The notes beneath the pieces are model-generated. The model was given only the letters and a program-made list of their open reading frames with translations, was not told the DNA's origin and did not search any database. A program made the translations under genes and the position numbers. A stretch of 64,000 nucleotides of DNA from Thermococcus sp. 2319x1 (GTDB lineage: Archaea > Methanobacteriota_B > Thermococci > Thermococcales > Thermococcaceae). Shown piece by piece: positions 1 through 64,000 of this stretch (position 1 is its first letter; the number at the start of each line of letters is the position of its first letter). Location of the stretch: positions 1,482,321-1,546,320 of the forward strand of contig NZ_CP012200.1 in NCBI RefSeq assembly GCF_001484685.1, read 5' to 3'.

Positions 1-1
1 T

Positions 2-510
2 GAAGACGCGCTCAAAGTTTTATGATGTACTCTCGACCCCCAGTGCATTCGCTGAAACTCGGCCTTAGAATTTCAGTAGGGATGAGCATTCCCGCGTTGC
101 CTTACTTGGTTGTTCTCATTGCTACCTTAACCTGCGTGAGGGGACTTTCTCTCTCGGGAATAGTTCAAATAATCCTTCTCTTAGTGTTTTTATGGCTTTG
201 GAGTGTTTTCGTTGGACTCTACATAAGTGTGAAGCTCAAGGAGCCGATAGTTATAATGAGAGTTTCGAACATCACCCTAACAGCTTTAACGGTCTTCGCC
301 CCAGTTTACTATCCCATTGAAGTTCTTCCAAACTTTGCCCACAAAATTATTCTCTTTTTACCGACGACAAGCTGTGCATACCTAATTCACTCACTTTATG
401 AGCCATTAAGTGAGTGGAAAATCGCTTTAACGAGCTTAACATTTTGGTCTTTAGGGATCGGGGTTTTCAAAGAAGAATTGACGCTAGAGGGCACAACACG
501 GCATTTTTGA
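2..510 (+). pseudogene. ABC-2 type transporter permease, frameshifted 3' fragment
   Basis: The uninterrupted reading frame 22-510 (162 aa) is hydrophobic with about four to five membrane segments and resembles the C-terminal part of ABC-2 export permeases (SVGMSIPALPYLVV, a PVYYPIEVLP loop). At the very left edge another frame reads KTRSKFYDVLSTPSA, which is how such permeases normally lead into this segment, whereas the 162-aa frame has a TGA at positions 1-3. I infer a frameshift near positions 45-60. The N-terminal half lies outside the window. The 3' end overlaps the convergent reductase by 27 bases. Family assignment is moderate; inactivation rests on one apparent frameshift, which could be a sequencing error. 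Confidence 0.55.
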
Positions 511-1887
511 TATATCTCCTTTGAAGGAAAGTGCGGCAAGCTTTATTGCCTCGCTCATCGTCGGGAAGACGTGAAGAGTGTCTATAACCTCATCTATAGT
601 CATTCTGTTCCTAATTATCACAGCGGCCTCATGGATCATCTCAGCGGCGTTGTAAGCTAAGATATGAACCCCAAGGATTTCCTTCGTTTTTGCATCAACG
701 ACCATTTTTATCAGGCCCCTTTCTTCACCTAGAATCAATGCCTTTGGAACGCTTGAGATCTCTACCGCTCTGCATGAGCATTCCGTAAACTTTTGGGCTT
801 CCCTGTCGGTTAACCCAACACTCGCAAGCTGCGGATCGGTTAACACAACCTTCGGAACAACTCTATAGTCGATTTTAACGTTCTTTTCCTCTAATGCGTT
901 CGTTGCTACAGTAAAGCCCTCCTTGGCTGCCACTGTCTCTAACATAGGCTCACCTATAACCTCCCCAACTACGTAAATATTTTTGCCCGCTTTCAGAGTT
1001 TCATCCACAACCACAAAACCCTTTTCGTCGGTTTTAACATCCGTGTTCTCGAGGCCCAAATCGTGGGTATTTGGACTTCTCCCAGTTGCGAAGAAAACGT
1101 ATTGTGCTTCAAACATCTTCTCTTTTCCTCCCACTTCAGCATGAACTCTAACTCCTTCTCCAGCTCTTTCAAGGCGTTTTATCCTCGCAGAGGTGTTTAT
1201 ATTGGTCCCCTCCTCACTTAGAATGTCCTCAAGTTCTATTGCCAGTTCAGGCTCAGCTGTGGGCATTATCCTCATGCTTCTCTGCAGAAGAGTTACCTCG
1301 CTCCCAGCTCTCGCAAAGATCTGGGCAAACTCCAAAGCTTGAGTTCTTCCCCCGATGATTACAACTGAGTCGGGAACCTTTTCAAGTTCAAGGACATCAA
1401 TGTGGGTTAGAATTCTGTCCTTAACGTCTTCAACACCGCCTATGGTTAAAATTCTTGGCTTTGCACCCGTTGCTATGAGGGCCTTTTTGAACTTGATCTT
1501 CTCGCCGTTTACCACGATTTCACTGTTTGAGCTAAACCTCGCAGAGCCGTCGATGTAATCCACGTTCTCTAGACTCTCCAGAACTTTCTCGTACTTCTCC
1601 CTCCTTAGCTTTTTTACGAGTTCATCCTTTCCGTCCAGCAGTTTTCTAAAGTCAAACTCCTTAAGGGTAAAGCTTAGGCCAGAGTAATGGCCCATCAACG
1701 CCCTTTTCTTAAGTTCCAAGGCGGTTAGGAGATACTTAGTAGGAACACAGCCAACGTTTACACACGTCCCTCCAATCGGGCCTCGGTTGACCATGAGAGT
1801 CTTTACATCAAGCTCATCCGCTTTTAAAGCCGCAGCAAAGCCCGCCGCTCCGCCTCCAATAATAACAAAATCGTATTCGTTCATCAT
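484..1887 (-). CDS. merA: MerA-type mercuric reductase (flavin disulfide oxidoreductase)
   Basis: A 467-aa class I flavoprotein disulfide reductase. Visible features are an N-terminal FAD-binding GGGAAGFAAAL, the redox-active pair in GGTCVNVGCVPTK (about residues 38-50), an NAD(P)-binding VVIIGG near residue 175, a second FAD motif YVVGEV near residue 310, and a C-terminal dimerisation domain. The protein ends in KMPCCAL; a vicinal Cys pair at the extreme C-terminus is the hallmark by which MerA receives Hg(II), and lipoamide dehydrogenases lack it. MerA reduces Hg(II) to volatile Hg(0) with NAD(P)H in the cytoplasm. It follows YHS and HMA metal-binding genes on the same strand, which supports a metal-detoxification role. 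No N-terminal HMA domain is fused; the separate HMA gene may supply it. Confidence 0.85.
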   Translation of the reverse strand: MMNEYDFVIIGGGAAGFAAALKADELDVKTLMVNRGPIGGTCVNVGCVPTKYLLTALELKKRALMGHYSGLSFTLKEFDFRKLLDGKDELVKKLRREKYEKVLESLENVDYIDGSARFSSNSEIVVNGEKIKFKKALIATGAKPRILTIGGVEDVKDRILTHIDVLELEKVPDSVVIIGGRTQALEFAQIFARAGSEVTLLQRSMRIMPTAEPELAIELEDILSEEGTNINTSARIKRLERAGEGVRVHAEVGGKEKMFEAQYVFFATGRSPNTHDLGLENTDVKTDEKGFVVVDETLKAGKNIYVVGEVIGEPMLETVAAKEGFTVATNALEEKNVKIDYRVVPKVVLTDPQLASVGLTDREAQKFTECSCRAVEISSVPKALILGEERGLIKMVVDAKTKEILGVHILAYNAAEMIHEAAVIIRNRMTIDEVIDTLHVFPTMSEAIKLAALSFKGDISKMPCCAL

Positions 1888-1949
1888 GTTGTACCTCCAC
1901 TAACAAAAAATCTGATTCTAGTGCACCAAAAGATTAAGGGCGAAAAAGA

Positions 1950-2162
1950 TCAGTGGCAGCATCCATGTCTTCTGTGGCCATGTTCGTGGGAATGCTTTCC
2001 ATGTTCGTGTTCCATCTCTTCCCCTTTAATGTATTCTTCCGGGTTAGCTTCAAATTCAGCCTTGCATTCAGGGGAGCAGAAGTAGTAAACTTTGCCATTA
2101 TATACTGCTTTAAGTTCAGTTCCTTCACTAACTTCCATTCTACATACTGGATCAATGGGCAT
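1950..2162 (-). CDS. YHS-domain metal-binding protein with His-rich tail
   Basis: A 70-aa protein. Residues 1-45 form a YHS/TRASH-like domain: DPVCRMEV, then YYFCSPECKAEFEANPEEY, with three cysteines placed as in domains that bind heavy metals. Residues 50-70 are packed with histidine (HEHGKHSHEHGHRRHGCCH) and end with another Cys pair. Its ATG directly follows the stop of the upstream HMA gene (TAAATG), so the two are translationally coupled, and merA lies about 60 bases downstream. It probably buffers Hg, Cu or Zn or hands metal on to MerA. The function is inferred from domain and context. Confidence 0.8.
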   Translation of the reverse strand: MPIDPVCRMEVSEGTELKAVYNGKVYYFCSPECKAEFEANPEEYIKGEEMEHEHGKHSHEHGHRRHGCCH

Positions 2163-2369
2163 TTACTCCACCTCAACTTCGTAGCCGTATCGCTCTATTG
2201 CCCTTACAATGTCTTCAAGCCTTGTCTTTTCAGGATCGAACTCAACAACGGCAGTCTTCTTCTCAAGGCTGACCTCTCCCTTAGCTCCAACACTCTCAAT
2301 TGCCTTGCTTATCCTCATAACACAGTGCTGGCAACTCATATTAGGTATTTTCAATATAGCTTTCATCAT
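2163..2369 (-). CDS. HMA-domain heavy-metal-binding protein (MerP/CopZ-like)
   Basis: A 68-aa single HMA domain with the ferredoxin-like pattern and metal-binding loop MSCQHCVMRI (residues 11-20), ending AIERYGYEVEVE. It lacks a signal peptide, so it should be cytoplasmic, unlike bacterial periplasmic MerP. First gene of the apparent operon HMA-YHS-merA. A GGTGATGG ribosome site lies a few bases before the ATG. It probably chelates Hg(II) or Cu(I) and delivers it to the reductase; which metal cannot be told from the sequence. Confidence 0.82.
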   Translation of the reverse strand: MMKAILKIPNMSCQHCVMRISKAIESVGAKGEVSLEKKTAVVEFDPEKTRLEDIVRAIERYGYEVEVE

Positions 2370-2417
2370 TTTGCCATCACCAGAATTACCTTAGAATAGA
2401 ACATTTATTGCCCTTAT

Positions 2418-2438
2418 CTTTTTCAAAGTGGGAAAAAG
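2418..2438. promoter_or_regulatory. Perfect 7-bp inverted repeat between DUF302 gene and mercury operon
   Basis: CTTTTTC and GAAAAAG are separated by 7 bases. The repeat lies about 50 bases before the HMA start and 28 bases after the stop of the upstream gene on the same strand. It could be an operator for the mercury operon or a terminator hairpin for the DUF302 gene; the sequence alone does not decide. Confidence 0.35.
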
Positions 2439-2465
2439 TAATCAAAAAAGTTTTAAAAATTGAAA

Positions 2466-2846
2466 TTACAGGGACTCGATAATTTTGATAACCCTTTCCT
2501 CCATGGGCTTCATGAGCTTAACTACTTCTTCCCCCGCTATCTTCCACGCCACACTGGGCAAAGTAACGCCGAGGTAGTTTCCATCCTCTCTGCGGTAGCC
2601 GAAGCCCGTGCAGGGGAGCAAAGCTCCTATGTTCGGGTCTACCTTCACAAGCTCAGCCACGAGCTCCCTGTCGCATATGAAAAGCAAATGGTAATCGGCG
2701 ACTATTCCGTCCTCGCGCTCCACCATGGCAACGGGAATCCTCTCACCGATGAGGAGAAAACCCTCCTCCTCAAGCCTTTTCTTGAAGCGCTCCCAGAGGA
2801 AGTCGAGGTCTTCATCAAACTTTCTCACGTAATAGAACACTCTCAC
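2466..2846 (-). CDS. DUF302-family protein
   Basis: A 126-aa soluble protein with the DUF302-like layout: an N-terminal strand-helix, a central HLLFICDRELVAELVKVDP, then LLPCTGFGYRREDGNYLGV, where family members typically carry a conserved proline-cysteine. DUF302 proteins have an alpha/beta fold and no firmly known biochemical role, and they often sit near metal or sulfur genes. Its start overlaps the stop of the CoA-binding gene by 4 bases (ATGA), so the two are probably cotranscribed and coupled. Confidence 0.65.
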   Translation of the reverse strand: MRVFYYVRKFDEDLDFLWERFKKRLEEEGFLLIGERIPVAMVEREDGIVADYHLLFICDRELVAELVKVDPNIGALLPCTGFGYRREDGNYLGVTLPSVAWKIAGEEVVKLMKPMEERVIKIIESL

Positions 2847-3235
2847 ACCTCCAGGAAGAGCTTCCTATCGCTCGTCTCGACCATTATGCACTTCTCAAAG
2901 CTGTATTCAACTCCGACCCTTTCAAGGAACTCCCTTATCTCCTCGCTCTCAGCCCCGGGCTGGAACCAGAGTCTCTTAAAGCCAGCCTCAACGGCTTCCT
3001 TGGCAACCTGGAGGCCCACTTTGGGGGGAACCACGAAGACTATGACATCAACATCCCTCGGAAGCTCTTTAACGCTTTTGTAGCATTTAAGGCCCTCAAT
3101 CTCGTCGTGATTGGGGTTCACCGGGAGAACCTCGAAGCCCTTCCTGAGGAGGTCCTTAAGGATTATATTCCCATACTTTGCCGGATTTTCGCTCGCCCCG
3201 ACGAGGGCTATCTTCCTAAACTCCTTCGGGTTCAT
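2843..3235 (-). CDS. CoA-binding domain protein
   Basis: A 130-aa Rossmann-like CoA_binding_2 protein: IALVGASENPAKYGN (nucleotide-binding turn), then VLPVNPNHDEIEGLKCYKSV and VDVIVFVVPP, followed by LWFQPGAES, the standard order in this family. The frame is open up to 3265, but GGTGAGG lies just before the ATG at 3235 (MNPKEFRK), so I place the start there. Stand-alone CoA-binding proteins of this kind are common in Thermococcales and may sense or bind CoA; the exact role is unknown. Translationally coupled to the DUF302 gene. Confidence 0.8.
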   Translation of the reverse strand: MNPKEFRKIALVGASENPAKYGNIILKDLLRKGFEVLPVNPNHDEIEGLKCYKSVKELPRDVDVIVFVVPPKVGLQVAKEAVEAGFKRLWFQPGAESEEIREFLERVGVEYSFEKCIMVETSDRKLFLEV

Positions 3236-3304
3236 TTTCCTCACCGGGCTTGAATTTGTTTTCACCCTTTTTATGCATTTCTGGACAAAAATGGATAAAA
3301 AAAG

Positions 3305-4162
3305 TTACATGGCGCTTTTCAACTTGGAGTTCCCTTTGGCCAGTGAGGGCTCCTTTCCGTACGCCCTCAGGACGAGGTAGAGGGCAACCGTGAAGTAGCC
3401 GAGCTGGACCATTACCCTTCCCCACTCCATGCTTGCCGAATACCCGAAGAGCACCGCGAAGATTGAACCAATAGCTCCCTTGTGGTGCCATATACTGTCA
3501 CCCGGAATTCCAAGATCGTAGACCTTCTCTCCTATGAATCCAAGGTGCATGCCCTCCTCTTCACCCCATTCAATGAGCTCATGGGTTCCGTAACCGGCTA
3601 ATCCAGCGGCAACAAAGACAAGTAATATCGAGCTGTAGTAGAAGAACGTCCGCAGGTTTATCCTCATGCCAACGCCGTAGATGAGGTACGCCAAAAATAA
3701 AGCCCCAGCTATCCCGGCAATCAGTCCCATCACGGTTCCCTCAAGATCCTGAGTGGCGAAGGGAGTTAGGAAGAGCACCGTCTCAAGGCCTTCTCTAAAG
3801 ACCACCACGAAGGTGAAGCCTATTAAAGCTAAGGGGTTTATCACCTTACTTACCTTGCTCTCTATTTCGGCCTTGATGTTCCTCCCTTTAGTGGCCATCC
3901 AGTAGATCATGCTCGTCAGCACTATAACGGCCAGATATGAAGCCACTCCCTCAAAGAGCTCCTTCTCTTCCAGTCCCCCGTAGAGCTCCAGTATGCCCGC
4001 TCCAAGGAGGACGCTCGCAAGGATCGAGAGGCCCGCTCCCATCCACACGTCCTTTATCTGATTCGATCTGTTGGTTCTCCTGAGGTAGGCAACGATAATC
4101 GCGACTATTATAGCTGCTTCAAGGGCTTCCCTAAAGGTTATGAGGAAAGCTCCAGCGTTCAT
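3305..4162 (-). CDS. FTR1-family iron permease
   Basis: A 285-aa integral membrane protein with about seven segments and both iron-channel signatures: FREALEAAIIVAII near residue 10 and FREGLETVLFL near residue 123 (REXXE motifs). This family moves Fe(III)/Fe(II) across the cytoplasmic membrane. The start at 4162 has a strong GGAGGTGA ribosome site. A presumed TATA element (CTTATTTTAGATT on the minus strand) lies around 4190-4202. It stands alone; no partner multicopper oxidase or EfeO-like gene is adjacent, although the nearby DUF302/CoA genes share its strand. Confidence 0.85.
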   Translation of the reverse strand: MNAGAFLITFREALEAAIIVAIIVAYLRRTNRSNQIKDVWMGAGLSILASVLLGAGILELYGGLEEKELFEGVASYLAVIVLTSMIYWMATKGRNIKAEIESKVSKVINPLALIGFTFVVVFREGLETVLFLTPFATQDLEGTVMGLIAGIAGALFLAYLIYGVGMRINLRTFFYYSSILLVFVAAGLAGYGTHELIEWGEEEGMHLGFIGEKVYDLGIPGDSIWHHKGAIGSIFAVLFGYSASMEWGRVMVQLGYFTVALYLVLRAYGKEPSLAKGNSKLKSAM

Positions 4163-4189
4163 GGGTTCACCTCCAAATTTGTTAGGTCA

Positions 4190-4246
4190 ATCTAAAATAA
4201 GTTGGGGAACTTATGAATTTTATCTTTGCCAAATTGAAACTTCGAA
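4190..4246 (-). promoter_or_regulatory. Putative promoter of the iron permease with upstream TTCGAA element
   Basis: An A/T-rich TATA-like stretch (4190-4202) sits about 30 bases before the start codon. Roughly 40 bases further upstream is ACTTCGAA (TTCGAA at 4241-4246). A TTCGAAG arm lies at a comparable distance from the presumed TATA box of the peroxiredoxin gene. The rest of 4247-4453 shows no convincing gene. Confidence 0.3.
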
Positions 4247-4453
4247 CTTAGAAGTGAAAGTTCTCCTCAGCTCACCGGACATGACAATTGTCAAATCTCT
4301 CAGGTTCGAACCCGGAAACATGGAAGTTAAGTATCGAAACAAACTCCCCGGTTTCGGGAAGAGGAGCCTGTAGGCCTTTCAAAGGTACAGATAATGAGGG
4401 CATTCCGGTTTCAGAATGAATAACGAGGCGAGAGAGTAAAAGAGGCATTGGAA

Positions 4454-4574
4454 CCCTAGTTCCCACCACCTGTGAGGTAATCCCTCCAGATTCACGGCCA
4501 GAATCGCCTATCCGCTGATTTCCTTCTCTCTTTAGTTTCTTCAAAAAAGTTAAATGCACATAAATCTAACGACC
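4454..4574 (-). mobile_element. IS982 deletion derivative (MITE-like remnant)
   Basis: Bases 4454-4508 match the last about 55 bases of the IS982 element seen at 5842-5896 in reverse orientation, starting with the terminal repeat CCCTAGTTCCCACC. Bases 4541-4574 match the other end of the same element as seen at 13500-13530. The transposase interior is missing and the outer tip of the second end is lost. From 4575 to 4980 I see no gene, only A/T-rich sequence. Confidence 0.6.
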
Positions 4575-4980
4575 CGAGTTATAGATCATGAATAAAGTTA
4601 AAGGCCCCTTTAGTTCCATAGCCGTCACCCCAAAATGCTAATCACAGCATACAACTAATCATCTGTTGAAAATTAAATGTCTAAGTTTAGCATACACACT
4701 AAAGTACTTGGAGAGTACATTTGTATTTTTTACACGGAGGTACTCGTAAATGCTACCTACCACAAGCACCAGTACAACTAAAAACTTCCCCTTTAACGTA
4801 TAAACGTTCCCCATTCCGTACGCAAATAACACAAAGAGAACAAAATAAAGAGCAAAATCTAGAAGATTCGAGCCAAAACCTTTCCTTATACTGCATCACC
4901 CGCACATCCCTACTGCCCCACATATTTTGTGAGCTCCCAAAAGCCAATAGGTGCCATTCATATTTTAAGTTTATCTGCAT

Positions 4981-5209
4981 GTGACTTTCGGGCCGAGGAA
5001 CAGTGTTGAGCGTTGGTTTAGGACGTTGAAGGAGAGGACAAAGCGTTTCTGGAATAATTTCAGGGCTGAGGACTGGAAAGCTCAGAGGTTTGTTTTTCTG
5101 TTTGCTTTTTGGTATAATTTTGTTAGGTTTCATTCTGGTTTTGATGGTCCGCCTAGTGATTTTGCTGAGTGGCTTCAGGAGGTGATGCCACAGTTATCTG
5201 ACAGTATCC
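4981..5209 (+). pseudogene. IS6-like transposase, C-terminal fragment
   Basis: The frame from 4981 reads NSVERWFRTLKERTKRFWNN..., then FWYNFVRFHSGFDGPP and EWLQEVMPQ. This resembles the end of archaeal IS6-type DDE transposases, with the catalytic Glu in VERWFRTLKER. Only about 75 residues remain of a protein normally about 230 long, with no start and no other catalytic residues. The frame then runs into the left end of the IS982 copy at 5210, so the IS6 fragment was probably truncated by that insertion or by a later rearrangement. Confidence 0.6.
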
Positions 5210-5896
5210 GATGGGAACTAGAGTATGAAACTCCTCCCAAAAATCAGGTACAACAAACTGACAGAACGCTTGAAGGGGCACGAAAAACCTACCATAACTC
5301 AGGAAGAATCCTACGAATACGCCAGAGGACACGTTAGAATAATCGACTCGAAGCCAGTTGAGACCAAAGAGTTGGCCAGAAAAAACAGGAAAGGGAAGGT
5401 AGGTTCTTCAGAAGTCATAACTGAAAAGCCCGCGGTTGGGTTTATTCCCTCTAAAAAAGTTCTACTATGGGTATAAGCTGACCTGTTACTCTGATGGGAA
5501 TTTGCTGGCTTTGCTGTCCGTTGATCCCTGCTTTTATGATGTGAGCGTTGTCAGGGAAAAGTTCTGGGTGATTGTTGAGAAGTTCACTGGTTGTTTTCTG
5601 TTTTTGGATAAGGGGTATGTCAGCAGGGAGTTGGAAGAGGAATTCCTGAAGTTTGGCGTTGTTTACACGCCGGTAAAGCGGGAGAATCAGATTAGTAGTC
5701 TGGGGGCGAGGAAGTTTTACAAGTACCTGTCTGATTTTCGGAGGAGGATTGAGACTTTGTTTTCGAAGTTTTCTGAGTTTCTTCTGAAACCGAGCAGGAG
5801 TGTTAGTTTGAGGGGTTTGGCTGTCAGGATTTTAGGGGCGATTCTGGCTGTGAATCTGGACAGATTATACAACTTCACAGGTGGTGGGAACTAGGG
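5210..5896 (+). pseudogene. IS982-family element with truncated, frameshifted transposase
   Basis: Both ends are recognisable: GATGGGAACTAGAG (5210-5223) and its counterpart ending GGTGGTGGGAACTAGGG (5880-5896). The transposase begins at about 5225 (MKLLPKIRYNKLTERLKGH), so the N-terminal part is missing. It continues in one frame through HVRIIDSKPVET (first catalytic Asp) to SKKVLLWV at about 5460. It then shifts frame by one base into FYYGYKLTCYSDGN, FLDKGYVS (second Asp) and RRRIETLFSKF (putative Glu). About 220 codons remain of the family's usual about 290. It closely resembles the Pyrococcus ISPfu3 type. It cannot make active transposase but could be mobilised in trans. Confidence 0.8.
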
Positions 5897-5932
5897 TTAC
5901 ACTTATAACCCCCGAGGCAGATTGTCCTACCA

Positions 5933-6241
5933 ATGAACCCTGTAAGGCAGCTGCTCTGGTGGCTCATTGCGGGAAGTGAAGGGGGTTTCAACAGGGCGAG
6001 GATAATAGCGGCCCTTAGGGAGAGGCCGTACAACGCGAGGCAGCTCGCCAGAAGACTCGGCCTGAACTACACCACCGTCCGCTACCACCTTGAGGTTCTC
6101 CAGAAGAACGGACTGATAACATCAACGGAGAACCGCTACGGGAGGATGTACTTCCTTTCGCCCGTTCTCTTGGAGAACTACGGAGAGTTTGAGGAGATAT
6201 GGGCTAAAGTCAGAGAAGATGCCCGGGAGGGGGAGAAATGA
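5933..6241 (+). CDS. Winged-helix (ArsR-type) transcriptional regulator
   Basis: A 102-aa DNA-binding protein. Residues 18-75 form a winged helix-turn-helix: ARIIAALRERPYNARQLARR, LGLNYTTVRYHLEVLQKNG (recognition helix), then LITSTENRYGRMYFLSP as the wing. There is no ligand domain. Its stop overlaps the ATG of the following membrane protein by 4 bases (ATGA), so the two are coupled. Pairs of small winged-helix proteins with small membrane proteins are common in Thermococcus, where the partner may modulate the regulator; that role is inference. The target genes are unknown. Confidence 0.82.
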   Translation: MNPVRQLLWWLIAGSEGGFNRARIIAALRERPYNARQLARRLGLNYTTVRYHLEVLQKNGLITSTENRYGRMYFLSPVLLENYGEFEEIWAKVREDAREGEK

Positions 6242-6660
6242 AAAAAGCTGTGGTGGTTATCATTATCGCTGCCGGCATTTTGGGGGCGCTCATTGGATAC
6301 AGGTACGTTGGGCCCCCCGGCCCCGGTGAGGTGCAAAGGGTAATTCACAGCAGGAGCGTTGTCGATCCCTCCACCGCCAAGCTCTACACGACCATCAAAG
6401 CCGGATTGACGTCACTTAGCGCCGCCATGAGCATCGTGCTCCTCTGGATATACGGAAACCTCTACAGGAAGCTCCGCTCGGAGTTCACGCTCGGGCTGAT
6501 TGTAGCCACCTCTGCCCTGCTCGTGTACGCGGTGACAGCCAACCCCATCTTCCACACGCTGATAGGGCACAGGGCAATAGGCCCCGGGCCCGTTCTCGTG
6601 ATTCCCGACTTCTTCATTACCCTCGCCCTGGCGGTGCTCCTCTACCTGGCCCTGAAATAG
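6238..6660 (+). CDS. Small membrane protein coupled to the winged-helix regulator
   Basis: A 140-aa protein with four predicted membrane segments (about residues 4-21, 58-78, 86-104 and 120-139) and a short proline-rich external loop (YVGPPGPGEVQ) after the first. I recognise no family. It overlaps the regulator start-to-stop (ATGA). Its last 44 bases overlap the end of the convergent glycosyltransferase-like gene, which is unusual but compatible with tight packing. Confidence 0.65.
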   Translation: MKKAVVVIIIAAGILGALIGYRYVGPPGPGEVQRVIHSRSVVDPSTAKLYTTIKAGLTSLSAAMSIVLLWIYGNLYRKLRSEFTLGLIVATSALLVYAVTANPIFHTLIGHRAIGPGPVLVIPDFFITLALAVLLYLALK

Positions 6661-7885
6661 GCCCTCCAATCCTCGGGGCAGGCCCCCCAGAGAGTGCGAA
6701 GCCAAAGAAAGCCTGAAGCGACGAGATGTCAATTAACAATACGAGGGCGAGTAGCGCGTAGCCTATAACCCAGCCTTTCCTTTCTTCCACCAGCTTTCCG
6801 ATTGCCACCCCCGCCAAAGCGGCCAGTGCCGGTGCCATTGGGAGGTAGAAGCGCGTCATAAATATGTAAAGGCCAGTTCTCAACCACTCGTACTGGAAGT
6901 AGAGGCCAAAATATGCCAGAAACCAGAGGAGCAGAAGGGGCGTTGCCCTGTTCTTCCGCCCGATGTATACCCCCACCGGGAGGAGCACAAGCGATGGAAA
7001 GCCCTCAAGGAGGAGCTTTGGATGGGTTAACAGGTTTCTCCAGAGGAGCCCGAGACCTTCCTCCAGTCTTCCCGCCAGGATGTACTGAAAAGCGAAGTTC
7101 GTGTAGCCTATCGTCTTTGAGTAGCCGACCGAGAAGGGCGAACCAAAGACCGAATTGTTGTAGGCCATCAGGAGCAGGAACATGGGAACCGACGCCCCCA
7201 GGACGATTCCGGAGTAGCGAAGTGCCTTTCTTCCCCCTTTCCTGGTTAGCCAGAGGGAATAAACGAGGAGTGCTGCGTAAGCTACTGCGTTGGTATACCT
7301 TACCAGCACCGAAAAGCCAAGCGATAGACCTGAGAGAACGCCCCTCTTCCAGTCATCCCCTTCAAGGCCCAGGTAGAAGAATGCAAGGCCGAGGAGCACG
7401 AAGACCATGCTCACGAAGTCGGACATGTAAACCCTGTAGAACATCGCCAGAAAGGTCGCGTTCGAGAGGAGGATTAGGGAGGAGATTAGGGCGGCCTTGG
7501 GGTCGAAAGCCCTCGCCACCATCCTGTAGAAGACAGGAATGGCAAGGAGTCCAAAGATGAAGTTTACGAACCTCTCGATGCCCAGCTTGTGGAAGAGGGC
7601 GAGGATGAAAGGATAGCCCGGGGCCTTTTCGAGCGCGTAGCCCGTGCCAACGTTAACGTACTGGATTGAACGGAAGCCGCCAACCGCGAGGCCTTTTTCC
7701 GCGACCTCCCTTTGAAGCTCCACAAGCTCGGAACGCGTTACTACGAGCTTTCCTTCCGCAAAGGCTCTCATGGCGGCGTAGTACGTGGCATCGTCCGGCT
7801 CGATGAACCTGACCGGAAGGGTCAGCAGAGGGGAGAAAACCACTAAAGCGGCCACAAAAACCATCGCCAAGAGTTCTCTTCTCAT
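6617..7885 (-). CDS. GT39/ArnT-like membrane glycosyltransferase
   Basis: A 422-aa protein with about ten membrane segments. After the first there is an external loop FIEPDDATYYAAMRAFAEG (about residues 26-45); acidic DD/DE residues here are the catalytic motif of GT-C fold enzymes that use lipid-linked sugars. Further features are repeated hydrophobic helices and an external YEWLRTGLYIFMTRFYLPM segment. It probably transfers a sugar from a polyprenyl-phosphate donor to a lipid or protein on the outer face of the membrane; the acceptor is unknown. The C-terminus is G/P-rich and overlaps the convergent gene by 44 bases, so the very end may be altered. Confidence 0.65.
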   Translation of the reverse strand: MRRELLAMVFVAALVVFSPLLTLPVRFIEPDDATYYAAMRAFAEGKLVVTRSELVELQREVAEKGLAVGGFRSIQYVNVGTGYALEKAPGYPFILALFHKLGIERFVNFIFGLLAIPVFYRMVARAFDPKAALISSLILLSNATFLAMFYRVYMSDFVSMVFVLLGLAFFYLGLEGDDWKRGVLSGLSLGFSVLVRYTNAVAYAALLVYSLWLTRKGGRKALRYSGIVLGASVPMFLLLMAYNNSVFGSPFSVGYSKTIGYTNFAFQYILAGRLEEGLGLLWRNLLTHPKLLLEGFPSLVLLPVGVYIGRKNRATPLLLLWFLAYFGLYFQYEWLRTGLYIFMTRFYLPMAPALAALAGVAIGKLVEERKGWVIGYALLALVLLIDISSLQAFFGFALSGGPAPRIGGPISGPGRGAPPGRG

Positions 7886-7904
7886 CCCTTATCCCTCACC
7901 AACC

Positions 7905-9905
7905 TTACAAAAGAAGAATAGGGGTTAACCCCTTATAGTTGAGGTTTATCCTTTCAGGGTGCTCCTCAACGTCTCCATAGTTCGGCTTTGACGGGTCGTA
8001 TTCCTGTATCAGGTGGTTCCAAGCACACCACTTCCAGACTATCTCTCCCCCTTCTTTACCCTCCAGCTTCACCTCAATTATGCATTCAGACCATATTCCC
8101 TCTTCAGGCACGAGCTCAGGGTTCATTCCGTTTTCTATTGCCTCGGCCCTTGACTTCTTATCCCAGACTATCATCAGGATGTTCCCGTTGGGCAGTGGCT
8201 CAATATCGTGGTGGGTGCAGTAGTTCTCAGAGCAGTAGCGGAACTCCCACAGAAGGTTGCTCTTCCAGTTGAACTCCTGAACGACTCCCCCGGCACCGCC
8301 CGCCTTGCTGAAGGGTGAATCCTCCACCTTTCCCGTTCTCAGCAGGTGCCCGTTTTCGAGGAGGTAAGCGTTCTGTCCGGGAAAGTACTGAGTGGCCCAT
8401 GAGTGGATAACGGCTCCATCATAGTTTATCAGGTAGGTTTTCTTTGAGGACAGCGGGCTGAAGAGGATGTAGCCTTCAGTTGCGTTCTCACTCTTCAACA
8501 CCACCCCCGTGTTGTTCTCCCCACCCAGGCCCTGATAATCCACGCCCGGTGAGGAGCTCTCGTTTGAAGCTGGCGTAACGTTTGCGTCCCTTACAAGTCT
8601 GACGAATGCGCATATCCTGACAACATCCCCCTGAGGCCCGTGACCGTAAGGATACCTGCTTGGATCCCCCGTCTTTGGATCGGACCTCTGTGCTCCAGCC
8701 CCGTGGACGTCCATGAGCTTATATCCTTGCGGAGTATTCATCCAGCCGAGGGCCCTTCCGAAGGCAATGTAGACGGCATTTCTCCCGCCCCCAAACATAG
8801 AGACGTGCGTCGTGCTCGTCCAGTAGTAGGGGTAGTCAAGTTCTCCGGCCTCGTTGGTTATGGGAGTAACGTTGAAGATCGGGTCTATAGCCGGCCCCCT
8901 TTGAGCAGGGTTTACGGCATCTGGAGCGCGGGTGTAATCAACTATGGACTGAAGCTCCTTTGCATTCGGCAATCTCCAGTCGCTGTAGCCGAGGTAGTTC
9001 TCCTCGTTCATCCTCTGAACATACTCTAAGGCCTCCTCCCAGTTCATACAATAGCCGCTGTCGTTCTTCGTCCACATGAGGCCAGTTGCCCTGTCCGTGA
9101 TCGTCCCATCGCCGTTGTCAACGAAATCGTTCTTGCCATAGTCGGGGTTGCCCCTCACGAAGAGCACGTAGAACTTCTTTGTTATTGGATAGGCCTTGAT
9201 CCTCCCGTCGGCAAAGTTAACCCCAAAAACTGCCTCCTGTCCTCTCATGACCTTCCCAACGTACCTGGTCGAGGAGAGGAACTGGGCATCGATTATCCTC
9301 TCTCCGGCTTTTGTGTCACCGTAGGCGAACTCAAAGTAGTTCGTGTCGATGAAGGGGACGAGCTTGCTCGTGTCTGCTCCATCGTAGCCGCTTGGGTCAA
9401 CTCCGCTGAAAACTATCAGGGAATAGAGCTCCTTTATACTTGGAAGCCTCCAGTCGTCATAGCCAAGGTACTTCTCCTCGTTCAGCTTTTTAACGAACTC
9501 CAAGGCTTCTTCATACGTCATCTTGTCCTCGTAGTTTATTTCTCCATCCCCGTTCCAGTCAGGACTCCTGGTCCACATGAGGCCGGTGTTTAAGTCCGTG
9601 ACGGTTCCATCTCCATTGTCGCGGTATTTTGGTTGATAACCTTCGTACTGGGCATCCTGGCCGTAGAGGGGCTCTCCCGGCTCCGGGCACGCTATCTCTT
9701 TCCCGGAAGTGTCGTAGCACTTCTCCTGCCCCGTATCGACCACCGTGTAGGGGTAGGGCGTCTTGATAGATTCCAGTTGAGTTTCTTCTCCATGGCCTTC
9801 CGTGCCTGTACCTTCGGAAGTACCGGTGCCAGTGCTGAAGATGTAATAACCCACCGCCCCGATCAAAAGGGCAGTGAGGGCAAGTGCAAAGAGCCCCTTC
9901 CTCAT
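7905..9905 (-). CDS. Exported protein: two DUF1566 domains plus truncated ASST-like domain
   Basis: A 666-aa protein. An N-terminal hydrophobic anchor (residues 4-26) is followed by a Thr/Gly-rich linker, so it faces the outside. Two DUF1566 (Lcl-type) domains follow (about 90-255 and 260-440), each opening with DNGDGTVTD or DNGDGTITD, TGLMWT, and containing YDDWRLPSIKEL or YSDWRLPNAKEL. From about 465 an aryl-sulfate sulfotransferase-like beta-propeller begins: GYILFSPLSSKKTYLINYDG, then HHDIEPLPNGNILMIVWDK. It stops at NLNYKGLTPILLL, far short of a full propeller, so the end looks truncated. Cys residues at YCTHHD and MNWEEAL flanks could form disulfides. Substrate unknown. Confidence 0.6.
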   Translation of the reverse strand: MRKGLFALALTALLIGAVGYYIFSTGTGTSEGTGTEGHGEETQLESIKTPYPYTVVDTGQEKCYDTSGKEIACPEPGEPLYGQDAQYEGYQPKYRDNGDGTVTDLNTGLMWTRSPDWNGDGEINYEDKMTYEEALEFVKKLNEEKYLGYDDWRLPSIKELYSLIVFSGVDPSGYDGADTSKLVPFIDTNYFEFAYGDTKAGERIIDAQFLSSTRYVGKVMRGQEAVFGVNFADGRIKAYPITKKFYVLFVRGNPDYGKNDFVDNGDGTITDRATGLMWTKNDSGYCMNWEEALEYVQRMNEENYLGYSDWRLPNAKELQSIVDYTRAPDAVNPAQRGPAIDPIFNVTPITNEAGELDYPYYWTSTTHVSMFGGGRNAVYIAFGRALGWMNTPQGYKLMDVHGAGAQRSDPKTGDPSRYPYGHGPQGDVVRICAFVRLVRDANVTPASNESSSPGVDYQGLGGENNTGVVLKSENATEGYILFSPLSSKKTYLINYDGAVIHSWATQYFPGQNAYLLENGHLLRTGKVEDSPFSKAGGAGGVVQEFNWKSNLLWEFRYCSENYCTHHDIEPLPNGNILMIVWDKKSRAEAIENGMNPELVPEEGIWSECIIEVKLEGKEGGEIVWKWCAWNHLIQEYDPSKPNYGDVEEHPERINLNYKGLTPILLL

Positions 9906-10165
9906 ACGATCACCTGAATACTAAATGTTGGGCGTACGGATAAAAGGGTTTTCCGAAATCTCACCAGAATCTTTACAAAATTCAGATGAAGGACTTCATT
10001 CTATCTCGACGGCATATCGAGTCTTTGAGCTTCTTTACTGCTTTTGGGCGGTCTTTCTCCTTCACGGGGAATGTGCTCCGGTTGAGTTGTCTTTGCATCA
10101 ATCTCTCACCGAGCCGGGCGGCGGAAGGGTTAAAAGGGATAAAATATCCGTCATCGTGAGACAAG
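9906..10165. promoter_or_regulatory. Divergent intergenic region with TATA-like element for cbiB
   Basis: The 260 bases separate the divergent exported-protein and cbiB genes. A TATA-like GTTAAAAGGGATAAAATA lies around 10129-10146, roughly 25-35 bases before the cbiB ATG. No small gene is convincing here. Confidence 0.35.
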
Positions 10166-11332
10166 ATGCAGGCAGGACTTGCAGTCTTCATCCTCGCGTT
10201 ACTCTGGGACCTGGCACTCGGTGAGCCGCCCGGGAAGCTCCACCCCGTGGTCTGGTTCGGAAGGGTAGCAGGCCTTATAGATTCCAGATACGGGAGGCGC
10301 TCTCCAGCCCTTGACTTCCTCGCCGGCCTTCTCGCCGCTGTCTTCGTGATTATCTCAGCCGTCCTCCTATCCATTGCGCCATCTCACGCCCCTTTTCCCA
10401 TTAACTACCTCATCGCCATCTACTTCCTCAAGAGCTCCTTTGCCATAAGAAGCCTCCACGAGCACGTGGCGAGAACCGTGACCGATGAGGTGGAGGAGAA
10501 AAGAAGGGCCGTCTCGATGATAGTGAGCAGGGACACGAGCGAACTCGATCAGGCTCATCTGAACTCCGCTGCCATAGAGAGCCTCGCGGAAAACCTCAAC
10601 GACTCCGTTGTCGCGCCCCTGTTCTACTTCCTTCTCTTTGGCCTCCCGGGGGCGCTCGTTTACAGGGCCGTCAACACCCTCGACGCGATGCTCGGATACA
10701 GAACGCCCCGCTACGAGTACTTCGGAAAGTTCTCGGCGAGGCTCGACGACCTGCTCAACTTCATCCCGGCCAGGCTGACGGTCCTTCTTTACCTCCCTCT
10801 CTGCGGGGGGAAGGTTTTGGAGTACTACCGGCTGGCGAGGTTCAAGCTCAACTCTGACAAGCCGATAGGTGCCATGAGTGCAGTCCTCAGGGTGTGGCTG
10901 GAGAAACAGGGTCTCTACCGCTTCCCGGGCAGGGAGCCCAGAAACGAGGACATCGAGAGAGCCCTGAGGGTTTACTGGCTGGTGGTTGGAGAGTGGGTCT
11001 TAATCGTGGTGGTCTTCCTCGTGAAAGTTTCCCTTGAGATAATCCTCGAGAACGTCGGCTATCTTACCGGAAAGGCCGCCTCCTTTGAGGTGTGCGAGCA
11101 GATTAAGAAGCGCGCTCTCAACGTCCCCAATGTCCTCGGAATCCACGATTTGAGAGCCCACTACGTAGGGCCAAAGCTTCACGTGGAGCTTCACATCGAG
11201 GTCCCACAGGATATGACGCTTAAAGAGGCCCACGACGTAAGTGAGGAGGTCAAGAGAAGGATTGAAGAAATGGAAGAGGTCGAGACCGCCTTCGTCCACG
11301 TTGACATAAATGGAGTTACAAAATATAAGTGA
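10166..11332 (+). CDS. cbiB: CbiB (adenosylcobinamide-phosphate synthase) fused to CDF C-terminal domain
   Basis: Residues 1-285 look like CbiB/CobD, the membrane enzyme that joins aminopropanol (or its phosphate) to adenosylcobyric acid: [57 protein letters not shown], and [15 protein letters not shown]. CbiB normally ends here at about 300 residues. The frame instead continues: one membrane helix ([19 protein letters not shown]), then [43 protein letters not shown] and [17 protein letters not shown]. This matches the cytoplasmic dimerisation domain of cation diffusion facilitators. The gene is therefore chimeric. No other cobalamin genes are adjacent. Confidence 0.75.
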
Positions 11333-11350
11333 GGAGAAAAGGTTAGCTGA

Positions 11351-12916
11351 TTATTGCCCTTCGTCTGAAGTGGGACACATTCCCTTTCTTGGGTCGCATG
11401 GTGGAAGGCTTCCACTGCTATGGATATAAATATCTCCGTACATACCTGCCAGACTGTACTTGTTGTCCTTATATTGGAACCTGACTTTACTTGAATAGAA
11501 AGTTCCGTCCACGTACTGGTTTTTGTACTCCTCTCTTAGTTGCAAGTTAAGATGAATTAGCGAGAACTTCGTGCTGTCAGTATTGAACCCAACTCCTATC
11601 GCCATGATGAACGGTGCAATTTCAAGGTTGTTGTAGTCAAGGGTTCCGAGTACCGCCGCCGACGCTGAGAAGAGGGGAATCGTGTTGGTGGACGACACGA
11701 AATCCACGTCGAGTTTTGTCAATCCCCCCTGCTGGCTCTCGTGGATCGTTGGCTCCCAGTAGCTGTTGACGAACCACATTGTCCTCTCTCCAATACCTCC
11801 ATATTGGCTTGGCCAACCATGCTCCACGAACTTCTGTAGGCTCATGTCCTCTTCATCGGGCTTCCCAAGGATTACGTAGGCAACGTCGTCGAGTTTTTGG
11901 TAAACGAGACCGTCCCACCAGTAAAGCCTGTATTTTGCCAGCACGACGGTGCCCTTGATGCCTGCCCCTATTACCGAGGGATTGGAAATCTCCGAGCCCC
12001 AAATTGTGATGTGGGATTCCGGAATCGTAAGGTCTTCTGTGTTGATACTATAAGAAGTTCCTATTATCTCCGCTTCTGTAGAAGAGCTGCTACCTCCTTT
12101 TTGTACGGCCGCGGCTGCAGAGAAGATTAGTTCCAGGCTTTGGGTGGTCCTCTGCCGATACATTGTAGTTATGGTAATCCCGTTTATCTTGCTTGTGTCA
12201 CCAGTGACTTGGAGGGCAACCAGGGGGATTATAACATTGGATTTTGAGACTATGGTTTTCTCCAACTTCCATACCAGGCAAACTTGGTAGCATGACCCAG
12301 TCCAATCACATTTCCAGTAGCACTGATCATGGTCAAAGCTTGGCGGCCAGTTTTCTGTGGTTGCTGAAATATTGTTGCCCTTAATCTTTTCTATTGATTT
12401 GAGCTTCTCCTCTATCTGGTTTTTAGTGTAGAGACTTTTAGAGCTCCATCCGGGTAGCTTCACCTGAATGCTCCGCTTGTCGAGCACTTCTCCCACATTA
12501 ATCGGCACGGCTTTTATGAAGTATTGCACGTTGTTGTTTTCATCTCGGAGGGTTCCCAAGAGCAGAAGTGATGCCGACACCGCTCTGGAATCGAGCTTGG
12601 CACTTTTCAAGTAACAACCCCAGAGTTTCATTGCTTTAGTGAGCTGGCTGTAGCTTATTTTTATCTTATCCTGTCCTGAGAAAGTTCCAAGTTCCATCAA
12701 AGAACCGTTTGGAAGAAGGATTGACACCGTAACTATTCCGTATCCCTTCTCCGGAAGCTCAATCTCAAGGCTGGGGTCGAGTATGAAGTTCCGCTTGTAT
12801 TCAACCTTTGCTCCAAGGTACTCCTTGGAGTCTATTGGGATGTTATATAATGCAGCTCCCGAGGCTATGCTTCCCAAGAATAAAACTACTATCAGTACTA
12901 TAATAGTTTTTTTCAT
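11351..12916 (-). CDS. Secreted protein of unknown function
   Basis: A 521-aa protein starting with a clear signal peptide (MKKTIIVLIVVLFLGSIASGA). The rest is polar, rich in beta-strand-like segments and Ser/Thr/Asn, with one cysteine cluster (CYWKCDWTGSCYQVC, about residues 199-215) suggestive of disulfides. I recognise no domain. It lies between cbiB and an IS982 relic, convergent with cbiB (19 bases apart). Base composition is somewhat more A/T-rich than the core genes, consistent with accessory origin. Confidence 0.6.
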   Translation of the reverse strand: MKKTIIVLIVVLFLGSIASGAALYNIPIDSKEYLGAKVEYKRNFILDPSLEIELPEKGYGIVTVSILLPNGSLMELGTFSGQDKIKISYSQLTKAMKLWGCYLKSAKLDSRAVSASLLLLGTLRDENNNVQYFIKAVPINVGEVLDKRSIQVKLPGWSSKSLYTKNQIEEKLKSIEKIKGNNISATTENWPPSFDHDQCYWKCDWTGSCYQVCLVWKLEKTIVSKSNVIIPLVALQVTGDTSKINGITITTMYRQRTTQSLELIFSAAAAVQKGGSSSSTEAEIIGTSYSINTEDLTIPESHITIWGSEISNPSVIGAGIKGTVVLAKYRLYWWDGLVYQKLDDVAYVILGKPDEEDMSLQKFVEHGWPSQYGGIGERTMWFVNSYWEPTIHESQQGGLTKLDVDFVSSTNTIPLFSASAAVLGTLDYNNLEIAPFIMAIGVGFNTDSTKFSLIHLNLQLREEYKNQYVDGTFYSSKVRFQYKDNKYSLAGMYGDIYIHSSGSLPPCDPRKGMCPTSDEGQ

Positions 12917-12969
12917 AGCATCATCTCAATATTACAATTCGGAATCGTTCTTAAAACTTTTTGATAGTA

Positions 12970-13546
12970 CTCTAGTTCCCACCACCCGTGAAGTTGTATA
13001 ATCTATCCAGATTCACAGCCAGAATCGCCCCCAAAATCCTAAGGGCCAAACCCCTCAAAGGTTCCCGTCAGAGTAACAAGTCAGCTTGCACCCATAGTAG
13101 AACTTTTTTAGAGGGAATAAACCCAACCGCGGGCTTTTCAGTTATGATTTCTGGGGAGTTTCCCTTCTCCTTACGCTTTTTCTGGCCAGCTCTTTGGTCT
13201 CAACTGGCTTCGAGTCGATTATTCTAACGTGTCCTCTGGCGTATTCGTAGGATTCTTCCTGAGTTATGATGAGGTTTTTCGTGCCCCTTCAAGCGTTCTC
13301 TTCCCGTGCCTGATTTTGGGAAGGATTTCCTCGATTAGGATTCTGCAAGCGTGCTTTGATTCGGTTAAAGTGCAAGCCGGTGTTGCGCGTTACATGTGAG
13401 GATGATTTCATTGTGAGTGTTTTTCGGGTAATGTTTGCTGACTATTGGGTAGATTTCGGATTTTATGAGCAGGAAGTCCATAACAATCCCCAATCAACCA
13501 AAAAATTTAAATGCATATAAATCTAACGACCTGATGGGAACTAGGG
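12970..13546 (-). mobile_element. IS982 copy with large internal deletion, both ends intact
   Basis: Both terminal repeats are present: CTCTAGTTCCCACC at 12970-12983 and GATGGGAACTAGGG at 13533-13546. On the minus strand the coding remains include SKKVLLWV-like sequence near 13110 and the C-terminal stretch (LRGLAVRILGAILAV) near 13020-13070. The central part of the transposase is deleted, and the first part (13240-13500) is frameshifted. At about 577 bases it is shorter than the 687-base copy at 5210. Not capable of coding transposase. Confidence 0.72.
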
Positions 13547-13595
13547 TCTATGATGTCAAGATAACTGAAGTTTAGATAAACTTGGGGGGAAATTC

Positions 13596-14414
13596 GTGGG
13601 GTGGGCCGGTCGCAACAGACTCCTCTTGGTAGTTGAGCTCACTACATCCATATTATACTTTTTGCCCTTGTTTTTTACATATTTTTCTGTTTATACCTAT
13701 CTCGTATTGCCAGCTATTATCCTCTTGGGGAGAGAATATAAAAATGAAGTCGAAAAGATAACAAAGAGGCATCTGGAAACCAACGTGTCCCTAGAAAAGA
13801 CCGTCGGTTATTACAATACGTTAATATTTACTACTATTATGCTATACCTCTTCTCAATCCTTTCGAGTTTATATGCACTAAAGCTGAACGTTTATCAAAA
13901 AGCAGGGATTTTGATTTTTCTTTGTGTGCTGGGATATTTAGCTCTTAATTTTTCCACAGTTGTTGCTAAACTTTTTATTGTTTCCACAAGCCTCTACGCG
14001 CCCTATCTCTTTTCAGTGCTGATGGCAGGTTATACTCAGCTGTCGCCTGTTTTGTTATTGGGCGGCTTTATTAGGGTGATGTTGTGGTTTGGGATAGAGG
14101 CGGCATTACTTAAAAGTATTGTTTTGGTAAAATCAGAGCTAAGATTGAATATCCATAGATTGTTTAATTTCATGCCATTAGCATTTGGGGGTTTGCTAAT
14201 CCTTTTTGTAAGGCTGCTCGACTATTTTGTGCCCGTTAATCTTTTGTATTATCGTAAAATCTTTGAACAGATTACGTTAATTATGGCATGGGGTCTCTCC
14301 TACTATCTGCTAGGCAAGAAGATCAATGAGCAAATTGATAATGCCCCGCTGGCGTATTCCTTTAGCATATTAATAGGTATAATAACTTTTGTTTTGCTTC
14401 CACCGCCTCTTTAG
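13596..14414 (+). CDS. Polytopic membrane protein of unknown function
   Basis: A 272-aa, strongly hydrophobic protein with about seven to eight membrane segments and no recognisable motif. It starts with GTG preceded by a GGGGGGA ribosome site. Its composition is A/T-rich compared with core genes, and it sits immediately beside an IS982 relic and upstream of a 31-codon gene and a decayed gene, so it may belong to an acquired cassette. It could be a transporter or permease subunit; I cannot say more. Confidence 0.55.
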   Translation: MGWAGRNRLLLVVELTTSILYFLPLFFTYFSVYTYLVLPAIILLGREYKNEVEKITKRHLETNVSLEKTVGYYNTLIFTTIMLYLFSILSSLYALKLNVYQKAGILIFLCVLGYLALNFSTVVAKLFIVSTSLYAPYLFSVLMAGYTQLSPVLLLGGFIRVMLWFGIEAALLKSIVLVKSELRLNIHRLFNFMPLAFGGLLILFVRLLDYFVPVNLLYYRKIFEQITLIMAWGLSYYLLGKKINEQIDNAPLAYSFSILIGIITFVLLPPPL

Positions 14415-14433
14415 AGTTGTTAGGGGTAATTTT

Positions 14434-14529
14434 ATGAAGGGTAAAGATTGGAGGAGGCTCCGAAACGCGTATACCATTAACCATCTATTCAAACATATGG
14501 CACCAACAGCAAATCCAGAGGTGATTTAA
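14434..14529 (+). CDS. Small protein, 31 aa
   Basis: ATG at 14434, stop TAA at 14527-14529, encoding a basic peptide beginning MKGKDWRRLRNAYTINH. Its stop overlaps the ATG of the following decayed gene (TAATG), and that downstream start carries a GAGGTGAT ribosome site inside this gene, which argues for real translational coupling. The function is unknown. Confidence 0.35.
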   Translation: MKGKDWRRLRNAYTINHLFKHMAPTANPEVI

Positions 14530-14943
14530 TGTCGAAGTGGCTCTCCCTGCTCATTCTTTTGATTTTGCCCTTGTCGCCTATATCACGTTTTCCAGTGAGA
14601 GCACCCAATGCTCTACAAAAAATCTCGAAGGTGCCCTTCTAATCAGGTGCCCCTTTAACGGTATTAAAAACGTGGTTTTAAGTAACGGTTTTTGAGAGTT
14701 GCCTCGTTTTAGCGGTGGAGGGGAATGAGAGCTACCTCGGTTTTTACAATATATAGTGATACCTTCCGGATTTAACGTTCAAAGCGCCGTACACCACAGA
14801 CTTCATAACATCCAAAAGGTACGCCCTGGCTCGTTATGAGGATTACTCCACGGTGTTTGGCTGTAATAGAGAGGTGTTGCGGATTAATGACCCTTATGAG
14901 GAGGTTTACCCGATTGGTGATGACTTCATCCTAGTGCGCTATG
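14529..14943 (+). pseudogene. Decayed gene for a membrane-anchored or exported protein
   Basis: It starts MSKWLSLLILLIL, an N-terminal hydrophobic anchor. It continues in a second frame as ALVAYITFSSESTQCSTKN and LLIRCPFNGIKNVVLSNG, then in a third as ESCLVLAVEGNESYLGFYNI. After two in-frame stops near 14755 it resumes as YEDYSTVFGCNREVLRIND and YPIGDDFILVRYEELLKV. At least two frameshifts and two stops make it a pseudogene. It ends where a reverse-strand TldD fragment begins. The family is not recognised. Confidence 0.55.
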
Positions 14944-15354
14944 AGGAATTGTTAAAAGTTCACTCGCCACGCTTTCACCGATTTTGTTGGCTAGGGGCGT
15001 TGTCTCTTTGATTAGGCGTTCACCCTTGAATGCCGGAAAGAGCGCAAAGCTCAGGAGCATTGAGATTGCCCACGGCTCAACAATCACCTTAGCTTCCTCT
15101 GTTCTGCTCTTCTCAACTTTATAGGCCCATTTTACTTTCTGTGCAGCATTTTCTACAACCTTTTCTACATCTAAGTTCAAGCTAAGCTTTGCATCGAGGT
15201 CAAAAATTCCCGGGGTGACATTTCCTTCCTTCATCCCAATGAGCTCAAAGTAGATGTAAGCACCGCCGCCTTCTTGAACGACGTTGATTCCTTGGGAGTT
15301 TAGGATTTGGCTCTCGCTCCACTCAACTCCTCCTCCACCACCTGCAACGATTAT
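14926..15354 (-). pseudogene. TldD/PmbA-family metalloprotease, internal fragment
   Basis: The open frame from about 15354 reads IIVAGGGGGVEWSESQI, GGGAYIYFELIGMKEGNVTPG, then FDLDAKLSLNLDVEKVVENA and LLSFALFPAFKGERLIK. This looks like the middle part of TldD/PmbA-like modulator proteins. The N-terminal part is cut by the IS982 fragment at 15355, and the C-terminal catalytic/metal region is missing at 14926. About 143 codons remain of about 430-460, so it is non-functional. Confidence 0.6.
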
Positions 15355-15519
15355 GTTTTCGAAGTTTTCTGAGTTTCTTCTGAAACCGAGCAGGAGTGTT
15401 AGTTTGAGGGGTTTGGCTGTTAGGATTTTAGGGGCGATTCTGGCTGTGAATCTGGAGGGATTACCTCACAGGTGGTGGGAACTAGGGTATAATCCTAACG
15501 ACCTGATGGGAACTAGAGT
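15355..15519 (+). mobile_element. IS982 3' fragment joined to its opposite end
   Basis: Bases 15355-15488 match the last about 135 bases of the IS982 copy at 5760-5896 (FSKFSEFLLKPSRSV coding, then the terminal repeat GGTGGTGGGAACTAGGG). After a few bases, 15492-15519 carries the other element end (AACGACCTGATGGGAACTAG). It is a second deletion derivative with the same architecture as the one at 4454-4574. Confidence 0.65.
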
Positions 15520-15576
15520 CATTGGAAGATACCATCAAAAAGATGCTGAAGTGACAAAGAAATTAGAAGGGAAGCC

Positions 15577-16146
15577 TCAGATCTTCCCAACGAGGTCGAG
15601 GCTGACCTTGAGGGCTTCCTTGCCCGGCTCCCAGCTGGCCGGACAGACCATTCCAGGGTTCTCGCGCACGAACTTAGAGGCTTTAAGCCTCCTCAGGATT
15701 TCCTTAGCACTCCGCCCTATGCTGTTGTCGTGCATCTCCATGTGCACAACCTTCCCGTCCGGGTCTATGATGAAGGTAGCCCTCCAGGAGATGCCCTCCT
15801 CTTCAATGTAGGTTCCAAAGAGCCTGCACACCTTCCCGGCCGGATCGGCAAGCATTGGATAGCGCACCTTTTTGATTGCCGGCGAGCTGTCGTGCCAGGC
15901 CTTATGGACATAGGCAGTGTCAGTTGAGACGCTTATTATCTCGGCCCCCTCTTTCTTGAACTCCTCGTAATACTCAGCGAGCTCCTCAAGCTCCGTGGGG
16001 CAGACAAAGGTAAAGTCCGCCGGATAGAAGGCCAAAACCACCCACTTACCCCTGTAATCAGAGAACCTAAGCTTCCCTATCTCGTCTTTCTCCGGGAAGT
16101 AAGCATCTGCCTCGAATTCGGGAACGATTTCTCCAACCTTCACCAT
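15577..16146 (-). CDS. Typical 2-Cys peroxiredoxin
   Basis: A 189-aa AhpC/Prx protein that reduces hydrogen peroxide and organic peroxides in the cytoplasm. The peroxidatic Cys lies in FYPADFTFVCPTELEE (about residue 46); the supporting Arg lies in SWRATFIIDPDG. The C-terminal resolving Cys is in GMVCPASWEPG (about residue 170). The start is the ATG at 16146, which has GAGGTGA five bases upstream; a GTG three codons earlier overlaps that ribosome site. It is divergently oriented from an FMN reductase, which could share regulation or electron supply. Confidence 0.9.
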   Translation of the reverse strand: MVKVGEIVPEFEADAYFPEKDEIGKLRFSDYRGKWVVLAFYPADFTFVCPTELEELAEYYEEFKKEGAEIISVSTDTAYVHKAWHDSSPAIKKVRYPMLADPAGKVCRLFGTYIEEEGISWRATFIIDPDGKVVHMEMHDNSIGRSAKEILRRLKASKFVRENPGMVCPASWEPGKEALKVSLDLVGKI

Positions 16147-16175
16147 TTCGTTCACCTCACGATTAATTAGGCAGC

Positions 16176-16256
16176 CCTAATTTAAAAAGGTTGTCCTAAC
16201 AAAGTGTGAAGTTTTGAACTTCGAAGCTTTTCACTTCGAAAGGATAAACTTAAAGC
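16176..16256. promoter_or_regulatory. Divergent promoter region with overlapping inverted repeats
   Basis: Two perfect inverted repeats overlap: GAAGTT-TTG-AACTTC (16208-16222) and TTCGAAG-cttttca-CTTCGAA (16220-16240). TATA-like elements flank them: CTTTTTAAATTA at 16176-16187 for the peroxiredoxin and AAACTTAAAG at 16247-16256 for the FMN reductase. GTTTTGAAC also fits half of the GTTn3AAC pattern known for the redox regulator SurR, without its second GTT. Binding by any regulator is inference. Confidence 0.45.
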
Positions 16257-16286
16257 CCCAAAATAGAAATTTTACACGGTGATGAT

Positions 16287-16838
16287 ATGAAGCTCAAAGT
16301 TATTCTCGGAACGGCAAGGGAAGGACGGAAGAGCGAGAATGTGGCGAAGTACATAGCCAGGAAAGCCTCCGAGCTTGGCTGGGAGGTTGAGCTTATAGAT
16401 GTGAAGGACTACTTACTCTGTTATACCCACCGCTGGAAAATAACGCCCGAGATGGAGCGCTACCGCTCAAAAATCCTTGAAGCCGATGCTCTCGTAATAG
16501 TTGCTCCAGAATACAATGGTGGCTATCCGGGAGAGCTTAAAATCCTTCTCGACACGATCTTTGACGAGTACGAGGGATTACCTGTTGGGATAGTTACCGT
16601 ATCGTCAGTTACCGGTGGGGTAAGACTCCTCCAGGAGCTTAGGTTGGCTGCGGTGAACTACCGCATGCTGCCCGTTGGGCAGGTGCTCTTTTACAATGTC
16701 GATGACCTCTTCGAGGGCGATGAGCTTAAGGACGGGAAGTACGCGGAGAGGGTTGAGAGACTTCTCCAAACGCTCGAAAAGTACGCCAAAGCCCTAAAAC
16801 CGATAAGGGAGGAAGGAAGGAGAAGGGAAGAGGGATGA
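16287..16838 (+). CDS. NADPH-dependent FMN reductase family flavoprotein
   Basis: A 183-aa flavodoxin-like protein: an N-terminal VILGTAREGRKSENVAKYIA (phosphate-binding loop) and VIVAPEYNGGYPGELKILLD (flavin-contact motif) place it in the FMN_red family. Such enzymes reduce FMN or quinone-like substrates with NAD(P)H. The TATA-like element is only about 30 bases before the ATG, so the mRNA is nearly leaderless. It is divergent from the peroxiredoxin across a palindromic region and could supply reducing power during oxidative stress (inference). The C-terminus is basic and repetitive (REEGRRREEG). Confidence 0.82.
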   Translation: MKLKVILGTAREGRKSENVAKYIARKASELGWEVELIDVKDYLLCYTHRWKITPEMERYRSKILEADALVIVAPEYNGGYPGELKILLDTIFDEYEGLPVGIVTVSSVTGGVRLLQELRLAAVNYRMLPVGQVLFYNVDDLFEGDELKDGKYAERVERLLQTLEKYAKALKPIREEGRRREEG

Positions 16839-16857
16839 GGAGCACCTGGGGACGTGA

Positions 16858-17187
16858 TGTTGCTCTATTCCCTCCTTTTTTGAACGTCACAATCTTGCCT
16901 ATCACGGTGTATTGCCACTTCTCGAGGAAGGGCCTCCTTATGAGCTGTATGTAGCGCCCGATTTCTCTTCCGTCCACTTCGAGGCCGACCTTGATCACGT
17001 TGAAGACGAAACTTCCGAAGGTATTGTTTGGAAATTCTTGCGCTTGTTGAGCACGGCCATGAGCCTCGGGAATCCATCCCTCAATTCTAAGGCCCTTCTG
17101 GAGCGCTTCATCCACGGGGAATCCATAGCTCCGCGCGGCCCTGATTAACTGCCCTATTGGCTCCTCGAAGCAGAAGTTGGCGGATAT
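16858..17187 (-). pseudogene. Unrecognised gene remnant
   Basis: The minus strand is open from 17187 and reads ANFCFEEPIGQLIRAARSYG, LRIEGWIPEAHGRAQQAQ, then GSFVFNVIKVGLEVDGREIG and FLEKWQYTVIGKIVTFKKGG. This is plausible protein sequence with no start codon context and no natural end; it runs antisense into the FMN reductase. It is probably the middle of a truncated gene. I do not recognise the family. Between 17190 and 17515 I find no convincing gene. Confidence 0.35.
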
Positions 17188-17515
17188 TCATAATGAAGAA
17201 CATTCTCAGACCAGTATACCTCGGGCAATGGAGGAGCAAGTGTCACGATTACTAACATACGTAAAGCCGTCAAAATCACTGTTGATGGAGGATGTTTGAG
17301 AGGTTTAGTCCTTACAGGGCAGGCTTGTTGCAAAGAAGAACTTAGATACCTTCTTTTATTCGATTCTGGGTCTCACAACAGAATAAGCCTCCTTTTGACT
17401 TTTTATCTCAGACCGAGCCGTTTGTCCAACAACGTCCCCTTCTCGGCGGGCCTGAATGATTTATTCAATTGACATGTATTTGTATAGATTACCGGAACAT
17501 TTCCAAAATAATGGA

Positions 17516-17527
17516 AAAATTTATAAG
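17516..17527 (+). promoter_or_regulatory. TATA element of the subtilisin gene
   Basis: AAATTTATAAGC lies about 36 bases before the ATG at 17563, with GGGTG at 17551-17555 as a weak ribosome site. Spacing and sequence fit a strong archaeal promoter. Confidence 0.6.
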
Positions 17528-17562
17528 CCCTGAACCTCAAAGTTGTAGCTGGGTGTCCTTAC

Positions 17563-18843
17563 ATGAGAAGGGCTGCCACAATCTTGATTGCAATGTTGGT
17601 TTTGTTTAGTCCATTGGTCATGGCAGTTAGTTATGACACACCACAGGATAGAGATGTTGTCAGAGTTATCGTAGGTGTACGTGAAAGTGCAGGAAAGAAC
17701 GTTGTCGGCATGTCTGAAATAGAGGGAGAAAAGAACAAAGATCCAATGGCGGAATTTATGATCTACACAGCCCAACTAAAAGGCTACGGCAAATTGAAAA
17801 AGGAAATACCGGAAATCGGTGTAATAGTTCTGGAAGTCCCGAGGAAGGCCCTTGAAAAGATTAAAGGGCTCCCCTTTGTGACATATGTTGAAGAAGACGT
17901 AAAGTACCATGCCCTTGGTGAAGTCCAGTGGGACGTTCAGTACATCTATGCTCCAAATGTCTGGAACAACTACTACAAAACCTATGGGTACGCCGCATAT
18001 GGCTACCACCCAAGCATCCAGATTGCGGTTCTCGATACGGGTGTAGACTACACCCACCCCGATCTGCAAGGTGCTTTTAGCTGGTGTGTGAGAGTTCTAA
18101 ATAATGGGGGATCCTACTACAAGGGCACTGACCTGAGGTACTGCTGGGATGACAATGGACACGGCACGCACGTTGCTGGAACAATAGGAGCGAGCCTCAA
18201 CGGGCAGGGCATAGCCGGAGTTGCCCCATACGTTCAAATGTACGTAGTAAAGGTGCTGGACAGCCGGGGCAGCGGTTACTTATCGGACATCGCCCAAGGC
18301 ATTATAGAGGCAACCAAGGGGCCGGATGGAATACCCGGAACAGCCGACGATGCCGACGTAATAAGCATGTCCCTTGGCGGTTCTAAAAGCACCACCCTCT
18401 ATAACGCGGTCAGATACGCTTACTCTTATGGAGTTGTCCTTGTGGCTGCCAGTGGAAATGAAGGTGCCCCCTATCCAAGCTATCCCGCAGCCTATTCCGA
18501 GGTAATAGCCGTTGGGGCTATCGACTCAAACTACAGAATTGCCAGTTTCAGCAACAGGAGGCCGGATGTAGTAGCTCCCGGTGTTAACGTGTATTCAACA
18601 CTTCCAGGTGGTACTTACGGCACGATGAGCGGTACTTCGATGGCCTGTCCCCACGTCAGCGGGGTTGTTGCACTTATGCAGGCTTTGAGGGTTGCGGCAG
18701 GCAAGCCAAAGCTCACGCCGTATCAAGTCAGAAACATTCTAATCAGCACTGCAATCGATCTCGGTTCCCGGGGTTATGACGTATACTACGGCTACGGGCT
18801 TGTGGATGCAGAATACGCGGTCTATTATGCCTTGAACTCCTGA
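17563..18843 (+). CDS. Secreted subtilisin-like serine protease
   Basis: A 426-aa preproenzyme. A signal peptide (about residues 1-21, ending SPLVMA) is followed by an inhibitor-I9-type propeptide (about 25-110, with VRVIVGVRE and FVTYVEEDVKYHAL). The catalytic domain carries the triad: Asp in AVLDTGVDYTHPDL, His in GHGTHVAGTIGA and Ser in SGTSMACPHVSGVVAL, plus the oxyanion Asn in AASGNEGAP. Two cysteines (WCVRVL and RYCWDD) flank an insertion before the His motif and may form a disulfide. It is close to Thermococcus subtilisins in layout. It acts outside the cell in peptide scavenging. Confidence 0.92.
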   Translation: MRRAATILIAMLVLFSPLVMAVSYDTPQDRDVVRVIVGVRESAGKNVVGMSEIEGEKNKDPMAEFMIYTAQLKGYGKLKKEIPEIGVIVLEVPRKALEKIKGLPFVTYVEEDVKYHALGEVQWDVQYIYAPNVWNNYYKTYGYAAYGYHPSIQIAVLDTGVDYTHPDLQGAFSWCVRVLNNGGSYYKGTDLRYCWDDNGHGTHVAGTIGASLNGQGIAGVAPYVQMYVVKVLDSRGSGYLSDIAQGIIEATKGPDGIPGTADDADVISMSLGGSKSTTLYNAVRYAYSYGVVLVAASGNEGAPYPSYPAAYSEVIAVGAIDSNYRIASFSNRRPDVVAPGVNVYSTLPGGTYGTMSGTSMACPHVSGVVALMQALRVAAGKPKLTPYQVRNILISTAIDLGSRGYDVYYGYGLVDAEYAVYYALNS

Positions 18844-18851
18844 GGCCCTTT

Positions 18852-18870
18852 GGTTTCTTTTCTTTTTTCA
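18852..18870 (+). terminator. T-rich archaeal terminator
   Basis: Runs of T (GGTTTCTTTTCTTTTTTC) begin about 10 bases after the protease stop, the usual form of an archaeal intrinsic terminator. No hairpin is evident. Confidence 0.45.
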
Positions 18871-18929
18871 GTTTCTGGGGTTTCTATCTTGTCCGAGCTT
18901 TTGACATTTTTATGCATATTTTCTTCAGT

Positions 18930-18944
18930 AAAGCTTTTAAATTT
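18930..18944 (+). promoter_or_regulatory. TATA element of purK-purE
   Basis: AAGCTTTTAAATTTG lies about 25-35 bases upstream of the purK ATG, implying a leaderless or almost leaderless transcript. No ribosome site is seen before the purK start, in keeping with this. Confidence 0.45.
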
Positions 18945-18964
18945 GGCATTTTTTAGTTAAAACC

Positions 18965-20110
18965 ATGATGGACAAACTCAGAATCGGAATCCTCGGCGGT
19001 GGACAGCTGGCCAAGATGAGCGCGCAGGAAGCAAGGAGGATGGGGTTCGAGGTTCTTGTCTTGGATCCAACCCCCGGATGTCCCGCCAGCATGGTTGCTG
19101 AACAGATCATTGGAAGCTTCAAAGACGAGGAAAAGATAGTCGAGCTCGCCGAGAGGGTCGACGTTGTAACCTACGACATAGAGGGCGTCAACGTTGATGC
19201 GCTCAAAAAAGTGGCGAAGGAGAAACCCGTCATTCCCGAGCCGCACGTTTTGGAAGTAATTCGCGACAAGTACGTCCAGAGGAAAGTGATGAAGAAAGCT
19301 GGGGTTCCCGTCCCATGGTTTAGGGGGCTGAAGAGCCTGGATGAGCTTGAAAATCTCATTCCCGTTGTTCAGAAAGCCCGGAGCGGAGGCTACGATGGAA
19401 GGGGCGTTGTAGTCATTAGAGACGAAAAGGACCTTCAAAAAGCCCTGAACGTCCCTTCGTACGTTGAAGAGCTCGTACCGATCAAAAAGGAGCTTTCCGT
19501 TATAGTTGTTCGCAACGATGACGAGACGCTCGCCTACCCAACCACCGAGATGGTGTTCAACGGTGAGGGGAACATCCTCGACTTCCTCGTCGCTCCCGGA
19601 CGGCTCGAAAGGGACGTTGAGGAAGAGGCCGAGGAGATAGCCATTAGGGCCGTTGAATCCCTCGATGGGCGCGGCGTTTTTGGGGTCGAGATGTTCCTTG
19701 CCGAGGACGGGAGGATTTTAGTGAACGAGATCGCCCCAAGGCCCCATAACTCCGGCCACTGGACGATAGAAGCAGCCATATCGAGCCAGTTCGAGCAGCA
19801 CGTTAGAGTAGTGGCCGATCTGCCCCCCGGGAGCACCGAGATAGTTTTAAATGCCGCCATGGTGAACCTTCTTGGTGAAAAAGGCTATTATGGAAAGCCC
19901 GTTTATGAGGGAATTAGGGAAGCGCTCCGGATTCCCGGAGTTTTCGTCCACATATACGGAAAGAGGGAGGTCTTCCCCTTCAGAAAGATGGGGCACGTTA
20001 CCGCCGTCGACAAAACACTCTCCAGAGCCATCGAGAAGGCCCTCAGGGCGAAGGAACTGATAAGGGTGAGGGGTGAGGTGAATGCCCAAGGTGGGAATAA
20101 TAATGGGTAG
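18965..20110 (+). CDS. purK: N5-carboxyaminoimidazole ribonucleotide synthase
   Basis: A 381-aa ATP-grasp enzyme that carboxylates aminoimidazole ribonucleotide with ATP and bicarbonate in purine synthesis. Visible features are an N-terminal nucleotide fold ([20 protein letters not shown]), ATP-grasp motifs ([35 protein letters not shown]) and the Mg-binding [15 protein letters not shown]. Two consecutive ATG codons (18965, 18968) are possible starts. Its last 29 bases overlap purE, whose product acts next, so the two are cotranscribed and probably coupled. Confidence 0.92.
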
Positions 20111-20594
20111 CGACTCCGACCTTCCGGTCATGAAGGCCGCGGCTGAGGTGCTCGATGAGTTTGGGGTTGACTACGAGATAACCATCGTTTCGGCCCACAG
20201 AACCCCCGATAGGATGTTTGAGTACGCGAAAACGGCAGAGGAGAGGGGAATAGAGGTCATAATAGCCGGTGCTGGGGGTGCTGCCCACCTTCCAGGTATG
20301 ACGGCATCTATAACCACGCTTCCGGTTATAGGCGTTCCCATAAAGACCTCCACGCTGAACGGGCTTGACTCGCTCCTCTCGATAGTCCAGATGCCCTCCG
20401 GGGTTCCGGTTGCCACTGTAGCCATAAACAACGCCAAGAACGCGGCCCTTTTAGCTCTCTCAATCCTTGGAGTGAAGTACCCGGAAATAAGGGAGAAGCT
20501 CAAGGAGTACCGGAGGAGGATGAAGGAGGAAGTGGAGGAGAAGGCGAAGAGGCTCGAAACGGTTGGCTATGAGGAGTACCTTGAAGGGACGTGA
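20082..20594 (+). CDS. purE: N5-CAIR mutase
   Basis: A 170-aa PurE that converts N5-carboxyaminoimidazole ribonucleotide to CAIR. The class I substrate-binding segments [22 protein letters not shown] and [11 protein letters not shown] (about residues 9-75) are intact, as is the [15 protein letters not shown] loop. The C-terminal helix is longer and highly charged ([17 protein letters not shown]). The ATG lies inside the end of purK behind GGTGAGGTGA, a strong ribosome site. It fits the octameric bacterial/archaeal class that needs PurK. Confidence 0.93.
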
Positions 20595-20842
20595 TAAAAA
20601 CGCAACCCTCTTTAATGATGTCCTCTGGCACCGCATCGTCCGCAACAGCTGAGGGCATAGCTTAACTCCTCTTCGGTGAGCCCGGAGATTACTGCATCGT
20701 AGCTCTCCGATGCTTCGGCGTGGAGACAGCTCGACCTGTGAGGCTGGCTGCGGTGAAATACAAAGGGGACTCGATAGGAGAAGAAGGCTACTTCCTCGTT
20801 CCTACCACATTCCTCAAGAAGCTCAAAAAAAAGAGGGGCCCA
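20595..20842. other. Intergenic debris after purE
   Basis: No intact gene. On the minus strand a short open stretch reads HAEASESYDAVISGLTEEEL followed by SYALSCCGRCG and ends at a stop near 20615, resembling the tail of a Cys-containing protein. On the plus strand 20740-20840 reads AAVKYKGDSIGEEGYFLVP. Both may be pieces of lost genes; neither is recognised. Confidence 0.3.
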
Positions 20843-23800
20843 TCACGGGCCGAAAATCTTCTCAACGTCGCTCTCGCTGGGAGCGGCAAAGATCGAAAAG
20901 TCCAGATTCGGGTTCTCCATTATCGCGGTGTGCCTCGCGTCGAGGTATCCGTTGACGTTCAGGAGCTTGACGGCGAGCACCTTTATCTCCTTGCCCGTCT
21001 GCGGATTCCTTCCGGTGTAAACTTCGAGGAAAACCCTGTCGAGGTAGTTAACCGCCATCCTGTTGGTGTTGGGCCTTTCCATCCCATCCGCCCCGGGATC
21101 GCCTATCGCTATCTCGGTGTTCCCCTTTTGGTCGGTTATCGCGTAGACCGTGACGATTGTACTACCGTTTCCAAGGCTGTCCCACCGAAGCGGAACTATT
21201 GGAATGAAGGGCCCCGTTCCGAAGTCGGTTATGTTGATCATCCTCGCGTTGGGGAGTTCGCCAAAAGGCCATCCCCCGAGCTCTCCGTCGAAGATTCCCA
21301 TGAGCAGAGGGCTTGTCGGCGGGAAGGTTCCAATATCTGTCCACTCCTCCGTTTCAATATCCGCTCTCTGGGCGTTTTCAAAGGCACCCTTGAGGAGGTC
21401 ACTCACCTTCGCTGGCGTTTTGGTCGATACCCTTGCACCGTTCCCCTTGACCGTTAGACTAACGAGCTGTTCCGCCAGTTGCTTTAGGTCTGCTTTCATC
21501 GCAAGCCCCGTTATCGTGTATTCTCCGGCCCTCAGGTAGGATTCCTCAAAGGACGCCACCTCAATGGTGCTCTCGTTCGAAGGCTGTAGTATAATGGGCA
21601 TCATCGTGCTCGACTGGCCGCAGTCCATGGTGAACTCGATTTCCTGCTCGGGAATGGGCTGGAGCGGTGGAACGGTGGGGCCATTCAACGGCCTGTAGCA
21701 GAACCCTCCTGAGGGAGGATCGGTCTCAGCTATTATCTCTCCAATTCCACCTATGGGCGGGATAAGGTAGGTTCCGTTCTCATCGGGGTGGATTACGGCT
21801 ATCTCCTTTCCCGTCTTTGGGTCTATCAGGACGAGCGATATCTCCTTGGTTCCACCGATGAGGGTGAGCTCTGTCCCGTTCTCGGGAACGCCGATCTTGA
21901 CGGTCGCTATGCTCGCTCCCACCGTTCTTCCGCCCTCGCGGATGCTTCTAAGGGCGCTTCCGGTTCCAAGGTGGTATATCTCGAGGTTTTTCGCTTCGTA
22001 GCCTTTAACGGCCCCCATTACCTCAACCATGGCATCGCGGTTGAGCTTCTTAATCCCCCCATCCGTGGAGTAAAAGAAGGAACCGTCCCTGCGGTAGAAT
22101 GCGCTGATCGGCTCGCCCGTGGTGGCGTTCTCCCAGTAAGCTTTCTCGACCGCGCCAACTTCCACGAGGGCCCTGAGGTTCAGGGCTTCGCGGTACCTGA
22201 GCTGGGCGACCTCGTGGAGTATCGCAACCTGGACTCTAACGTCGCTCTCGTTCTCTGCCATCTTCATCATGGCCTTAGCATTCCTCTCCCAGCCGGTCAT
22301 CACGGGGTTTTCGAGCTCGAAGCCAAGCTTCTCAAGTTTCCCCTTTGAATCGGCTATGTCTCTCTCGTAAGCGTCGATTAATGAGCTCAGCTCCGCCTTA
22401 TCTATTCCCCAGTCGTGTCCCGGGGATGGAGTTGGTATCGGGTTGATTGAGGAGGTGCCTTTTGAAACCGGAAGCGTGGTGACCTCAACGTTTCCGTCCT
22501 CGATGAAGGCCGTTCCCCTGAATCCCACCGTTCCGTCGGTGTTGAGAACCTTGAAGGCGAGCACCTTTATCTCCTTGCCCGTCTGCGGATTCCTTCCGGT
22601 GTAAACTTCGAGGAAAACCCTGTCGAGGTAATCCGAAGCGAGCCTCGTCATGCTCGGAACCCTGCCTTCGTATCCGATATCTCCCGTCTCCATCCTGCTC
22701 TTTTCCTCAAGCCCCGGGTCTCCGAGGACTACCGTTGTCCTTCCTTTTGAATCGGTTATGGCGTAGATGACCACTTCCGTGCTCCCGTTTTCCGTTTCCC
22801 TCCACTGGGCAGGAACCATGGGGATGAAGGGCCCGTTTCCAAAGTCTGTGATGTTGATTATCCTCGCATCGGGGAGCTCACCAAAGGGCTTTCCGCCGAA
22901 CTTCTCCTTGAAAATCCCATCGAGAAGGGGACTTACGGAGCAATCGCAGGTGGTCTCAAAGGGCGTCTGCATCGACGCTTCCTGACTTTCCTGGGGCTCA
23001 AAGGCATTCATCGCCAGAACGAGGCCCCTCCTTATGTCCGTCTTCTCTATGCCGCGCCTCACGTTGATGTTTAAGTTAACGAGCTGCTCCGCGAGCTGTT
23101 TGAGGTCCGCTTTCATAGTGATGGTCGTTATCGTGTAGTTCCCGGGCACCAGGTAGGCCTGCTCAAGCGGGGCAGGGTTGTAGGGTCCTGTTGTGCCGTT
23201 GGTCGGGTCAAAGATGAAGGGGGCTATCTGCGGTGATGGGCATATCACAAAGTCATCCGGCATGGGCATGGGTTCCATCGTGTTCTCGTCGAGCGGAAGT
23301 GGCCTATAACAGAACCCCTCATCATCGGAGATTCCAACAAGGCTCGTGTTCATCGGAGGGACTATGATGAGCCCGTTCTCGTCGGCCGTTATTTCTTTCA
23401 CAACCTCGCCGGTCTCTGGGTTGATGAGCCTGAACTGCGGGCGGTACTTGTTGTGAAAGGGAGTCCGATCCCCGTTGAGAACCTGTATAACAATCCCATT
23501 GCCCGAGGTTGGAACGCCAACTCTCGCGGCCGCTATGCTTGCTCCCACCGTTCTTCCGCCCTCGCGGATGCTTCTAAGGGCGCTTCCGGTTCCAAGGTGG
23601 TATATCTCAAGGCTATCCATCCGGTAACCTTTAATCGCCATCATCTTCTCGACCATTTTCTCCCTGCTGAGCTTCTGCAGTCCGTCCTTCGAGACGTAGA
23701 AGAACTCGCCACGCATATTGTAGAACTGCGTTATCGGCTCGCCTGTGCTCGCGTTTTCCCAGTAGGAGCTCTCGACGGCGCCGATACCGACGAGCGATCT

Positions 23801-24208
23801 GAGGTTGAGAACCTCGTAGTATTTGAGCTGCGCAACGTCTTGGAGAATGAATACCCTCGTTTTGAGGTCACCCTCGCCATTGGCTTTCTCCTCAAGCGTC
23901 GATGCCAGCTTTTCCCATGTTTCCATCTCGGGGCTCTCCAGCTGGAAGTTGAGCTTGGCGAGCTTTTCTTTGTTATCCATTATCTCCCTGTCGTAAAACT
24001 CGATGAGGCCCCTGAGCCTCGCCTCGTCCTTTCCCCAGTCGTGCTGGGGGGAGGTCTCGGTTGGAGTCGTTGTGGTGGGATTTGTTGTTTCCCTTGAAGT
24101 TGTACCGGTGTTGGTGATGTTACCCTGGTCAATACAGCCAGATATAAACGCACCAAGCATTACCACACTCAAAAGCAGGGCAAAGCCTGCAAGTTTTTTC
24201 GTTTTCAT
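20843..24208 (-). CDS. Giant lipoprotein with two tandem homologous halves
   Basis: A 1,121-aa protein. The N-terminus is a lipoprotein signal (hydrophobic 7-23, lipobox AFISGC with Cys25), followed by a Thr-rich linker. Two homologous halves follow, about residues 50-575 and 595-1115, each opening HDWGKDEARLRGLI or HDWGIDKAELSSLI. Shared segments include HLGTGSALRSIREGGRTVGA, KADLKQLAEQLV, ARMINITDFGTGPFIPIV or its counterpart, and DRVFLEVYTGRNPQTGKEIK. It is anchored outside the cell. No catalytic motif is recognised. A Pro/Thr-rich linker with HDWG at about 590 marks the duplication point. Confidence 0.7.
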   Translation of the reverse strand: MKTKKLAGFALLLSVVMLGAFISGCIDQGNITNTGTTSRETTNPTTTTPTETSPQHDWGKDEARLRGLIEFYDREIMDNKEKLAKLNFQLESPEMETWEKLASTLEEKANGEGDLKTRVFILQDVAQLKYYEVLNLRSLVGIGAVESSYWENASTGEPITQFYNMRGEFFYVSKDGLQKLSREKMVEKMMAIKGYRMDSLEIYHLGTGSALRSIREGGRTVGASIAAARVGVPTSGNGIVIQVLNGDRTPFHNKYRPQFRLINPETGEVVKEITADENGLIIVPPMNTSLVGISDDEGFCYRPLPLDENTMEPMPMPDDFVICPSPQIAPFIFDPTNGTTGPYNPAPLEQAYLVPGNYTITTITMKADLKQLAEQLVNLNINVRRGIEKTDIRRGLVLAMNAFEPQESQEASMQTPFETTCDCSVSPLLDGIFKEKFGGKPFGELPDARIINITDFGNGPFIPMVPAQWRETENGSTEVVIYAITDSKGRTTVVLGDPGLEEKSRMETGDIGYEGRVPSMTRLASDYLDRVFLEVYTGRNPQTGKEIKVLAFKVLNTDGTVGFRGTAFIEDGNVEVTTLPVSKGTSSINPIPTPSPGHDWGIDKAELSSLIDAYERDIADSKGKLEKLGFELENPVMTGWERNAKAMMKMAENESDVRVQVAILHEVAQLRYREALNLRALVEVGAVEKAYWENATTGEPISAFYRRDGSFFYSTDGGIKKLNRDAMVEVMGAVKGYEAKNLEIYHLGTGSALRSIREGGRTVGASIATVKIGVPENGTELTLIGGTKEISLVLIDPKTGKEIAVIHPDENGTYLIPPIGGIGEIIAETDPPSGGFCYRPLNGPTVPPLQPIPEQEIEFTMDCGQSSTMMPIILQPSNESTIEVASFEESYLRAGEYTITGLAMKADLKQLAEQLVSLTVKGNGARVSTKTPAKVSDLLKGAFENAQRADIETEEWTDIGTFPPTSPLLMGIFDGELGGWPFGELPNARMINITDFGTGPFIPIVPLRWDSLGNGSTIVTVYAITDQKGNTEIAIGDPGADGMERPNTNRMAVNYLDRVFLEVYTGRNPQTGKEIKVLAVKLLNVNGYLDARHTAIMENPNLDFSIFAAPSESDVEKIFGP

Positions 24209-24350
24209 TTTTTCAAACCTTCTTTAGTCACGAAACGATAAAAATCAAAAAGAGCAAATTCCCTCAAGTGACTTATACTCATGGTTAGTTGTTGGGGTAT
24301 ATAACAGTTGTGCTTTACAAGAGAGAGAAAAGTAAATACAAAAATTGTAC

Positions 24351-25460
24351 TTACAGAAGTTCTTCAACAAGAGCCATTATGTTGCTCCTCGCCTTTGCCT
24401 TCAATCTCTGCAAGTGATCGCTCAAGGCTTCGCCTATGCCGTGCACAAAAAGGCTCAAAGCCTCTTCCCTGCTCAATCCGCGGGAGCGAAGGTAGAAGAG
24501 GGCATCCTCGTCAAACTGGGAAACGCTTGAAGAATGAGATGCTGCCTCTATCTCTCCGGTATCAACTTCAAGCATGGGCACGCTCACGCCGAGGGAGCCC
24601 TCATCCATGATGACCACGTGAGAGCTGACTTCACTCGAAGAGTTCTTGGCCTTTTCAAAAACTTTTGCCACACCTCTGTGCACCACCCATCCATTCCTGT
24701 AGGAATAGCCGTTTACCCTTGTTTCGCTTTTACTTTTCTCTCCATATTGAAGAACATTGGTCAGGTAATCAACGGCTGAACTTATTGCCATGGGAATTCC
24801 CCTTAAGATGAGTTCGCTTCCAACTCCTTCAAGGGAGTAGTCCTCTCTGTGGTGGCTCATCCTTCCTCCCTTGACTATAGTGAACGCTCTAACCTTGGAT
24901 CCCTCGCCAAGCGTAGCTCTGAGAAGGTAGTGGGACAAAGCGTTGTGATTCCCAACGGTCAAAATCTCAGCTTCAGCATTTTTAAGCCCAAGCTCAACCA
25001 CAAAGGATTTTGCCCCTTTTTCAGAGAGGTCGTAGATTATTACTGGCACACTGACGTTTTCCACTTCAATACTTAGGTGATGGCTTATGAAAGCATTTTC
25101 CGAGAGGTGGGAGACTATCACGAGTGGCTCCGTGAGATCCTCCGTTATTTTAAGCCGATAAGCCTTTTTGAGGGCGTAAAAGTGGAAGCCCAGAATTCTC
25201 GACTCCTCCGGCTGGGAGAGGCCGAGCGTCCCCTCTGTGAGCTCAACTCCACCGGGCAGGTTGAAACTCGCCTCGCTTCCCGAAAAGGTAACGTGTCCCT
25301 TAACCGGAACCTCGCCCGCTTTCGCTTCCGTCGGGAGCTTTAGGGGAGAGTTTTCTTCAAAGAGCTTCCACTTCGTGTAGCTCCTTATCGTAGGACTATC
25401 CCCGTACTTCTGGTAGGTGAGCTTTTCAAGCGCTTCTGCAGTTATTGTAAGTGACATCAT
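24351..25460 (-). CDS. sufD: Fe-S cluster scaffold component SufD
   Basis: A 369-aa SufD-family protein with the right-handed beta-helix type core and the C-terminal SufB/D signature region (HSSSVSQFDEDALFYLRSRG, then LSREEALSLFVHGIGEALSD). It works with SufB and the SufC ATPase to build Fe-S clusters in the cytoplasm. It is last of the sufC-sufB-sufD operon, starting 4 bases before the SufB stop behind GGGGGTG; two adjacent ATGs are possible starts. Thermococcales lack the Isc system, so this should be the main cluster assembly route. Confidence 0.9.
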   Translation of the reverse strand: MMSLTITAEALEKLTYQKYGDSPTIRSYTKWKLFEENSPLKLPTEAKAGEVPVKGHVTFSGSEASFNLPGGVELTEGTLGLSQPEESRILGFHFYALKKAYRLKITEDLTEPLVIVSHLSENAFISHHLSIEVENVSVPVIIYDLSEKGAKSFVVELGLKNAEAEILTVGNHNALSHYLLRATLGEGSKVRAFTIVKGGRMSHHREDYSLEGVGSELILRGIPMAISSAVDYLTNVLQYGEKSKSETRVNGYSYRNGWVVHRGVAKVFEKAKNSSSEVSSHVVIMDEGSLGVSVPMLEVDTGEIEAASHSSSVSQFDEDALFYLRSRGLSREEALSLFVHGIGEALSDHLQRLKAKARSNIMALVEELL

Positions 25461-26884
25461 CCAACACCCCCAACCTCGCTGAACTCAAGCTCTATAACCT
25501 TCTTGAGCACCTCAACGTACTCAAAGGGAAGCCCCTCAAGGACCTCGCTGATGAAGCCCAGGACGATGAGGCTTTTAGCCTCTTCCTCCTTTATGCCCCT
25601 TGCGTTAAGGTAGAAGAGCTTATCCTCGCTGAGCCTTCCGGTAGTAGCTTCGTGGATTATGCTCGCTGATGGCTCATCGTTCTGGTTGTGCGGATAAGTG
25701 TAGGCCCTGCTTTCTTCATCGAGGATGAGCGAGTCACATGAAACCGTGGCAGTTGAGTTCTTTGCTCCCTTGGCTATCCTGACGAGACCGCGGTAGATGT
25801 TGGTTCCCCCGTTGGCGCTTATGCTCTTCGAGACTATCTTCGAGCTGGTATTTCTGCCCACATGGAAGCTCTTGGCTCCTGTGTCTTTGAGATATGGCCC
25901 GTTGCTGAGCGAGACGACGTACTGGGCCGTTCTTGCCCCATCGCCCTTCAGGACGCTCGAGGGATAGGTGTAGGTTATGTAACTCCCTATGCTGCCTTCT
26001 ATCCACTCCACATAGGCGTTTTCCTCGATTATGGCGCGCTTGTTGTTGAAGTTTATCACGTTCCTGCTCCAGTTCTGTATGGTGGTGAACTTGACGGTGG
26101 CATTTTTGTGGGCGTATATCTCCACCATTCCGTCATGGAAGGAGAAGCCCTTGTACATCGGCGCGGAACAGCCTTCAATGAAGTGGACGTAGCTCCCTTC
26201 GTCCGCTACCAATAGGGTGTGCTCGAACTGGCCTTCCAAAGCCGAGCCGATGACGAAGAAGGCCTCTATCGGGAAAGGCACCCTAACCCCCTTCGGAATG
26301 TAGACGAAGGCTCCTCCGCTCCAGAGAGCGTGGTGTAGAGCGGAAAACTTGTGCTCGCCCGGCGGGAAAACCTTTCCGAAGTACCTCTTGACCAGGTCTG
26401 GATATTTTTTCACGGCCTCCTCCATGGGAAGCATTATGATGCCCTTCTTCTCGAACTCCTCCTTGAGCTGGGAGTAGACGCTCTCGCTGTCGAAAACAGC
26501 GGTTAAGCCCGATAAAAACTTCTTCTCTATCTCCGGGATGTTGAGCCTCTCGAAGGTCTTTCTTATGTTCTCCGGCAAATCATCCCAGTCCCTTACCTCC
26601 TTCTCAAGCTCGGGTTTGGTGTAAAGAATAAGGTTATCCAGATCGAGTTCCTCAATACCAACAACCCATCTGGGCATTGGAAGTTTTTCAAAAAGCTCCA
26701 AAGCCCTTAATCTATGCCTGAGCATCCACTCAGGTTCCTTTTTTATCCTCGAAAGCTCCTCCACCGTTTCTCGGCTTATCTTTCCCTTCAGCTCTATTTC
26801 CTTGGGGTAAGGAACGGCCGTTCCAAGAATCTCCTCAAGGGAGCCCGCCTTCAAGATTTCCTCAAGCTTTGAGTGCTCACTCAT
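25457..26884 (-). CDS. sufB: Fe-S cluster scaffold SufB
   Basis: A 475-aa SufB. Recognisable segments are PEHKFSALHHALWSGGAFVY-like sequence (about residues 195-215), VPFPIEAFFVI, HFIEGCSAPMYKGFSFHDG, the conserved TVSCDSLILDEESRAYTYP, and the C-terminal ATTGRLSEDKLFYLNARGI with EEEAKSLIVLGFISEVL. It is the scaffold on which the nascent cluster forms with SufC and SufD. It overlaps sufC and sufD by 4 bases each, a typical coupled operon. Confidence 0.94.
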   Translation of the reverse strand: MSEHSKLEEILKAGSLEEILGTAVPYPKEIELKGKISRETVEELSRIKKEPEWMLRHRLRALELFEKLPMPRWVVGIEELDLDNLILYTKPELEKEVRDWDDLPENIRKTFERLNIPEIEKKFLSGLTAVFDSESVYSQLKEEFEKKGIIMLPMEEAVKKYPDLVKRYFGKVFPPGEHKFSALHHALWSGGAFVYIPKGVRVPFPIEAFFVIGSALEGQFEHTLLVADEGSYVHFIEGCSAPMYKGFSFHDGMVEIYAHKNATVKFTTIQNWSRNVINFNNKRAIIEENAYVEWIEGSIGSYITYTYPSSVLKGDGARTAQYVVSLSNGPYLKDTGAKSFHVGRNTSSKIVSKSISANGGTNIYRGLVRIAKGAKNSTATVSCDSLILDEESRAYTYPHNQNDEPSASIIHEATTGRLSEDKLFYLNARGIKEEEAKSLIVLGFISEVLEGLPFEYVEVLKKVIELEFSEVGGVG

Positions 26885-27606
26885 AGTCCCCCCACCGCCG
26901 CAAAGCCCTTCTCCTCTATCATCTTTACCAGCTCAACTCCACCCGAGACAACTATCTTTCCTTCCTTAATAACGTGAACCCTGCTGGGCTTAAGGTGCTC
27001 GAGGATTCTACCGTAGTGGGTTATCAAAAGAATCGACGTGCCTTCTTCGTGAAGTTTGTTTATAACGCTGGCTATCATTTTTAGAGAATCCACATCAACC
27101 CCGCTGTCGGGCTCGTCCAAGATAAGAAGCTTTGGCTTCACAAGGTACGCCTGGAGCATTTCAAGTTTTTTTCTCTCGCCTCCAGAAAATCCAACGTTCA
27201 AAAACCTTGAAAGTATTGATTCATCCAGTCCAAGTTCTTGAACAGCGTCAAAGATGAGTTCATAGGCCTTTATCTCCTCCAAGCCCTTGAGGTTCTTCAG
27301 AACCCTCTGCAAAAATTGAATAACCTTGACACCCTCAACCTCCACCGGATGCTGAAAGCTCAGAAAAATTCCCTTTTTGACCCTCTCTTCGGGAGGCATG
27401 TTGGTTATGTCCTCCCCCTCAAAGAGTATGCTACCGTCTACTACTTGATACCTTGGATGCCCTGCTATGGTCAAAGCCAGGGTGGATTTCCCACTCCCAT
27501 TGGGCCCCATTACAACGTGAAGTTCTCCATCATCAACGGTGAGGGAGATGCCCTTTAAAATCTCCTTATCTTCCACTTTAACTCTAAGGTTATCCACTTT
27601 CAACAT
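26881..27606 (-). CDS. sufC: Fe-S assembly ATPase SufC
   Basis: A 241-aa ABC-type ATPase without membrane domain: Walker A GPNGSGKST (about residues 33-41), signature GFSGGERKKLEM, Walker B KLLILDEPDSGVDVD, and the H-loop LLITHYGRIL. It energises SufB-SufD. GTG and ATG codons at 27615 and 27612 are in frame, but the ATG at 27606 has GGTGATGG at proper distance. First gene of the operon, downstream of a TATA box bracketed by inverted repeats. Confidence 0.95.
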   Translation of the reverse strand: MLKVDNLRVKVEDKEILKGISLTVDDGELHVVMGPNGSGKSTLALTIAGHPRYQVVDGSILFEGEDITNMPPEERVKKGIFLSFQHPVEVEGVKVIQFLQRVLKNLKGLEEIKAYELIFDAVQELGLDESILSRFLNVGFSGGERKKLEMLQAYLVKPKLLILDEPDSGVDVDSLKMIASVINKLHEEGTSILLITHYGRILEHLKPSRVHVIKEGKIVVSGGVELVKMIEEKGFAAVGGL

Positions 27607-27633
27607 GACCATCACCGTCCATTATCGGCACAT

Positions 27634-27676
27634 TTTTGTGTAAGAGAAAATGCTTTTAAAAGTTTTCTACACAAAA
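27634..27676 (-). promoter_or_regulatory. suf promoter: TATA box between inverted repeats
   Basis: TTTTGTGTA (27634-27642) and TACACAAAA (27668-27676) are perfect inverted copies that bracket CTTTTAAAAG (27653-27662), the likely TATA element of the suf operon, about 50 bases before sufC. A dimeric repressor spanning the TATA box would fit. No regulator gene is adjacent. Confidence 0.55.
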
Positions 27677-27733
27677 GTGAGTAATGAAAGCAGAATAACA
27701 AAAGAGGAAAGTTTAAAATTTCAGCCCTTTTGC

Positions 27734-28002
27734 TTAAAATTCCGGCCTCTGATAGACGGAGCGGAGCATGAGTTCTTCAACTCTAACATCGGGTGGGAGC
27801 TTCAACACACAGCGTAGGGCCTCGGCAACTTCTTCGGGCCTGCGAAGTGAGTATCAACTGCTCCCGGCCTCAGCTCAAGGAAGCGAACCTCGGGGGGTTC
27901 TCCATCTGGAAAGTCCGGACTAAAGCTCTCGCCGCCCACTTTGTGGCCCGCTATTGCCCTGCCTATTCCCCTCGACGCACCGGTAACAACTGCCACCTTC
28001 AT
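27734..28002 (-). pseudogene. Short-chain dehydrogenase, internally deleted and frameshifted
   Basis: It starts MKVAVVTGASRGIGRAIA (NAD-binding TGxxxGIG) with a GGTGG ribosome site. It then jumps to LRPGAVDTHFAG, which belongs near the end of SDR enzymes; the catalytic Tyr-x-x-x-Lys region is gone. After a one-base shift the true tail follows: RPEEVAEALRCVLKLPPDVR, VEELMLRSVYQRPEF, stop. About 90 codons remain of about 230-240. Non-functional. Confidence 0.7.
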
Positions 28003-28073
28003 AAAAACCACCATTTCTATGTTTTTCTGCGTAACGTTTAAAAGGGTTTAAGAAGGGAAAAGGAAAAGAAAAA

Positions 28074-28676
28074 TCAAAGGAGCCTTTTCATAGCTTTGTA
28101 CCCGAGTTCGAAGGCCTTCACGTTGATCTCCACGGCTTTCTCAGGCACGCTTGCCTTGACGGCCTCAAGCATCGTCTCCTTGTCTATTGGAAAGTCCGGA
28201 AGGGCCGTTAGAGCACCAACAAGAACAACGTTCTGAGCCAGGGAAGTTCCAGCTTCTTCAGCAAGTTTGAGAGCATCTATCTCGTAGAGCTTCGCACCGG
28301 ATTTTCTGATGTTTTCCACTATCTCTCCATAAGTCACGTACCTGTCTATCTTGCCCTTGACAAAGCTTTCAGTCTCGTAGGGGTGGTGGATGAGGCGCGT
28401 GCTGGTTATCACAACCCCTCCGGGCTTGAGGAAGTAGATGTAGCGGAGCGCTTCCATCGGCTCGAGGGCTAAAATCACGTCAGCCTCACCGTAGGGGATG
28501 AGGGGCGAGAGGCCTTCGCCTATGCGCTGGTGGACTATAACGGAACCGCTCCTCTGGGAGAGACCATGGAGCTCCCCGCTCACCACGTGGATTCCCTTTC
28601 TGGCGCAGGCTTCCCCAACTATGTTGGACATGAGCACTATGCCCTGTCCTCCAACTCCGCAGTAGATGACGTTCAT
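28074..28676 (-). CDS. iorB: Indolepyruvate:ferredoxin oxidoreductase, beta subunit
   Basis: A 200-aa gamma/beta-type subunit of the 2-oxoacid:ferredoxin oxidoreductase superfamily: GVGGQGIVLMSNIVGEA (residues 6-22), GLSQRSGSVIVHQRIG, ADVILALEPMEALR and AQNVVLVGAL. With IorA it decarboxylates aryl pyruvates from aromatic amino acids to aryl-acetyl-CoA and reduced ferredoxin in peptide fermentation. Its start overlaps the iorA stop by 4 bases. Confidence 0.92.
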   Translation of the reverse strand: MNVIYCGVGGQGIVLMSNIVGEACARKGIHVVSGELHGLSQRSGSVIVHQRIGEGLSPLIPYGEADVILALEPMEALRYIYFLKPGGVVITSTRLIHHPYETESFVKGKIDRYVTYGEIVENIRKSGAKLYEIDALKLAEEAGTSLAQNVVLVGALTALPDFPIDKETMLEAVKASVPEKAVEINVKAFELGYKAMKRLL

Positions 28677-30676
28677 GGCTTCTCCCTCCTGAGCATTATC
28701 TGCTCCAGTTCGCGGTAATCTTCTATCGTCACGTAGGGCTTGTCCTCTCCCCCATAGAGGATGGCCGTCGAGTGGATTGCATTATGCGGACACAGCTGGG
28801 CGCAGACGCCACAGCCGACGCAGATCTCTGGCAAGATCTTCGCCTTTTTGTCCTCCTCGTCTATGACTATCGCCGGACAGCCGAAGTCCCTTATGCAGTT
28901 GTAGGCCCTCTCACAGGCCTCCTTGTCCACGAAGTAGGGGACTATCTTTCCTCCGGCCCTTCTGTATTCGCGGAAGTGGTAGAGGGCACAATCCCCTCTC
29001 GATATGACGACTGAGAGTCCGTCGTACTTTAAAGCCTCCCTCAGCTTGCCTATGTTCTTCCTCGCCTGGAAGGAATCTATGACGACTATCTTCTCCACTC
29101 CCAGGCCCCTCAAAACGCTCTCTATGTCTATGCGCTTTTCGTAGGGGTTCACCTTCTTCGGACTGCCGGGATGGGCCTGCTGGCCGGTCATGGCAGTAAC
29201 GGCGTTGTCAAGGATTATAAGCGTCATCTTGGAATTGTTCCTGATGGCGTTCACTATTCCGGGCAAAGCAGCGTGGAAGAAGGTCGAATCGCCTACAAGC
29301 GCCACCACCCTCTCTTCAGCTGAGTGCTGCACCCCGTGGGCTATTCCAAGGGAAGCGCCCATCGCTAAGAGAGAGTCAGTCCAGCCGATGTGCTCGAGGG
29401 CAAGCATAGAGTAGCAGCCGATGTCGTTGGCGAGATAGTAGTTTTCGATGTTCCCCATGGCCCTCCTGAGCGCCCAGAAGGTCGCTCTATGCGGACAGCC
29501 GGCGCAGAAGGTGGGCATCCTCGGAGGAGCGAGCTTTGCGAGCTCCCACATTCTCTTGAAGTGCCCCTCGTAGTCAAAGGGGAGCTCCCTTCCGAGAACC
29601 TCGGCGAGAACCTTGATGACTATGGGCACGTTGTACTCCAGCATCTCAAGGAAGTGGCCGCTCTTCTTGCCGACTATCTCCAGCTTTGGATTCCTCTCCT
29701 TGGCAATCTGCCTCACGAAGCCCTCTATGTAGGGGAAAAGCTCTTCAACCACCACAACCTTTTCAAGCCCCTCTATGAAGTCTCCAATAAGCTTCTCCGG
29801 GATCGGATTGAGGACACCGAGCTTGAGGACGTACGCTTTTCCCCCGAGCTTCTGAAGGCTCTCGAGCACATAGGAATATGCCACGCCCGATGTTATTATG
29901 CCGATTCCCCTCGCTTCCCCCGGCTTTGCTTCCCTTACCCCCTCCCCATCGAAGTATTCCACGCGGTTGAACTCCAAAAACTCCGGGTCATCCCTAATCT
30001 TCGCTATCTTCTCCAGAAGCTCGGCCTTGAACTTCCTCGCGAGGGAGCCAACGGTCGCGTAGCTTTTCCGGTTTTCTTTCCACGAGAGCTTATTGAAGGG
30101 CGTCCTCTCAAGCTTCCCAGCCCTCACTATTCCGCTCTGGTGGTTTACCCTCGTCGTTGTCCTCACCAGAACGACGCTACTGTATTTCTCGCTCAGCTTG
30201 AAGGCCTTCTTTACCATCTCGTAGGCTTCCTGCGGGCTGGATGGTTCGAGCATTGGAAGGTAAGCCGTGTAGCCGAACCACCTTCCGTCCTGCTCCGACT
30301 GGGAGGAGTGGGCGTAGGGATCATCGGCTATAACCACAACGAGCCCGCCCTTGACGCCGGTGTAGGCAAGTGAATAGAGCGTGTCCGATGCCACGTTTCC
30401 GCCAACGCTCTTCATTGATGTGAACCCTCTAAGACCGACGAAAGCGGCTCCTGCCGCTGTCTCAAGGGCAACCTTCTCGTTGGCCGCTATTTCCACAGCG
30501 ATGTCATCCCTGTAGCGGGAAACCCTCTCAAAGGTGTCTAAGATTTCTGTCTGCGGAGAACCGGGGTAAAAGGCCGCAACCTTCACGTCCGCCTCGAGGG
30601 CGGCTCTGACTATGGCCTCATTAGTTAGCATATAGCCCGCATGGGGCTCCTCTTTCAGAACCTCTTTCAGGGACAT
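28673..30676 (-). CDS. iorA: Indolepyruvate:ferredoxin oxidoreductase, alpha subunit
   Basis: A 667-aa subunit. An N-terminal pyrimidine-binding domain (AAFYPGSPQTEILD, GGNVASDTLYSLAYTG) is followed by a thiamine pyrophosphate domain (CAGCPHRATFWALR; VALVGDSTFF... with GDS; LDNAVTAMTGQQ). The C-terminus carries two ferredoxin-like cysteine clusters, CERAYNCIRDFGCP and CVGCGVCAQLCP. It catalyses CoA-dependent oxidative decarboxylation of aryl pyruvates. Organised iorA-iorB as in Pyrococcus and Thermococcus. Confidence 0.94.
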   Translation of the reverse strand: MSLKEVLKEEPHAGYMLTNEAIVRAALEADVKVAAFYPGSPQTEILDTFERVSRYRDDIAVEIAANEKVALETAAGAAFVGLRGFTSMKSVGGNVASDTLYSLAYTGVKGGLVVVIADDPYAHSSQSEQDGRWFGYTAYLPMLEPSSPQEAYEMVKKAFKLSEKYSSVVLVRTTTRVNHQSGIVRAGKLERTPFNKLSWKENRKSYATVGSLARKFKAELLEKIAKIRDDPEFLEFNRVEYFDGEGVREAKPGEARGIGIITSGVAYSYVLESLQKLGGKAYVLKLGVLNPIPEKLIGDFIEGLEKVVVVEELFPYIEGFVRQIAKERNPKLEIVGKKSGHFLEMLEYNVPIVIKVLAEVLGRELPFDYEGHFKRMWELAKLAPPRMPTFCAGCPHRATFWALRRAMGNIENYYLANDIGCYSMLALEHIGWTDSLLAMGASLGIAHGVQHSAEERVVALVGDSTFFHAALPGIVNAIRNNSKMTLIILDNAVTAMTGQQAHPGSPKKVNPYEKRIDIESVLRGLGVEKIVVIDSFQARKNIGKLREALKYDGLSVVISRGDCALYHFREYRRAGGKIVPYFVDKEACERAYNCIRDFGCPAIVIDEEDKKAKILPEICVGCGVCAQLCPHNAIHSTAILYGGEDKPYVTIEDYRELEQIMLRREKP

Positions 30677-30757
30677 AGGAACACCGAAATAATTTAGACT
30701 TCAAACTATAAAGGTCTTTCTCAGAACAGAAATGGGTAAAAAGGTGCAGAAATGAAA

Positions 30758-31279
30758 TCACTCACCCTGCATTAAAAGGGATGGAAGCTTCGGAGCCCTT
30801 GCGGCTAATTCCCTGTCGAGCATGAACACAATCTGTGGGGCGTCCTTGGCGAATTTTAGCTTGTCCAGTATTTTCTTTACGCTCGCCTCTTCCTCAACCT
30901 GCTCGTTGATGAACCACTCAAGAAAAGCCCTCGTTGGATAATCCTTCTCCTCCTCTGCCAGAGCTGCTAACTGATGGATGGACTTGCTTATGAACTGCTC
31001 GTGTTCATAAGCTGCCTCAAACGCCTCTATGGGGCTCCCCCATTCCCTTGGCGGCTTTGGGATCTCAGTAAGCTCAACTCTCCCGTTTCTGTCGTAAATG
31101 TAGTTGTAAAACCTCAGCACGTGGCCGAGCTCCTCTTCAGCCTGAGCTTTCATCCAGCTGGCAAAGCCCTCAAGGTTCAGATCGTCAAAATACGTTGCCA
31201 TTGCAAAGTACAGATAGGCAGAATAAAGCTCTCTGTTTAGCTGCTCGTTCAGAGCCTTAAGCATTTTTTCACTCAACAT
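30758..31279 (-). CDS. Ferritin
   Basis: A 173-aa four-helix ferritin very like the Pyrococcus furiosus protein, including [37 protein letters not shown] (ferroxidase Glu/His) and [19 protein letters not shown]. It forms 24-mer cages that oxidise and store iron. The ATG at 31279 (MLSEKML) has GGTGAT just upstream; earlier in-frame GTG and ATG codons overlap it. TATA-like ATCTTAAAATATCTTAAAG sits about 30 bases upstream. Confidence 0.94.
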
Positions 31280-31351
31280 GGCCATCACCACTATTTTTTG
31301 GACTTTAAGATATTTTAAGATATTGGTTCGAATTCATTCTTCCCCTGTCCA

Positions 31352-32380
31352 TTACCCCCTATTCCCCAGACACTTGACGAATGCATCCCACACCTTGAAA
31401 GGCCCGGTAACGCAGATCATATAACAGTTGCAGTCAAACTTGACATCTGCGCATTCGAGCATGGTGCATACATTGGCCGGATCTTTGGGATCCATGCCAT
31501 CAAGGGGAGCCAAACACGGGTGCAAATCACCCCATCCCGGCCGGGGGAGACTATTCCTGATGTCGCTCGCATAAGAGTTTATTGAAGCTCCAGTTACAAC
31601 GGCATTGGTCTCGGGCATTGGAGGCCATGGAACGATGCATTGATACCTTTCTATGGCATCCCATATCAGATGGAAGTAGTAAGCAAAAACCACAGCAGGT
31701 CCAAAGTTTTTACTTTCAAGGCAGCACAACCTGCAGGTTTCACCCTCCACAACGCCAACCATAGCGGCTTTAAGTTTGCACAGCTCACACTCCTCCGGGG
31801 TAGTGTAGGTATTCAGGCTCATGGGTCCCGAAGGGTAAGTGTTTGCGTGCATTGTGCCAAGCGTTGTCTCGCCAAAACTTGCAGAAAAGCCGTTGTAACC
31901 GGGCCCATTTTTAAGGACGGCGTTAATTCCCGGGAAGAAGGGGACTGTTAAGTTCCTGTCCTCTGCTGTTGCAACCGTAAGGGACGTCGTTGAATTGCCT
32001 GATTTGAGGAGAACCTCATGGATACCATAATCAAGCTGGATATCAAGTCTTCCTTCCCCATCGGTCCTTCCGACTTCTTCGCCATCTACCAAAACGGTGA
32101 TGTTGGCGCCATAAAGGCCCGGAGGAATAACCACAACGATTGAAAGGGTTAAGGGTTTTTCTTCTGAGACGGCTTCTCTTGGTTTTGGTACCGCAAAGTG
32201 TCCCGCTATTAAGATGAGTCCTATGAGTAACAAAACCAGCCCCCGCTTATCTTTCTTCATGTAGAAGGCAATCCCCACGGCTCCAGTTGTAACACCAAGA
32301 ACCACGGGAAGAACAGCCCAGTCAAAAGTACCCAGTTTGGGTTCCGGGGTTTCAGTTGGAGAGTGGCTCCCGTTCTCCAT
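31352..32380 (-). CDS. Membrane-anchored Cys-rich protein (probably 3' part of a split gene)
   Basis: 342 codons from ATG 32380. Two membrane segments lie early (about 18-40 and 48-65). They are followed by a small beta domain like bacterial Ig/carboxypeptidase-regulatory repeats (VTVLVDGEEVGRTDGEGRLD type pattern) and a C-terminal part with many cysteines (CELCKLKAAMVG, CRLCCLESKNFG, DVKFDCNCYMICV). It lacks a signal peptide and a good ribosome site. It is in the same frame as the upstream 464-codon gene, separated only by a TAG and nine open codons, so it probably is the continuation of that protein. Confidence 0.55.
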   Translation of the reverse strand: MENGSHSPTETPEPKLGTFDWAVLPVVLGVTTGAVGIAFYMKKDKRGLVLLLIGLILIAGHFAVPKPREAVSEEKPLTLSIVVVIPPGLYGANITVLVDGEEVGRTDGEGRLDIQLDYGIHEVLLKSGNSTTSLTVATAEDRNLTVPFFPGINAVLKNGPGYNGFSASFGETTLGTMHANTYPSGPMSLNTYTTPEECELCKLKAAMVGVVEGETCRLCCLESKNFGPAVVFAYYFHLIWDAIERYQCIVPWPPMPETNAVVTGASINSYASDIRNSLPRPGWGDLHPCLAPLDGMDPKDPANVCTMLECADVKFDCNCYMICVTGPFKVWDAFVKCLGNRG

Positions 32381-32410
32381 CAAGAAGGAAAAGTAGCCAT
32401 CCGAATCTGC

Positions 32411-33805
32411 CTAGACGGTTCTTCCTGAGATGTTCGCAGGTGCTCCGGGCACGTTTATTTTTCCATAAATGATCGTTCCATTTTCTACCCTAAGGGTCTT
32501 TTTCCAGACGAGTTTTGGCTTTAAATCACTTATGATCACTGTTTGATTCATGTAAACGTCCTCGCCATCAAAGTATACCGCCGTGATGTTGTATTCCCCG
32601 GCCAGAAAAGTCGCGTTCCATTCTATCCCTTCACCCCACCTGGCGAGCTTTTCGTTTATGTAGAGAAAGACCGGTCCCTGGAAGTACTCCCTTGGCGTCA
32701 CCCATGCCCTTAGGGTTCCGTTCTCATAGACAAGGTGAACTTCTGGCCTCAGCTCTTCGAGGAGCACTAGCTTTCCGCCCGAGCCAACATATCCCCCGCC
32801 GAAGTCGTGCGTGAAGGCAACGCCCGGAAAGGTCGTGTAACCCTCAGGATAAGTCCTCTTCTCCACCCTCTCAAGTGTGGGCTTTATATCCATCTCACCG
32901 CGCTTAACTTTCAATGTTTTGGTAGGCCCCCCAAGGAGGATAACCTCCGCTCTCCCGGTTTCTTTTTTGAGGGCAGCCTCTCCAGTCCAAGTGACGTTCC
33001 CCGGGTTGAAGAGAACCAGATCCCAGTCCGAGTTCATCAGGAGAACGTAGTCTCCAAAGGGCTTAACGTGGAGGGGCCGGCCTATAATCTGGAGGAAGTG
33101 AAAAGTAGCGTTGTGAGGCTCGAACATCGCAACGCCCGTCATCTTACCCTCCATTATTGCCGTATAGATGGTGAGATTCTCATCAACGGTTATTCCATCT
33201 GGAACGAGAGTCGAATAGTTCCCGGGAAAGCGCCACAGGTAGAATGTCCCGTTATCTGGAAAGAGCAACCCCACGCCACCCTTGGGCTCATCTTTAAACT
33301 CAACGGTGAAGTATACTCTATCAAGGACTGGAAAGACGTCGTAGGCTTTGAAGGTCTCATTGGAAAGACGATAAAAGGTCATGATGCCGTTTTTAAGTAT
33401 TCCAACTCCGCCGGTTCTGTTGATCATACCGGCAAAGTACGCGGTACCTCTTTTGGCATAGACGTGGATGAACTGCAAACCCGGGTATTCCCAAGCGTAG
33501 AGCGTGTCGTTGGCCGGATTTAAGGCCAGGGCAGGCCCCCAATCGGCCGCCATGTAAACTTTATCTCCAACCGAAAGGCCGTTGAGAAGGTAGGGCTGTT
33601 CCCAGTAGATGAAGTGGGTCTCATTGGTCTTGAGCCACACCCTCTCACCGTAGGTGCTGAAGTAAAGCCCATCGGGGGAGAGCCTGGGATGGAGTATTAT
33701 CCCCCCAACGTCCCATAAAAATATTTTTCCGGAGGTTGCAAATGGGAGCGTTAACAAAAAGAGGAGCAAAGCACACAAGGATTTTTTAGGGCCAAAGAAC
33801 TTCAT
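32411..33805 (-). CDS. Exported beta-propeller-like protein (ends at an amber codon)
   Basis: A 464-aa protein when started at ATG 33805, which gives a clean signal peptide (MKFFGPKKSLCALLLFLLTLP). The frame is open to 33928, but that extension is unlikely. Repeated blade-like segments (RLSPDGLYFSTYGERVWL, TAYFAGMINRTGGVGILKNG, TIYTAIMEGKMTGVAMF) suggest a beta-propeller, followed by Ig-like strands near 400-464. The last residues before the stop (IYGKINVPGAPANISGRTV) look like the start of another beta domain whose remainder (ADSDGYFSFLMENG) continues in frame after the TAG. Confidence 0.55.
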   Translation of the reverse strand: MKFFGPKKSLCALLLFLLTLPFATSGKIFLWDVGGIILHPRLSPDGLYFSTYGERVWLKTNETHFIYWEQPYLLNGLSVGDKVYMAADWGPALALNPANDTLYAWEYPGLQFIHVYAKRGTAYFAGMINRTGGVGILKNGIMTFYRLSNETFKAYDVFPVLDRVYFTVEFKDEPKGGVGLLFPDNGTFYLWRFPGNYSTLVPDGITVDENLTIYTAIMEGKMTGVAMFEPHNATFHFLQIIGRPLHVKPFGDYVLLMNSDWDLVLFNPGNVTWTGEAALKKETGRAEVILLGGPTKTLKVKRGEMDIKPTLERVEKRTYPEGYTTFPGVAFTHDFGGGYVGSGGKLVLLEELRPEVHLVYENGTLRAWVTPREYFQGPVFLYINEKLARWGEGIEWNATFLAGEYNITAVYFDGEDVYMNQTVIISDLKPKLVWKKTLRVENGTIIYGKINVPGAPANISGRTV

Positions 33806-33960
33806 TAACTGGGGCAAAGAAAGGTTCCCTAAACCATCCACAATTCCTCCTTTTGAAGTTATACGACCTGGAACAATATAAAGTTTGCTTTTCCAAAAAG
33901 GATGTTTTGGAAAGCAAACTTCTATCATAAATCAAGGGATACTACTCCTTTATAAACTTC

Positions 33961-35052
33961 TCAGATCACACCCTCTTTTTTCAGCTCTGCCCTTATTTTC
34001 TCGAACTCCTCAAGCTTCCCCTGTGTTACAACCCGCTCTGGCCTGAAGGGGCAGTCACAGTAAGGATACTCCAAAAAGGCATCATATGTTTTTATTTTCC
34101 GGGCTATGGAAACTATCTCCTCTTTGTCGAATCCTAAAAGGGGCCTATGAACTGGAAAGTCCACACTCATGGTCTCAAAGTAGAGATTAGTCAGGGTCTG
34201 CGATGCAACCTGGCCGAGGCTGTCACCGGTGACTATCCCAAGGGCGCCGTTCTCTTTTGCTATCTCAGCCGCTCTTCTCAGCATGGCCACCTTGCATACC
34301 ACACAGGTCCATTCTCTTCTGTTAAGCTTATTTAATGCTATCACGTAAGGCTTGAGGATCTCGAAATGATTCTCTACGATCAGCTCTATGGGTTCCGGGG
34401 AATAATCGTTGAGAATCTCCACGACCTTCTCAACGACTTTTCTCGCATTCTTTCCTTGGTCAAAGTGAACCGCTATCACCTCAGCACCTCTCTTCAGCAT
34501 TAGGAAAGCCGCCACTGGAGAATCTATCCCTCCACTCAAGAGAACCACAACTTTTCCCTGCGTTCCCACCGGTAGTCCTCCCACACCCCTAATCTTCTCA
34601 AAGAAAACGTAAGCTTTTCCGTTTATTATCTCTATTCCAATTGTAAGTTCTGGATTCTCAAGATCGACCTTCCATCCAAATTCCTTAACAACAAACGCTC
34701 CTATTTCCTTATTAACTTCCACAGAGGTCTTCAAGAACGTTTTGTCAAGCCTCTGGGTTTCAACTTTAAAGCTCCTTGGAGTGAGGCCTTTAAGGGCCTC
34801 TTTAAGATACTTGGGAACTTCCTCATAGGGCATGACCTTCGCCGGTGAGACTGAAACAACTCCCGGAACCTTGGCTATTATTTCGGCGGCATTATCCGGG
34901 GCATCAACGAGAATCCTGCCCCTTATTACCTCCGCTCTTCCCTCGATTCCCTTTCTTTTTAGGGCTTTCTCAATATTCCCGGCCAATTTTCTCTCAAATT
35001 CCCTTCTTTTTCCGCCTTTTACCGCTATCTCTCCGTATCTTACTATTATCAC
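33961..35052 (-). CDS. thiI: tRNA 4-thiouridine synthetase ThiI
   Basis: A 363-aa protein. An N-terminal ferredoxin-like and THUMP RNA-binding region (about residues 55-160) precedes a PP-loop ATPase (VVVLLSGGIDSPVAAFL). Cysteines follow at WTCVVCKVAML and YCDCPFRPERV. As in other archaea it lacks the rhodanese domain. It adenylates U8 of tRNA and inserts sulfur. The GTG at 35052 (VIIVRYGEIAVKGG) has GGGTGG five bases upstream and directly follows the stop of the E1-like gene; the longer frame to 35076 is less likely. Confidence 0.9.
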   Translation of the reverse strand: MIIVRYGEIAVKGGKRREFERKLAGNIEKALKRKGIEGRAEVIRGRILVDAPDNAAEIIAKVPGVVSVSPAKVMPYEEVPKYLKEALKGLTPRSFKVETQRLDKTFLKTSVEVNKEIGAFVVKEFGWKVDLENPELTIGIEIINGKAYVFFEKIRGVGGLPVGTQGKVVVLLSGGIDSPVAAFLMLKRGAEVIAVHFDQGKNARKVVEKVVEILNDYSPEPIELIVENHFEILKPYVIALNKLNRREWTCVVCKVAMLRRAAEIAKENGALGIVTGDSLGQVASQTLTNLYFETMSVDFPVHRPLLGFDKEEIVSIARKIKTYDAFLEYPYCDCPFRPERVVTQGKLEEFEKIRAELKKEGVI

Positions 35053-35053
35053 A

Positions 35054-36010
35054 TCAACCACCCAGATACCTTGCAAAGAGGTTCTTCGCTTCTCTCTCCT
35101 CTTCAGCCCCCCTAATAACCATTCTTCCGCTTTTGAAGATCAGTATTTCATAATCCTCATCTTCAAATTGAATGAACTGCGAGGTTTTTAGATATTCAAG
35201 GCCGAGGTTTTCGAGCTGTTTTCCAAGCTCTTCAAGGTTAACATCCATTTTCTCCGGGGGCGTTACCTGGATTGAACCATCACATAGCCTCTCTATCTTT
35301 ATACGCTTTTCTAAAAAGGTGAACTCCCCCCTTACACATGCCGGACAGTCCTCCCTTCTTGGCACCTCAACTTTTTCAAAGTCAAGCGTCTTTGTGTCGA
35401 AGAATATGAGCTCGCTTTTGACATCTTCCCCCAACAAAATCTTTGCCGCAAGAGCAACGGCTATTGAAGCTGCCAGCGGGGGAACATAGCTCATAATCCC
35501 AGCCATCGCACAGGTGGGCATAGGTCTTGAAGGCAGCTTGGGCATAAAACACCTGAAGCACGCTGTTTTACCAGGAATTATCGGCATTATGTTCCCATAG
35601 GTGGATAAAACCCCCACATATATCCAAGGCTTGCCGTTTTTTACTGCATAATCGTTTATAACCTGCCTTGTGTAGATGTTGTCGGTTCCATCTATTATCA
35701 GGTCAGCTTCGTCAAGAAGAGCAACTGTTGAGGGGTTCAAATCCTCAAAGTAACCTTTAACTCCAAACTTCTCCTTTAGCACATCCACCTTCGGCTTTCC
35801 TATGTCTTCCTTAGTGTATATTGTCCTGGGGAGGTCGCTTTCGTCCACAAAGTCCCTGTCTATGACGATTATCTCCCCCACACCGAGCTTATGAAGGAAG
35901 TAAACCTCCCAGCTTCCCAAAGCTCCAGCCCCAACGACCGCCACTTTGCTCTCGCCCAACTTTCTCTGACCCTCAATGCCTATAATGGGAAAGTGTCTCG
36001 AAAAGTCCAT
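35054..36010 (-). CDS. MoeB/ThiF/UbaA-type E1-like adenylyltransferase
   Basis: A 318-aa ATP-dependent activating enzyme: VAVVGAGALGSWEVYFLHKL (nucleotide loop), IDRDFVDESDLPRTIYT (Arg and Asp), DGTDNIYTRQVIND, and two zinc-binding CxxC pairs (CFRCFMP and CPACVRG). The catalytic Cys is probably in PTCAMAGIMSYVPP. Such enzymes adenylate the C-terminus of ubiquitin-like sulfur carriers (MoaD/ThiS/SAMP). Being translationally abutted to thiI, it may feed sulfur into tRNA thiolation or molybdopterin (inference). About 80 extra C-terminal residues form a small domain of unknown role. Confidence 0.85.
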   Translation of the reverse strand: MDFSRHFPIIGIEGQRKLGESKVAVVGAGALGSWEVYFLHKLGVGEIIVIDRDFVDESDLPRTIYTKEDIGKPKVDVLKEKFGVKGYFEDLNPSTVALLDEADLIIDGTDNIYTRQVINDYAVKNGKPWIYVGVLSTYGNIMPIIPGKTACFRCFMPKLPSRPMPTCAMAGIMSYVPPLAASIAVALAAKILLGEDVKSELIFFDTKTLDFEKVEVPRREDCPACVRGEFTFLEKRIKIERLCDGSIQVTPPEKMDVNLEELGKQLENLGLEYLKTSQFIQFEDEDYEILIFKSGRMVIRGAEEEREAKNLFARYLGG

Positions 36011-36067
36011 GCTACCTCACCGAAAAAAAGTATGAAAGATGCTTTATGAATTTAATCCTTTTCAAAA

Positions 36068-36904
36068 TTAAAGCTCCCGGAGGAGTTTGTAAACCACCGA
36101 AAAGTCAAGCTCCTCCATGCCCCTTTCAAAGGCAAGCCTGTAGAGCTCCCTCACGGTAGCGTTGAGCGGGACTGCTTTCCTCGATGCCAAGGCCAGGTCG
36201 TAAGCGTAGGAGAGATCCTTAACGAGGTTCTTCACGGAGAAGTGGGTCGAGTAATCTTCACTGAGGAGCTTTGCCTTCTTCGCCTTCAGCACCACCGAGT
36301 TGCCGGCGCCGTTCTCAAGCACCTCTATAAGCTCTTCCTTCGGGATTCCGGCTTTTTCACCCAAAGCTACTGCCTCACCAAGGGCGGCCATGAAGGCTCC
36401 GAGCACAAAGTTGTTTATCAGCTTGAGCTTTGTGGCCTTCCCGGGCTTTTCAAAGTGGAATACCTTCTTCCCGAGCTTCTCAAGATAGGGACGGACTTTC
36501 TCAAAGGCTTCCCTCTCGCCGCTCACGAGGATCGTCAGCTGGCCGTTTCTCGCCGGAATGACGCTCCCGATGACGGGGCTTTCGAGGTAAAAGGCTCCCG
36601 CGTTTCTGTACATCTCGTGGAACTCTAAGACCTTCTCGTGGTGGTTCGTGGTGGTGTCCACTACTATCTTCCCGCTGAGATCTGCCTTTAAAAGCCTCTC
36701 CGAGACCTGCCTCACCGCTTCGCTGTCGTAGAGCGAGAGGAAGATCACGTCGCATTTCTCGGCAACTTCCTCAGGAGTTCTTGCGACGTTCTTGAAACCT
36801 TTGACCTTCTCTATCGTCCTGTTCCAGACGAGGAGCTCGTACTCCTCTGATAACCTCTCCGCCATGGCTCGACCTATATGACCCAGGCCAATCCATCCGA
36901 TCAT
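36068..36904 (-). CDS. 3-hydroxyisobutyrate dehydrogenase family oxidoreductase
   Basis: A 278-aa NAD(P)-dependent beta-hydroxyacid dehydrogenase. MIGWIGLGHIGRAMAERL forms the dinucleotide-binding turn; SPVIGSVIPARNGQLTILVSG is the substrate loop; KLINNFVLGAFMAALGEAVAL carries the catalytic Lys. The ATG at 36904 begins right at the Rossmann fold; the open frame to 37114 is spurious and overlaps the divergent nitroreductase. The substrate could be a glyoxylate- or succinic-semialdehyde-like acid; not determined. Confidence 0.85.
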   Translation of the reverse strand: MIGWIGLGHIGRAMAERLSEEYELLVWNRTIEKVKGFKNVARTPEEVAEKCDVIFLSLYDSEAVRQVSERLLKADLSGKIVVDTTTNHHEKVLEFHEMYRNAGAFYLESPVIGSVIPARNGQLTILVSGEREAFEKVRPYLEKLGKKVFHFEKPGKATKLKLINNFVLGAFMAALGEAVALGEKAGIPKEELIEVLENGAGNSVVLKAKKAKLLSEDYSTHFSVKNLVKDLSYAYDLALASRKAVPLNATVRELYRLAFERGMEELDFSVVYKLLREL

Positions 36905-36976
36905 TGGCAATCGCCTAAAGGGGTTATTTTTCAAAATTCTTATAACCGTTACGTCAAAAATCTCAACGGTGGTAAC

Positions 36977-37513
36977 ATGGAGTTCTTTGAAGTCCTGAAA
37001 AGGAGGAGGAGCATAAGGCGTTTTCAGGACAAGCCCGTGCCGAGAGAGGTGATAGAAAAGCTCCTTGAAGCGGCATTCCTCTCGCCGAGCTCCTACAACA
37101 AGAGGCCGTGGCACTTCATCGTTGTTGATGATAAAGAGAAGCTTGAGGCCCTCTCAAGGGCAAAGCTCGGTGCCTCTGGCCTCAAAACGGCCCCGGTGGC
37201 GATAGTCGTCACAGCCGACGAGAGGAAAAGCGACGTATGGGTTGAAGACGCGAGCATAGTGGCAGAACACATCCACCTCGCCTCCTATGATTTAGGGTTA
37301 GGCTCCTTCTGGGTGCAGATAAGGAACAGGATGCATGACGGAACCAAAAGCGCCGAAGAGTACGTTAGGGAGCTTCTGGGCATTCCGGAGAACTACCGCG
37401 TGCTCTGCATCGTTGGAGTGGGCTATCCGGCTGAGAATAAGCCGCCCCACGGCGATGAAGTTTTCGAGTGGGAGAAGGTTAGTCACGATGAGTTTGGAAG
37501 GGGGTTCAGGTAG
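36977..37513 (+). CDS. Nitroreductase-family flavoprotein
   Basis: A 178-aa FMN enzyme beginning EFFEVLKRRRSIRRFQDKPV, the usual opening in which Arg residues bind FMN phosphate, followed by FLSPSSYNKRPWHFIVV and a C-terminal CIVGVGYPAENKPP. The ATG at 36977 lies behind GGTGGTAAC; the longer open frame upstream is not needed. It reduces quinones, nitro groups or flavins with NAD(P)H. It is divergent from the dehydrogenase and its stop overlaps the convergent flavodoxin by 8 bases. Confidence 0.88.
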   Translation: MEFFEVLKRRRSIRRFQDKPVPREVIEKLLEAAFLSPSSYNKRPWHFIVVDDKEKLEALSRAKLGASGLKTAPVAIVVTADERKSDVWVEDASIVAEHIHLASYDLGLGSFWVQIRNRMHDGTKSAEEYVRELLGIPENYRVLCIVGVGYPAENKPPHGDEVFEWEKVSHDEFGRGFR

Positions 37514-37967
37514 TTATTAAGGCCTTGAGCTCTTCTTTTAACTCCCTTATCCCTTTTTCAAGCTCTTTCTTGACGATAGTCTTTTTCAGGAGCGCTTTAT
37601 CACCGTAGAGCTCCTCCATCTGCTCGAGGCACTTCCCCGCCCTTCCGGCGCAGGTTGCGAAGAATACCGCGCCTTTGATCCGCTCCCTGTTCCTCAGGAG
37701 GTATGTTTTTATGGCGGGTGTAATCCTTCCATTCCATACAGGGGTTCCCACAATCACGAGGTCGTATTTTGACGGGTCCTTCGTGAACTCTATCTCCGTT
37801 GTCTTCCCCCTCGTGGCATCGTAGCCGGCTCTCAGGAATCCGATGATGCCCCTGCGGGACTTCTTATCAATTACCTCGTCAACGTCGGCGTTAAGGGCTT
37901 TAGCAAGCTCCTCCGCCACTCTCTTCGTCGTTCCACTCCGGGAGTAGAAGACGACGAGCGTTTTCAT
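37506..37967 (-). CDS. Flavodoxin-like protein
   Basis: A 153-aa flavodoxin fold: VVFYSRSGTTKRVAEELAKA (FMN phosphate loop), DLVIVGTPVWNGRITPAIKTYL, and FFATCAGRAGKCLEQM. It probably carries electrons or acts as an NAD(P)H-dependent oxidoreductase partner. RBS GGGGTGG precedes the ATG. Convergent with the nitroreductase. Confidence 0.85.
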   Translation of the reverse strand: MKTLVVFYSRSGTTKRVAEELAKALNADVDEVIDKKSRRGIIGFLRAGYDATRGKTTEIEFTKDPSKYDLVIVGTPVWNGRITPAIKTYLLRNRERIKGAVFFATCAGRAGKCLEQMEELYGDKALLKKTIVKKELEKGIRELKEELKALITT

Positions 37968-38016
37968 AACACCACCCCTTTAATTTCACCGGCAAGGTTA
38001 ATAGAGTTTTCTTTTC

Positions 38017-39111
38017 TTAAGAGCGAAGGAAGGAAAGAACAAGCACCGTAGCCACCGTGGAAAGGAGAAAGTAGGGCAGAGAGTACTTCTGGAAGTCCCT
38101 TATACTCACCCCCGCTATTCTAACGGCTATCAGGTTTGCAAGCGAGCCCACGATTACCCCATTCCCCCCAAGGTTCACGCCGAGGGCAAGAGAAAGCCAC
38201 TCGGGTTCCTGGGGGAGCAGGAGAACAGTTGCCGGGACGTTGCTGATAACCTGACTTATGCCGGCTGAGAGGAGCATGAGTTCAATCCCTCCCCTGGGGA
38301 AGGAGAGTCCACTCTCTGAGAGCAGGATGGACAACTCCCGGAAATCCACGAAGATGAGGGCAAACGTGAGTATTAGCGCCCAGTCGAAGTTGAAGAAAGC
38401 CCTCCTTCCAAAAAGGAAAAGGATCAAGAGTGTGAGGGCAAGCCCAGCATACTGCAGGTGGAGCTCCGCAAGGAGGACGTTGAGGGCGAGGAGGCCTACC
38501 GATACGACAAGGAGGGGTTTATCGACGTGCATTGTGAGCTCCTTCCGGGTTTCAAAAGGCCTCTTTTTGACTATCAGGACATAGGGGAGGAGGAGAACCA
38601 GCCAGAACACCACAAAGGGGGCCATGGAGAACACAAACTCGAAAAATCCAAGCCGGTAAGCCTGCCAGATGATGACGTTCTGGGGGTTGCCTATTGGGGT
38701 GAGGGACGAACCGACGTTGGCTGCTATGGCAGAGAGGGCCGTGGCCTTGGCAACGCTCACTCCGGAGAGCCTCGCCGTCATGGCCACTATCGGCACGAAG
38801 ACGAACATCGCAGTGTCGTTCATTATGATGGCCGAGGAAGTTGCTATAACGGGGATAAAGACCATGAGGAGCCTCCTCTCAGAGCCCCCCGAGAGCTTCA
38901 GGGCCTTCAGAGAGGCCCATTCAAAAGCTCCGGAAAGCTCAATGGCCTTGCTTGTGAGGAACAGGGCCGTTATGAAGGCCAGGCTCCTCCAGTCGATAAA
39001 ACGGGGCGTGTTCGATAGGAGAGAGTGGTCCACGATGGAAAGGATGGCGTAAAGGGCTACAAGGAGCGAGAGGAACCACTCGCGTTTGATGACTTCCGTG
39101 AGCTTCCCCAT
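38017..39111 (-). CDS. ArsB/NhaD/SLC13-superfamily anion transporter
   Basis: A 364-aa transporter with about ten membrane segments. The ion-transporter superfamily hairpins are visible: NDTAMFVFVPIVAMTARL, then NVGSSLTPIGNPQNVIIWQ, and in the second half SNVPATVLLLPQ followed by NLGGNGVIVGSLANLIAVR. It probably exchanges or symports anions or dicarboxylates with cations; an arsenite role cannot be excluded. Single gene with no recognisable partner. Confidence 0.82.
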   Translation of the reverse strand: MGKLTEVIKREWFLSLLVALYAILSIVDHSLLSNTPRFIDWRSLAFITALFLTSKAIELSGAFEWASLKALKLSGGSERRLLMVFIPVIATSSAIIMNDTAMFVFVPIVAMTARLSGVSVAKATALSAIAANVGSSLTPIGNPQNVIIWQAYRLGFFEFVFSMAPFVVFWLVLLLPYVLIVKKRPFETRKELTMHVDKPLLVVSVGLLALNVLLAELHLQYAGLALTLLILFLFGRRAFFNFDWALILTFALIFVDFRELSILLSESGLSFPRGGIELMLLSAGISQVISNVPATVLLLPQEPEWLSLALGVNLGGNGVIVGSLANLIAVRIAGVSIRDFQKYSLPYFLLSTVATVLVLSFLRS

Positions 39112-39239
39112 GGTATCACCTAAGCGCTGATGGAGAATGGGGTTTATAAGTTTGGGGTCACGGTTGCAGTGATGCTCAAGAAACGCTTTTAACTCAAAGT
39201 TTCAATTGAAACTCACGCAGAAAAGCGAAAGACCCTGTG

Positions 39240-39690
39240 ACCTAGTTTAGGAGCTCTACTGGCTCATACGAAAGGCCTTTGAGGAAGACTTGAGAGAATC
39301 GGATAACCTTCTTGGAGTTTAAGGCCCCCATGAGGGTCTCAAAAGCGACCGCCTCAAAGGTTCTCCTCTCCCCTGAAAATAAAGGCATTGTTGAGAAACA
39401 GGGGAAGACCTACCGGGTAATTTCGGAACGATGACATCTGCAATGTTTCAGGGCACGGGGGAGGGCGGGAAGTCCCCAATCCTCACCATATTCAGGAAGC
39501 TCGTGAGGCGGGCTTTGCTTACGTCTTCGTCCACTACACTTCCCCGGCCTCAAAGGGGTGCGGGCCGGAATAGTGATCAGGAACATGGTGGCGGCTATCA
39601 CCGGCTTCCTGTGGGGGTGGACAAGGATAGGGGCTTTAAAAAGGAATTCCGCTCTCCAAAACAGGTGAAAAGCCGTTGCATGGGGCAAAG
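39240..39690. pseudogene. Gene debris between transporter and cas3
   Basis: Plus-strand fragments include ELYWLIRKAFEEDLRESDNL (39249-39310) and VLLSPENKGIVEKQGKTYRV (about 39360-39430), resembling the end of a winged-helix or ATPase-type protein split by a frameshift. Further on, KGVRAGIVIRNMVAAITGFL (39555-39615) looks like a piece of a membrane protein. None has start, stop and length of a real gene. The stretch 39112-39240 is featureless. Confidence 0.4.
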
Positions 39691-39696
39691 ATACGC

Positions 39697-41115
39697 TCAG
39701 AACACCAGCTCTTTTTCTCCTTCCACTATGCCGAGTTCGTCATCGTAATCCACTTCAATACCGAAAACTCCAAAGCGCTCGTAGAGGTCTTCGGAAAAGA
39801 GTCTCGCCTGGTTTAACACCCATATCGGCACGTTCACCGTCTTCTCAACGACGAACACCGTAGCTTTTAGCTTCTCCTCATCGCTCAGTTCTTCCCATCC
39901 AGAGGCGTACTCAAGAGCAATATCCAGGAAGGGCCTTGGAATGGCGGGAAGGCTAATGAAGGTATCCCTCGTGCTCAGCCAGTCCTCGCTTCCCTTCCAC
40001 CTCGAGAGCGTCTTCAAAGTTTTCCTCCTCAACCAGTGCTGGTTGATGGCTTTCTCAAAGCCACCCCACACCTCTTCGTAGAACTTGTCGTTAAGCCTGA
40101 GAAGGTGGAGCTCACTCTTAACTCCTTCAAGCTCTCCCAAAAGATTGACGCTCGCCTCGAAGCTCTTTTTGTCGTAGGGAAGATAAGCTTTATCCCCCTC
40201 CGGTTCGAATACGAAGGCCCGGCCCCTCTTAAACCCCCTCCTGTTCACCCTTCCAAAGCGCTGGACGAGGGCATCAATCGGGGCAGCTTCGGTGTAGAGG
40301 ACATCGTAATCAATGTCCAGCGAAACCTCCACAACCTGCGTGGCCACGAGGATGCCCCCCTCAATCCCCTCAACGAGCTCCATCTTCCTCCTCTTATCCT
40401 CATTGGTGAAGCGGGAGTGGAAGAGGTAAACGTCTTCCCTCTTCCTTTTCAGCTCGATGTAGAGCTCTCTCGCCCTCGTGACGGTGTTGGCCACGACGAG
40501 CACTTTTCCTCCCGCCTTGGCAATTTCGTCCACAGCGTTGAGGAGGGGCTCATCCCTCACACTTACCTCGACCCTCTTCCTTGAGGAATACCTCTCCTCC
40601 ACCTTCTCGAAGGGGATGAGCGGCTTGAGGGACCTTTTCTCAAGCTCCTCCGCGAGGAGAGAAGGCAGAGTAGCCGACATAACCGTTACCTCTGCTCCGA
40701 GGTGTTGCCCCGCGTATTCAATTCCGTCCAGGATAAGGGAGAGGGTGTAGGGGCTGTAGGCGTGGATTTCATCTATTATCCAGTGCGCCCCCCTCAGGGC
40801 GAACTCCCTGACAGAAAAGCGGGGGTAGTTGAGGAAAGCGAGGAGTAACTGGTCGACCGTTGAAATGAAGACCGGCCTCATGGCGTAGCGGTGTAAAAGC
40901 TTCTCATCCAGCGCCCCCCTATGGTAGAGGCTCAGGAACAGCAGGCTGTGGGCGAAGGAAACTTTCTCCCCGAACATCATTTCGAAGCGCCTTCTCATTG
41001 CTTCGGTGGTCGTTATGGTCGGGAGGGAGTAGACGAGCTTGACTGCACCATCGGGGGTCGCCAAAAGGCTCGTCTCGGTCTTTCCATCGCCCGTCGGCAG
41101 TCTGAAGTAGCCCGT
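39697..41115 (-). pseudogene. cas3: Cas3-type helicase, N-terminally truncated
   Basis: A superfamily 2 helicase of the type I CRISPR effector that unwinds and degrades target DNA. The frame is open from the IS607 edge and reads GRTGYFRLPTGDGKTETSLL (motif I, Walker A), then IIDEIHAY (motif II), VMSATLPSLL (motif III) and QRFGRVNRRG (motif VI), to a natural-looking C-terminus. Everything before motif I is missing; at about 41115 the sequence joins the transposon end. No HD nuclease domain is seen. The frame after motif I lacks a normal start, so it probably is not translated as functional Cas3. Confidence 0.78.
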
Positions 41116-41120
41116 TCTGC

Positions 41121-42301
41121 CTACCCATAAAGTGTGTGTAGGGTGTTAATTTCGTAACGGGCAGGCTTCCAGCCTCCCAACTTCATTGGCTGGCTTTCGG
41201 GGGGAACGGAAACTCCCCACATCTTCAGGGCTTTCAAACGAATATTCCAACTCCCAACAACATCCCTATCAGCCTCAAAACCACACTTACACTTCAAAAC
41301 CCTGCACCCATTCGGGCTTAGTTTCTCCCCACATATCGGGCACAGGGACGAAGTGAAGGCAGGATTAACAAAAACAACCTTTATTCCTCTTAATTTAGCC
41401 TTATACTCGATAATACTCTGAAGTTTTCTGAAACTCCACCTGTGCAAACGACCATTCATTTCAGCCGAATACCTTATTGAATCCCTGATTTCCGTTAAAT
41501 CCTCAAGAGCAATTCCGCCGTATTTCTCCGCCAACTCGACAATTTTGTTGGCTAATTTGTGATACAAATCATTCAGCCTGTTTCTCTCCCTCTCACCGTA
41601 CTTTTCGAGAAGCTCCTTCCTCTTTCTTCCAGCCCTCATCTTTTTCTGAATCCTCCGCCTCTTTACAAAATAACCCGTCCTAATCTCCCGCTCATGAGTG
41701 ATAATCTGAACAAACCCGCCATTTGGAAGACTGAGCGTGACATTGTTCTCATTCAAATCCACACCAACAAAGGTTTCAGGCTCTCCAACTTCAACCTCCT
41801 TTGAGAAAACAACGTTAATGAAGACTCCTTTTGGCGTTTTAACCAGCCAGGCCTGCCCAACCCTCCAACTCTTAAACTTCTCATGATATTTTGCAGGGTA
41901 AAACTTCAAGGGAATTCTCCCGCCCGGAGCGGAGAGTTTTATCACTCCGGCCTCAAGATCGAGTTTGAACAAGTGGTCATCAAGCATTATCACATCTTTC
42001 TTAAAAACGGGCTTTTTCCATTGGCTTTGCCCTTCCGCTTCCTCTTCCTGTAGCTCTTGTAAATTGATGTAGCCATCTGACAAGCCGTGTAAAGATAATG
42101 GCTTGGCAATTGCGGGTATTTCCCCCTTAACTCCTTGTAAGTCTCCTCTCTCAGCCGGTAAAAGCTGGTGATGTTATTCTCATAAGCATAAGTTAGGAGA
42201 AAGTTTACAATCTCACGGTAAAGGGAGAAGAGGTCATCTAACCCCTCTGGTGGGTTTTTGAGTTTGAATTTTGCCGTGAGTTTAATTGTTTCGGAGGGCA
42301 T
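41121..42301 (-). pseudogene. tnpB: TnpB RNA-guided nuclease, single frameshift
   Basis: The N-terminal part (42301-41990) reads MPSETIKLTAKFKLKNPPEG... and stops after KSPFLRKM. The rest (about 42040-41121) is in the next frame, resuming as VFKKDVIMLDDHLFKLD. The shift lies in the AAAAAGCCCGTTTTT stretch near 42005. All catalytic parts survive in the second frame: RuvC Asp in VGVDLNENNVTLSL, Glu in IALEDLTEI, zinc finger CPICGEK..CKCGFEADR, and Asp in DRDVVGSWNIR. TnpB is an RNA-guided endonuclease ancestral to Cas12. A sequencing error could also explain the shift. Confidence 0.8.
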
Positions 42302-42887
42302 TCTTTACCGCCTCGATGAGGCGTTTTGTCTTGTGTGAACGCATTCCGTAAAGCTTTCCAGCAAAGGAAGTTACTATGGCTATTAAATCCTCAACGAGTT
42401 CTTTTTCTGTTTTTTCCTCATCATCAAAGATGGCTTCTATTTCAACGCCGTGAGAGTTGAAGTAGTTTTCAAGGTATTTGAAGCCAAAACGTGTAAGCCT
42501 ATCCTTGTAGGTTATCACGACTTTGCCAACTTCCCCGCTCTCCACAAGTTTGAAGAGTTGTTTTAAGCCTTTCCTGTTCTCGTTCAAGCCTGATGAGATG
42601 TCGGTTATGATTTTGATGACTTGGTAGCCTTTTGAGGAGCAGTAGTTCTTGAGGTGTTCAACTTGTCTCTCTAAGTCTTCTTTCTGGTCTCTGCTTGAGA
42701 CTCTTGCGTAGATGACAACTTTTTCAAGGGTTTTACCCTCAAGAAGTCTTTTAATTTCACTTTCTGGAATGCGGTATTCTCTCCCAACCCGATAAGCCTT
42801 AATCTCACCAGATTTAATTTTCCTGATGAGTGTTGGTTTGCTTATGCCTAAGAGTTCTGACGCCCTCCCTGTCCGATAAAGCCTCAT
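42282..42887 (-). CDS. tnpA: IS607 serine recombinase TnpA
   Basis: A 201-aa IS607-type transposase. An N-terminal MerR/excisionase-like helix-turn-helix (LYRTGRASELLGISKPTLIR, then YRIPESEIKRLL) precedes a serine recombinase domain with the nucleophile in VVIYARVSSRDQKEDLERQ and RLTRFGFKYLENYF. The ATG at 42887 sits behind GGTGAGGTG; an upstream TTG is possible. It overlaps tnpB by 20 bases. The gene appears intact, so the element might still move. Confidence 0.88.
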   Translation of the reverse strand: MRLYRTGRASELLGISKPTLIRKIKSGEIKAYRVGREYRIPESEIKRLLEGKTLEKVVIYARVSSRDQKEDLERQVEHLKNYCSSKGYQVIKIITDISSGLNENRKGLKQLFKLVESGEVGKVVITYKDRLTRFGFKYLENYFNSHGVEIEAIFDDEEKTEKELVEDLIAIVTSFAGKLYGMRSHKTKRLIEAVKNALRNN

Positions 42888-42940
42888 ACCACACCTCACC
42901 AAAACAAATTATGAAACAAAAATACTTAAATTTTACGCTT

Positions 42941-43009
42941 TTAACTATCTACAAACCAGCCCCTCCTCTCGAGCATGCCAATCTGGGTTATGTAGACGGG
43001 CCTCTTCAT
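42941..43009 (-). pseudogene. cas1-like 5' stub (22 codons)
   Basis: Starting at ATG 43009, behind GGTGGTGAT, the frame reads MKRPVYITQIGMLERRG and then departs into FVDS and a stop where transposon sequence begins. Cas1 proteins of archaeal type I systems open in this style (basic, PVYI, then a GxLxRR turn). I infer the start of a cas1 gene truncated by the IS607 insertion or an accompanying deletion. The assignment rests on 17 residues. Confidence 0.4.
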
Positions 43010-43012
43010 ATC

Positions 43013-46000
43013 ACCACCGCACGACTACGTTCTACGGAAACCGGTTGATACTAGACAAAAAGCCATATTTCGGGCATAGACAACAAATCAGCTTTCCACA
43101 CGACTACGTTCTACGGAAACTTGATGTTCCCAATGTGCAAGGGAGGATAGTTTGGGTCTTTCCACACGACTACGTTCTACGGAAACCTGAAAAGAAGAGC
43201 TCAAAAGTACCTCGTAGTCATAGACGAAAACTTTCCACACGACTACGTTCTACGGAAACTGTAAAAACATCGTAATACAAGACCATGGATGGCATTACGT
43301 TGTCTTTCCACACGACTACGTCCTACGGAAACTCAATAGAAATAATGGACGACAAGTCCAGATATGTGTACAACTTTCCACACGACTACGTTCTACGGAA
43401 ACATAGCACATGGTATCCTTCACAAACACAGAGAGATCTTTCCACACGACTACGTTCTACGGAAACGAACGTCTAGTTTCCCAATCCCCACATCGGACAG
43501 CATGCCTTTCCACACGACTACGTTCTACGGAAACATTACAATATCTCATAGGAGTTGCAGAAGAATATTACGGCTTTCCACACGACTACGTCCTACGGAA
43601 ACGCGGAAACAGATACCGGGTCGCTTAATATCAGAGATGAATCGTTCTTTCCACACGACTACGTCCTACGGAAACCCGGTCTTCAGCTATTCAAGAAGAA
43701 TTAGCCAAGAGGTCGCTTTCCACACGACTACGTCCTACGGAAACTTTTCACTTTTCCTTCGAGGATTTCACTAAGTTGTTCATCTGCTTTCCACACGACT
43801 ACGTCCTACGGAAACCTGAATATCACCGGAAGAGTTCTCTTTCTCTTCTTGCCTACCTCTTTCCACACGATTACGTTCTACGGAAACTTAAACAACTTTG
43901 AAACTTATAAGTTTTGTTAAACAACTACATGCTTTCCACACGACTACGTCCTACGGAAACCGGGCATGCACAACAACTGAAGAGTGCCAAAAAGGTAGAA
44001 TACGTCTTTCCACACGACTACGTTCTACGGAAACAAGTACATAGAAGAATATAGACAAGAATACTGGTGGACCTTTCCACACGACCACGTTCTACGGAAA
44101 CAGAATTAGCAGAAACGCTAGGGTACACCGTGTTGTTCGACTTTCCACACGACTACGTCCTACGGAAACACGGAAAAAACGATCACTCCCACCGAGTTGA
44201 CGATATACTCTTTCCACACGACTACGTTCTACGGAAACGTCACCGCAACGCCAGGTCGCCTTGACGACACAGTCGCTTTCCACACGACTACGTTCTACGG
44301 AAACGATGTTCGGGGTGGGGAAGAGTGCTGGGAAGCGGGGATCTTTTCACACGACTACGTTCTACGGAAACTTTGAGAACATAAGTAGTCCTATGGATGA
44401 CGTAAGGCTATACTTTCCACACGACTACGTTCTACGGAAACGAGTTTCCCGAAAGCTCAAGCAGTGAGCTAATAGAACTCTTCTTTCCACACGACTACGT
44501 TCTACGGAAACCCGCTCTTATCACTCCAAGCGCAACGGTGAGCGGGAGCACGACTTTCCACACGACTACGTTCTACGGAAACACAGCCTCGTTTGGGAAA
44601 TGTCGGGCCAGCTGAAGCCTTTCCACACGACTACGTTCTACGGAAACTCAAATTCGAAATCCACGAAACTAACAGGGTTTTCATCTTTCCACACGACTAC
44701 GTTCTACGGAAACAGTCGCATTCATTGTGTTTCCATAGCCCTTCTCCACCTGCTTTCCACACGACTACGTTCTACGGAAACTTGGCCGATAACACCGAGG
44801 AAAAAATTAAAGAACGCTTAACTTTCCACACGACTACGTCCTACGGAAACCCACGTTTATGTCCAGATCCGAGTTGAACCAATCCTCTTTCCACACGACT
44901 ACGTTCTACGGAAACCCCTATGGTTTTTTCAATTATATTATAGAATTCAACCTTTACTTTCCACACGACTACGTTCTACGGAAACAAGCACGAAGGATGG
45001 TACTTCGATTAGCTTTAAGGTGTTCTCCTTTCCACACGAGTACGTTCTACGGAAACTGGTGATATGGTGGGAGATTGCCGGAGCGACGGTTAGAGACATC
45101 TTTCCACACGACTACGTTCTACGGAAACACTCGGTTTCCTTGCGGTGCAGTCCATGGCGCTTGAAGAAGTCTTTCCACACGACTACGTTCTACGGAAACG
45201 GGGGGAAAACTGGCTTACATTAGATATCGATGTCTACAAAACTTTCCACACGACTACGTTCTACGGAAACATGGTGGTGATGCCTGCAAGGTGGTGTCCA
45301 TGGTGCCTGCTTTCCACACGACTACGTTCTACGGAAACTCGTAGGCAGAGTCCCCATGTAACTGTTCATCAGCTTTGCCTTTCCACACGACTACGTCCTA
45401 CGGAAACCGGGGAAGAGCAGTCGTATATTGAACAAATAGGTGGTGTATACAGCTTTCCACACGACTACGTCCTACGGAAACTTGTAAAACAGTTAGTTAA
45501 AGAGTATGAGGAAGAGGTTAACTTTCCACACGACTACGTTCTACGGAAACATGAAAGCCTCGAGGCACGTTGTGAGGGCCTTCTACTCCTCTTTCCACAC
45601 GAATACGTCCTACGGAAACTGATCTCTTAGAACCACGTCAAATTGAACAAATAAGCGACTTTCCACACGACTACGTCCTACGGAAACATGGTCTTTGAAT
45701 CATCCACTGGGCGAAAAAGTGTTCTACTTTCCACACGACCACGTTCTACGGAAACATTAAGTTCGAGGTTCACGAAACCAACCGAGCCTTCAGGCTTTCC
45801 ACACGACCACGTTCTACGGAAACAGGTAAGTGTGGGTATAGGTAGTGTGTGTGCGTAAGGCTTTCCACACGACCACGTTCTACGGAAACTTCCCGCACCG
45901 GATATGCCACTGTAAACGGCTTTTGGTATTTCTTTCCACACGACCACGTTCTACGGAAACGTTTAGTGCCTTCTTCTCAAGCTGTTTTATGTACGCTTCT

Positions 46001-46235
46001 TCTTTCCACACGACCACGTTCTACGGAAACTGGTTCCAAGATCAACGCAAACAGGCTTGCTGAGTACGCTTTCCACACGACCACGTTCTACGGAAACATG
46101 CTTTGAGTATCTGCACGATCCTGTACGTTGCATAGACGACTTTCCACACGACCACGTTCTACGGAAACAACGAGATCCAGGCTCGTTATTTACAACGGAA
46201 GGAGGGCTTTCCACACGACCACGTTCTACGGAAAC
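43013..46235 (-). CRISPR. CRISPR array 1: 47 repeats, 46 spacers
   Basis: 29-base repeats that on the plus strand begin CTTTCCACACGAC and end TTCTACGGAAAC; spacers are about 35-45 bases. The transcribed strand is minus (repeat GTTTCC...GTGGAAAG, the 8-base tag at its end), with the leader at 46236. The trailer end repeat (43013-43041) is degenerate at its left side. Two single-base variants occur: GACCACG in R16 and in all eight leader-proximal repeats (45727-46235), and GTCCTACGG in a scattered subset. Single odd repeats are at 43859 (GATTACG), 44343 (CTTTTCACAC), 45028 (GAGTACG) and 45591 (GAATACG). Confidence 0.98.
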
Positions 46236-46334
46236 CCTCGACTTTTTTCCCCGGATGCCTAAATGGAATAACGTAAGAACTCCTATTTAAACCTTGCCCC
46301 GAAAACCCATGGCACTGCAGCCCATTTATAAACC
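46236..46334 (-). promoter_or_regulatory. CRISPR leader 1
   Basis: These 99 bases are identical but for one position (46309) to 58484-58582 beside array 2. On the minus strand they contain two TATA-like elements, GGTTTATAAATGGG (46321-46334) and GGTTTAAATAGG (46282-46293). The latter is about 47 bases from the first repeat, so transcripts should start about 20 bases before it. The repeat-proximal end is CGGGGAAAAAAGTCGAGG. Confidence 0.85.
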
Positions 46335-46696
46335 TGACGCAAAAATAGAGCACCTACGAAAATGCTTGAAATTACCTACAAAAGCTTTTGGTCGGTTAAA
46401 AATTGCCCTCCAAAAATCGAAACCCTACTCAATAAATTTGGGCCTGAAAAAACAATTAAAAACAAAATCCGGCTGCAGATATGGCTTTTCAACCCTCCAA
46501 AATCCCGGAATTCAGGGCCGTTTTCACGTCTGGAACCTTTCACGCCTTTTCTGCAAAACGTGTCCATCCGGCGAATCCTTACCACCGGCGTGGTAAACGG
46601 AAAACGAAAACATTTTTGGCCGTTATAAATCCGGCTTTGAACCTGGAAAACAGTTCAAATCAAAAACGAAAGGTGAGCGGGGAAGAAAACATAAAC
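46335..46696. other. Non-coding stretch between cas5 and leader 1
   Basis: No gene is convincing in these 362 A/T-rich bases. A perfect inverted repeat TTACCAC-CGGC-GTGGTAA lies at 46579-46596, about 100 bases after the cas5 stop. It may be a terminator of the cas operon or part of an extended leader; a related but imperfect sequence occurs near 58827-58843 beside leader 2. Confidence 0.45.
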
Positions 46697-47380
46697 TCAG
46701 AACACGAAAACCGGCTCCTTGTCAAAGAGTAGCACGCTCACCGGGCTGGCCAGCTCTACGAAGCCGCCTGCGAAGGCGATGACCCTCTGGTAGATTGCCC
46801 TCCTGCTCTTCCCGCTGTAGGTGAAATTAACGGGCATCCTGTACTCCCTCGGCGTCAGGTTGTTCCTCCTCATGACGAGGAACCTCGCGCCCCTGGCGTA
46901 CTCCTCAGCCGGGATGATGCTCTTCAGCGTGCTCTCCTCGCCTTCCTCAACATCAACGAGCCCCACCCACTCCCTTTTTGCTGGATAGAGAAGGCTCTCG
47001 CTGTCCCCTATGTAGGGGGTAAAGACCGGGTCGCGGAGGGCATCGTAGGCCCTCTCGACCAGCTCTTCGTCGCCGGCGAAGAACATCCTGTAGTAAGGCC
47101 TGTGGTAGAGCACCTTCGTTATTGGGTAGATGGGGGCATTGGCATTCTTGAATATGGCTGCGGTCTCCTCCACCCTGGCACCGGGGTCTTCGACTATTAC
47201 TCCGTACTTAAGCTCTTCGAGTAGCCTTATGAAGCCCTCCTCGGGCAGACCCATGGCTCCCGCTATCATGCCTATCGCCGTGGTCCTCGGTGGAAAGGGG
47301 TAGCTGTCGAGGAGGAGGGAATTGTAGGGAATCCTGAAGTGCGCCTGCAGGGGCTTTACTTCCACGACGAGGCCAAGCAC
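46697..47380 (-). CDS. cas5: Cas5-family type I Cascade subunit
   Basis: A 227-aa Cas5: the N-terminal RAMP strand and helix read VEVKPLQAHFRIPYNSLLLD, then SYPFPPRTTAIGMIAGAMGL (typical PPxTxxxGL-like Cas5 signature), with conserved LYHRPYYRMFF and a C-terminal beta domain. Cas5 caps the 5' handle of crRNA in Cascade. It looks closest to Cas5 of Cst/Tneap-like type I systems. The GTG at 47380 follows GGTGGGTGAA; the frame is open a little further. It is intact, but its Cas7 and Cas8 partners are damaged, so it may be non-functional. Confidence 0.78.
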   Translation of the reverse strand: MLGLVVEVKPLQAHFRIPYNSLLLDSYPFPPRTTAIGMIAGAMGLPEEGFIRLLEELKYGVIVEDPGARVEETAAIFKNANAPIYPITKVLYHRPYYRMFFAGDEELVERAYDALRDPVFTPYIGDSESLLYPAKREWVGLVDVEEGEESTLKSIIPAEEYARGARFLVMRRNNLTPREYRMPVNFTYSGKSRRAIYQRVIAFAGGFVELASPVSVLLFDKEPVFVF

Positions 47381-47381
47381 T

Positions 47382-47867
47382 TCACCCACCGAGCTCAATA
47401 TTTTGTATCCTCTCCCTCAGCTCCCTCATGCTGAGAACCTCTACCTTCTTCATCCCCTCAAAGGCCTTCTTCAGCTCCTCAACGTTGGCGAAACGGTTTT
47501 CGAAGAGGCCGACGTAGAGCTTCTCTATGTTGTCCTCGAACGTCTCAATCGTTTCCTTGAGGAGGTCAACATCGAGGACGAGCTTTCCGTCAACGTAGCC
47601 GGGCTTAACGCGGAGGGCATCTCCAATGACGGGTATCTTGCGCTTCAGCAGGGCAACCACCATTACCTCGGGGTAGACCTTCGTGAAGAAGTTGCTCAGC
47701 TTGGCTCCACCGTGGTACTGCATTATCGCCTCAAGCAGGGCCTTCAGGCGTCTCTCCCTCTCCTCCTTCGGGAGGAGGTAGAGTGTAACATCCTTCCCAG
47801 TGATGTCCCTCTCCTTTTTAGCCTCATGAACACCATCAATATTTAACCTCCAAATTTTTTCCTTCAA
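47382..47867 (-). pseudogene. Cas7-like fragment lacking the N-terminal half
   Basis: 161 open codons with HEAKKERDITGKDVTLYLLP, LLEAIMQYHGGAKLSNFFTK, VVALLKRKIPVIGDALRVK and a helical tail. I read this as the C-terminal half of a Cas7/Cst2-like backbone RAMP, from position (between cas8-like and cas5) and sequence style. There is no proper start codon: the frame fades into the end of an A/T-rich gene around 47850. Family assignment is moderate. Confidence 0.5.
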
Positions 47868-48261
47868 TCATCATCTTTGCTATTGCAAATGAAGCTCCAA
47901 AATCCATTAACTCATACTCTACTATTTCATCAATCAAATCAACAAGACTTTTTCTATCCTTATTGTAATACAAATCATTTAATACAACAACCAACTCCAC
48001 CCTATTATTCTCCCAATCAATAACTTTCTTCAAAATCTTAAACCCACGTATATTTAACTCTTCCTCATATTCTTTACTGTTAAAAACAAACAGCATATCT
48101 CCACATTCAACGCACCTATACTCAATCACTCCAAATACTTCAACTTCTTCGCTACTCTTCCCTTTTACAATATCAAACCTAAACAATGTTGCCTCATTAC
48201 CGTCTACTCTTTTATCAATCTTAACAGCCTGCTTAATCTCATATCTTTTCATCTTAAACAC
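47836..48261 (-). CDS. A/T-rich gene of unknown function inside the cas operon
   Basis: About 141 aa from GTG 48261, which has GGAGG eight bases upstream; an ATG three codons later is also possible. The protein is charged and beta-rich with one CxxC pair (YRCVECGDMLFVF, about residues 50-62). I recognise no family. Its base composition is strikingly A/T-rich against the G/C-rich cas genes on both sides, so it is probably an insertion from foreign DNA. Its 3' end runs into the Cas7-like fragment. It keeps the operon's orientation and overlaps upstream coding sequence, so it is likely cotranscribed. Confidence 0.5.
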   Translation of the reverse strand: MFKMKRYEIKQAVKIDKRVDGNEATLFRFDIVKGKSSEEVEVFGVIEYRCVECGDMLFVFNSKEYEEELNIRGFKILKKVIDWENNRVELVVVLNDLYYNKDRKSLVDLIDEIVEYELMDFGASFAIAKMMIEGKNLEVKY

Positions 48262-48266
48262 CCTTA

Positions 48267-49233
48267 TCACCTCCTTTTTATTTTTATTCCAAAGTCGAGA
48301 TACTTATCTGTTGCCGTCCAAACACCATTTACCTTAAGCTTAAGCCTGCCATCCGCATCTATGTCATAATCATCAATCTTGCCCTTCTCAATCAATTCAT
48401 CTAAGAAATCAACTGCTTCCTCGACATTTTGTGGAACATTTTGCTTAACCCACTCAACAACATTCTCGTCACTCATTGCCTTTTTGACAAACTCTTTCTT
48501 CTTCTGCTCCCTCTCCTTTTCTCTCTCCGTAAAACTGCTTGGAACCGTAAACGAGGTAAACTTTGACGGTTTTTCCGACCTCCACGGTCTCCTTCAGTAA
48601 TCTCCTGTTCTTGAGGAACTTGACGAACTCGTGAAGAACTGCAAAAAAGGCCTCGTTGGGGTGGTATCTGCTCAGGCTCAGGTTAACACTGAAGTAATAC
48701 CGCCTCTTTCCATTCCTTGTCTCGGCCGTAACCCTGAAGCTTTCCCTCCAGAAGTCGTCCTTGAAGGTTCTTTTGAAGCGCTTCAGCTCTCTCTCTGGGG
48801 CGTCGAAGAAGAAGCGGAGCGTGGAATCTCCAACCGGGACGGTGTAGAGGTAGGCCATTGCGGAGTAGAGCTTGAATGCGTGTTCCAGGCAGAAGTGAAG
48901 CCTCGTGGCATCGCTAACAACGGAGTCTATCTTCCTCTCGAAGGGAAAGATGAACGCCTTATTTTGAACCACTTTGGTTTCTCTTCCGCAGATAGAGCAC
49001 GTCCCCCTTTTCCCATCCGTGAGTCCCCCAAGGATATCCTTGGTTTTGCTCGAAAGCTCGAAACCAAAGACTTTCAACAGGGCCAGGGCATCTTCGTCCG
49101 AATCGACGGGAGCGCCGTTGGCCATCTCCACGACGGGCCTTAGATAGGCCTCTTCAATGACCTCCGGAGTTATTTCCCCTATTTCCTCCTCCCCGAGGAA
49201 GAGCTCGCCGTTTTTGAGATAGGCATCTATCAT
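48267..49233 (-). pseudogene. Cas8-like (Cst1-like) gene, frameshifted or chimeric at its 3' end
   Basis: The first frame (49233-48469, 254 aa) has a zinc-binding motif GTCSICGRETKVVQNKAF with HFCLEHAF, as in large subunits of type I Cascades. It ends with YLVYGSKQFYGERKGEGAEE. In the next frame the sequence continues smoothly as SSFTEREKEREQKKKEFVKK then AMSDENVVEWVKQ and on to KIKRR at 48267; the last 69 codons also form a small open frame with its own ATG at 48476. Either one gene suffered a one-base shift near 48535, or a foreign gene tail was joined here. A complete Cas8 would be about 500 aa. It overlaps the csx1 stop by 4 bases. Confidence 0.5.
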
Positions 49234-50525
49234 TTCCCCTCCCCCAGGGCCCTTGATACCATGGCCTCTATCTCTTTCTTTGCATCGGGTGAGTACCTCA
49301 GGAAGGTGTGTAACCGCGCCTCCCTAATGGCATCCCCAACGTCCCATTCTTCCATTCTGACCTCCGTCGAGTTTGCCTCAAGGCCGGCGTGAGCGAAGAA
49401 GTTTCGAGGGGTTATGCTGGCGTTGGCCTCGTCAAACCTGTAGAATTCCCTCAGGAGCGTCCACCCCGGGAACTGGCCGGAGGAGGCATATTCCGCCGCT
49501 TTCTCCTCCACTTTGTGCAGTTCCACGTTGACCCTTTCCCTTATGGAGCCTCTGAAGAGGGAGTTCGAGAGTTCGTAAAGGGCATCAACACTCGGCGGAA
49601 GTTCCGGCCTGAGACCTTCGAGGACCTTCACCTGGAAGAGGAGCTTCACCAGTGTGCCGAAGCCGGTTCCAAGGGCCAGCTTTCTCTCCACGCGCTTTTC
49701 CGAAACCTCCACGTTTTCCTCCCAGGTTCTCAGGAGCTCTTCAACGGCCTCTTCTATGGCTCCCCCATCCGGGAAGTTCTCAGCGAAGAGGAGGGGCAGA
49801 CCAAAGACCACCGAGCCGATCCAGGCGTCTATTTTTCTCTTTTTATCCCTTATAATATCAAAGGTCTTCAGCTTTCTCTTGAGCTCTCCAAGTACCTTCT
49901 TTTCGATGGAGTAAGGAACGAGGTAATTGCTGAGATCGGGCAGGGGTTCCGAGAGGGGAAGGGGCTCCACGTAAACGTCCTCTATGACGTTTATGCCCAG
50001 CTCCCTCGTTATCCCCGGAACGAACGGGTCGGAGTTGTAAGCTAAGAAGCGGGTTCTGTTCAGGAGCGCCCGTATGCCGAGGAGCTCGCGGAGGGCCCTG
50101 TGAATGAGGAACGTTACGTAGTTGAGGCCGTGGGTGATGTCAAAGTGGACCTCAAGCTCTCCCTTTGGAGGGATTATCTGGGAGAGGCGGTAGAGGACGT
50201 AGTGGTAGGTGTCGAGGGCGCTCCCGGAGAACGTGCCGTTGGAGAAGCTTCCGATTCCCGGCACTATTAAAACGTCCACTTCCCTCCCGGTTCCGATCTC
50301 CTCGAGGAATTCCTCAACTTTGCCGCGTATGCTCTCCCTGAGGGCTTCGAGAGAGGTAAAATCAACCCCGAGGGTCTCGGGGAGGACTATGACGCTCCAG
50401 TCCGGCTCTATGACCCTCTGGAGTATTGGAAGGGTTGACTTGTTCGCGAGCCTCACATTCCCAAACCGGTATTTGGTCTCCGTCCACCTCTCGAAGGCGC
50501 CCCAGGAGGCTATGAGGAGCTTCAT
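49230..50525 (-). CDS. csx1: Csx1-type CARF-HEPN ribonuclease
   Basis: A 431-aa effector activated by cyclic oligoadenylate. The N-terminal CARF domain (about residues 1-190) shows KLLIASWGAFERWTETKYRF and the ligand motif HFDITHGLNYVTFLIHRAL. The C-terminal HEPN domain has ITPRNFFAHAGLE, the R-x4-H RNase motif. In type III systems Cas10 makes the activator on target recognition and Csx1 then cleaves RNA. The ATG at 50525 (MKLLIASWG) overlaps the csm5 stop (ATGA), in the position where many III-A loci carry csm6. Confidence 0.85.
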   Translation of the reverse strand: MKLLIASWGAFERWTETKYRFGNVRLANKSTLPILQRVIEPDWSVIVLPETLGVDFTSLEALRESIRGKVEEFLEEIGTGREVDVLIVPGIGSFSNGTFSGSALDTYHYVLYRLSQIIPPKGELEVHFDITHGLNYVTFLIHRALRELLGIRALLNRTRFLAYNSDPFVPGITRELGINVIEDVYVEPLPLSEPLPDLSNYLVPYSIEKKVLGELKRKLKTFDIIRDKKRKIDAWIGSVVFGLPLLFAENFPDGGAIEEAVEELLRTWEENVEVSEKRVERKLALGTGFGTLVKLLFQVKVLEGLRPELPPSVDALYELSNSLFRGSIRERVNVELHKVEEKAAEYASSGQFPGWTLLREFYRFDEANASITPRNFFAHAGLEANSTEVRMEEWDVGDAIREARLHTFLRYSPDAKKEIEAMVSRALGEGK

Positions 50526-51733
50526 TCCACCTTCACCCATCCCATGGGCATTCCATCGGCAACCCTGCGCGTCTTGGGGAAGTCTCTGGAAACGCCCCTG
50601 CCTCCGGGCTTTCTGCCCAGTCCGAGCTCCCTCCGTGTGCTTTCCCATTTCTTCTCCTTTCTGAGGAGTATTCCAACTGTAGTCGATATCCAGCCGCTTC
50701 CCCAGCCGAGGCGGAGCTTTCTGCCCTCGGGAAGGGTTCTATAGAAGGAGCTGACGCTGGTCCTATAGGGCCCATGCTTGTGAATTTCATCCAGTTCCGC
50801 CTTTATTACCTCACCGTAGAACTCGTCCACGGCCTTCCAGATGAAGTCTTCGAAGACCTCTTCCGGCTTTCCATAGTTGTTAAGGCACTCCCAGAGGAGG
50901 CCGTTAAAGTGGTTTCCGTTTAATCTCAGGGTCTCCCCGTCCACGGCCAGCTCGAACTCCACCGTAGTTTCTGGTTTTAGGGCCTCGACCCAGGTGGGAA
51001 TCTTAACGTCCGCCCCTACTATGTTAACGCGGTAGACCGCGAGGTGCTTTTTTCCGATGGGTTCAGAGTCCCTAACCACAAGGGCGCGCATGGGGTCGCG
51101 CTTTGGCTCGTACCTCACGCCGGGCTCCATGCCAAAGACTATCGCCTCAAGGAGGTCGTCGGCGCTCTTTGTGTCGAACCTTTTCTCCTCTTCGAGCCGT
51201 GAGTTGATGTAGTTGAGGTAGTATTCAACCAGATGCGTGTTCCATCCAACGGAGTTTTTCAGTTTTTCAATGTTTTTCCGTTGCTCATTGTTGGCACTTC
51301 TCGCAACGCTGCTGAGCACGTCCATGACAGTTGCAGTATCTCCGCACTCCTTCAAAACCCTGTAGAACACCGCGGTTCTTATTGCTCCCTTGATGGACGA
51401 GCCCGGGATGTAGGGCTTTCCATTGGATTTTATGAAGTTCTTTATCCTCATGCTCTCCCTGCCAGCTTCTCCGATGAGGGGGAGCGTGTATAGGGTGTAG
51501 TCCTTCACGTTGAGGTTGAGGGAATCTATGTAGCCCTTGAAGACGTAGCTGTTGCCGGGAGGGTCCTTCAAGAGGGTTAGAATTTCTTTAAGCGGTATCC
51601 CGAGGTTGAGGAGATCCTCCGTGAGCTTTCTGGTGTCGAGGACGAATATCATGCCATCACCGGGATAAATGTCAACGCTTGTGATCTCGCTTCCGTCCCC
51701 TATGTGGAGGGGAAAGAGAACTGTAAGCCTCAT
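50522..51733 (-). CDS. csm5: Type III-A effector subunit Csm5
   Basis: A 403-aa RAMP protein: an N-terminal FPLHIGDGSEITSVDIYP, the RAMP signature KPYIPGSSIKGAIRTAVFYR (about residues 107-126) and a Gly-rich RKLRLGWGSGWISTTVG near residue 345. Csm5 caps the 3' end of the crRNA in the Csm complex. It overlaps csm4 by 4 bases. Confidence 0.88.
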   Translation of the reverse strand: MRLTVLFPLHIGDGSEITSVDIYPGDGMIFVLDTRKLTEDLLNLGIPLKEILTLLKDPPGNSYVFKGYIDSLNLNVKDYTLYTLPLIGEAGRESMRIKNFIKSNGKPYIPGSSIKGAIRTAVFYRVLKECGDTATVMDVLSSVARSANNEQRKNIEKLKNSVGWNTHLVEYYLNYINSRLEEEKRFDTKSADDLLEAIVFGMEPGVRYEPKRDPMRALVVRDSEPIGKKHLAVYRVNIVGADVKIPTWVEALKPETTVEFELAVDGETLRLNGNHFNGLLWECLNNYGKPEEVFEDFIWKAVDEFYGEVIKAELDEIHKHGPYRTSVSSFYRTLPEGRKLRLGWGSGWISTTVGILLRKEKKWESTRRELGLGRKPGGRGVSRDFPKTRRVADGMPMGWVKVE

Positions 51734-52584
51734 GGCAATCCCTCCGGGAGCTTAGCTGGAAGGGGAAAACTCAGACCGTAGACGTAGATTCCTTTTCCTC
51801 CAACGGTGAGAGTTTCTATCTTCCCGGAGTCGTTGCCGATTATTGAGCCCTCCTCAATGAAGCTAAGCTTTGGCTTCCTGCCCCAGGGGCTCCAGCCACC
51901 CTTGCGGAAAAGCCTCCAGAGGAGGGGAGTTTCCGAGGGGAGCGTGTTGGAAAGCGTAACGAAGGCCTCCCCCCTGGGGACACTTATCTCCACGTCCTCA
52001 ACCTCGATGTCGAACAGGCCGTATCCCCACGTTCCTTTTCCCCCTATGCCCGTATCACCCAGGTAGCGAAGCGCCGGGAGGATGTAGCCCTTGAGCGTTT
52101 CCCCGTCGCCCTGATAGAGGAAGTAGATTCCCGTGTTCGGTTTGAAGCGGATTTCCTCCCAGAAGTAGAGGGCGGAGTTGCTTGTTACCCTGTCGAGGGC
52201 CACCCTGGGGAGCTCAACCCTCTTGAAGGGGAGCTCGGCGTACGTAAACTGCTCGAGCCTCAGGGCCTTCTCGAACTCTCCCAGGGAAAGGTACTTCGCG
52301 CTCTTTAGCCTCTTGAAGTTAGGAATCCCTTTGATCTTCTCTTCGGGAAGTGTGGAAAGCCAGTATTCAGCGCTCAGAGGCTTCGGGAGGAAGAGCTTTT
52401 CTCCTTCGTAGGGAAAGGCCGAGCTTATCCTTGCTCCCCTCTGGAACCGCTCTGCAAACTCGTCGATTGCCTCTTTTCCATAGAGTACCCCAACGGCCGT
52501 GGCCATTGCCCCAAATAGCGTGTCAGCGTGGGGAATCTCCGTTAGGGGCCCCCTGAGCTTCAGCTTTATGGCCTTGAATTTCAT
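51730..52584 (-). CDS. csm4: Type III-A effector subunit Csm4 (Cas5-like)
   Basis: A 284-aa RAMP protein beginning FKAIKLKLRGPLTEIPHADT and LFGAMATAVGVLYG, with the glycine-rich loop YLGDTGIGGKGTWGYGLFDI (about residues 185-205). Csm4 binds the 5' repeat-derived tag of the crRNA next to Cas10. Its ATG shares a base with the csm3 stop. Confidence 0.88.
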   Translation of the reverse strand: MKFKAIKLKLRGPLTEIPHADTLFGAMATAVGVLYGKEAIDEFAERFQRGARISSAFPYEGEKLFLPKPLSAEYWLSTLPEEKIKGIPNFKRLKSAKYLSLGEFEKALRLEQFTYAELPFKRVELPRVALDRVTSNSALYFWEEIRFKPNTGIYFLYQGDGETLKGYILPALRYLGDTGIGGKGTWGYGLFDIEVEDVEISVPRGEAFVTLSNTLPSETPLLWRLFRKGGWSPWGRKPKLSFIEEGSIIGNDSGKIETLTVGGKGIYVYGLSFPLPAKLPEGLP

Positions 52585-53462
52585 TACTCCGCCCCCAGTT
52601 TCGCTTTCACCTCCGAGAAGAGGTCGCCGAATTCGGAGAGTATCTCACGGACGCTCTTGTTCACGGCAGGTATCTTGATGATGTCCCTCGGATCCCCTGT
52701 CCTGTAATAGTCGGCCTTTCTGAACTCAATGTTCTCGAAGAAGAACTTCACCTTTCCGTAGCCCCTTGAACCAGAGCCTCCGAGGTAGCTGTCCTCGAGA
52801 AGGGCCATCGCCGTGAGGAGGTTTTTGACGTCGTCTTCCCAGTGACTTATATCCTCCACGGTGTAGATTATCTCGAAGTTGAACTCGGTTCCGGCAACGA
52901 CGCGCTCGTTCGTCCTCGGGTTCGCCTGGGATGTAACACGGTCTATCCCAACCTCGATTTTTGCTTCCGTTATCTCCTGTCCCTCCTCCCATTTGCGCTT
53001 CCATTCCTCGGTGAGGAACGCGTCTCTGACTATCAGCCGCGAGGGGAAGTTGCTATCGTTACCGCTGGCTCCGAATAATCTGCATACCGGACAGTTGTAG
53101 GCCTTCTGGTAGTCCGGACATACGTGAATCCAGCCATTGTTTATCCTCTTGTTGAAGAACTTGCCGCAGTTCTCTCTCCCTTCTTCCCTGCAGCTTCCGG
53201 GGGAGTAGCCTTTAAGGCCTATATACTTTTCCTTCCACTCGTCAAGCTTTGAATTGGTGAGAATTTCGAACAGGGACCTCAAGCGACCCTTGAGCGAGGA
53301 GCCGGGTATGTAGGGAAGGCCGGTAACGGGATCCCTGATAACGGGGTTGTCGATTCCACCTATCTCCCCCACTTCCCTCTGGGCACCTATGTGAAGTCCG
53401 GTGACGGCTTTTATTTTTCCGGTGATAACGAGCTTTCCGTTGAACTTTCTGTCCATAACCAT
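52584..53462 (-). CDS. csm3: Type III-A backbone and target-RNA nuclease Csm3
   Basis: A 292-aa RAMP. GLHIGAQREVGEIGGIDNPV carries the catalytic Asp (about residue 37) for 6-nt-spaced cleavage of target RNA. The RAMP motif is LPYIPGSSLKGRLRSLFEIL, a zinc-type cluster CPDYQKAYNCPVCRLFG follows, and the Gly-rich loop is YLGGSGSRGYGKVKF. Multiple copies form the complex backbone. The ATG overlaps the csm2 stop. Confidence 0.93.
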   Translation of the reverse strand: MVMDRKFNGKLVITGKIKAVTGLHIGAQREVGEIGGIDNPVIRDPVTGLPYIPGSSLKGRLRSLFEILTNSKLDEWKEKYIGLKGYSPGSCREEGRENCGKFFNKRINNGWIHVCPDYQKAYNCPVCRLFGASGNDSNFPSRLIVRDAFLTEEWKRKWEEGQEITEAKIEVGIDRVTSQANPRTNERVVAGTEFNFEIIYTVEDISHWEDDVKNLLTAMALLEDSYLGGSGSRGYGKVKFFFENIEFRKADYYRTGDPRDIIKIPAVNKSVREILSEFGDLFSEVKAKLGAE

Positions 53463-53962
53463 CAGTCAACACCCCCGTAAAACTTGTGGTAGGCAACAAC
53501 GGCCTGGAGGAAGTCGTAAAATATCTCAAATTTCTCGGCGGGCTTCAAATCCTCCGAATCCTTCGGCTTCATTATAACATCAAGCATCTGGTCGAGGATT
53601 TCGTAGAAGTTTTTCAGGGCTTCCCTCTGGTTTCTGTTCGTCGTTTTTCCAACCGCGTACGCAAGCAGGTACCTCATCCTCACAACGTCATCGACGAAGT
53701 CCCTCTCTTTTCCCCTCCGGATTTCGAGGTGTATGCGGCGCGCTATCTCCAGAACCCTCCTTATCTGATTCGTCTTGAGGTTATGGGAGAGGTACTTTCC
53801 GAGCTCCATTGCGTTCTGAAGCCTTTCCTGGGCGCTCCATTCAAAGAAGTTCTTGGCGGAGCGCTTTATCTCTTCGATCTTATCATTTCCAGGGGGCTGC
53901 CTCTGGCCTTGATAACCCCTGTTCCGGGAGTACCCTCCACCTTGGAAGGAATTATACCCCAC
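53462..53962 (-). CDS. csm2: Type III-A small subunit Csm2
   Basis: An all-helical protein of about 166 aa with a disordered Gly/Arg/Gln-rich N-terminus (GGGYSRNRGYQGQRQPPG), then helices such as MELGKYLSHNLKTNQIRRVL and RMRYLLAYAVGKTTNRNQRE, matching Csm2. It forms the inner filament with Csm3. The GTG at 53962 is eight bases after GGAGG, better placed than the GTG at 53971, which lies inside the ribosome site. Confidence 0.85.
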   Translation of the reverse strand: MGYNSFQGGGYSRNRGYQGQRQPPGNDKIEEIKRSAKNFFEWSAQERLQNAMELGKYLSHNLKTNQIRRVLEIARRIHLEIRRGKERDFVDDVVRMRYLLAYAVGKTTNRNQREALKNFYEILDQMLDVIMKPKDSEDLKPAEKFEIFYDFLQAVVAYHKFYGGVD

Positions 53963-53967
53963 ACCAG

Positions 53968-56325
53968 TCACCTCCTAACAGCCATCAACACAACCTTAAA
54001 CACGCCGTCCACGAAGTATATCTCCTGGGGACGGCCCTCTTTAATGGCCCTAACGTCTATCCCGACAAGTTTCGGGAAGAGGCCTCCAAGTTTGTGCCTC
54101 CCGAGGAGGTAGGCCGTTAAATATGCCCACCTGACGCTCGAAGGATCCCTAACGTAGAGCTCCCTGAACTGGAGAATCCTCCAGAGGAGGGCTTTCTTTC
54201 CTTCGAGGTCTTTTACCAACTTCCCGTCGCCCGCGTAAACCTTCCTCGCATAGTTCTTCCAGAGCTCCTTGTATTCGTCCCATGTGTAGCTGGCAGGGTG
54301 GTTGTCCATTTCCGGCCTCGTCCTCTCGATGATGTAAACCCTGTTCCTCCCCTCGTCCTTGGCAACATTGAGGCGTTCGCTTACGACGTCGGCCATTCTG
54401 TAGATGGGGGTCTTTTCATCGAAGTAGCCGAGCGCCATCGAGACCGTCCTTCCACCTCCGGTGTAGGCTTTGAAGGCTTCTCTGATCCTGAAGGCGAGCT
54501 CAAAGACCTGATTCCAGGAGCCAACTATGAAGAAATCGTCGCCACCGGCGTAGACCACAACGATGTCCGGCTTATCCGGCCAGGGTTTGAGAGAGGGGAC
54601 TTCCCCAATGAGGTCTCCATACTTCCCATGGATGACCCCCTTGAGGTAGACCTTGAAGAAGTAGTCCATGAAGCGGGAAGCCGTGGCGAGCTTTGAGAGG
54701 CTGTCCATGTTCTTGAAGAACTCGCCAAGATTGTCAACGTCCCCTTTGAGGACTCCTATCCTCTTTGTACCGGAGGAAGCGTTGGCAAGCTCTTCGAAAG
54801 TGGCCACCCCGGTCTTGCCCTCCTTGTAGTAGTCGGCCACCGGATAGGGTATGAAGACGGTGTCCTCGGGGATGTCCCCGGGGGCATCGAGGGTGTTCTT
54901 GAGGAGGAGGAACTCGCCGGCGGGGCTCCCCCTCTCGTGGGGAATGAGATACCTGAAGGGGCCGGTGGTAATGCCTTCTTCCCCGTGGGCCTTCTTGTCA
55001 AGGATAAAGCCCTTTAGCTTCGGCAGCTTTTCTCCGAGCTTCGCCAGCTCGTTGCACCTCTTGCAGGCCTGGGCCTCTGGGTCATCCGAGTAGCTGAAGT
55101 GCTCAAGCTCGCTTTTTGGAACTTCTCTGCCACAAACAGGGCACTCCTCGAGCCTTCCCGGGCCTTTTGGGGCCTCAAAGATGCCCTTCACTTCCCCAAA
55201 GCGGCGGAGCTTTCTGGTGTTTAGCCTGCTCTTGAGCCTCATCCGGGCCTCTTTGAAGAGGTTTTTGCCTCCTTCCTTTCCGAGCTCCCTTCCGGCAACC
55301 TCCTCCCACTCGAGGGCAAGGTAGAGCTTTTCGTCGAAGTTGCGGTAGAGCCATTCGGAAACCCTGAGCCTTATCTTCTCAAGCTCTCTCCTCGCTTCCT
55401 CGGTGTTCTGGGCAACGATGAGGAAGTGGCCCCCGGCGTTGAAGACAACGTTGGCCCTCGTCAGGCCGAGACGGGTGAGGATTTCGAGCACTACATCCCA
55501 GCCGATCAGCTCGAGGTAGGCGCTCCTGGCGCGGAGGTACTTGAGCGTCCCCTTGCCGCTCACGCCATAGATGAAGTCCTGAATGCCGGAGAAATCGCCC
55601 TCGATGAGGAGGAAGCGCTTCTCGTTCCTGCACCTTCCGGCCTTCACGTCTCCAGCGGTACAGTTCGCCCTCGCCATCGCTAAGGCTATCGCGGAGGTCA
55701 TCTTCATGTGGTCGTAGAGGGATATGACGTTGTTCTCGGCCGTGAAGGAGCTCACGAAGGTGAGGTACTTTTCAAGCACCGGGAGCAGGCGGTCCACCTT
55801 AAAGGGCACTCCCGAGAGCTCCCTGGCGAGACCCTCGACGGTTTTCCGGTAGTCAACGCGGACTTCCTCCGGCGGGAGTGGATGGGGCAGTTCATCTGGT
55901 GAATCGTTGACCCCCTTGAATTCCAGCTCCCTGAGCTGGTAGGCCATTTTTTCGTTGAACACGGAACGCAGCGGCCTTGAAGCCTGAGGCTGCCCCTCCT
56001 CCCTCTCGCTTGAAGAGAAGTTGTCGGCTTCATAGACTATCCAGAGGGCGTTGATGACCTCTTCCTCAGTTAGGCCGAAGCGGGAGGGCTTTATTCTTTC
56101 CACTTCCTTCCGGATTTCCCCATCATTCATGTCACCGGCATGGTGAAAGCGGGAAAAGAGGGCCATCAGCTCAAACTCCGGTTTTCCTGTTTCTCTTGCA
56201 AGCTCAAGAAGAAACCTGTATCCCTGAAGCGGATGGCTCTCCTTTCCGTATTTCCCCGCCCTCTGGACGGGCTTGCCTATGTCGTGGAAAAGCCCCCCGA
56301 GGGCCACCAGATCATAAAAATCCAA
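53968..56325 (-). CDS. csm1: Cas10 of type III-A (Csm1): HD and GGDD cyclase
   Basis: A 785-aa large subunit. The TTG at 56325 is the best start: GGAGGTGA lies just before it and the longer frame to 56391 runs into cas6. The N-terminal HD domain has GLFHDIGKPVQ (His14-Asp15) for ssDNA cleavage. The first Palm domain starts near LLIEGDFSGIQDFIYG (about 240). A zinc ribbon CPVC (about 395) and CKRC (about 421) follows, and the second Palm carries VVVYAGGDDFFIVG (about 590-603), the intact GGDD centre that makes cyclic oligoadenylates. All catalytic residues seem present. Confidence 0.95.
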   Translation of the reverse strand: MDFYDLVALGGLFHDIGKPVQRAGKYGKESHPLQGYRFLLELARETGKPEFELMALFSRFHHAGDMNDGEIRKEVERIKPSRFGLTEEEVINALWIVYEADNFSSSEREEGQPQASRPLRSVFNEKMAYQLRELEFKGVNDSPDELPHPLPPEEVRVDYRKTVEGLARELSGVPFKVDRLLPVLEKYLTFVSSFTAENNVISLYDHMKMTSAIALAMARANCTAGDVKAGRCRNEKRFLLIEGDFSGIQDFIYGVSGKGTLKYLRARSAYLELIGWDVVLEILTRLGLTRANVVFNAGGHFLIVAQNTEEARRELEKIRLRVSEWLYRNFDEKLYLALEWEEVAGRELGKEGGKNLFKEARMRLKSRLNTRKLRRFGEVKGIFEAPKGPGRLEECPVCGREVPKSELEHFSYSDDPEAQACKRCNELAKLGEKLPKLKGFILDKKAHGEEGITTGPFRYLIPHERGSPAGEFLLLKNTLDAPGDIPEDTVFIPYPVADYYKEGKTGVATFEELANASSGTKRIGVLKGDVDNLGEFFKNMDSLSKLATASRFMDYFFKVYLKGVIHGKYGDLIGEVPSLKPWPDKPDIVVVYAGGDDFFIVGSWNQVFELAFRIREAFKAYTGGGRTVSMALGYFDEKTPIYRMADVVSERLNVAKDEGRNRVYIIERTRPEMDNHPASYTWDEYKELWKNYARKVYAGDGKLVKDLEGKKALLWRILQFRELYVRDPSSVRWAYLTAYLLGRHKLGGLFPKLVGIDVRAIKEGRPQEIYFVDGVFKVVLMAVRR

Positions 56326-56329
56326 TGTA

Positions 56330-57043
56330 TCACCTCCCGATGGGATTGAGAAATCCAAAGCCAAGGCTGTTCTTCTCTCCCAGCCCGACATCCATTATAA
56401 AGCGGTAAAATTTCCTTTCCTCGGGCTTTATGTGTTCCTTCTCCAACAGCTCCCAGTTGGAGCCGATGACTGGAAAGGGAACGCCGTTCTTGACTACCCT
56501 CACATAGACATCTATCTTCCCGTTTGGGCGCACCTTGGGTATTACCCTGTCGAAAATCTGCCCGTCGAGGGTGAACTCCTCGCCGTAGAATGCGCTATAT
56601 TTTTTCTCGGCGTTCTCTTTAAGTCGTTCAAGGAAGAAGAGCAGGTCCCTGTGCTGGTGGAGCTTGAAGTACTCGTTTTTACTGGCATTTCTGTAGAGAA
56701 CCACCGGTGAACCTGTCTGGAAAGCCTTCCTCAACGGAAGCCGGAACTTCTTGAGCTCCGATATTCCGTACTCCTCCTTCCCTATGTAGACCGTCTCCCT
56801 TTTCCTGATCGCCGAGTAAAGCGCCCTTATGAAGTCCGGATCCGGCGAGGATACCAGAAACGTTGGCCTCCCTCTCTTGTCGATGAAGAAGTCAGAGAAT
56901 GTGAAGAACTTGAACCTTGGCTCATCGTGCCTCTCACCGTACTCGCTATCCTTCAGCATGCTGTAGATAAACCCTTGGACGGCATGCTTGTTGGGGCGCG
57001 AGAACGTGCCGTTCTCTATGTTCAGTGAGATTTTGAGTCTCAT
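56330..57043 (-). CDS. cas6: Cas6 crRNA-processing endoribonuclease
   Basis: A 237-aa double-ferredoxin-fold RAMP: MRLKISLNIENGTFSRPNKH at the start and the C-terminal Gly-rich loop VGLGEKNSLGFGFLNPIGR. It cuts pre-crRNA inside the repeat, leaving the 8-base 5' tag; here it should serve both arrays. The start is the ATG at 57043 after GTGTATGGA; the frame is open to 57064. First gene of the cas operon, five bases before the csm1 start. Confidence 0.9.
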   Translation of the reverse strand: MRLKISLNIENGTFSRPNKHAVQGFIYSMLKDSEYGERHDEPRFKFFTFSDFFIDKRGRPTFLVSSPDPDFIRALYSAIRKRETVYIGKEEYGISELKKFRLPLRKAFQTGSPVVLYRNASKNEYFKLHQHRDLLFFLERLKENAEKKYSAFYGEEFTLDGQIFDRVIPKVRPNGKIDVYVRVVKNGVPFPVIGSNWELLEKEHIKPEERKFYRFIMDVGLGEKNSLGFGFLNPIGR

Positions 57044-57093
57044 TCCATACACCCGGCAGTGCACACTGCCAAAGAACTATTAGGATTCCGGTG

Positions 57094-57103
57094 CTTATAA
57101 ATC
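57094..57103 (-). promoter_or_regulatory. TATA element of the cas6-csm operon
   Basis: On the minus strand TTATAAGCAC with flanking AAGATT forms a good archaeal TATA box about 50 bases before the cas6 ATG. Between it and array 2 (57104-57205) there is no gene. Confidence 0.55.
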
Positions 57104-57205
57104 TTACTACTCTCAAGATATAAAAACTCTGACTTTCAGGCAATTGAGCTTCCCGTAATCTTGTTCCGTTCCAAAAGAGTCAACGGGACGGGAGCTCCGA
57201 AAAAG

Positions 57206-58483
57206 CTTCCCACACGACTACGTTCTACGGAAACTGGGGCATGCAGAGTTACTTTAAGGCAAGGGTTATAGCGACCTTTCCACACGACTACGTTCTACGG
57301 AAACTTGGATATTGGGACGACAAAATCGTTGAAGTAAACGTTCTTTCCACACGACCACGTCCTACGGAAACAGGGACGGAATCAGCTTCGAGGAGGTCAT
57401 TAGAGAAGCAGCTTTCCACACGACCACGTTCTACGGAAACACAGCTTCGATTACTTCTTCTGGTGTGACAAGAAATGGTTCTTTCCACACGACCACGTTC
57501 TACGGAAACTTGGACGACAGCATCATTGTTGAAGTAGAGCTTGCGGATTTCTACTTTCCACACGACTACGTCCTACGGAAACATGGTTTCCTATTGAGAG
57601 TGTATGAGGAGACCGAGGAAATGCTCTTTCCACACGACTACGTTCTACGGAAACGTAGGTGGAGCTCTTGGTGGATTTTTGAGGGTTTGATAGAGCTTTC
57701 CACACGACTACGTTCTACGGAAACGCTGGTCAGGGTGGGGCAGAATGGTCGTAGCAATTCAAAATATCTTTCCACACGACTACGTTCTACGGAAACGCCG
57801 GGTCGTAGGCTAAAACGAACATGTGTGGGAAAGCGCTTTCCACACGACTACGTTCTACGGAAACTAATGGAGTGATTAGGGGAGTTGTGCAGAAGACGGT
57901 TTTAGTCTTTCCACACGACTACGTTCTACGGAAACCGATGAACTAAAGAATGCTACAAAAGAGATAGCGGCAAAGGCCTTTCCACACGACTACGTTCTAC
58001 GGAAACTTAGAGCCGAAAGGTTAGAATACATGATAAGCATAGCCTTTCCACACGACTACGTTCTACGGAAACTAGCCACACTACCTATATCCCACACACA
58101 CTTACCGCACACACTCTTTCCACACGACTACGTTCTACGGAAACTTTCGAGATGAGCGCCGAGATAACCGAGATTTTTTCAACTTTCCACACGACTACGT
58201 TCTACGGAAACATCAGTAGCAAACTACGACCCAAGAGTTGCAATAGAAACTTTCCACACGACTACGTTCTACGGAAACTTCCTCGATGAACCGCTGGGTA
58301 GCTTCTCTTAGTGCCTCCGCTTTCCACACGACTACGTTCTACGGAAACTCTCTGAAGATATAGTCAACGTATACGCTTTTGTATTGCTCTTTCCACACGA
58401 CTACGTTCTACGGAAACGGAGGGATAACTAGAGAAGGAAAAGGCAGGTATAGAACTTTCCACACGACTACGTTCTACGGAAAC
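57206..58483 (-). CRISPR. CRISPR array 2: 19 repeats, 18 spacers
   Basis: Same repeat family as array 1, read on the minus strand, with the leader at 58484. The trailer repeat (57206-57234) has one change (CTTCCCACACG). Repeats 3-5 carry GACCACG, the variant found at the leader end of array 1; the 13 leader-proximal repeats are all of the major type. Transcription proceeds toward cas6, whose promoter starts about 100 bases past the last repeat. Confidence 0.98.
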
Positions 58484-58582
58484 CCTCGACTTTTTTCCCC
58501 GGATGCCTAAATGGAATAACGTAAGAACTCCTATTTAAACCTTGCCCCGAAAACCCGTGGCACTGCAGCCCATTTATAAACC
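58484..58582 (-). promoter_or_regulatory. CRISPR leader 2
   Basis: Matches leader 1 over 99 bases with one difference, including both TATA-like elements in the same places. Beyond 58582 the two regions diverge sharply, which sets the length of the conserved leader. Confidence 0.85.
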
Positions 58583-59038
58583 CAACCCGAAAAGCAAGGA
58601 GCTGTTGAAAGTCTCCTCTATCCTATCGGTGCACTGAAACAGCTCAACATATTATTCCAAACGATCGAAAACCGTTTAAACCGATTTAAATTGTCAAAAA
58701 CCAGTAAAAAATTAATCATGGCATTTTTACGGGATCTCAACCTTTCAATCTCCTCTCAAATTCCACCGCCACCGGTTTTGGGCTGTTTCAGGCGTTGTAT
58801 TTAAAATGGATACATCTGGTATGGGATTACCACCGGACAGGTAAACAGAAATCAAAAATCGCTTTCCGGGAAGCTTTACATGTTAAACTACTCCAGAAGC
58901 ATTCTCCATCGAATCCCAGGACGAACAGGTTCGTACCGGCAGTTGGGAAAAGCGGTAAAGCCCTTCCCCTCCCCCGGTAGCACCGCCCGATGCCCGGGCA
59001 CTTCGATCATATTGAGGGATGTGAAGGCGTCGGACAGT
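58583..59038. other. Non-coding stretch between leader 2 and the CARF-PIN gene
   Basis: I find no gene in 456 bases. The part near the leader is A/T-rich with phrases such as GATCGAAAACCGTTTAAACCG; near 58827 is TTACCACCGGACAGGTAA, an imperfect version of the hairpin at 46579-46596. Past 58900 it becomes G/C-rich toward the end of the CARF-PIN gene. Confidence 0.4.
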
Positions 59039-60481
59039 TCAGCCCTCCGAGAGGACCCTGAAGATCCTTCCGTACTCGAATCCCACCAGCCTTATCTTTT
59101 CCCTTTCCCAGTCCTCGGAGTTCTTTCCGTGCCATACCCCGTAGAGCTTGTAGGAGGCGAAGTTAAGCTCCCCGAGGGTGGCAGCGAGGACGTAAAGGGT
59201 GTCCCTTAGCGCCTCCCAGCTCCCCTCAAAGGTTCTCCCGAAAGAAAACTCCCACTCCAGCCTGAAGGGTACGAGCCCGCTTCCTCTCAGGGCTTTCATC
59301 TCGGCGTAGGCCCTGTCGTCGAAGGTAATAACCATCACGTTTGCATCCTTCTCCTCGGCGAAGGCCTTGTAGTCGAGGGCTATCTTGGTGTCTCCGGAGT
59401 GGTCCTTCCCGGAGCTCGTCCTTTCAGCGCCGCGGGAGCGCAGTTTTTCCAGCTCGACCTGGCCGAGGGAGGCGAGCCTCGCCTTTGGGGTGGGAGCGTT
59501 TGAATAGATCCCAAGGGAGCTTTTGTAGGGAAGCTTTTTGTTCACCATCCTTCCCAGTTCAAGGGCCACTTCGTCGGAGTAAACGAAGTCGAAGATCAGG
59601 CTTCCGCCCCTGTAGAAGGCCTTCTCCTCCAGAACCCGTGAGGGAATCCTCATCAGGAGGGCGTTGGTGTCGAAGCCGATGTAGAGGGGCCTGCCGCTCT
59701 CAAGCAGGGCGAAGACCTTCTTCACGAGCTCGTTCCAGTTTTTGAAGCTCACCATTCCGCCGGCTATCAGGGCCTCCTTAACCATCCCATGCCCGCCGTG
59801 TTCCTCGGGAATTTTCACGAAGTCCTCGAGGTGGAAAGAAGCCCTTTCTCCCAGGGAGGCACTCCCTATGGGCAGGCTCCTCAGAGAAACCCCGAACTCT
59901 GTTGTTCCATCTATGTAGAGGGAATCCAGGATCGCCATCAGCTCCTCCCTCGTGACCGTGAAGGAGCCCGGGCTTTCCCTCCTTCTCCATCTCTGGATAT
60001 GAGAGGGCCTTCCCAAGAGCTCTCTGCCCGTGAAGAGCCTCTGCTTGCTCATCGGTACCTCAAAGAGTAGCTTTCCAACGTAGTCCCTCCAGTCGGAGAG
60101 GTGGAGGTAGGTGATCTCGGCGTTTGAACTTGCCGCGGCCCCGAACAGGACGGCGCTCATGAACTTCCGCCCCGGGATTATGTCCACGACGACCTCCTTT
60201 CCGGCGAGCCTCTCAAGGAGAGAGAACACCCTATCCCTGAGCTCATCTGGCTTGGCCTCCTCGACCTTCAGCGATTCGTCGGAGTGAATCCTTATCTCCA
60301 TTCCATAGGCTCTGGAAAGCCTCTCTATTAGTTCTCTGACCCTATCCAGCTCGTTCTTAACGCCGTCATTCCATATGAGGTAGACCTCCTCCGGAACCCA
60401 GCCGTGGACCTCCACCAGGTACCAAAGGGGATTAAAGACCGCCTCGGGAGAAGTTCCGACAACCGTCACGTATGCCCTCAT
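59039..60481 (-). CDS. CARF-PIN protein, predicted cyclic-oligoadenylate-controlled nuclease
   Basis: A 480-aa protein. Residues 1-145 look like a CARF domain: AYVTVVGTSPEAVFNPLWYL at the first ligand loop and VVVDIIPGRKFMSAVLFGAA (about 97-116) at the second. Residues 160-245 form a linker with basic helix and winged-helix-like features (HIQRWRRRES). Residues 265-400 look like a PIN nuclease with candidate acidic residues Asp271 (GFDTNALL), Glu304/308 (SDEVALELG), Asp364 (GDTKIALDY) and Asp388/389 (VITFDDRAYAEM). A predicted ligand-switched RNase of type III immunity. It ends beside array 2 and starts divergently from the cmr operon. Confidence 0.75.
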   Translation of the reverse strand: MRAYVTVVGTSPEAVFNPLWYLVEVHGWVPEEVYLIWNDGVKNELDRVRELIERLSRAYGMEIRIHSDESLKVEEAKPDELRDRVFSLLERLAGKEVVVDIIPGRKFMSAVLFGAAASSNAEITYLHLSDWRDYVGKLLFEVPMSKQRLFTGRELLGRPSHIQRWRRRESPGSFTVTREELMAILDSLYIDGTTEFGVSLRSLPIGSASLGERASFHLEDFVKIPEEHGGHGMVKEALIAGGMVSFKNWNELVKKVFALLESGRPLYIGFDTNALLMRIPSRVLEEKAFYRGGSLIFDFVYSDEVALELGRMVNKKLPYKSSLGIYSNAPTPKARLASLGQVELEKLRSRGAERTSSGKDHSGDTKIALDYKAFAEEKDANVMVITFDDRAYAEMKALRGSGLVPFRLEWEFSFGRTFEGSWEALRDTLYVLAATLGELNFASYKLYGVWHGKNSEDWEREKIRLVGFEYGRIFRVLSEG

Positions 60482-61160
60482 GAGATCCCCCTCAATTGTA
60501 GTCCGATGGTGTTAAAAACCCTTGTCCACGGGGCGAAAGATATTTCTACCGTAAGGCTGGAGCGGAACGGGATGGTCTTTCACGGGGCGGTAAGGGGGCC
60601 TTTGGTCTCATTCATCATTGCCATCTTTGCCTGAACAGACTAACTTCATACATGCTAACCCCGCCTCTCCGGTTACGATAGGCTTCTTCCCCAGCAACTA
60701 CATCCTCCCGGCTGGGGTTGTCTTCCCGATGTTTGCCCTGCTAACGGGCTCCAAAAAGCTCGCTGCCGTTCTTTTTCTTGCGTCAATACGGGTGCCCGGG
60801 TAAGCTCCTTCCTTTCCCGTCGCCAGCTCCATCCTCTGTACCGAGGCTAACGGAAATCACGGAGAATGCCATTGTGGGGAAAGTCTGACGCATTGGGCTT
60901 TCTGATGTGTCGCGCCTCAAAACAAAGTGGAAGTACGAAGCCAGATTCAGGATCCGCCACCGCAGGGTAGAGGGCTATGTGAAATCGGAGCCATTTCCTG
61001 TTCCCTGCAATGCCTCCAAAAACCTCTCTTGTGGATTCAACTCAACTGAATTGAGTTCATAGCCCTGCAATTTTAGAGCAAAGGACAATTTCCTTCAGAT
61101 CCCTCTTACCAACTTGCCAACTGGAACCAAAAAACTTTTTTAATTCTCTGTACAATTAAG
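60482..61160 (+). pseudogene. Debris between CARF-PIN gene and cmr1
   Basis: Plus-strand pieces include LERNGMVFHGAVRGPLVSFI (about 60558-60617) and FFPSNYILPAGVVFPMFALL with TGSKKLAAVLFLA (about 60680-60785), resembling a membrane transporter broken by stops. Further on is LKTKWKYEARFRIRHRRVEG (about 60920-60980). None is an intact gene. An A/T-rich stretch (AAAAAACTTTTTTAATTC, about 61128-61146) precedes cmr1 and probably holds its promoter. Confidence 0.35.
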
Positions 61161-61218
61161 TATAGGGGTGTATCCTAATGCTCAACATAGCCTATTTTTC
61201 CTTGCCGGAGGTGTTTTG

Positions 61219-62634
61219 ATGTACGAGGCGACATTTGAGCTCGAAGCCATAACACCTCTTTTCATGCGCGGTGCTGATCAAAGAAAGGCCGAGTTTCGCT
61301 CCGCCAGCGTCAAGGGTGTAATGCGCTGGTGGTTCCGCGCTTTGGCCGGCAACTACCTCGGGAACAGCATAAGCAAGCTTAGAGAGATAGAAGGAACGAT
61401 CTTCGGCTCTGCTGGAAGTGGAGGGGCGAGAAGAAGCAGAATCCTCATAACAGTTAAATCCCAACGAGAGCCAGGTAATCTTTTGGATGTGAACAAAGTG
61501 GAAGTGGTAACAAGGAGTAGATCCAAACAAATCGAACTAGTCCCAAAATACAACGACGTTGAATATCTGGGTTTTCCAACAAGCTATCTGTTTTTTTCAG
61601 TAAAAATGATGCTTGATGAGTTTCTTAAAGTGGAACTGAGAGAGCTTCTAGGAGGTTATAATCTGAGAAACGGGTTTCAGAACCAAAAACAGTTAGAGTC
61701 GCTAACTAAAAGTTTCAGAGAAAGGATTTCAAACCGGGTCCCAACGTACTATCCGCCGGGTTCAAAATTTGAAGTCACATTGAGGAGCTTTGACAGGACT
61801 TCCTTTATACTAGGGGTGTCATCTCTCTGGCTTGCCACCGCATATGGGGGCTTTGGATTCAGAAGCAAGAGGGGGGCCGGAAGTCTGATAATCAACCAGG
61901 TAAAGGGAATATCAGCCGATCCAGAGATTGAGCAGACAATCCAAAAGATAGCTAAGCTGAATTACAAGGGATTAGCGACTTTTCTGGATTTGGTTGGCCC
62001 GTTTATTGAGACACTCAGGGATGAGGAGTCTCAACCAGAGTCCACAAAAATTCCCAAGTATCCGACACTCTCCACAATGAAAGTTCTGGAATGTAGAAAA
62101 TCATTCCACAGCCCCTTAGATGCACTTCGTGAACTCCAATCTGCATACGCCGGAAGTTACAATCGCCATAAGAGGAAGTATGAGGGTGGTGTACGCTTTA
62201 AATTCGCTGATAGGAAATTCTCACATAGTACTGTCAAAAATCTGAGTAATGGGGAAACTTCCAGAGAGAAGAGGTATTACTTTGGACTTCCTGTCGTTTA
62301 CGCTAACTGGAAGATAGAGGTCATTGGACTCGGAAAAGGTAAGAACAACAGTGACGAAGAATATCCCAGGAGGGCTTCATCGATAATCCTAACAGTAAAG
62401 AAGGAGGGCCACCAGTACAGGCCCATAATAGTTGTTTTTCCCTATGAGTATCTTCCCAAGCACGAGGGCCAGTTTAAAGCTCACAAAACGGGAGGAGCAT
62501 CTAGGGAAGAGGCCATCATAACCGTGAAAAACAACGAAAAACTATTCGATAATGAGGCTTTCGTTGATACGTTTTTGCCCCAGGTGATTAAGGAATTTAA
62601 AGCTAAGGATTTCGAGGAGGTGTTCTCCCAATGA
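61219..62634 (+). CDS. cmr1: Type III-B effector subunit Cmr1
   Basis: A 471-aa RAMP: MYEATFELEAITPLFMRGAD at the start, SASVKGVMRWWFRALAGNYL (RAMP signature) and GGFGFRSKRGAGSL (Gly-rich loop, about residues 211-224). Cmr1 is unique to III-B and sits at the 3' crRNA end of the Cmr complex. The ATG at 61219 has GGAGGTG upstream; the frame is open further to 61168. The middle of the gene is more A/T-rich than cmr2. It overlaps cmr2 by 4 bases (ATGA). Confidence 0.88.
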   Translation: MYEATFELEAITPLFMRGADQRKAEFRSASVKGVMRWWFRALAGNYLGNSISKLREIEGTIFGSAGSGGARRSRILITVKSQREPGNLLDVNKVEVVTRSRSKQIELVPKYNDVEYLGFPTSYLFFSVKMMLDEFLKVELRELLGGYNLRNGFQNQKQLESLTKSFRERISNRVPTYYPPGSKFEVTLRSFDRTSFILGVSSLWLATAYGGFGFRSKRGAGSLIINQVKGISADPEIEQTIQKIAKLNYKGLATFLDLVGPFIETLRDEESQPESTKIPKYPTLSTMKVLECRKSFHSPLDALRELQSAYAGSYNRHKRKYEGGVRFKFADRKFSHSTVKNLSNGETSREKRYYFGLPVVYANWKIEVIGLGKGKNNSDEEYPRRASSIILTVKKEGHQYRPIIVVFPYEYLPKHEGQFKAHKTGGASREEAIITVKNNEKLFDNEAFVDTFLPQVIKEFKAKDFEEVFSQ

Positions 62635-64000
62635 GCATCTGGAAGGCTTATTCAGAGGCCCTGCTTGAAGTTGCACCCTCAAAGATACTCTCATCCCTCA
62701 CCAACAAACACAAACTTCCCGGCCTATGGAAACGCCTCTCCAGCTATCCTGCCGAAGAAAAACTTGACAGGTTCATCCTCAGGCATCCGATAAGTGGAGA
62801 AGAAAAGCCACTAAAGGCACTCACCGCCCTATGGTTCGGCTCTCCCGACAGAAGAAAAAACCTCCCCGAAGCACTTGAAAGGGCCGAGGAGAGGGTTGCA
62901 GGCGAACTCGCATCGGCCAGTTCAATGGAGGACTTCGCCAGACTGTGGAACGGGCTTCCCGAGAAACTCAGAAGAGCTTACGAGGAGGAGCTTGAGAATG
63001 CTGGCATAGAGAACGCACCTTTGCTCGCCGAGGAACTCGTTCACTTTCCGGCGGATCCCTTCGTCCCTGACCACGACTGGCTGAGCAGGCTCGACGTTTA
63101 CGCCGTCCTCAGGCTGGGAAATGCAAAGCTGGTGCGTTTCAAGCTTTCCCCAGTCCAGGGGTTCATAGGCAACGCGAGAAGCGAGCGCGACCTCTGGGCC
63201 GGGAGCCACATGCTGAGCCTTCTTACTTACATAGCCATATCCAAGATGTGGCGCGCTGCCGGGCCCAACGCATTGATATTTCCCCACCTGCGGAACCAGC
63301 CCTTCTTCGAGCACGAGCTCGGGGAGCTGGAAAATAGGGATTCCCTTGACGTGGCCAACATACCCAACAAAGTCCTTGCGGTAGTTCCAGAGAATGTGGA
63401 CGTTGAAAAGCTGGCCCGAAAGATTGAAGATGGAATACGCGACTTCCTAGAGCGCCTTTTTGAGTCCGCTTGGAAGTTTTATAGGTCAAGTGACGAATTA
63501 AGTGAAGGATTTGAGATTAAGGAGGTATACAGGGAGACAGTCAGGGGCTACTTTTCGATAATCGTTGAGGAGATCCTCCTCTCGAAAGTCGAGGTAATCG
63601 AGGGGAACCTCAGGAAGTACTTGGAATCCCTTCCGGAAGAGTTCGAGGACAGGGTTCACCACTACCCCGAGCTCTTCTCCATCCTCGACCAGCTGACCGA
63701 TTTTAAGTCTGCGGAACACTTCCCGCCGGAGCAGCCGCCAGGTCACAAGTGCACCCTCTGCGGCGAGAACCTCGCCATCGGTGGTGATGACTATTCAAAG
63801 GTCAAAACGGGATGGGACAGCCTGAGAAAAGGACTGAGGAAACGTGGGGTTTACGACATCAAGGACAGGGAGCATCTCTGCCCCATCTGCCTCTCGAAGA
63901 GGTTCTATCCAAGGTTCTATGCCCTATGGAAGGAAGACTACCAATGGCTCACCAGGGATTACGGGGCAATAGCCGACGAGGCACTTGAGGAGCATAGAGC
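62631..64000 (+). CDS. cmr2: Cas10 of type III-B (Cmr2), 5' part, cut by window end
   Basis: 456 codons are open to the window end. The N-terminus (MSIWKAYSEALLEVAPSKIL) is followed by DPFVPDHDWLSRLDVYAVL and the first Palm start LVRFKLSPVQGFIGNARSER with DLWAGSHMLSLL. A zinc ribbon comes next: CTLCGENLA (about residue 373) and HLCPICLSKR. No HDxxK-like His-Asp pair is seen in the first 165 residues. The GGDD part lies beyond the window. Second gene of the cmr operon. Confidence 0.9.
   Translation, partial: MSIWKAYSEALLEVAPSKILSSLTNKHKLPGLWKRLSSYPAEEKLDRFILRHPISGEEKPLKALTALWFGSPDRRKNLPEALERAEERVAGELASASSMEDFARLWNGLPEKLRRAYEEELENAGIENAPLLAEELVHFPADPFVPDHDWLSRLDVYAVLRLGNAKLVRFKLSPVQGFIGNARSERDLWAGSHMLSLLTYIAISKMWRAAGPNALIFPHLRNQPFFEHELGELENRDSLDVANIPNKVLAVVPENVDVEKLARKIEDGIRDFLERLFESAWKFYRSSDELSEGFEIKEVYRETVRGYFSIIVEEILLSKVEVIEGNLRKYLESLPEEFEDRVHHYPELFSILDQLTDFKSAEHFPPEQPPGHKCTLCGENLAIGGDDYSKVKTGWDSLRKGLRKRGVYDIKDREHLCPICLSKRFYPRFYALWKEDYQWLTRDYGAIADEALEEHR

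Follow-up and report, generated by a model that had tools for sequence, protein, structure and literature searches.

The gene at 59039-60481 (minus strand) of the window, the 64,000-nucleotide stretch of Thermococcus sp. 2319x1 DNA that we analysed, encodes a CARF-PIN protein of the catalogued but little-studied CARF_m1--CARF_PIN family. We consider it quite probable that this protein is a fused type III CRISPR effector, in which cyclic oligoadenylate (cOA) made by Cas10, most likely cA4, switches on a PIN RNase.

The ORF has an ATG start and codes for an intact protein of 480 amino acids, with exactly the coordinates given in the original prediction. The protein matches the PADLOC CARF_m1--CARF_PIN profile (PDLC01973) over its full length and in the same domain order (E=1.8e-210; protein residues 1–477 of 480 on model positions 1–464 of 465), and the PADLOC CARF_PIN profile with E=5.5e-105. 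It shows no structural difference from the family, and it carries Ile102 and Ala329 at strongly conserved positions. Neither Pfam nor NCBIfam contains a model that matches it significantly. Scanning genomes with one sequence yielded no relatives and an alignment-based search was required; among viral contigs we found no CARF-PIN relatives. The ring nuclease Crn1/Sso2081 gave a weak sequence match to residues 4–126 (E=0.04). Matches to TAL effectors obtained with phmmer were rejected as a repeat artefact, since the single stretches all fail alone.

The CARF and PIN architecture proposed in the original prediction is borne out by structure prediction. An AlphaFold2 (AF2) model built from 63 alignment rows had a mean pLDDT of 96 and a pTM of 0.93, with both folds predicted at very high confidence, and the PIN half modelled alone reached a pLDDT of 94. 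The model comprises a CARF domain with Rossmann-like alternation (residues 1–155; 60017-60481, minus strand, as are all features of this gene), a linker with small beta elements (residues 172–242; 59756-59968) that in alignments corresponds to the N-terminal part of split PIN genes, described below, a PIN nuclease core placed by alignment, AF2 and Foldseek (residues 260–410; 59252-59704), and a family-specific C-terminal extension defined by alignment (residues 417–480; 59042-59233). When the model was compared with the PDB using Foldseek, ranks 1–5 were all SiRe_0806, a CARF-PIN protein of Sulfolobus islandicus, in apo (9JXW) or cA4-bound (9JXX) form; both entries were released on 2025-07-23 under the name 'PIN domain-containing protein'. 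The match extends over the entire chain (E as low as 6.7e-17, TM 0.72 by target, 15–16% identity), and the CARF motif of SiRe_0806 reads DITPGRK. SiRe_0806 is the shorter protein (its entry has 429 aa), it is only about 15% identical to the window protein, and a sequence profile matches it just weakly (E=0.0012, with a best stretch of 0.28).

The ranks that follow SiRe_0806 are other cOA-binding CARF proteins, and the CARF domain of the model aligns with those of Cam1, Crn1/Sso2081, Csa3, Can2 and Card1. The structure-prediction check thus finds a Rossmann-like CARF fold that matches CARF proteins with bound cOA. Can2 and Card1, which pair a CARF domain with PD-(D/E)xK, and Cam1 share the CARF fold and have cA4-bound structures among the matches, but each has its own effector domain or membrane helix, and only the CARF part aligns well. 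Crn1/Sso2081 likewise shares the CARF fold, but it is a standalone CARF protein with no nuclease domain.

The two stretches singled out earlier as CARF-like loops (residues 7–22 and 97–116) coincide with the most conserved N-terminal motifs of the family, T6-V8-G9-T10...N17...W20 and D100...P103-G104-R105...F107-M108-S109-A110. Motif I (residues 6–12, TVVGTSP; 60446-60466) consists of near-invariant columns. Motif II (residues 100–110; 60152-60184) reads DIIPGRKFMSA in the window protein and DITPGRKFMSA in the other fused Thermococcus-type relatives; every residue of the ligand loop D-x-T-P-G-R-K is therefore kept except T102, where codon 102 (60176-60178) is ATC, for Ile, and nearly all relatives have Thr. 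A CARF domain of this kind might also act as a ring nuclease, so that the protein would silence itself by cutting its own activator. The Foldseek matches do include the ring nucleases Crn1/Sso2081 and Sis0455, and haloarchaeal homologs are annotated in the database as 'CRISPR-associated ring nuclease'. However, the fold is common to all CARF domains, a database annotation is not evidence of activity, and T102I falls in the ligand loop, and we regard self-silencing as unlikely.

For the PIN half, we aligned 38 sequences from several archaeal lineages, most of them about 20–25% identical to the window protein. Ten columns are invariant: D271, E308, D364, D388, R335, I367, W422, W450, K453 and W458. 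Four of the acidic residues picked out in the original prediction are thus retained throughout, namely D271 (59669-59671), E308 (59558-59560), D364 (59390-59392) and D388 (59318-59320), while two others dropped out: E304 is lost in a fused relative (L009) and D389 is not conserved. Foldseek with the PIN half alone again returned SiRe_0806, followed with weak E-values by the PIN nucleases of the exosome, Utp24 and Utp23.

FEN-like DNases and the site-specific VapC toxins both belong to the PIN fold. Given this span, the PIN domain could have as its main target DNA, or one particular folded RNA (a tRNA or rRNA, for example), instead of bulk ssRNA, and the C-terminal extension, with its invariant W422, W450, K453 and W458, could shape the choice of substrate. 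Such a target seems rather improbable to us: apart from SiRe_0806, the structural neighbours, all of them weak, are PIN proteins of RNA processing (exosome, Utp24, Utp23), and type III PIN effectors have been classed, by prediction, as RNases (PMC12669027).

The genomic setting fits a type III effector. Two neighbouring type III systems had been proposed here, and we found intact III-A and III-B loci. The CARF-PIN gene lies between CRISPR array 2 (57275-58593), whose repeat family is that of array 1 (43088-46345), and cmr1 (61168-62634, plus strand), as originally placed, and it is divergent from the cmr operon. Cmr1, the first gene of the III-B operon, was identified by profile, as was Cmr2/Cas10b (62631-64000, plus strand), a protein of 954 aa that extends beyond the window and carries GGDD at residue 668. 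Beyond array 2 the III-A locus contains, all on the minus strand where coordinates are given, Cas6 (56330-57064), the Cas10 protein Csm1 (53968-56391; HD at residue 36, GGDD at residue 616) and a CARF9-HEPN RNase of the Csx1/Csm6 type (49230-50648), together with Csm5; Cas6 and Csx1/Csm6 were identified by profile, and both Cas10 assignments rest on profile plus motif. With GGDD present in both Csm1 and Cmr2, the cyclase motifs of the Cas10 pair are intact. Csx1/Csm6, the other cOA-type effector of the locus, resembles the CARF-PIN protein in joining a CARF sensor to an RNase beside type III genes, but its nuclease domain is HEPN and not PIN, and its CARF domain belongs to another family (CARF9). 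Adjoining the III-A operon, at 46697-49233, the matches to the Cas8b and Cas7b models are partial; the type I-B genes there appear incomplete, which suggests a decayed I-B module.

We searched 94 Thermococcaceae genomes for the fused protein and for Cas10. The fused gene occurs in 19, including one carrier that has no PIN core and one fragment in an 80%-complete genome. Cas10 was detected in 18 of these 19 and in 17 of the 75 others (Fisher p=7.5e-9, an indicative value only, as the test takes genomes as independent and ignores relatedness). Every fused gene on a long enough contig (17/17) has cas10 within about 15 kb. Because relatives adjoin III-A only (L042, L048), III-B only (L038, L040, L046, L049) or both (L044), the fused gene accompanies III-A and III-B loci alike and no exclusive Cas10 partner can be named, in agreement with the earlier suggestion that it could serve either Cas10.

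We favour the effector reading because the fold matches cA4-bound SiRe_0806, the fused gene is linked to Cas10 and the cyclase motifs are intact. In the proposed mechanism, Cas10 would be activated at its GGDD domain once the III-A or III-B complex recognises target RNA. Motif I and the D-x-T-P-G-R-K loop of a CARF dimer would bind the resulting cyclic oligoadenylate, most likely cA4, and the bound dimer would allosterically activate a metal-dependent PIN nuclease that would use D271, E308, D364 and D388. The activated PIN domain would then make non-specific cuts in RNA, in parallel with Csx1/Csm6, the HEPN RNase encoded at this locus. We favour cA4 as the ligand because a survey of archaeal type III loci found no effectors activated by cA3 or cA6 (PMC11229360). 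For the window protein itself, we infer dimerisation, the cA4 ligand, the RNA substrate and full activity of the copy. Against the effector reading stand the split relatives found in genomes with no detectable Cas10, the substitutions T102I and Q329A, and the identity of about 15% to the cA4-bound structure.

The two substitutions raise the possibility that this particular copy is weakened or altered, with T102I affecting ligand binding or Q329A affecting the PIN domain and Csx1/Csm6 doing the work instead. Among 17 full-length fused proteins, three columns would be unanimous but for the window copy, which has F81L, T102I and Q329A, and it is the sole fused member substituted at T102 or Q329. 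The L003 protein, a relative, is 68% identical to the window protein. Thr102 of the DITPGRK loop is also kept in nearly all split relatives, and Gln329 is present in all 37 other aligned PIN halves. The window codon 329 (59495-59497) is GCT, for Ala; because a change from Gln to this codon requires at least two base changes, Q329A is no simple sequencing error. On the other side, the reading frame is unbroken, none of the remaining invariant residues has changed and the fold is predicted with confidence; a split protein from Archaeoglobaceae (L057) also departs from Thr at 102, with DMMPGRK. Judged from the alignment, T102I and Q329A are a warning, short of proof, that ligand binding or activity may be altered, but we think an impaired copy rather unlikely. 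Gln329 and Arg335 form a signature of the PIN half that we noticed in the present alignment, and the window protein keeps Arg335. Because this signature is not a published defining feature, Q329A leaves the family membership of the protein intact.

The fused gene was absent from the 12 congeneric genomes in which we sought it. This absence suggests that the gene arrived in the window genome horizontally, a history with which an altered copy would also be consistent. In a separate observation, one fused relative (L017:1501-2427, genome G032) has an in-frame loss of residues ~250–421, which is exactly the PIN core, with the deletion junction at similar 'NWxEL/WEEL' stretches. By its sequence, this is a natural PIN-less CARF protein, in which the CARF domain and the C-terminal extension are left.

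In most lineages, the two halves are separate adjacent genes, for a CARF protein of about 157 aa and a PIN protein of about 345 aa, as judged with half-profiles over all retrieved loci. The CARF gene comes first and the PIN gene follows; the two overlap at 51 of 56 places and lie within 10 bases of each other at 3 more. PADLOC independently assigns the split CARF protein to CARF_m1, and the split PIN genes match the PIN half of the PADLOC CARF_PIN model (E=5.9e-32 for the haloarchaeal and 1.4e-16 for the Thermococcus gene). A PADLOC search with the standalone PIN partner returned no separate model; the standalone CARF_m1 is modelled. In a tree of 67 sequences, rooted only at its midpoint and with long branches at depth, the Thermococcaceae pairs form one clade (100/100), and the fused genes form another together with L055 (99/97). 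We rejected L055 as a split pair: the end of a CARF domain stands at the start of its PIN ORF, which marks it as a frame-broken fused gene. The fused clade also includes a sequence from Jordarchaeum (L053), which makes horizontal transfer likely.

Of the 94 Thermococcaceae genomes, 80, spread over five of six genera, have the PIN half of the pair, which shows no positive link to Cas10 (26 genomes with, 54 without). Every standalone Thermococcaceae CARF gene whose flank we inspected is followed by a PIN gene, and a gene for a Cys-rich DUF2284-like protein precedes the pair in 13 of 14 loci examined (L021–L035). DUF2284-like, CARF and PIN genes thus make up a conserved, near-core three-gene operon in this family. 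The genome of the window has its own split pair, outside the window at about 1820776-1822247 of the contig (G000:C1; L033:5777-7248) and some 275 kb from the CRISPR locus, where it adjoins genes that by their translations are radA/nucS-like, a non-CRISPR setting. In other lineages split pairs do occur with type III genes, near csm genes (L057, L058) or cmr genes (L073).

Haloarchaea carry the PIN half in 37 of 244 genomes (~15%; a few are fragments). Neither the PADLOC Cas10 model nor the Pfam Cas10-Cmr2 palm2 model matched any of the 244. We considered whether the Cas10 model is simply blind in haloarchaea and set this aside, as the second model also gave 0/244 and both match control archaea; some doubt is left, since no matching control is haloarchaeal. 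The pairs often sit in defence islands, beside BREX genes, DrmE (DISARM-like) or UvrD/PD-(D/E)XK genes. At about one third of the haloarchaeal loci, AAA/DUF4143, VWA and HEAT genes precede the pair, and an ADP-ribosylglycohydrolase is frequently present as well. A recurrent cassette, AAA/DUF4143 - VWA - HEAT - ADP-ribosylglycohydrolase - CARF - PIN, is seen at L063:1865-11094, with similar arrangements at L065, L068, L082 and L097. A CD-NTase as the source of ligand for these pairs was tried and rejected: SMODS domains occur in 6 of 37 carriers and in 22 of 207 other genomes (p=0.40), which is no association. In Thermococcaceae we obtained only weak SMODS matches, in frames of about 450–500 aa, and these are probably CCA-adding enzymes.

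Since split relatives occur in genomes with no detectable Cas10, membership in the family does not by itself prove a ligand made by Cas10. The whole family could sense something else, such as RNA ends or another nucleotide (compare the divergent CARF domain of RtcR), with the fused form merely recruited to CRISPR loci. The independence of the Thermococcaceae pair from Cas10 and the presence of the pair in haloarchaeal genomes that match neither Cas10 model would fit such a ligand. We nevertheless find it distinctly improbable for the family as a whole: the fused form and Cas10 go closely together, csm or cmr genes also adjoin the split pairs found in Archaeoglobaceae, Methanoperedens and Freyarchaeota, and the closest structure is bound to cA4. 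For the fused gene we therefore retain Cas10-made cOA as the probable signal. The Cas10-free pairs likely follow the same sensor-plus-nuclease logic. We put at about even the chances that the commonest form of the family is a Cas10-independent, two-gene CARF and PIN RNase triggered by a nucleotide or an RNA end, from which the type III-linked fusion of the window would be a derived branch.

The original prediction called this system under-described, which holds in part. Two PIN-linked CARF families were noted by Makarova et al. in 2014 (PMC4012209), a 2025 paper (PMC12669027) names CARF-PIN as one of the RNase effectors of type III systems, PADLOC catalogues the family, and a distant member has been crystallised with cA4. 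On the other hand, we found no paper on the SiRe_0806 structure (9JXX) and no published biochemistry on PIN-type CARF effectors in the open-access literature. That literature also yielded no description of the split, Cas10-independent pair; the 2020 CARF classification lay outside this search, and the novelty of the pair is unproven. CARF_m1 was presumably defined in that work (Makarova 2020).

The window locus, in which two Cas10 proteins are joined by a single HEPN effector and a single PIN effector, offers a clean setting for the fused gene, while the Cas10-free split form is the more novel lead. The contrast lies within a single family, in which the fused gene follows Cas10 and the pair is kept in 54 Thermococcaceae genomes and in haloarchaea with no Cas10 detected. 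If the Cas10-free pairs are functional, their CARF sensor must be fed by something other than Cas10, and a signalling pathway that has until now been linked mostly to type III CRISPR would, if this is true, become wider.
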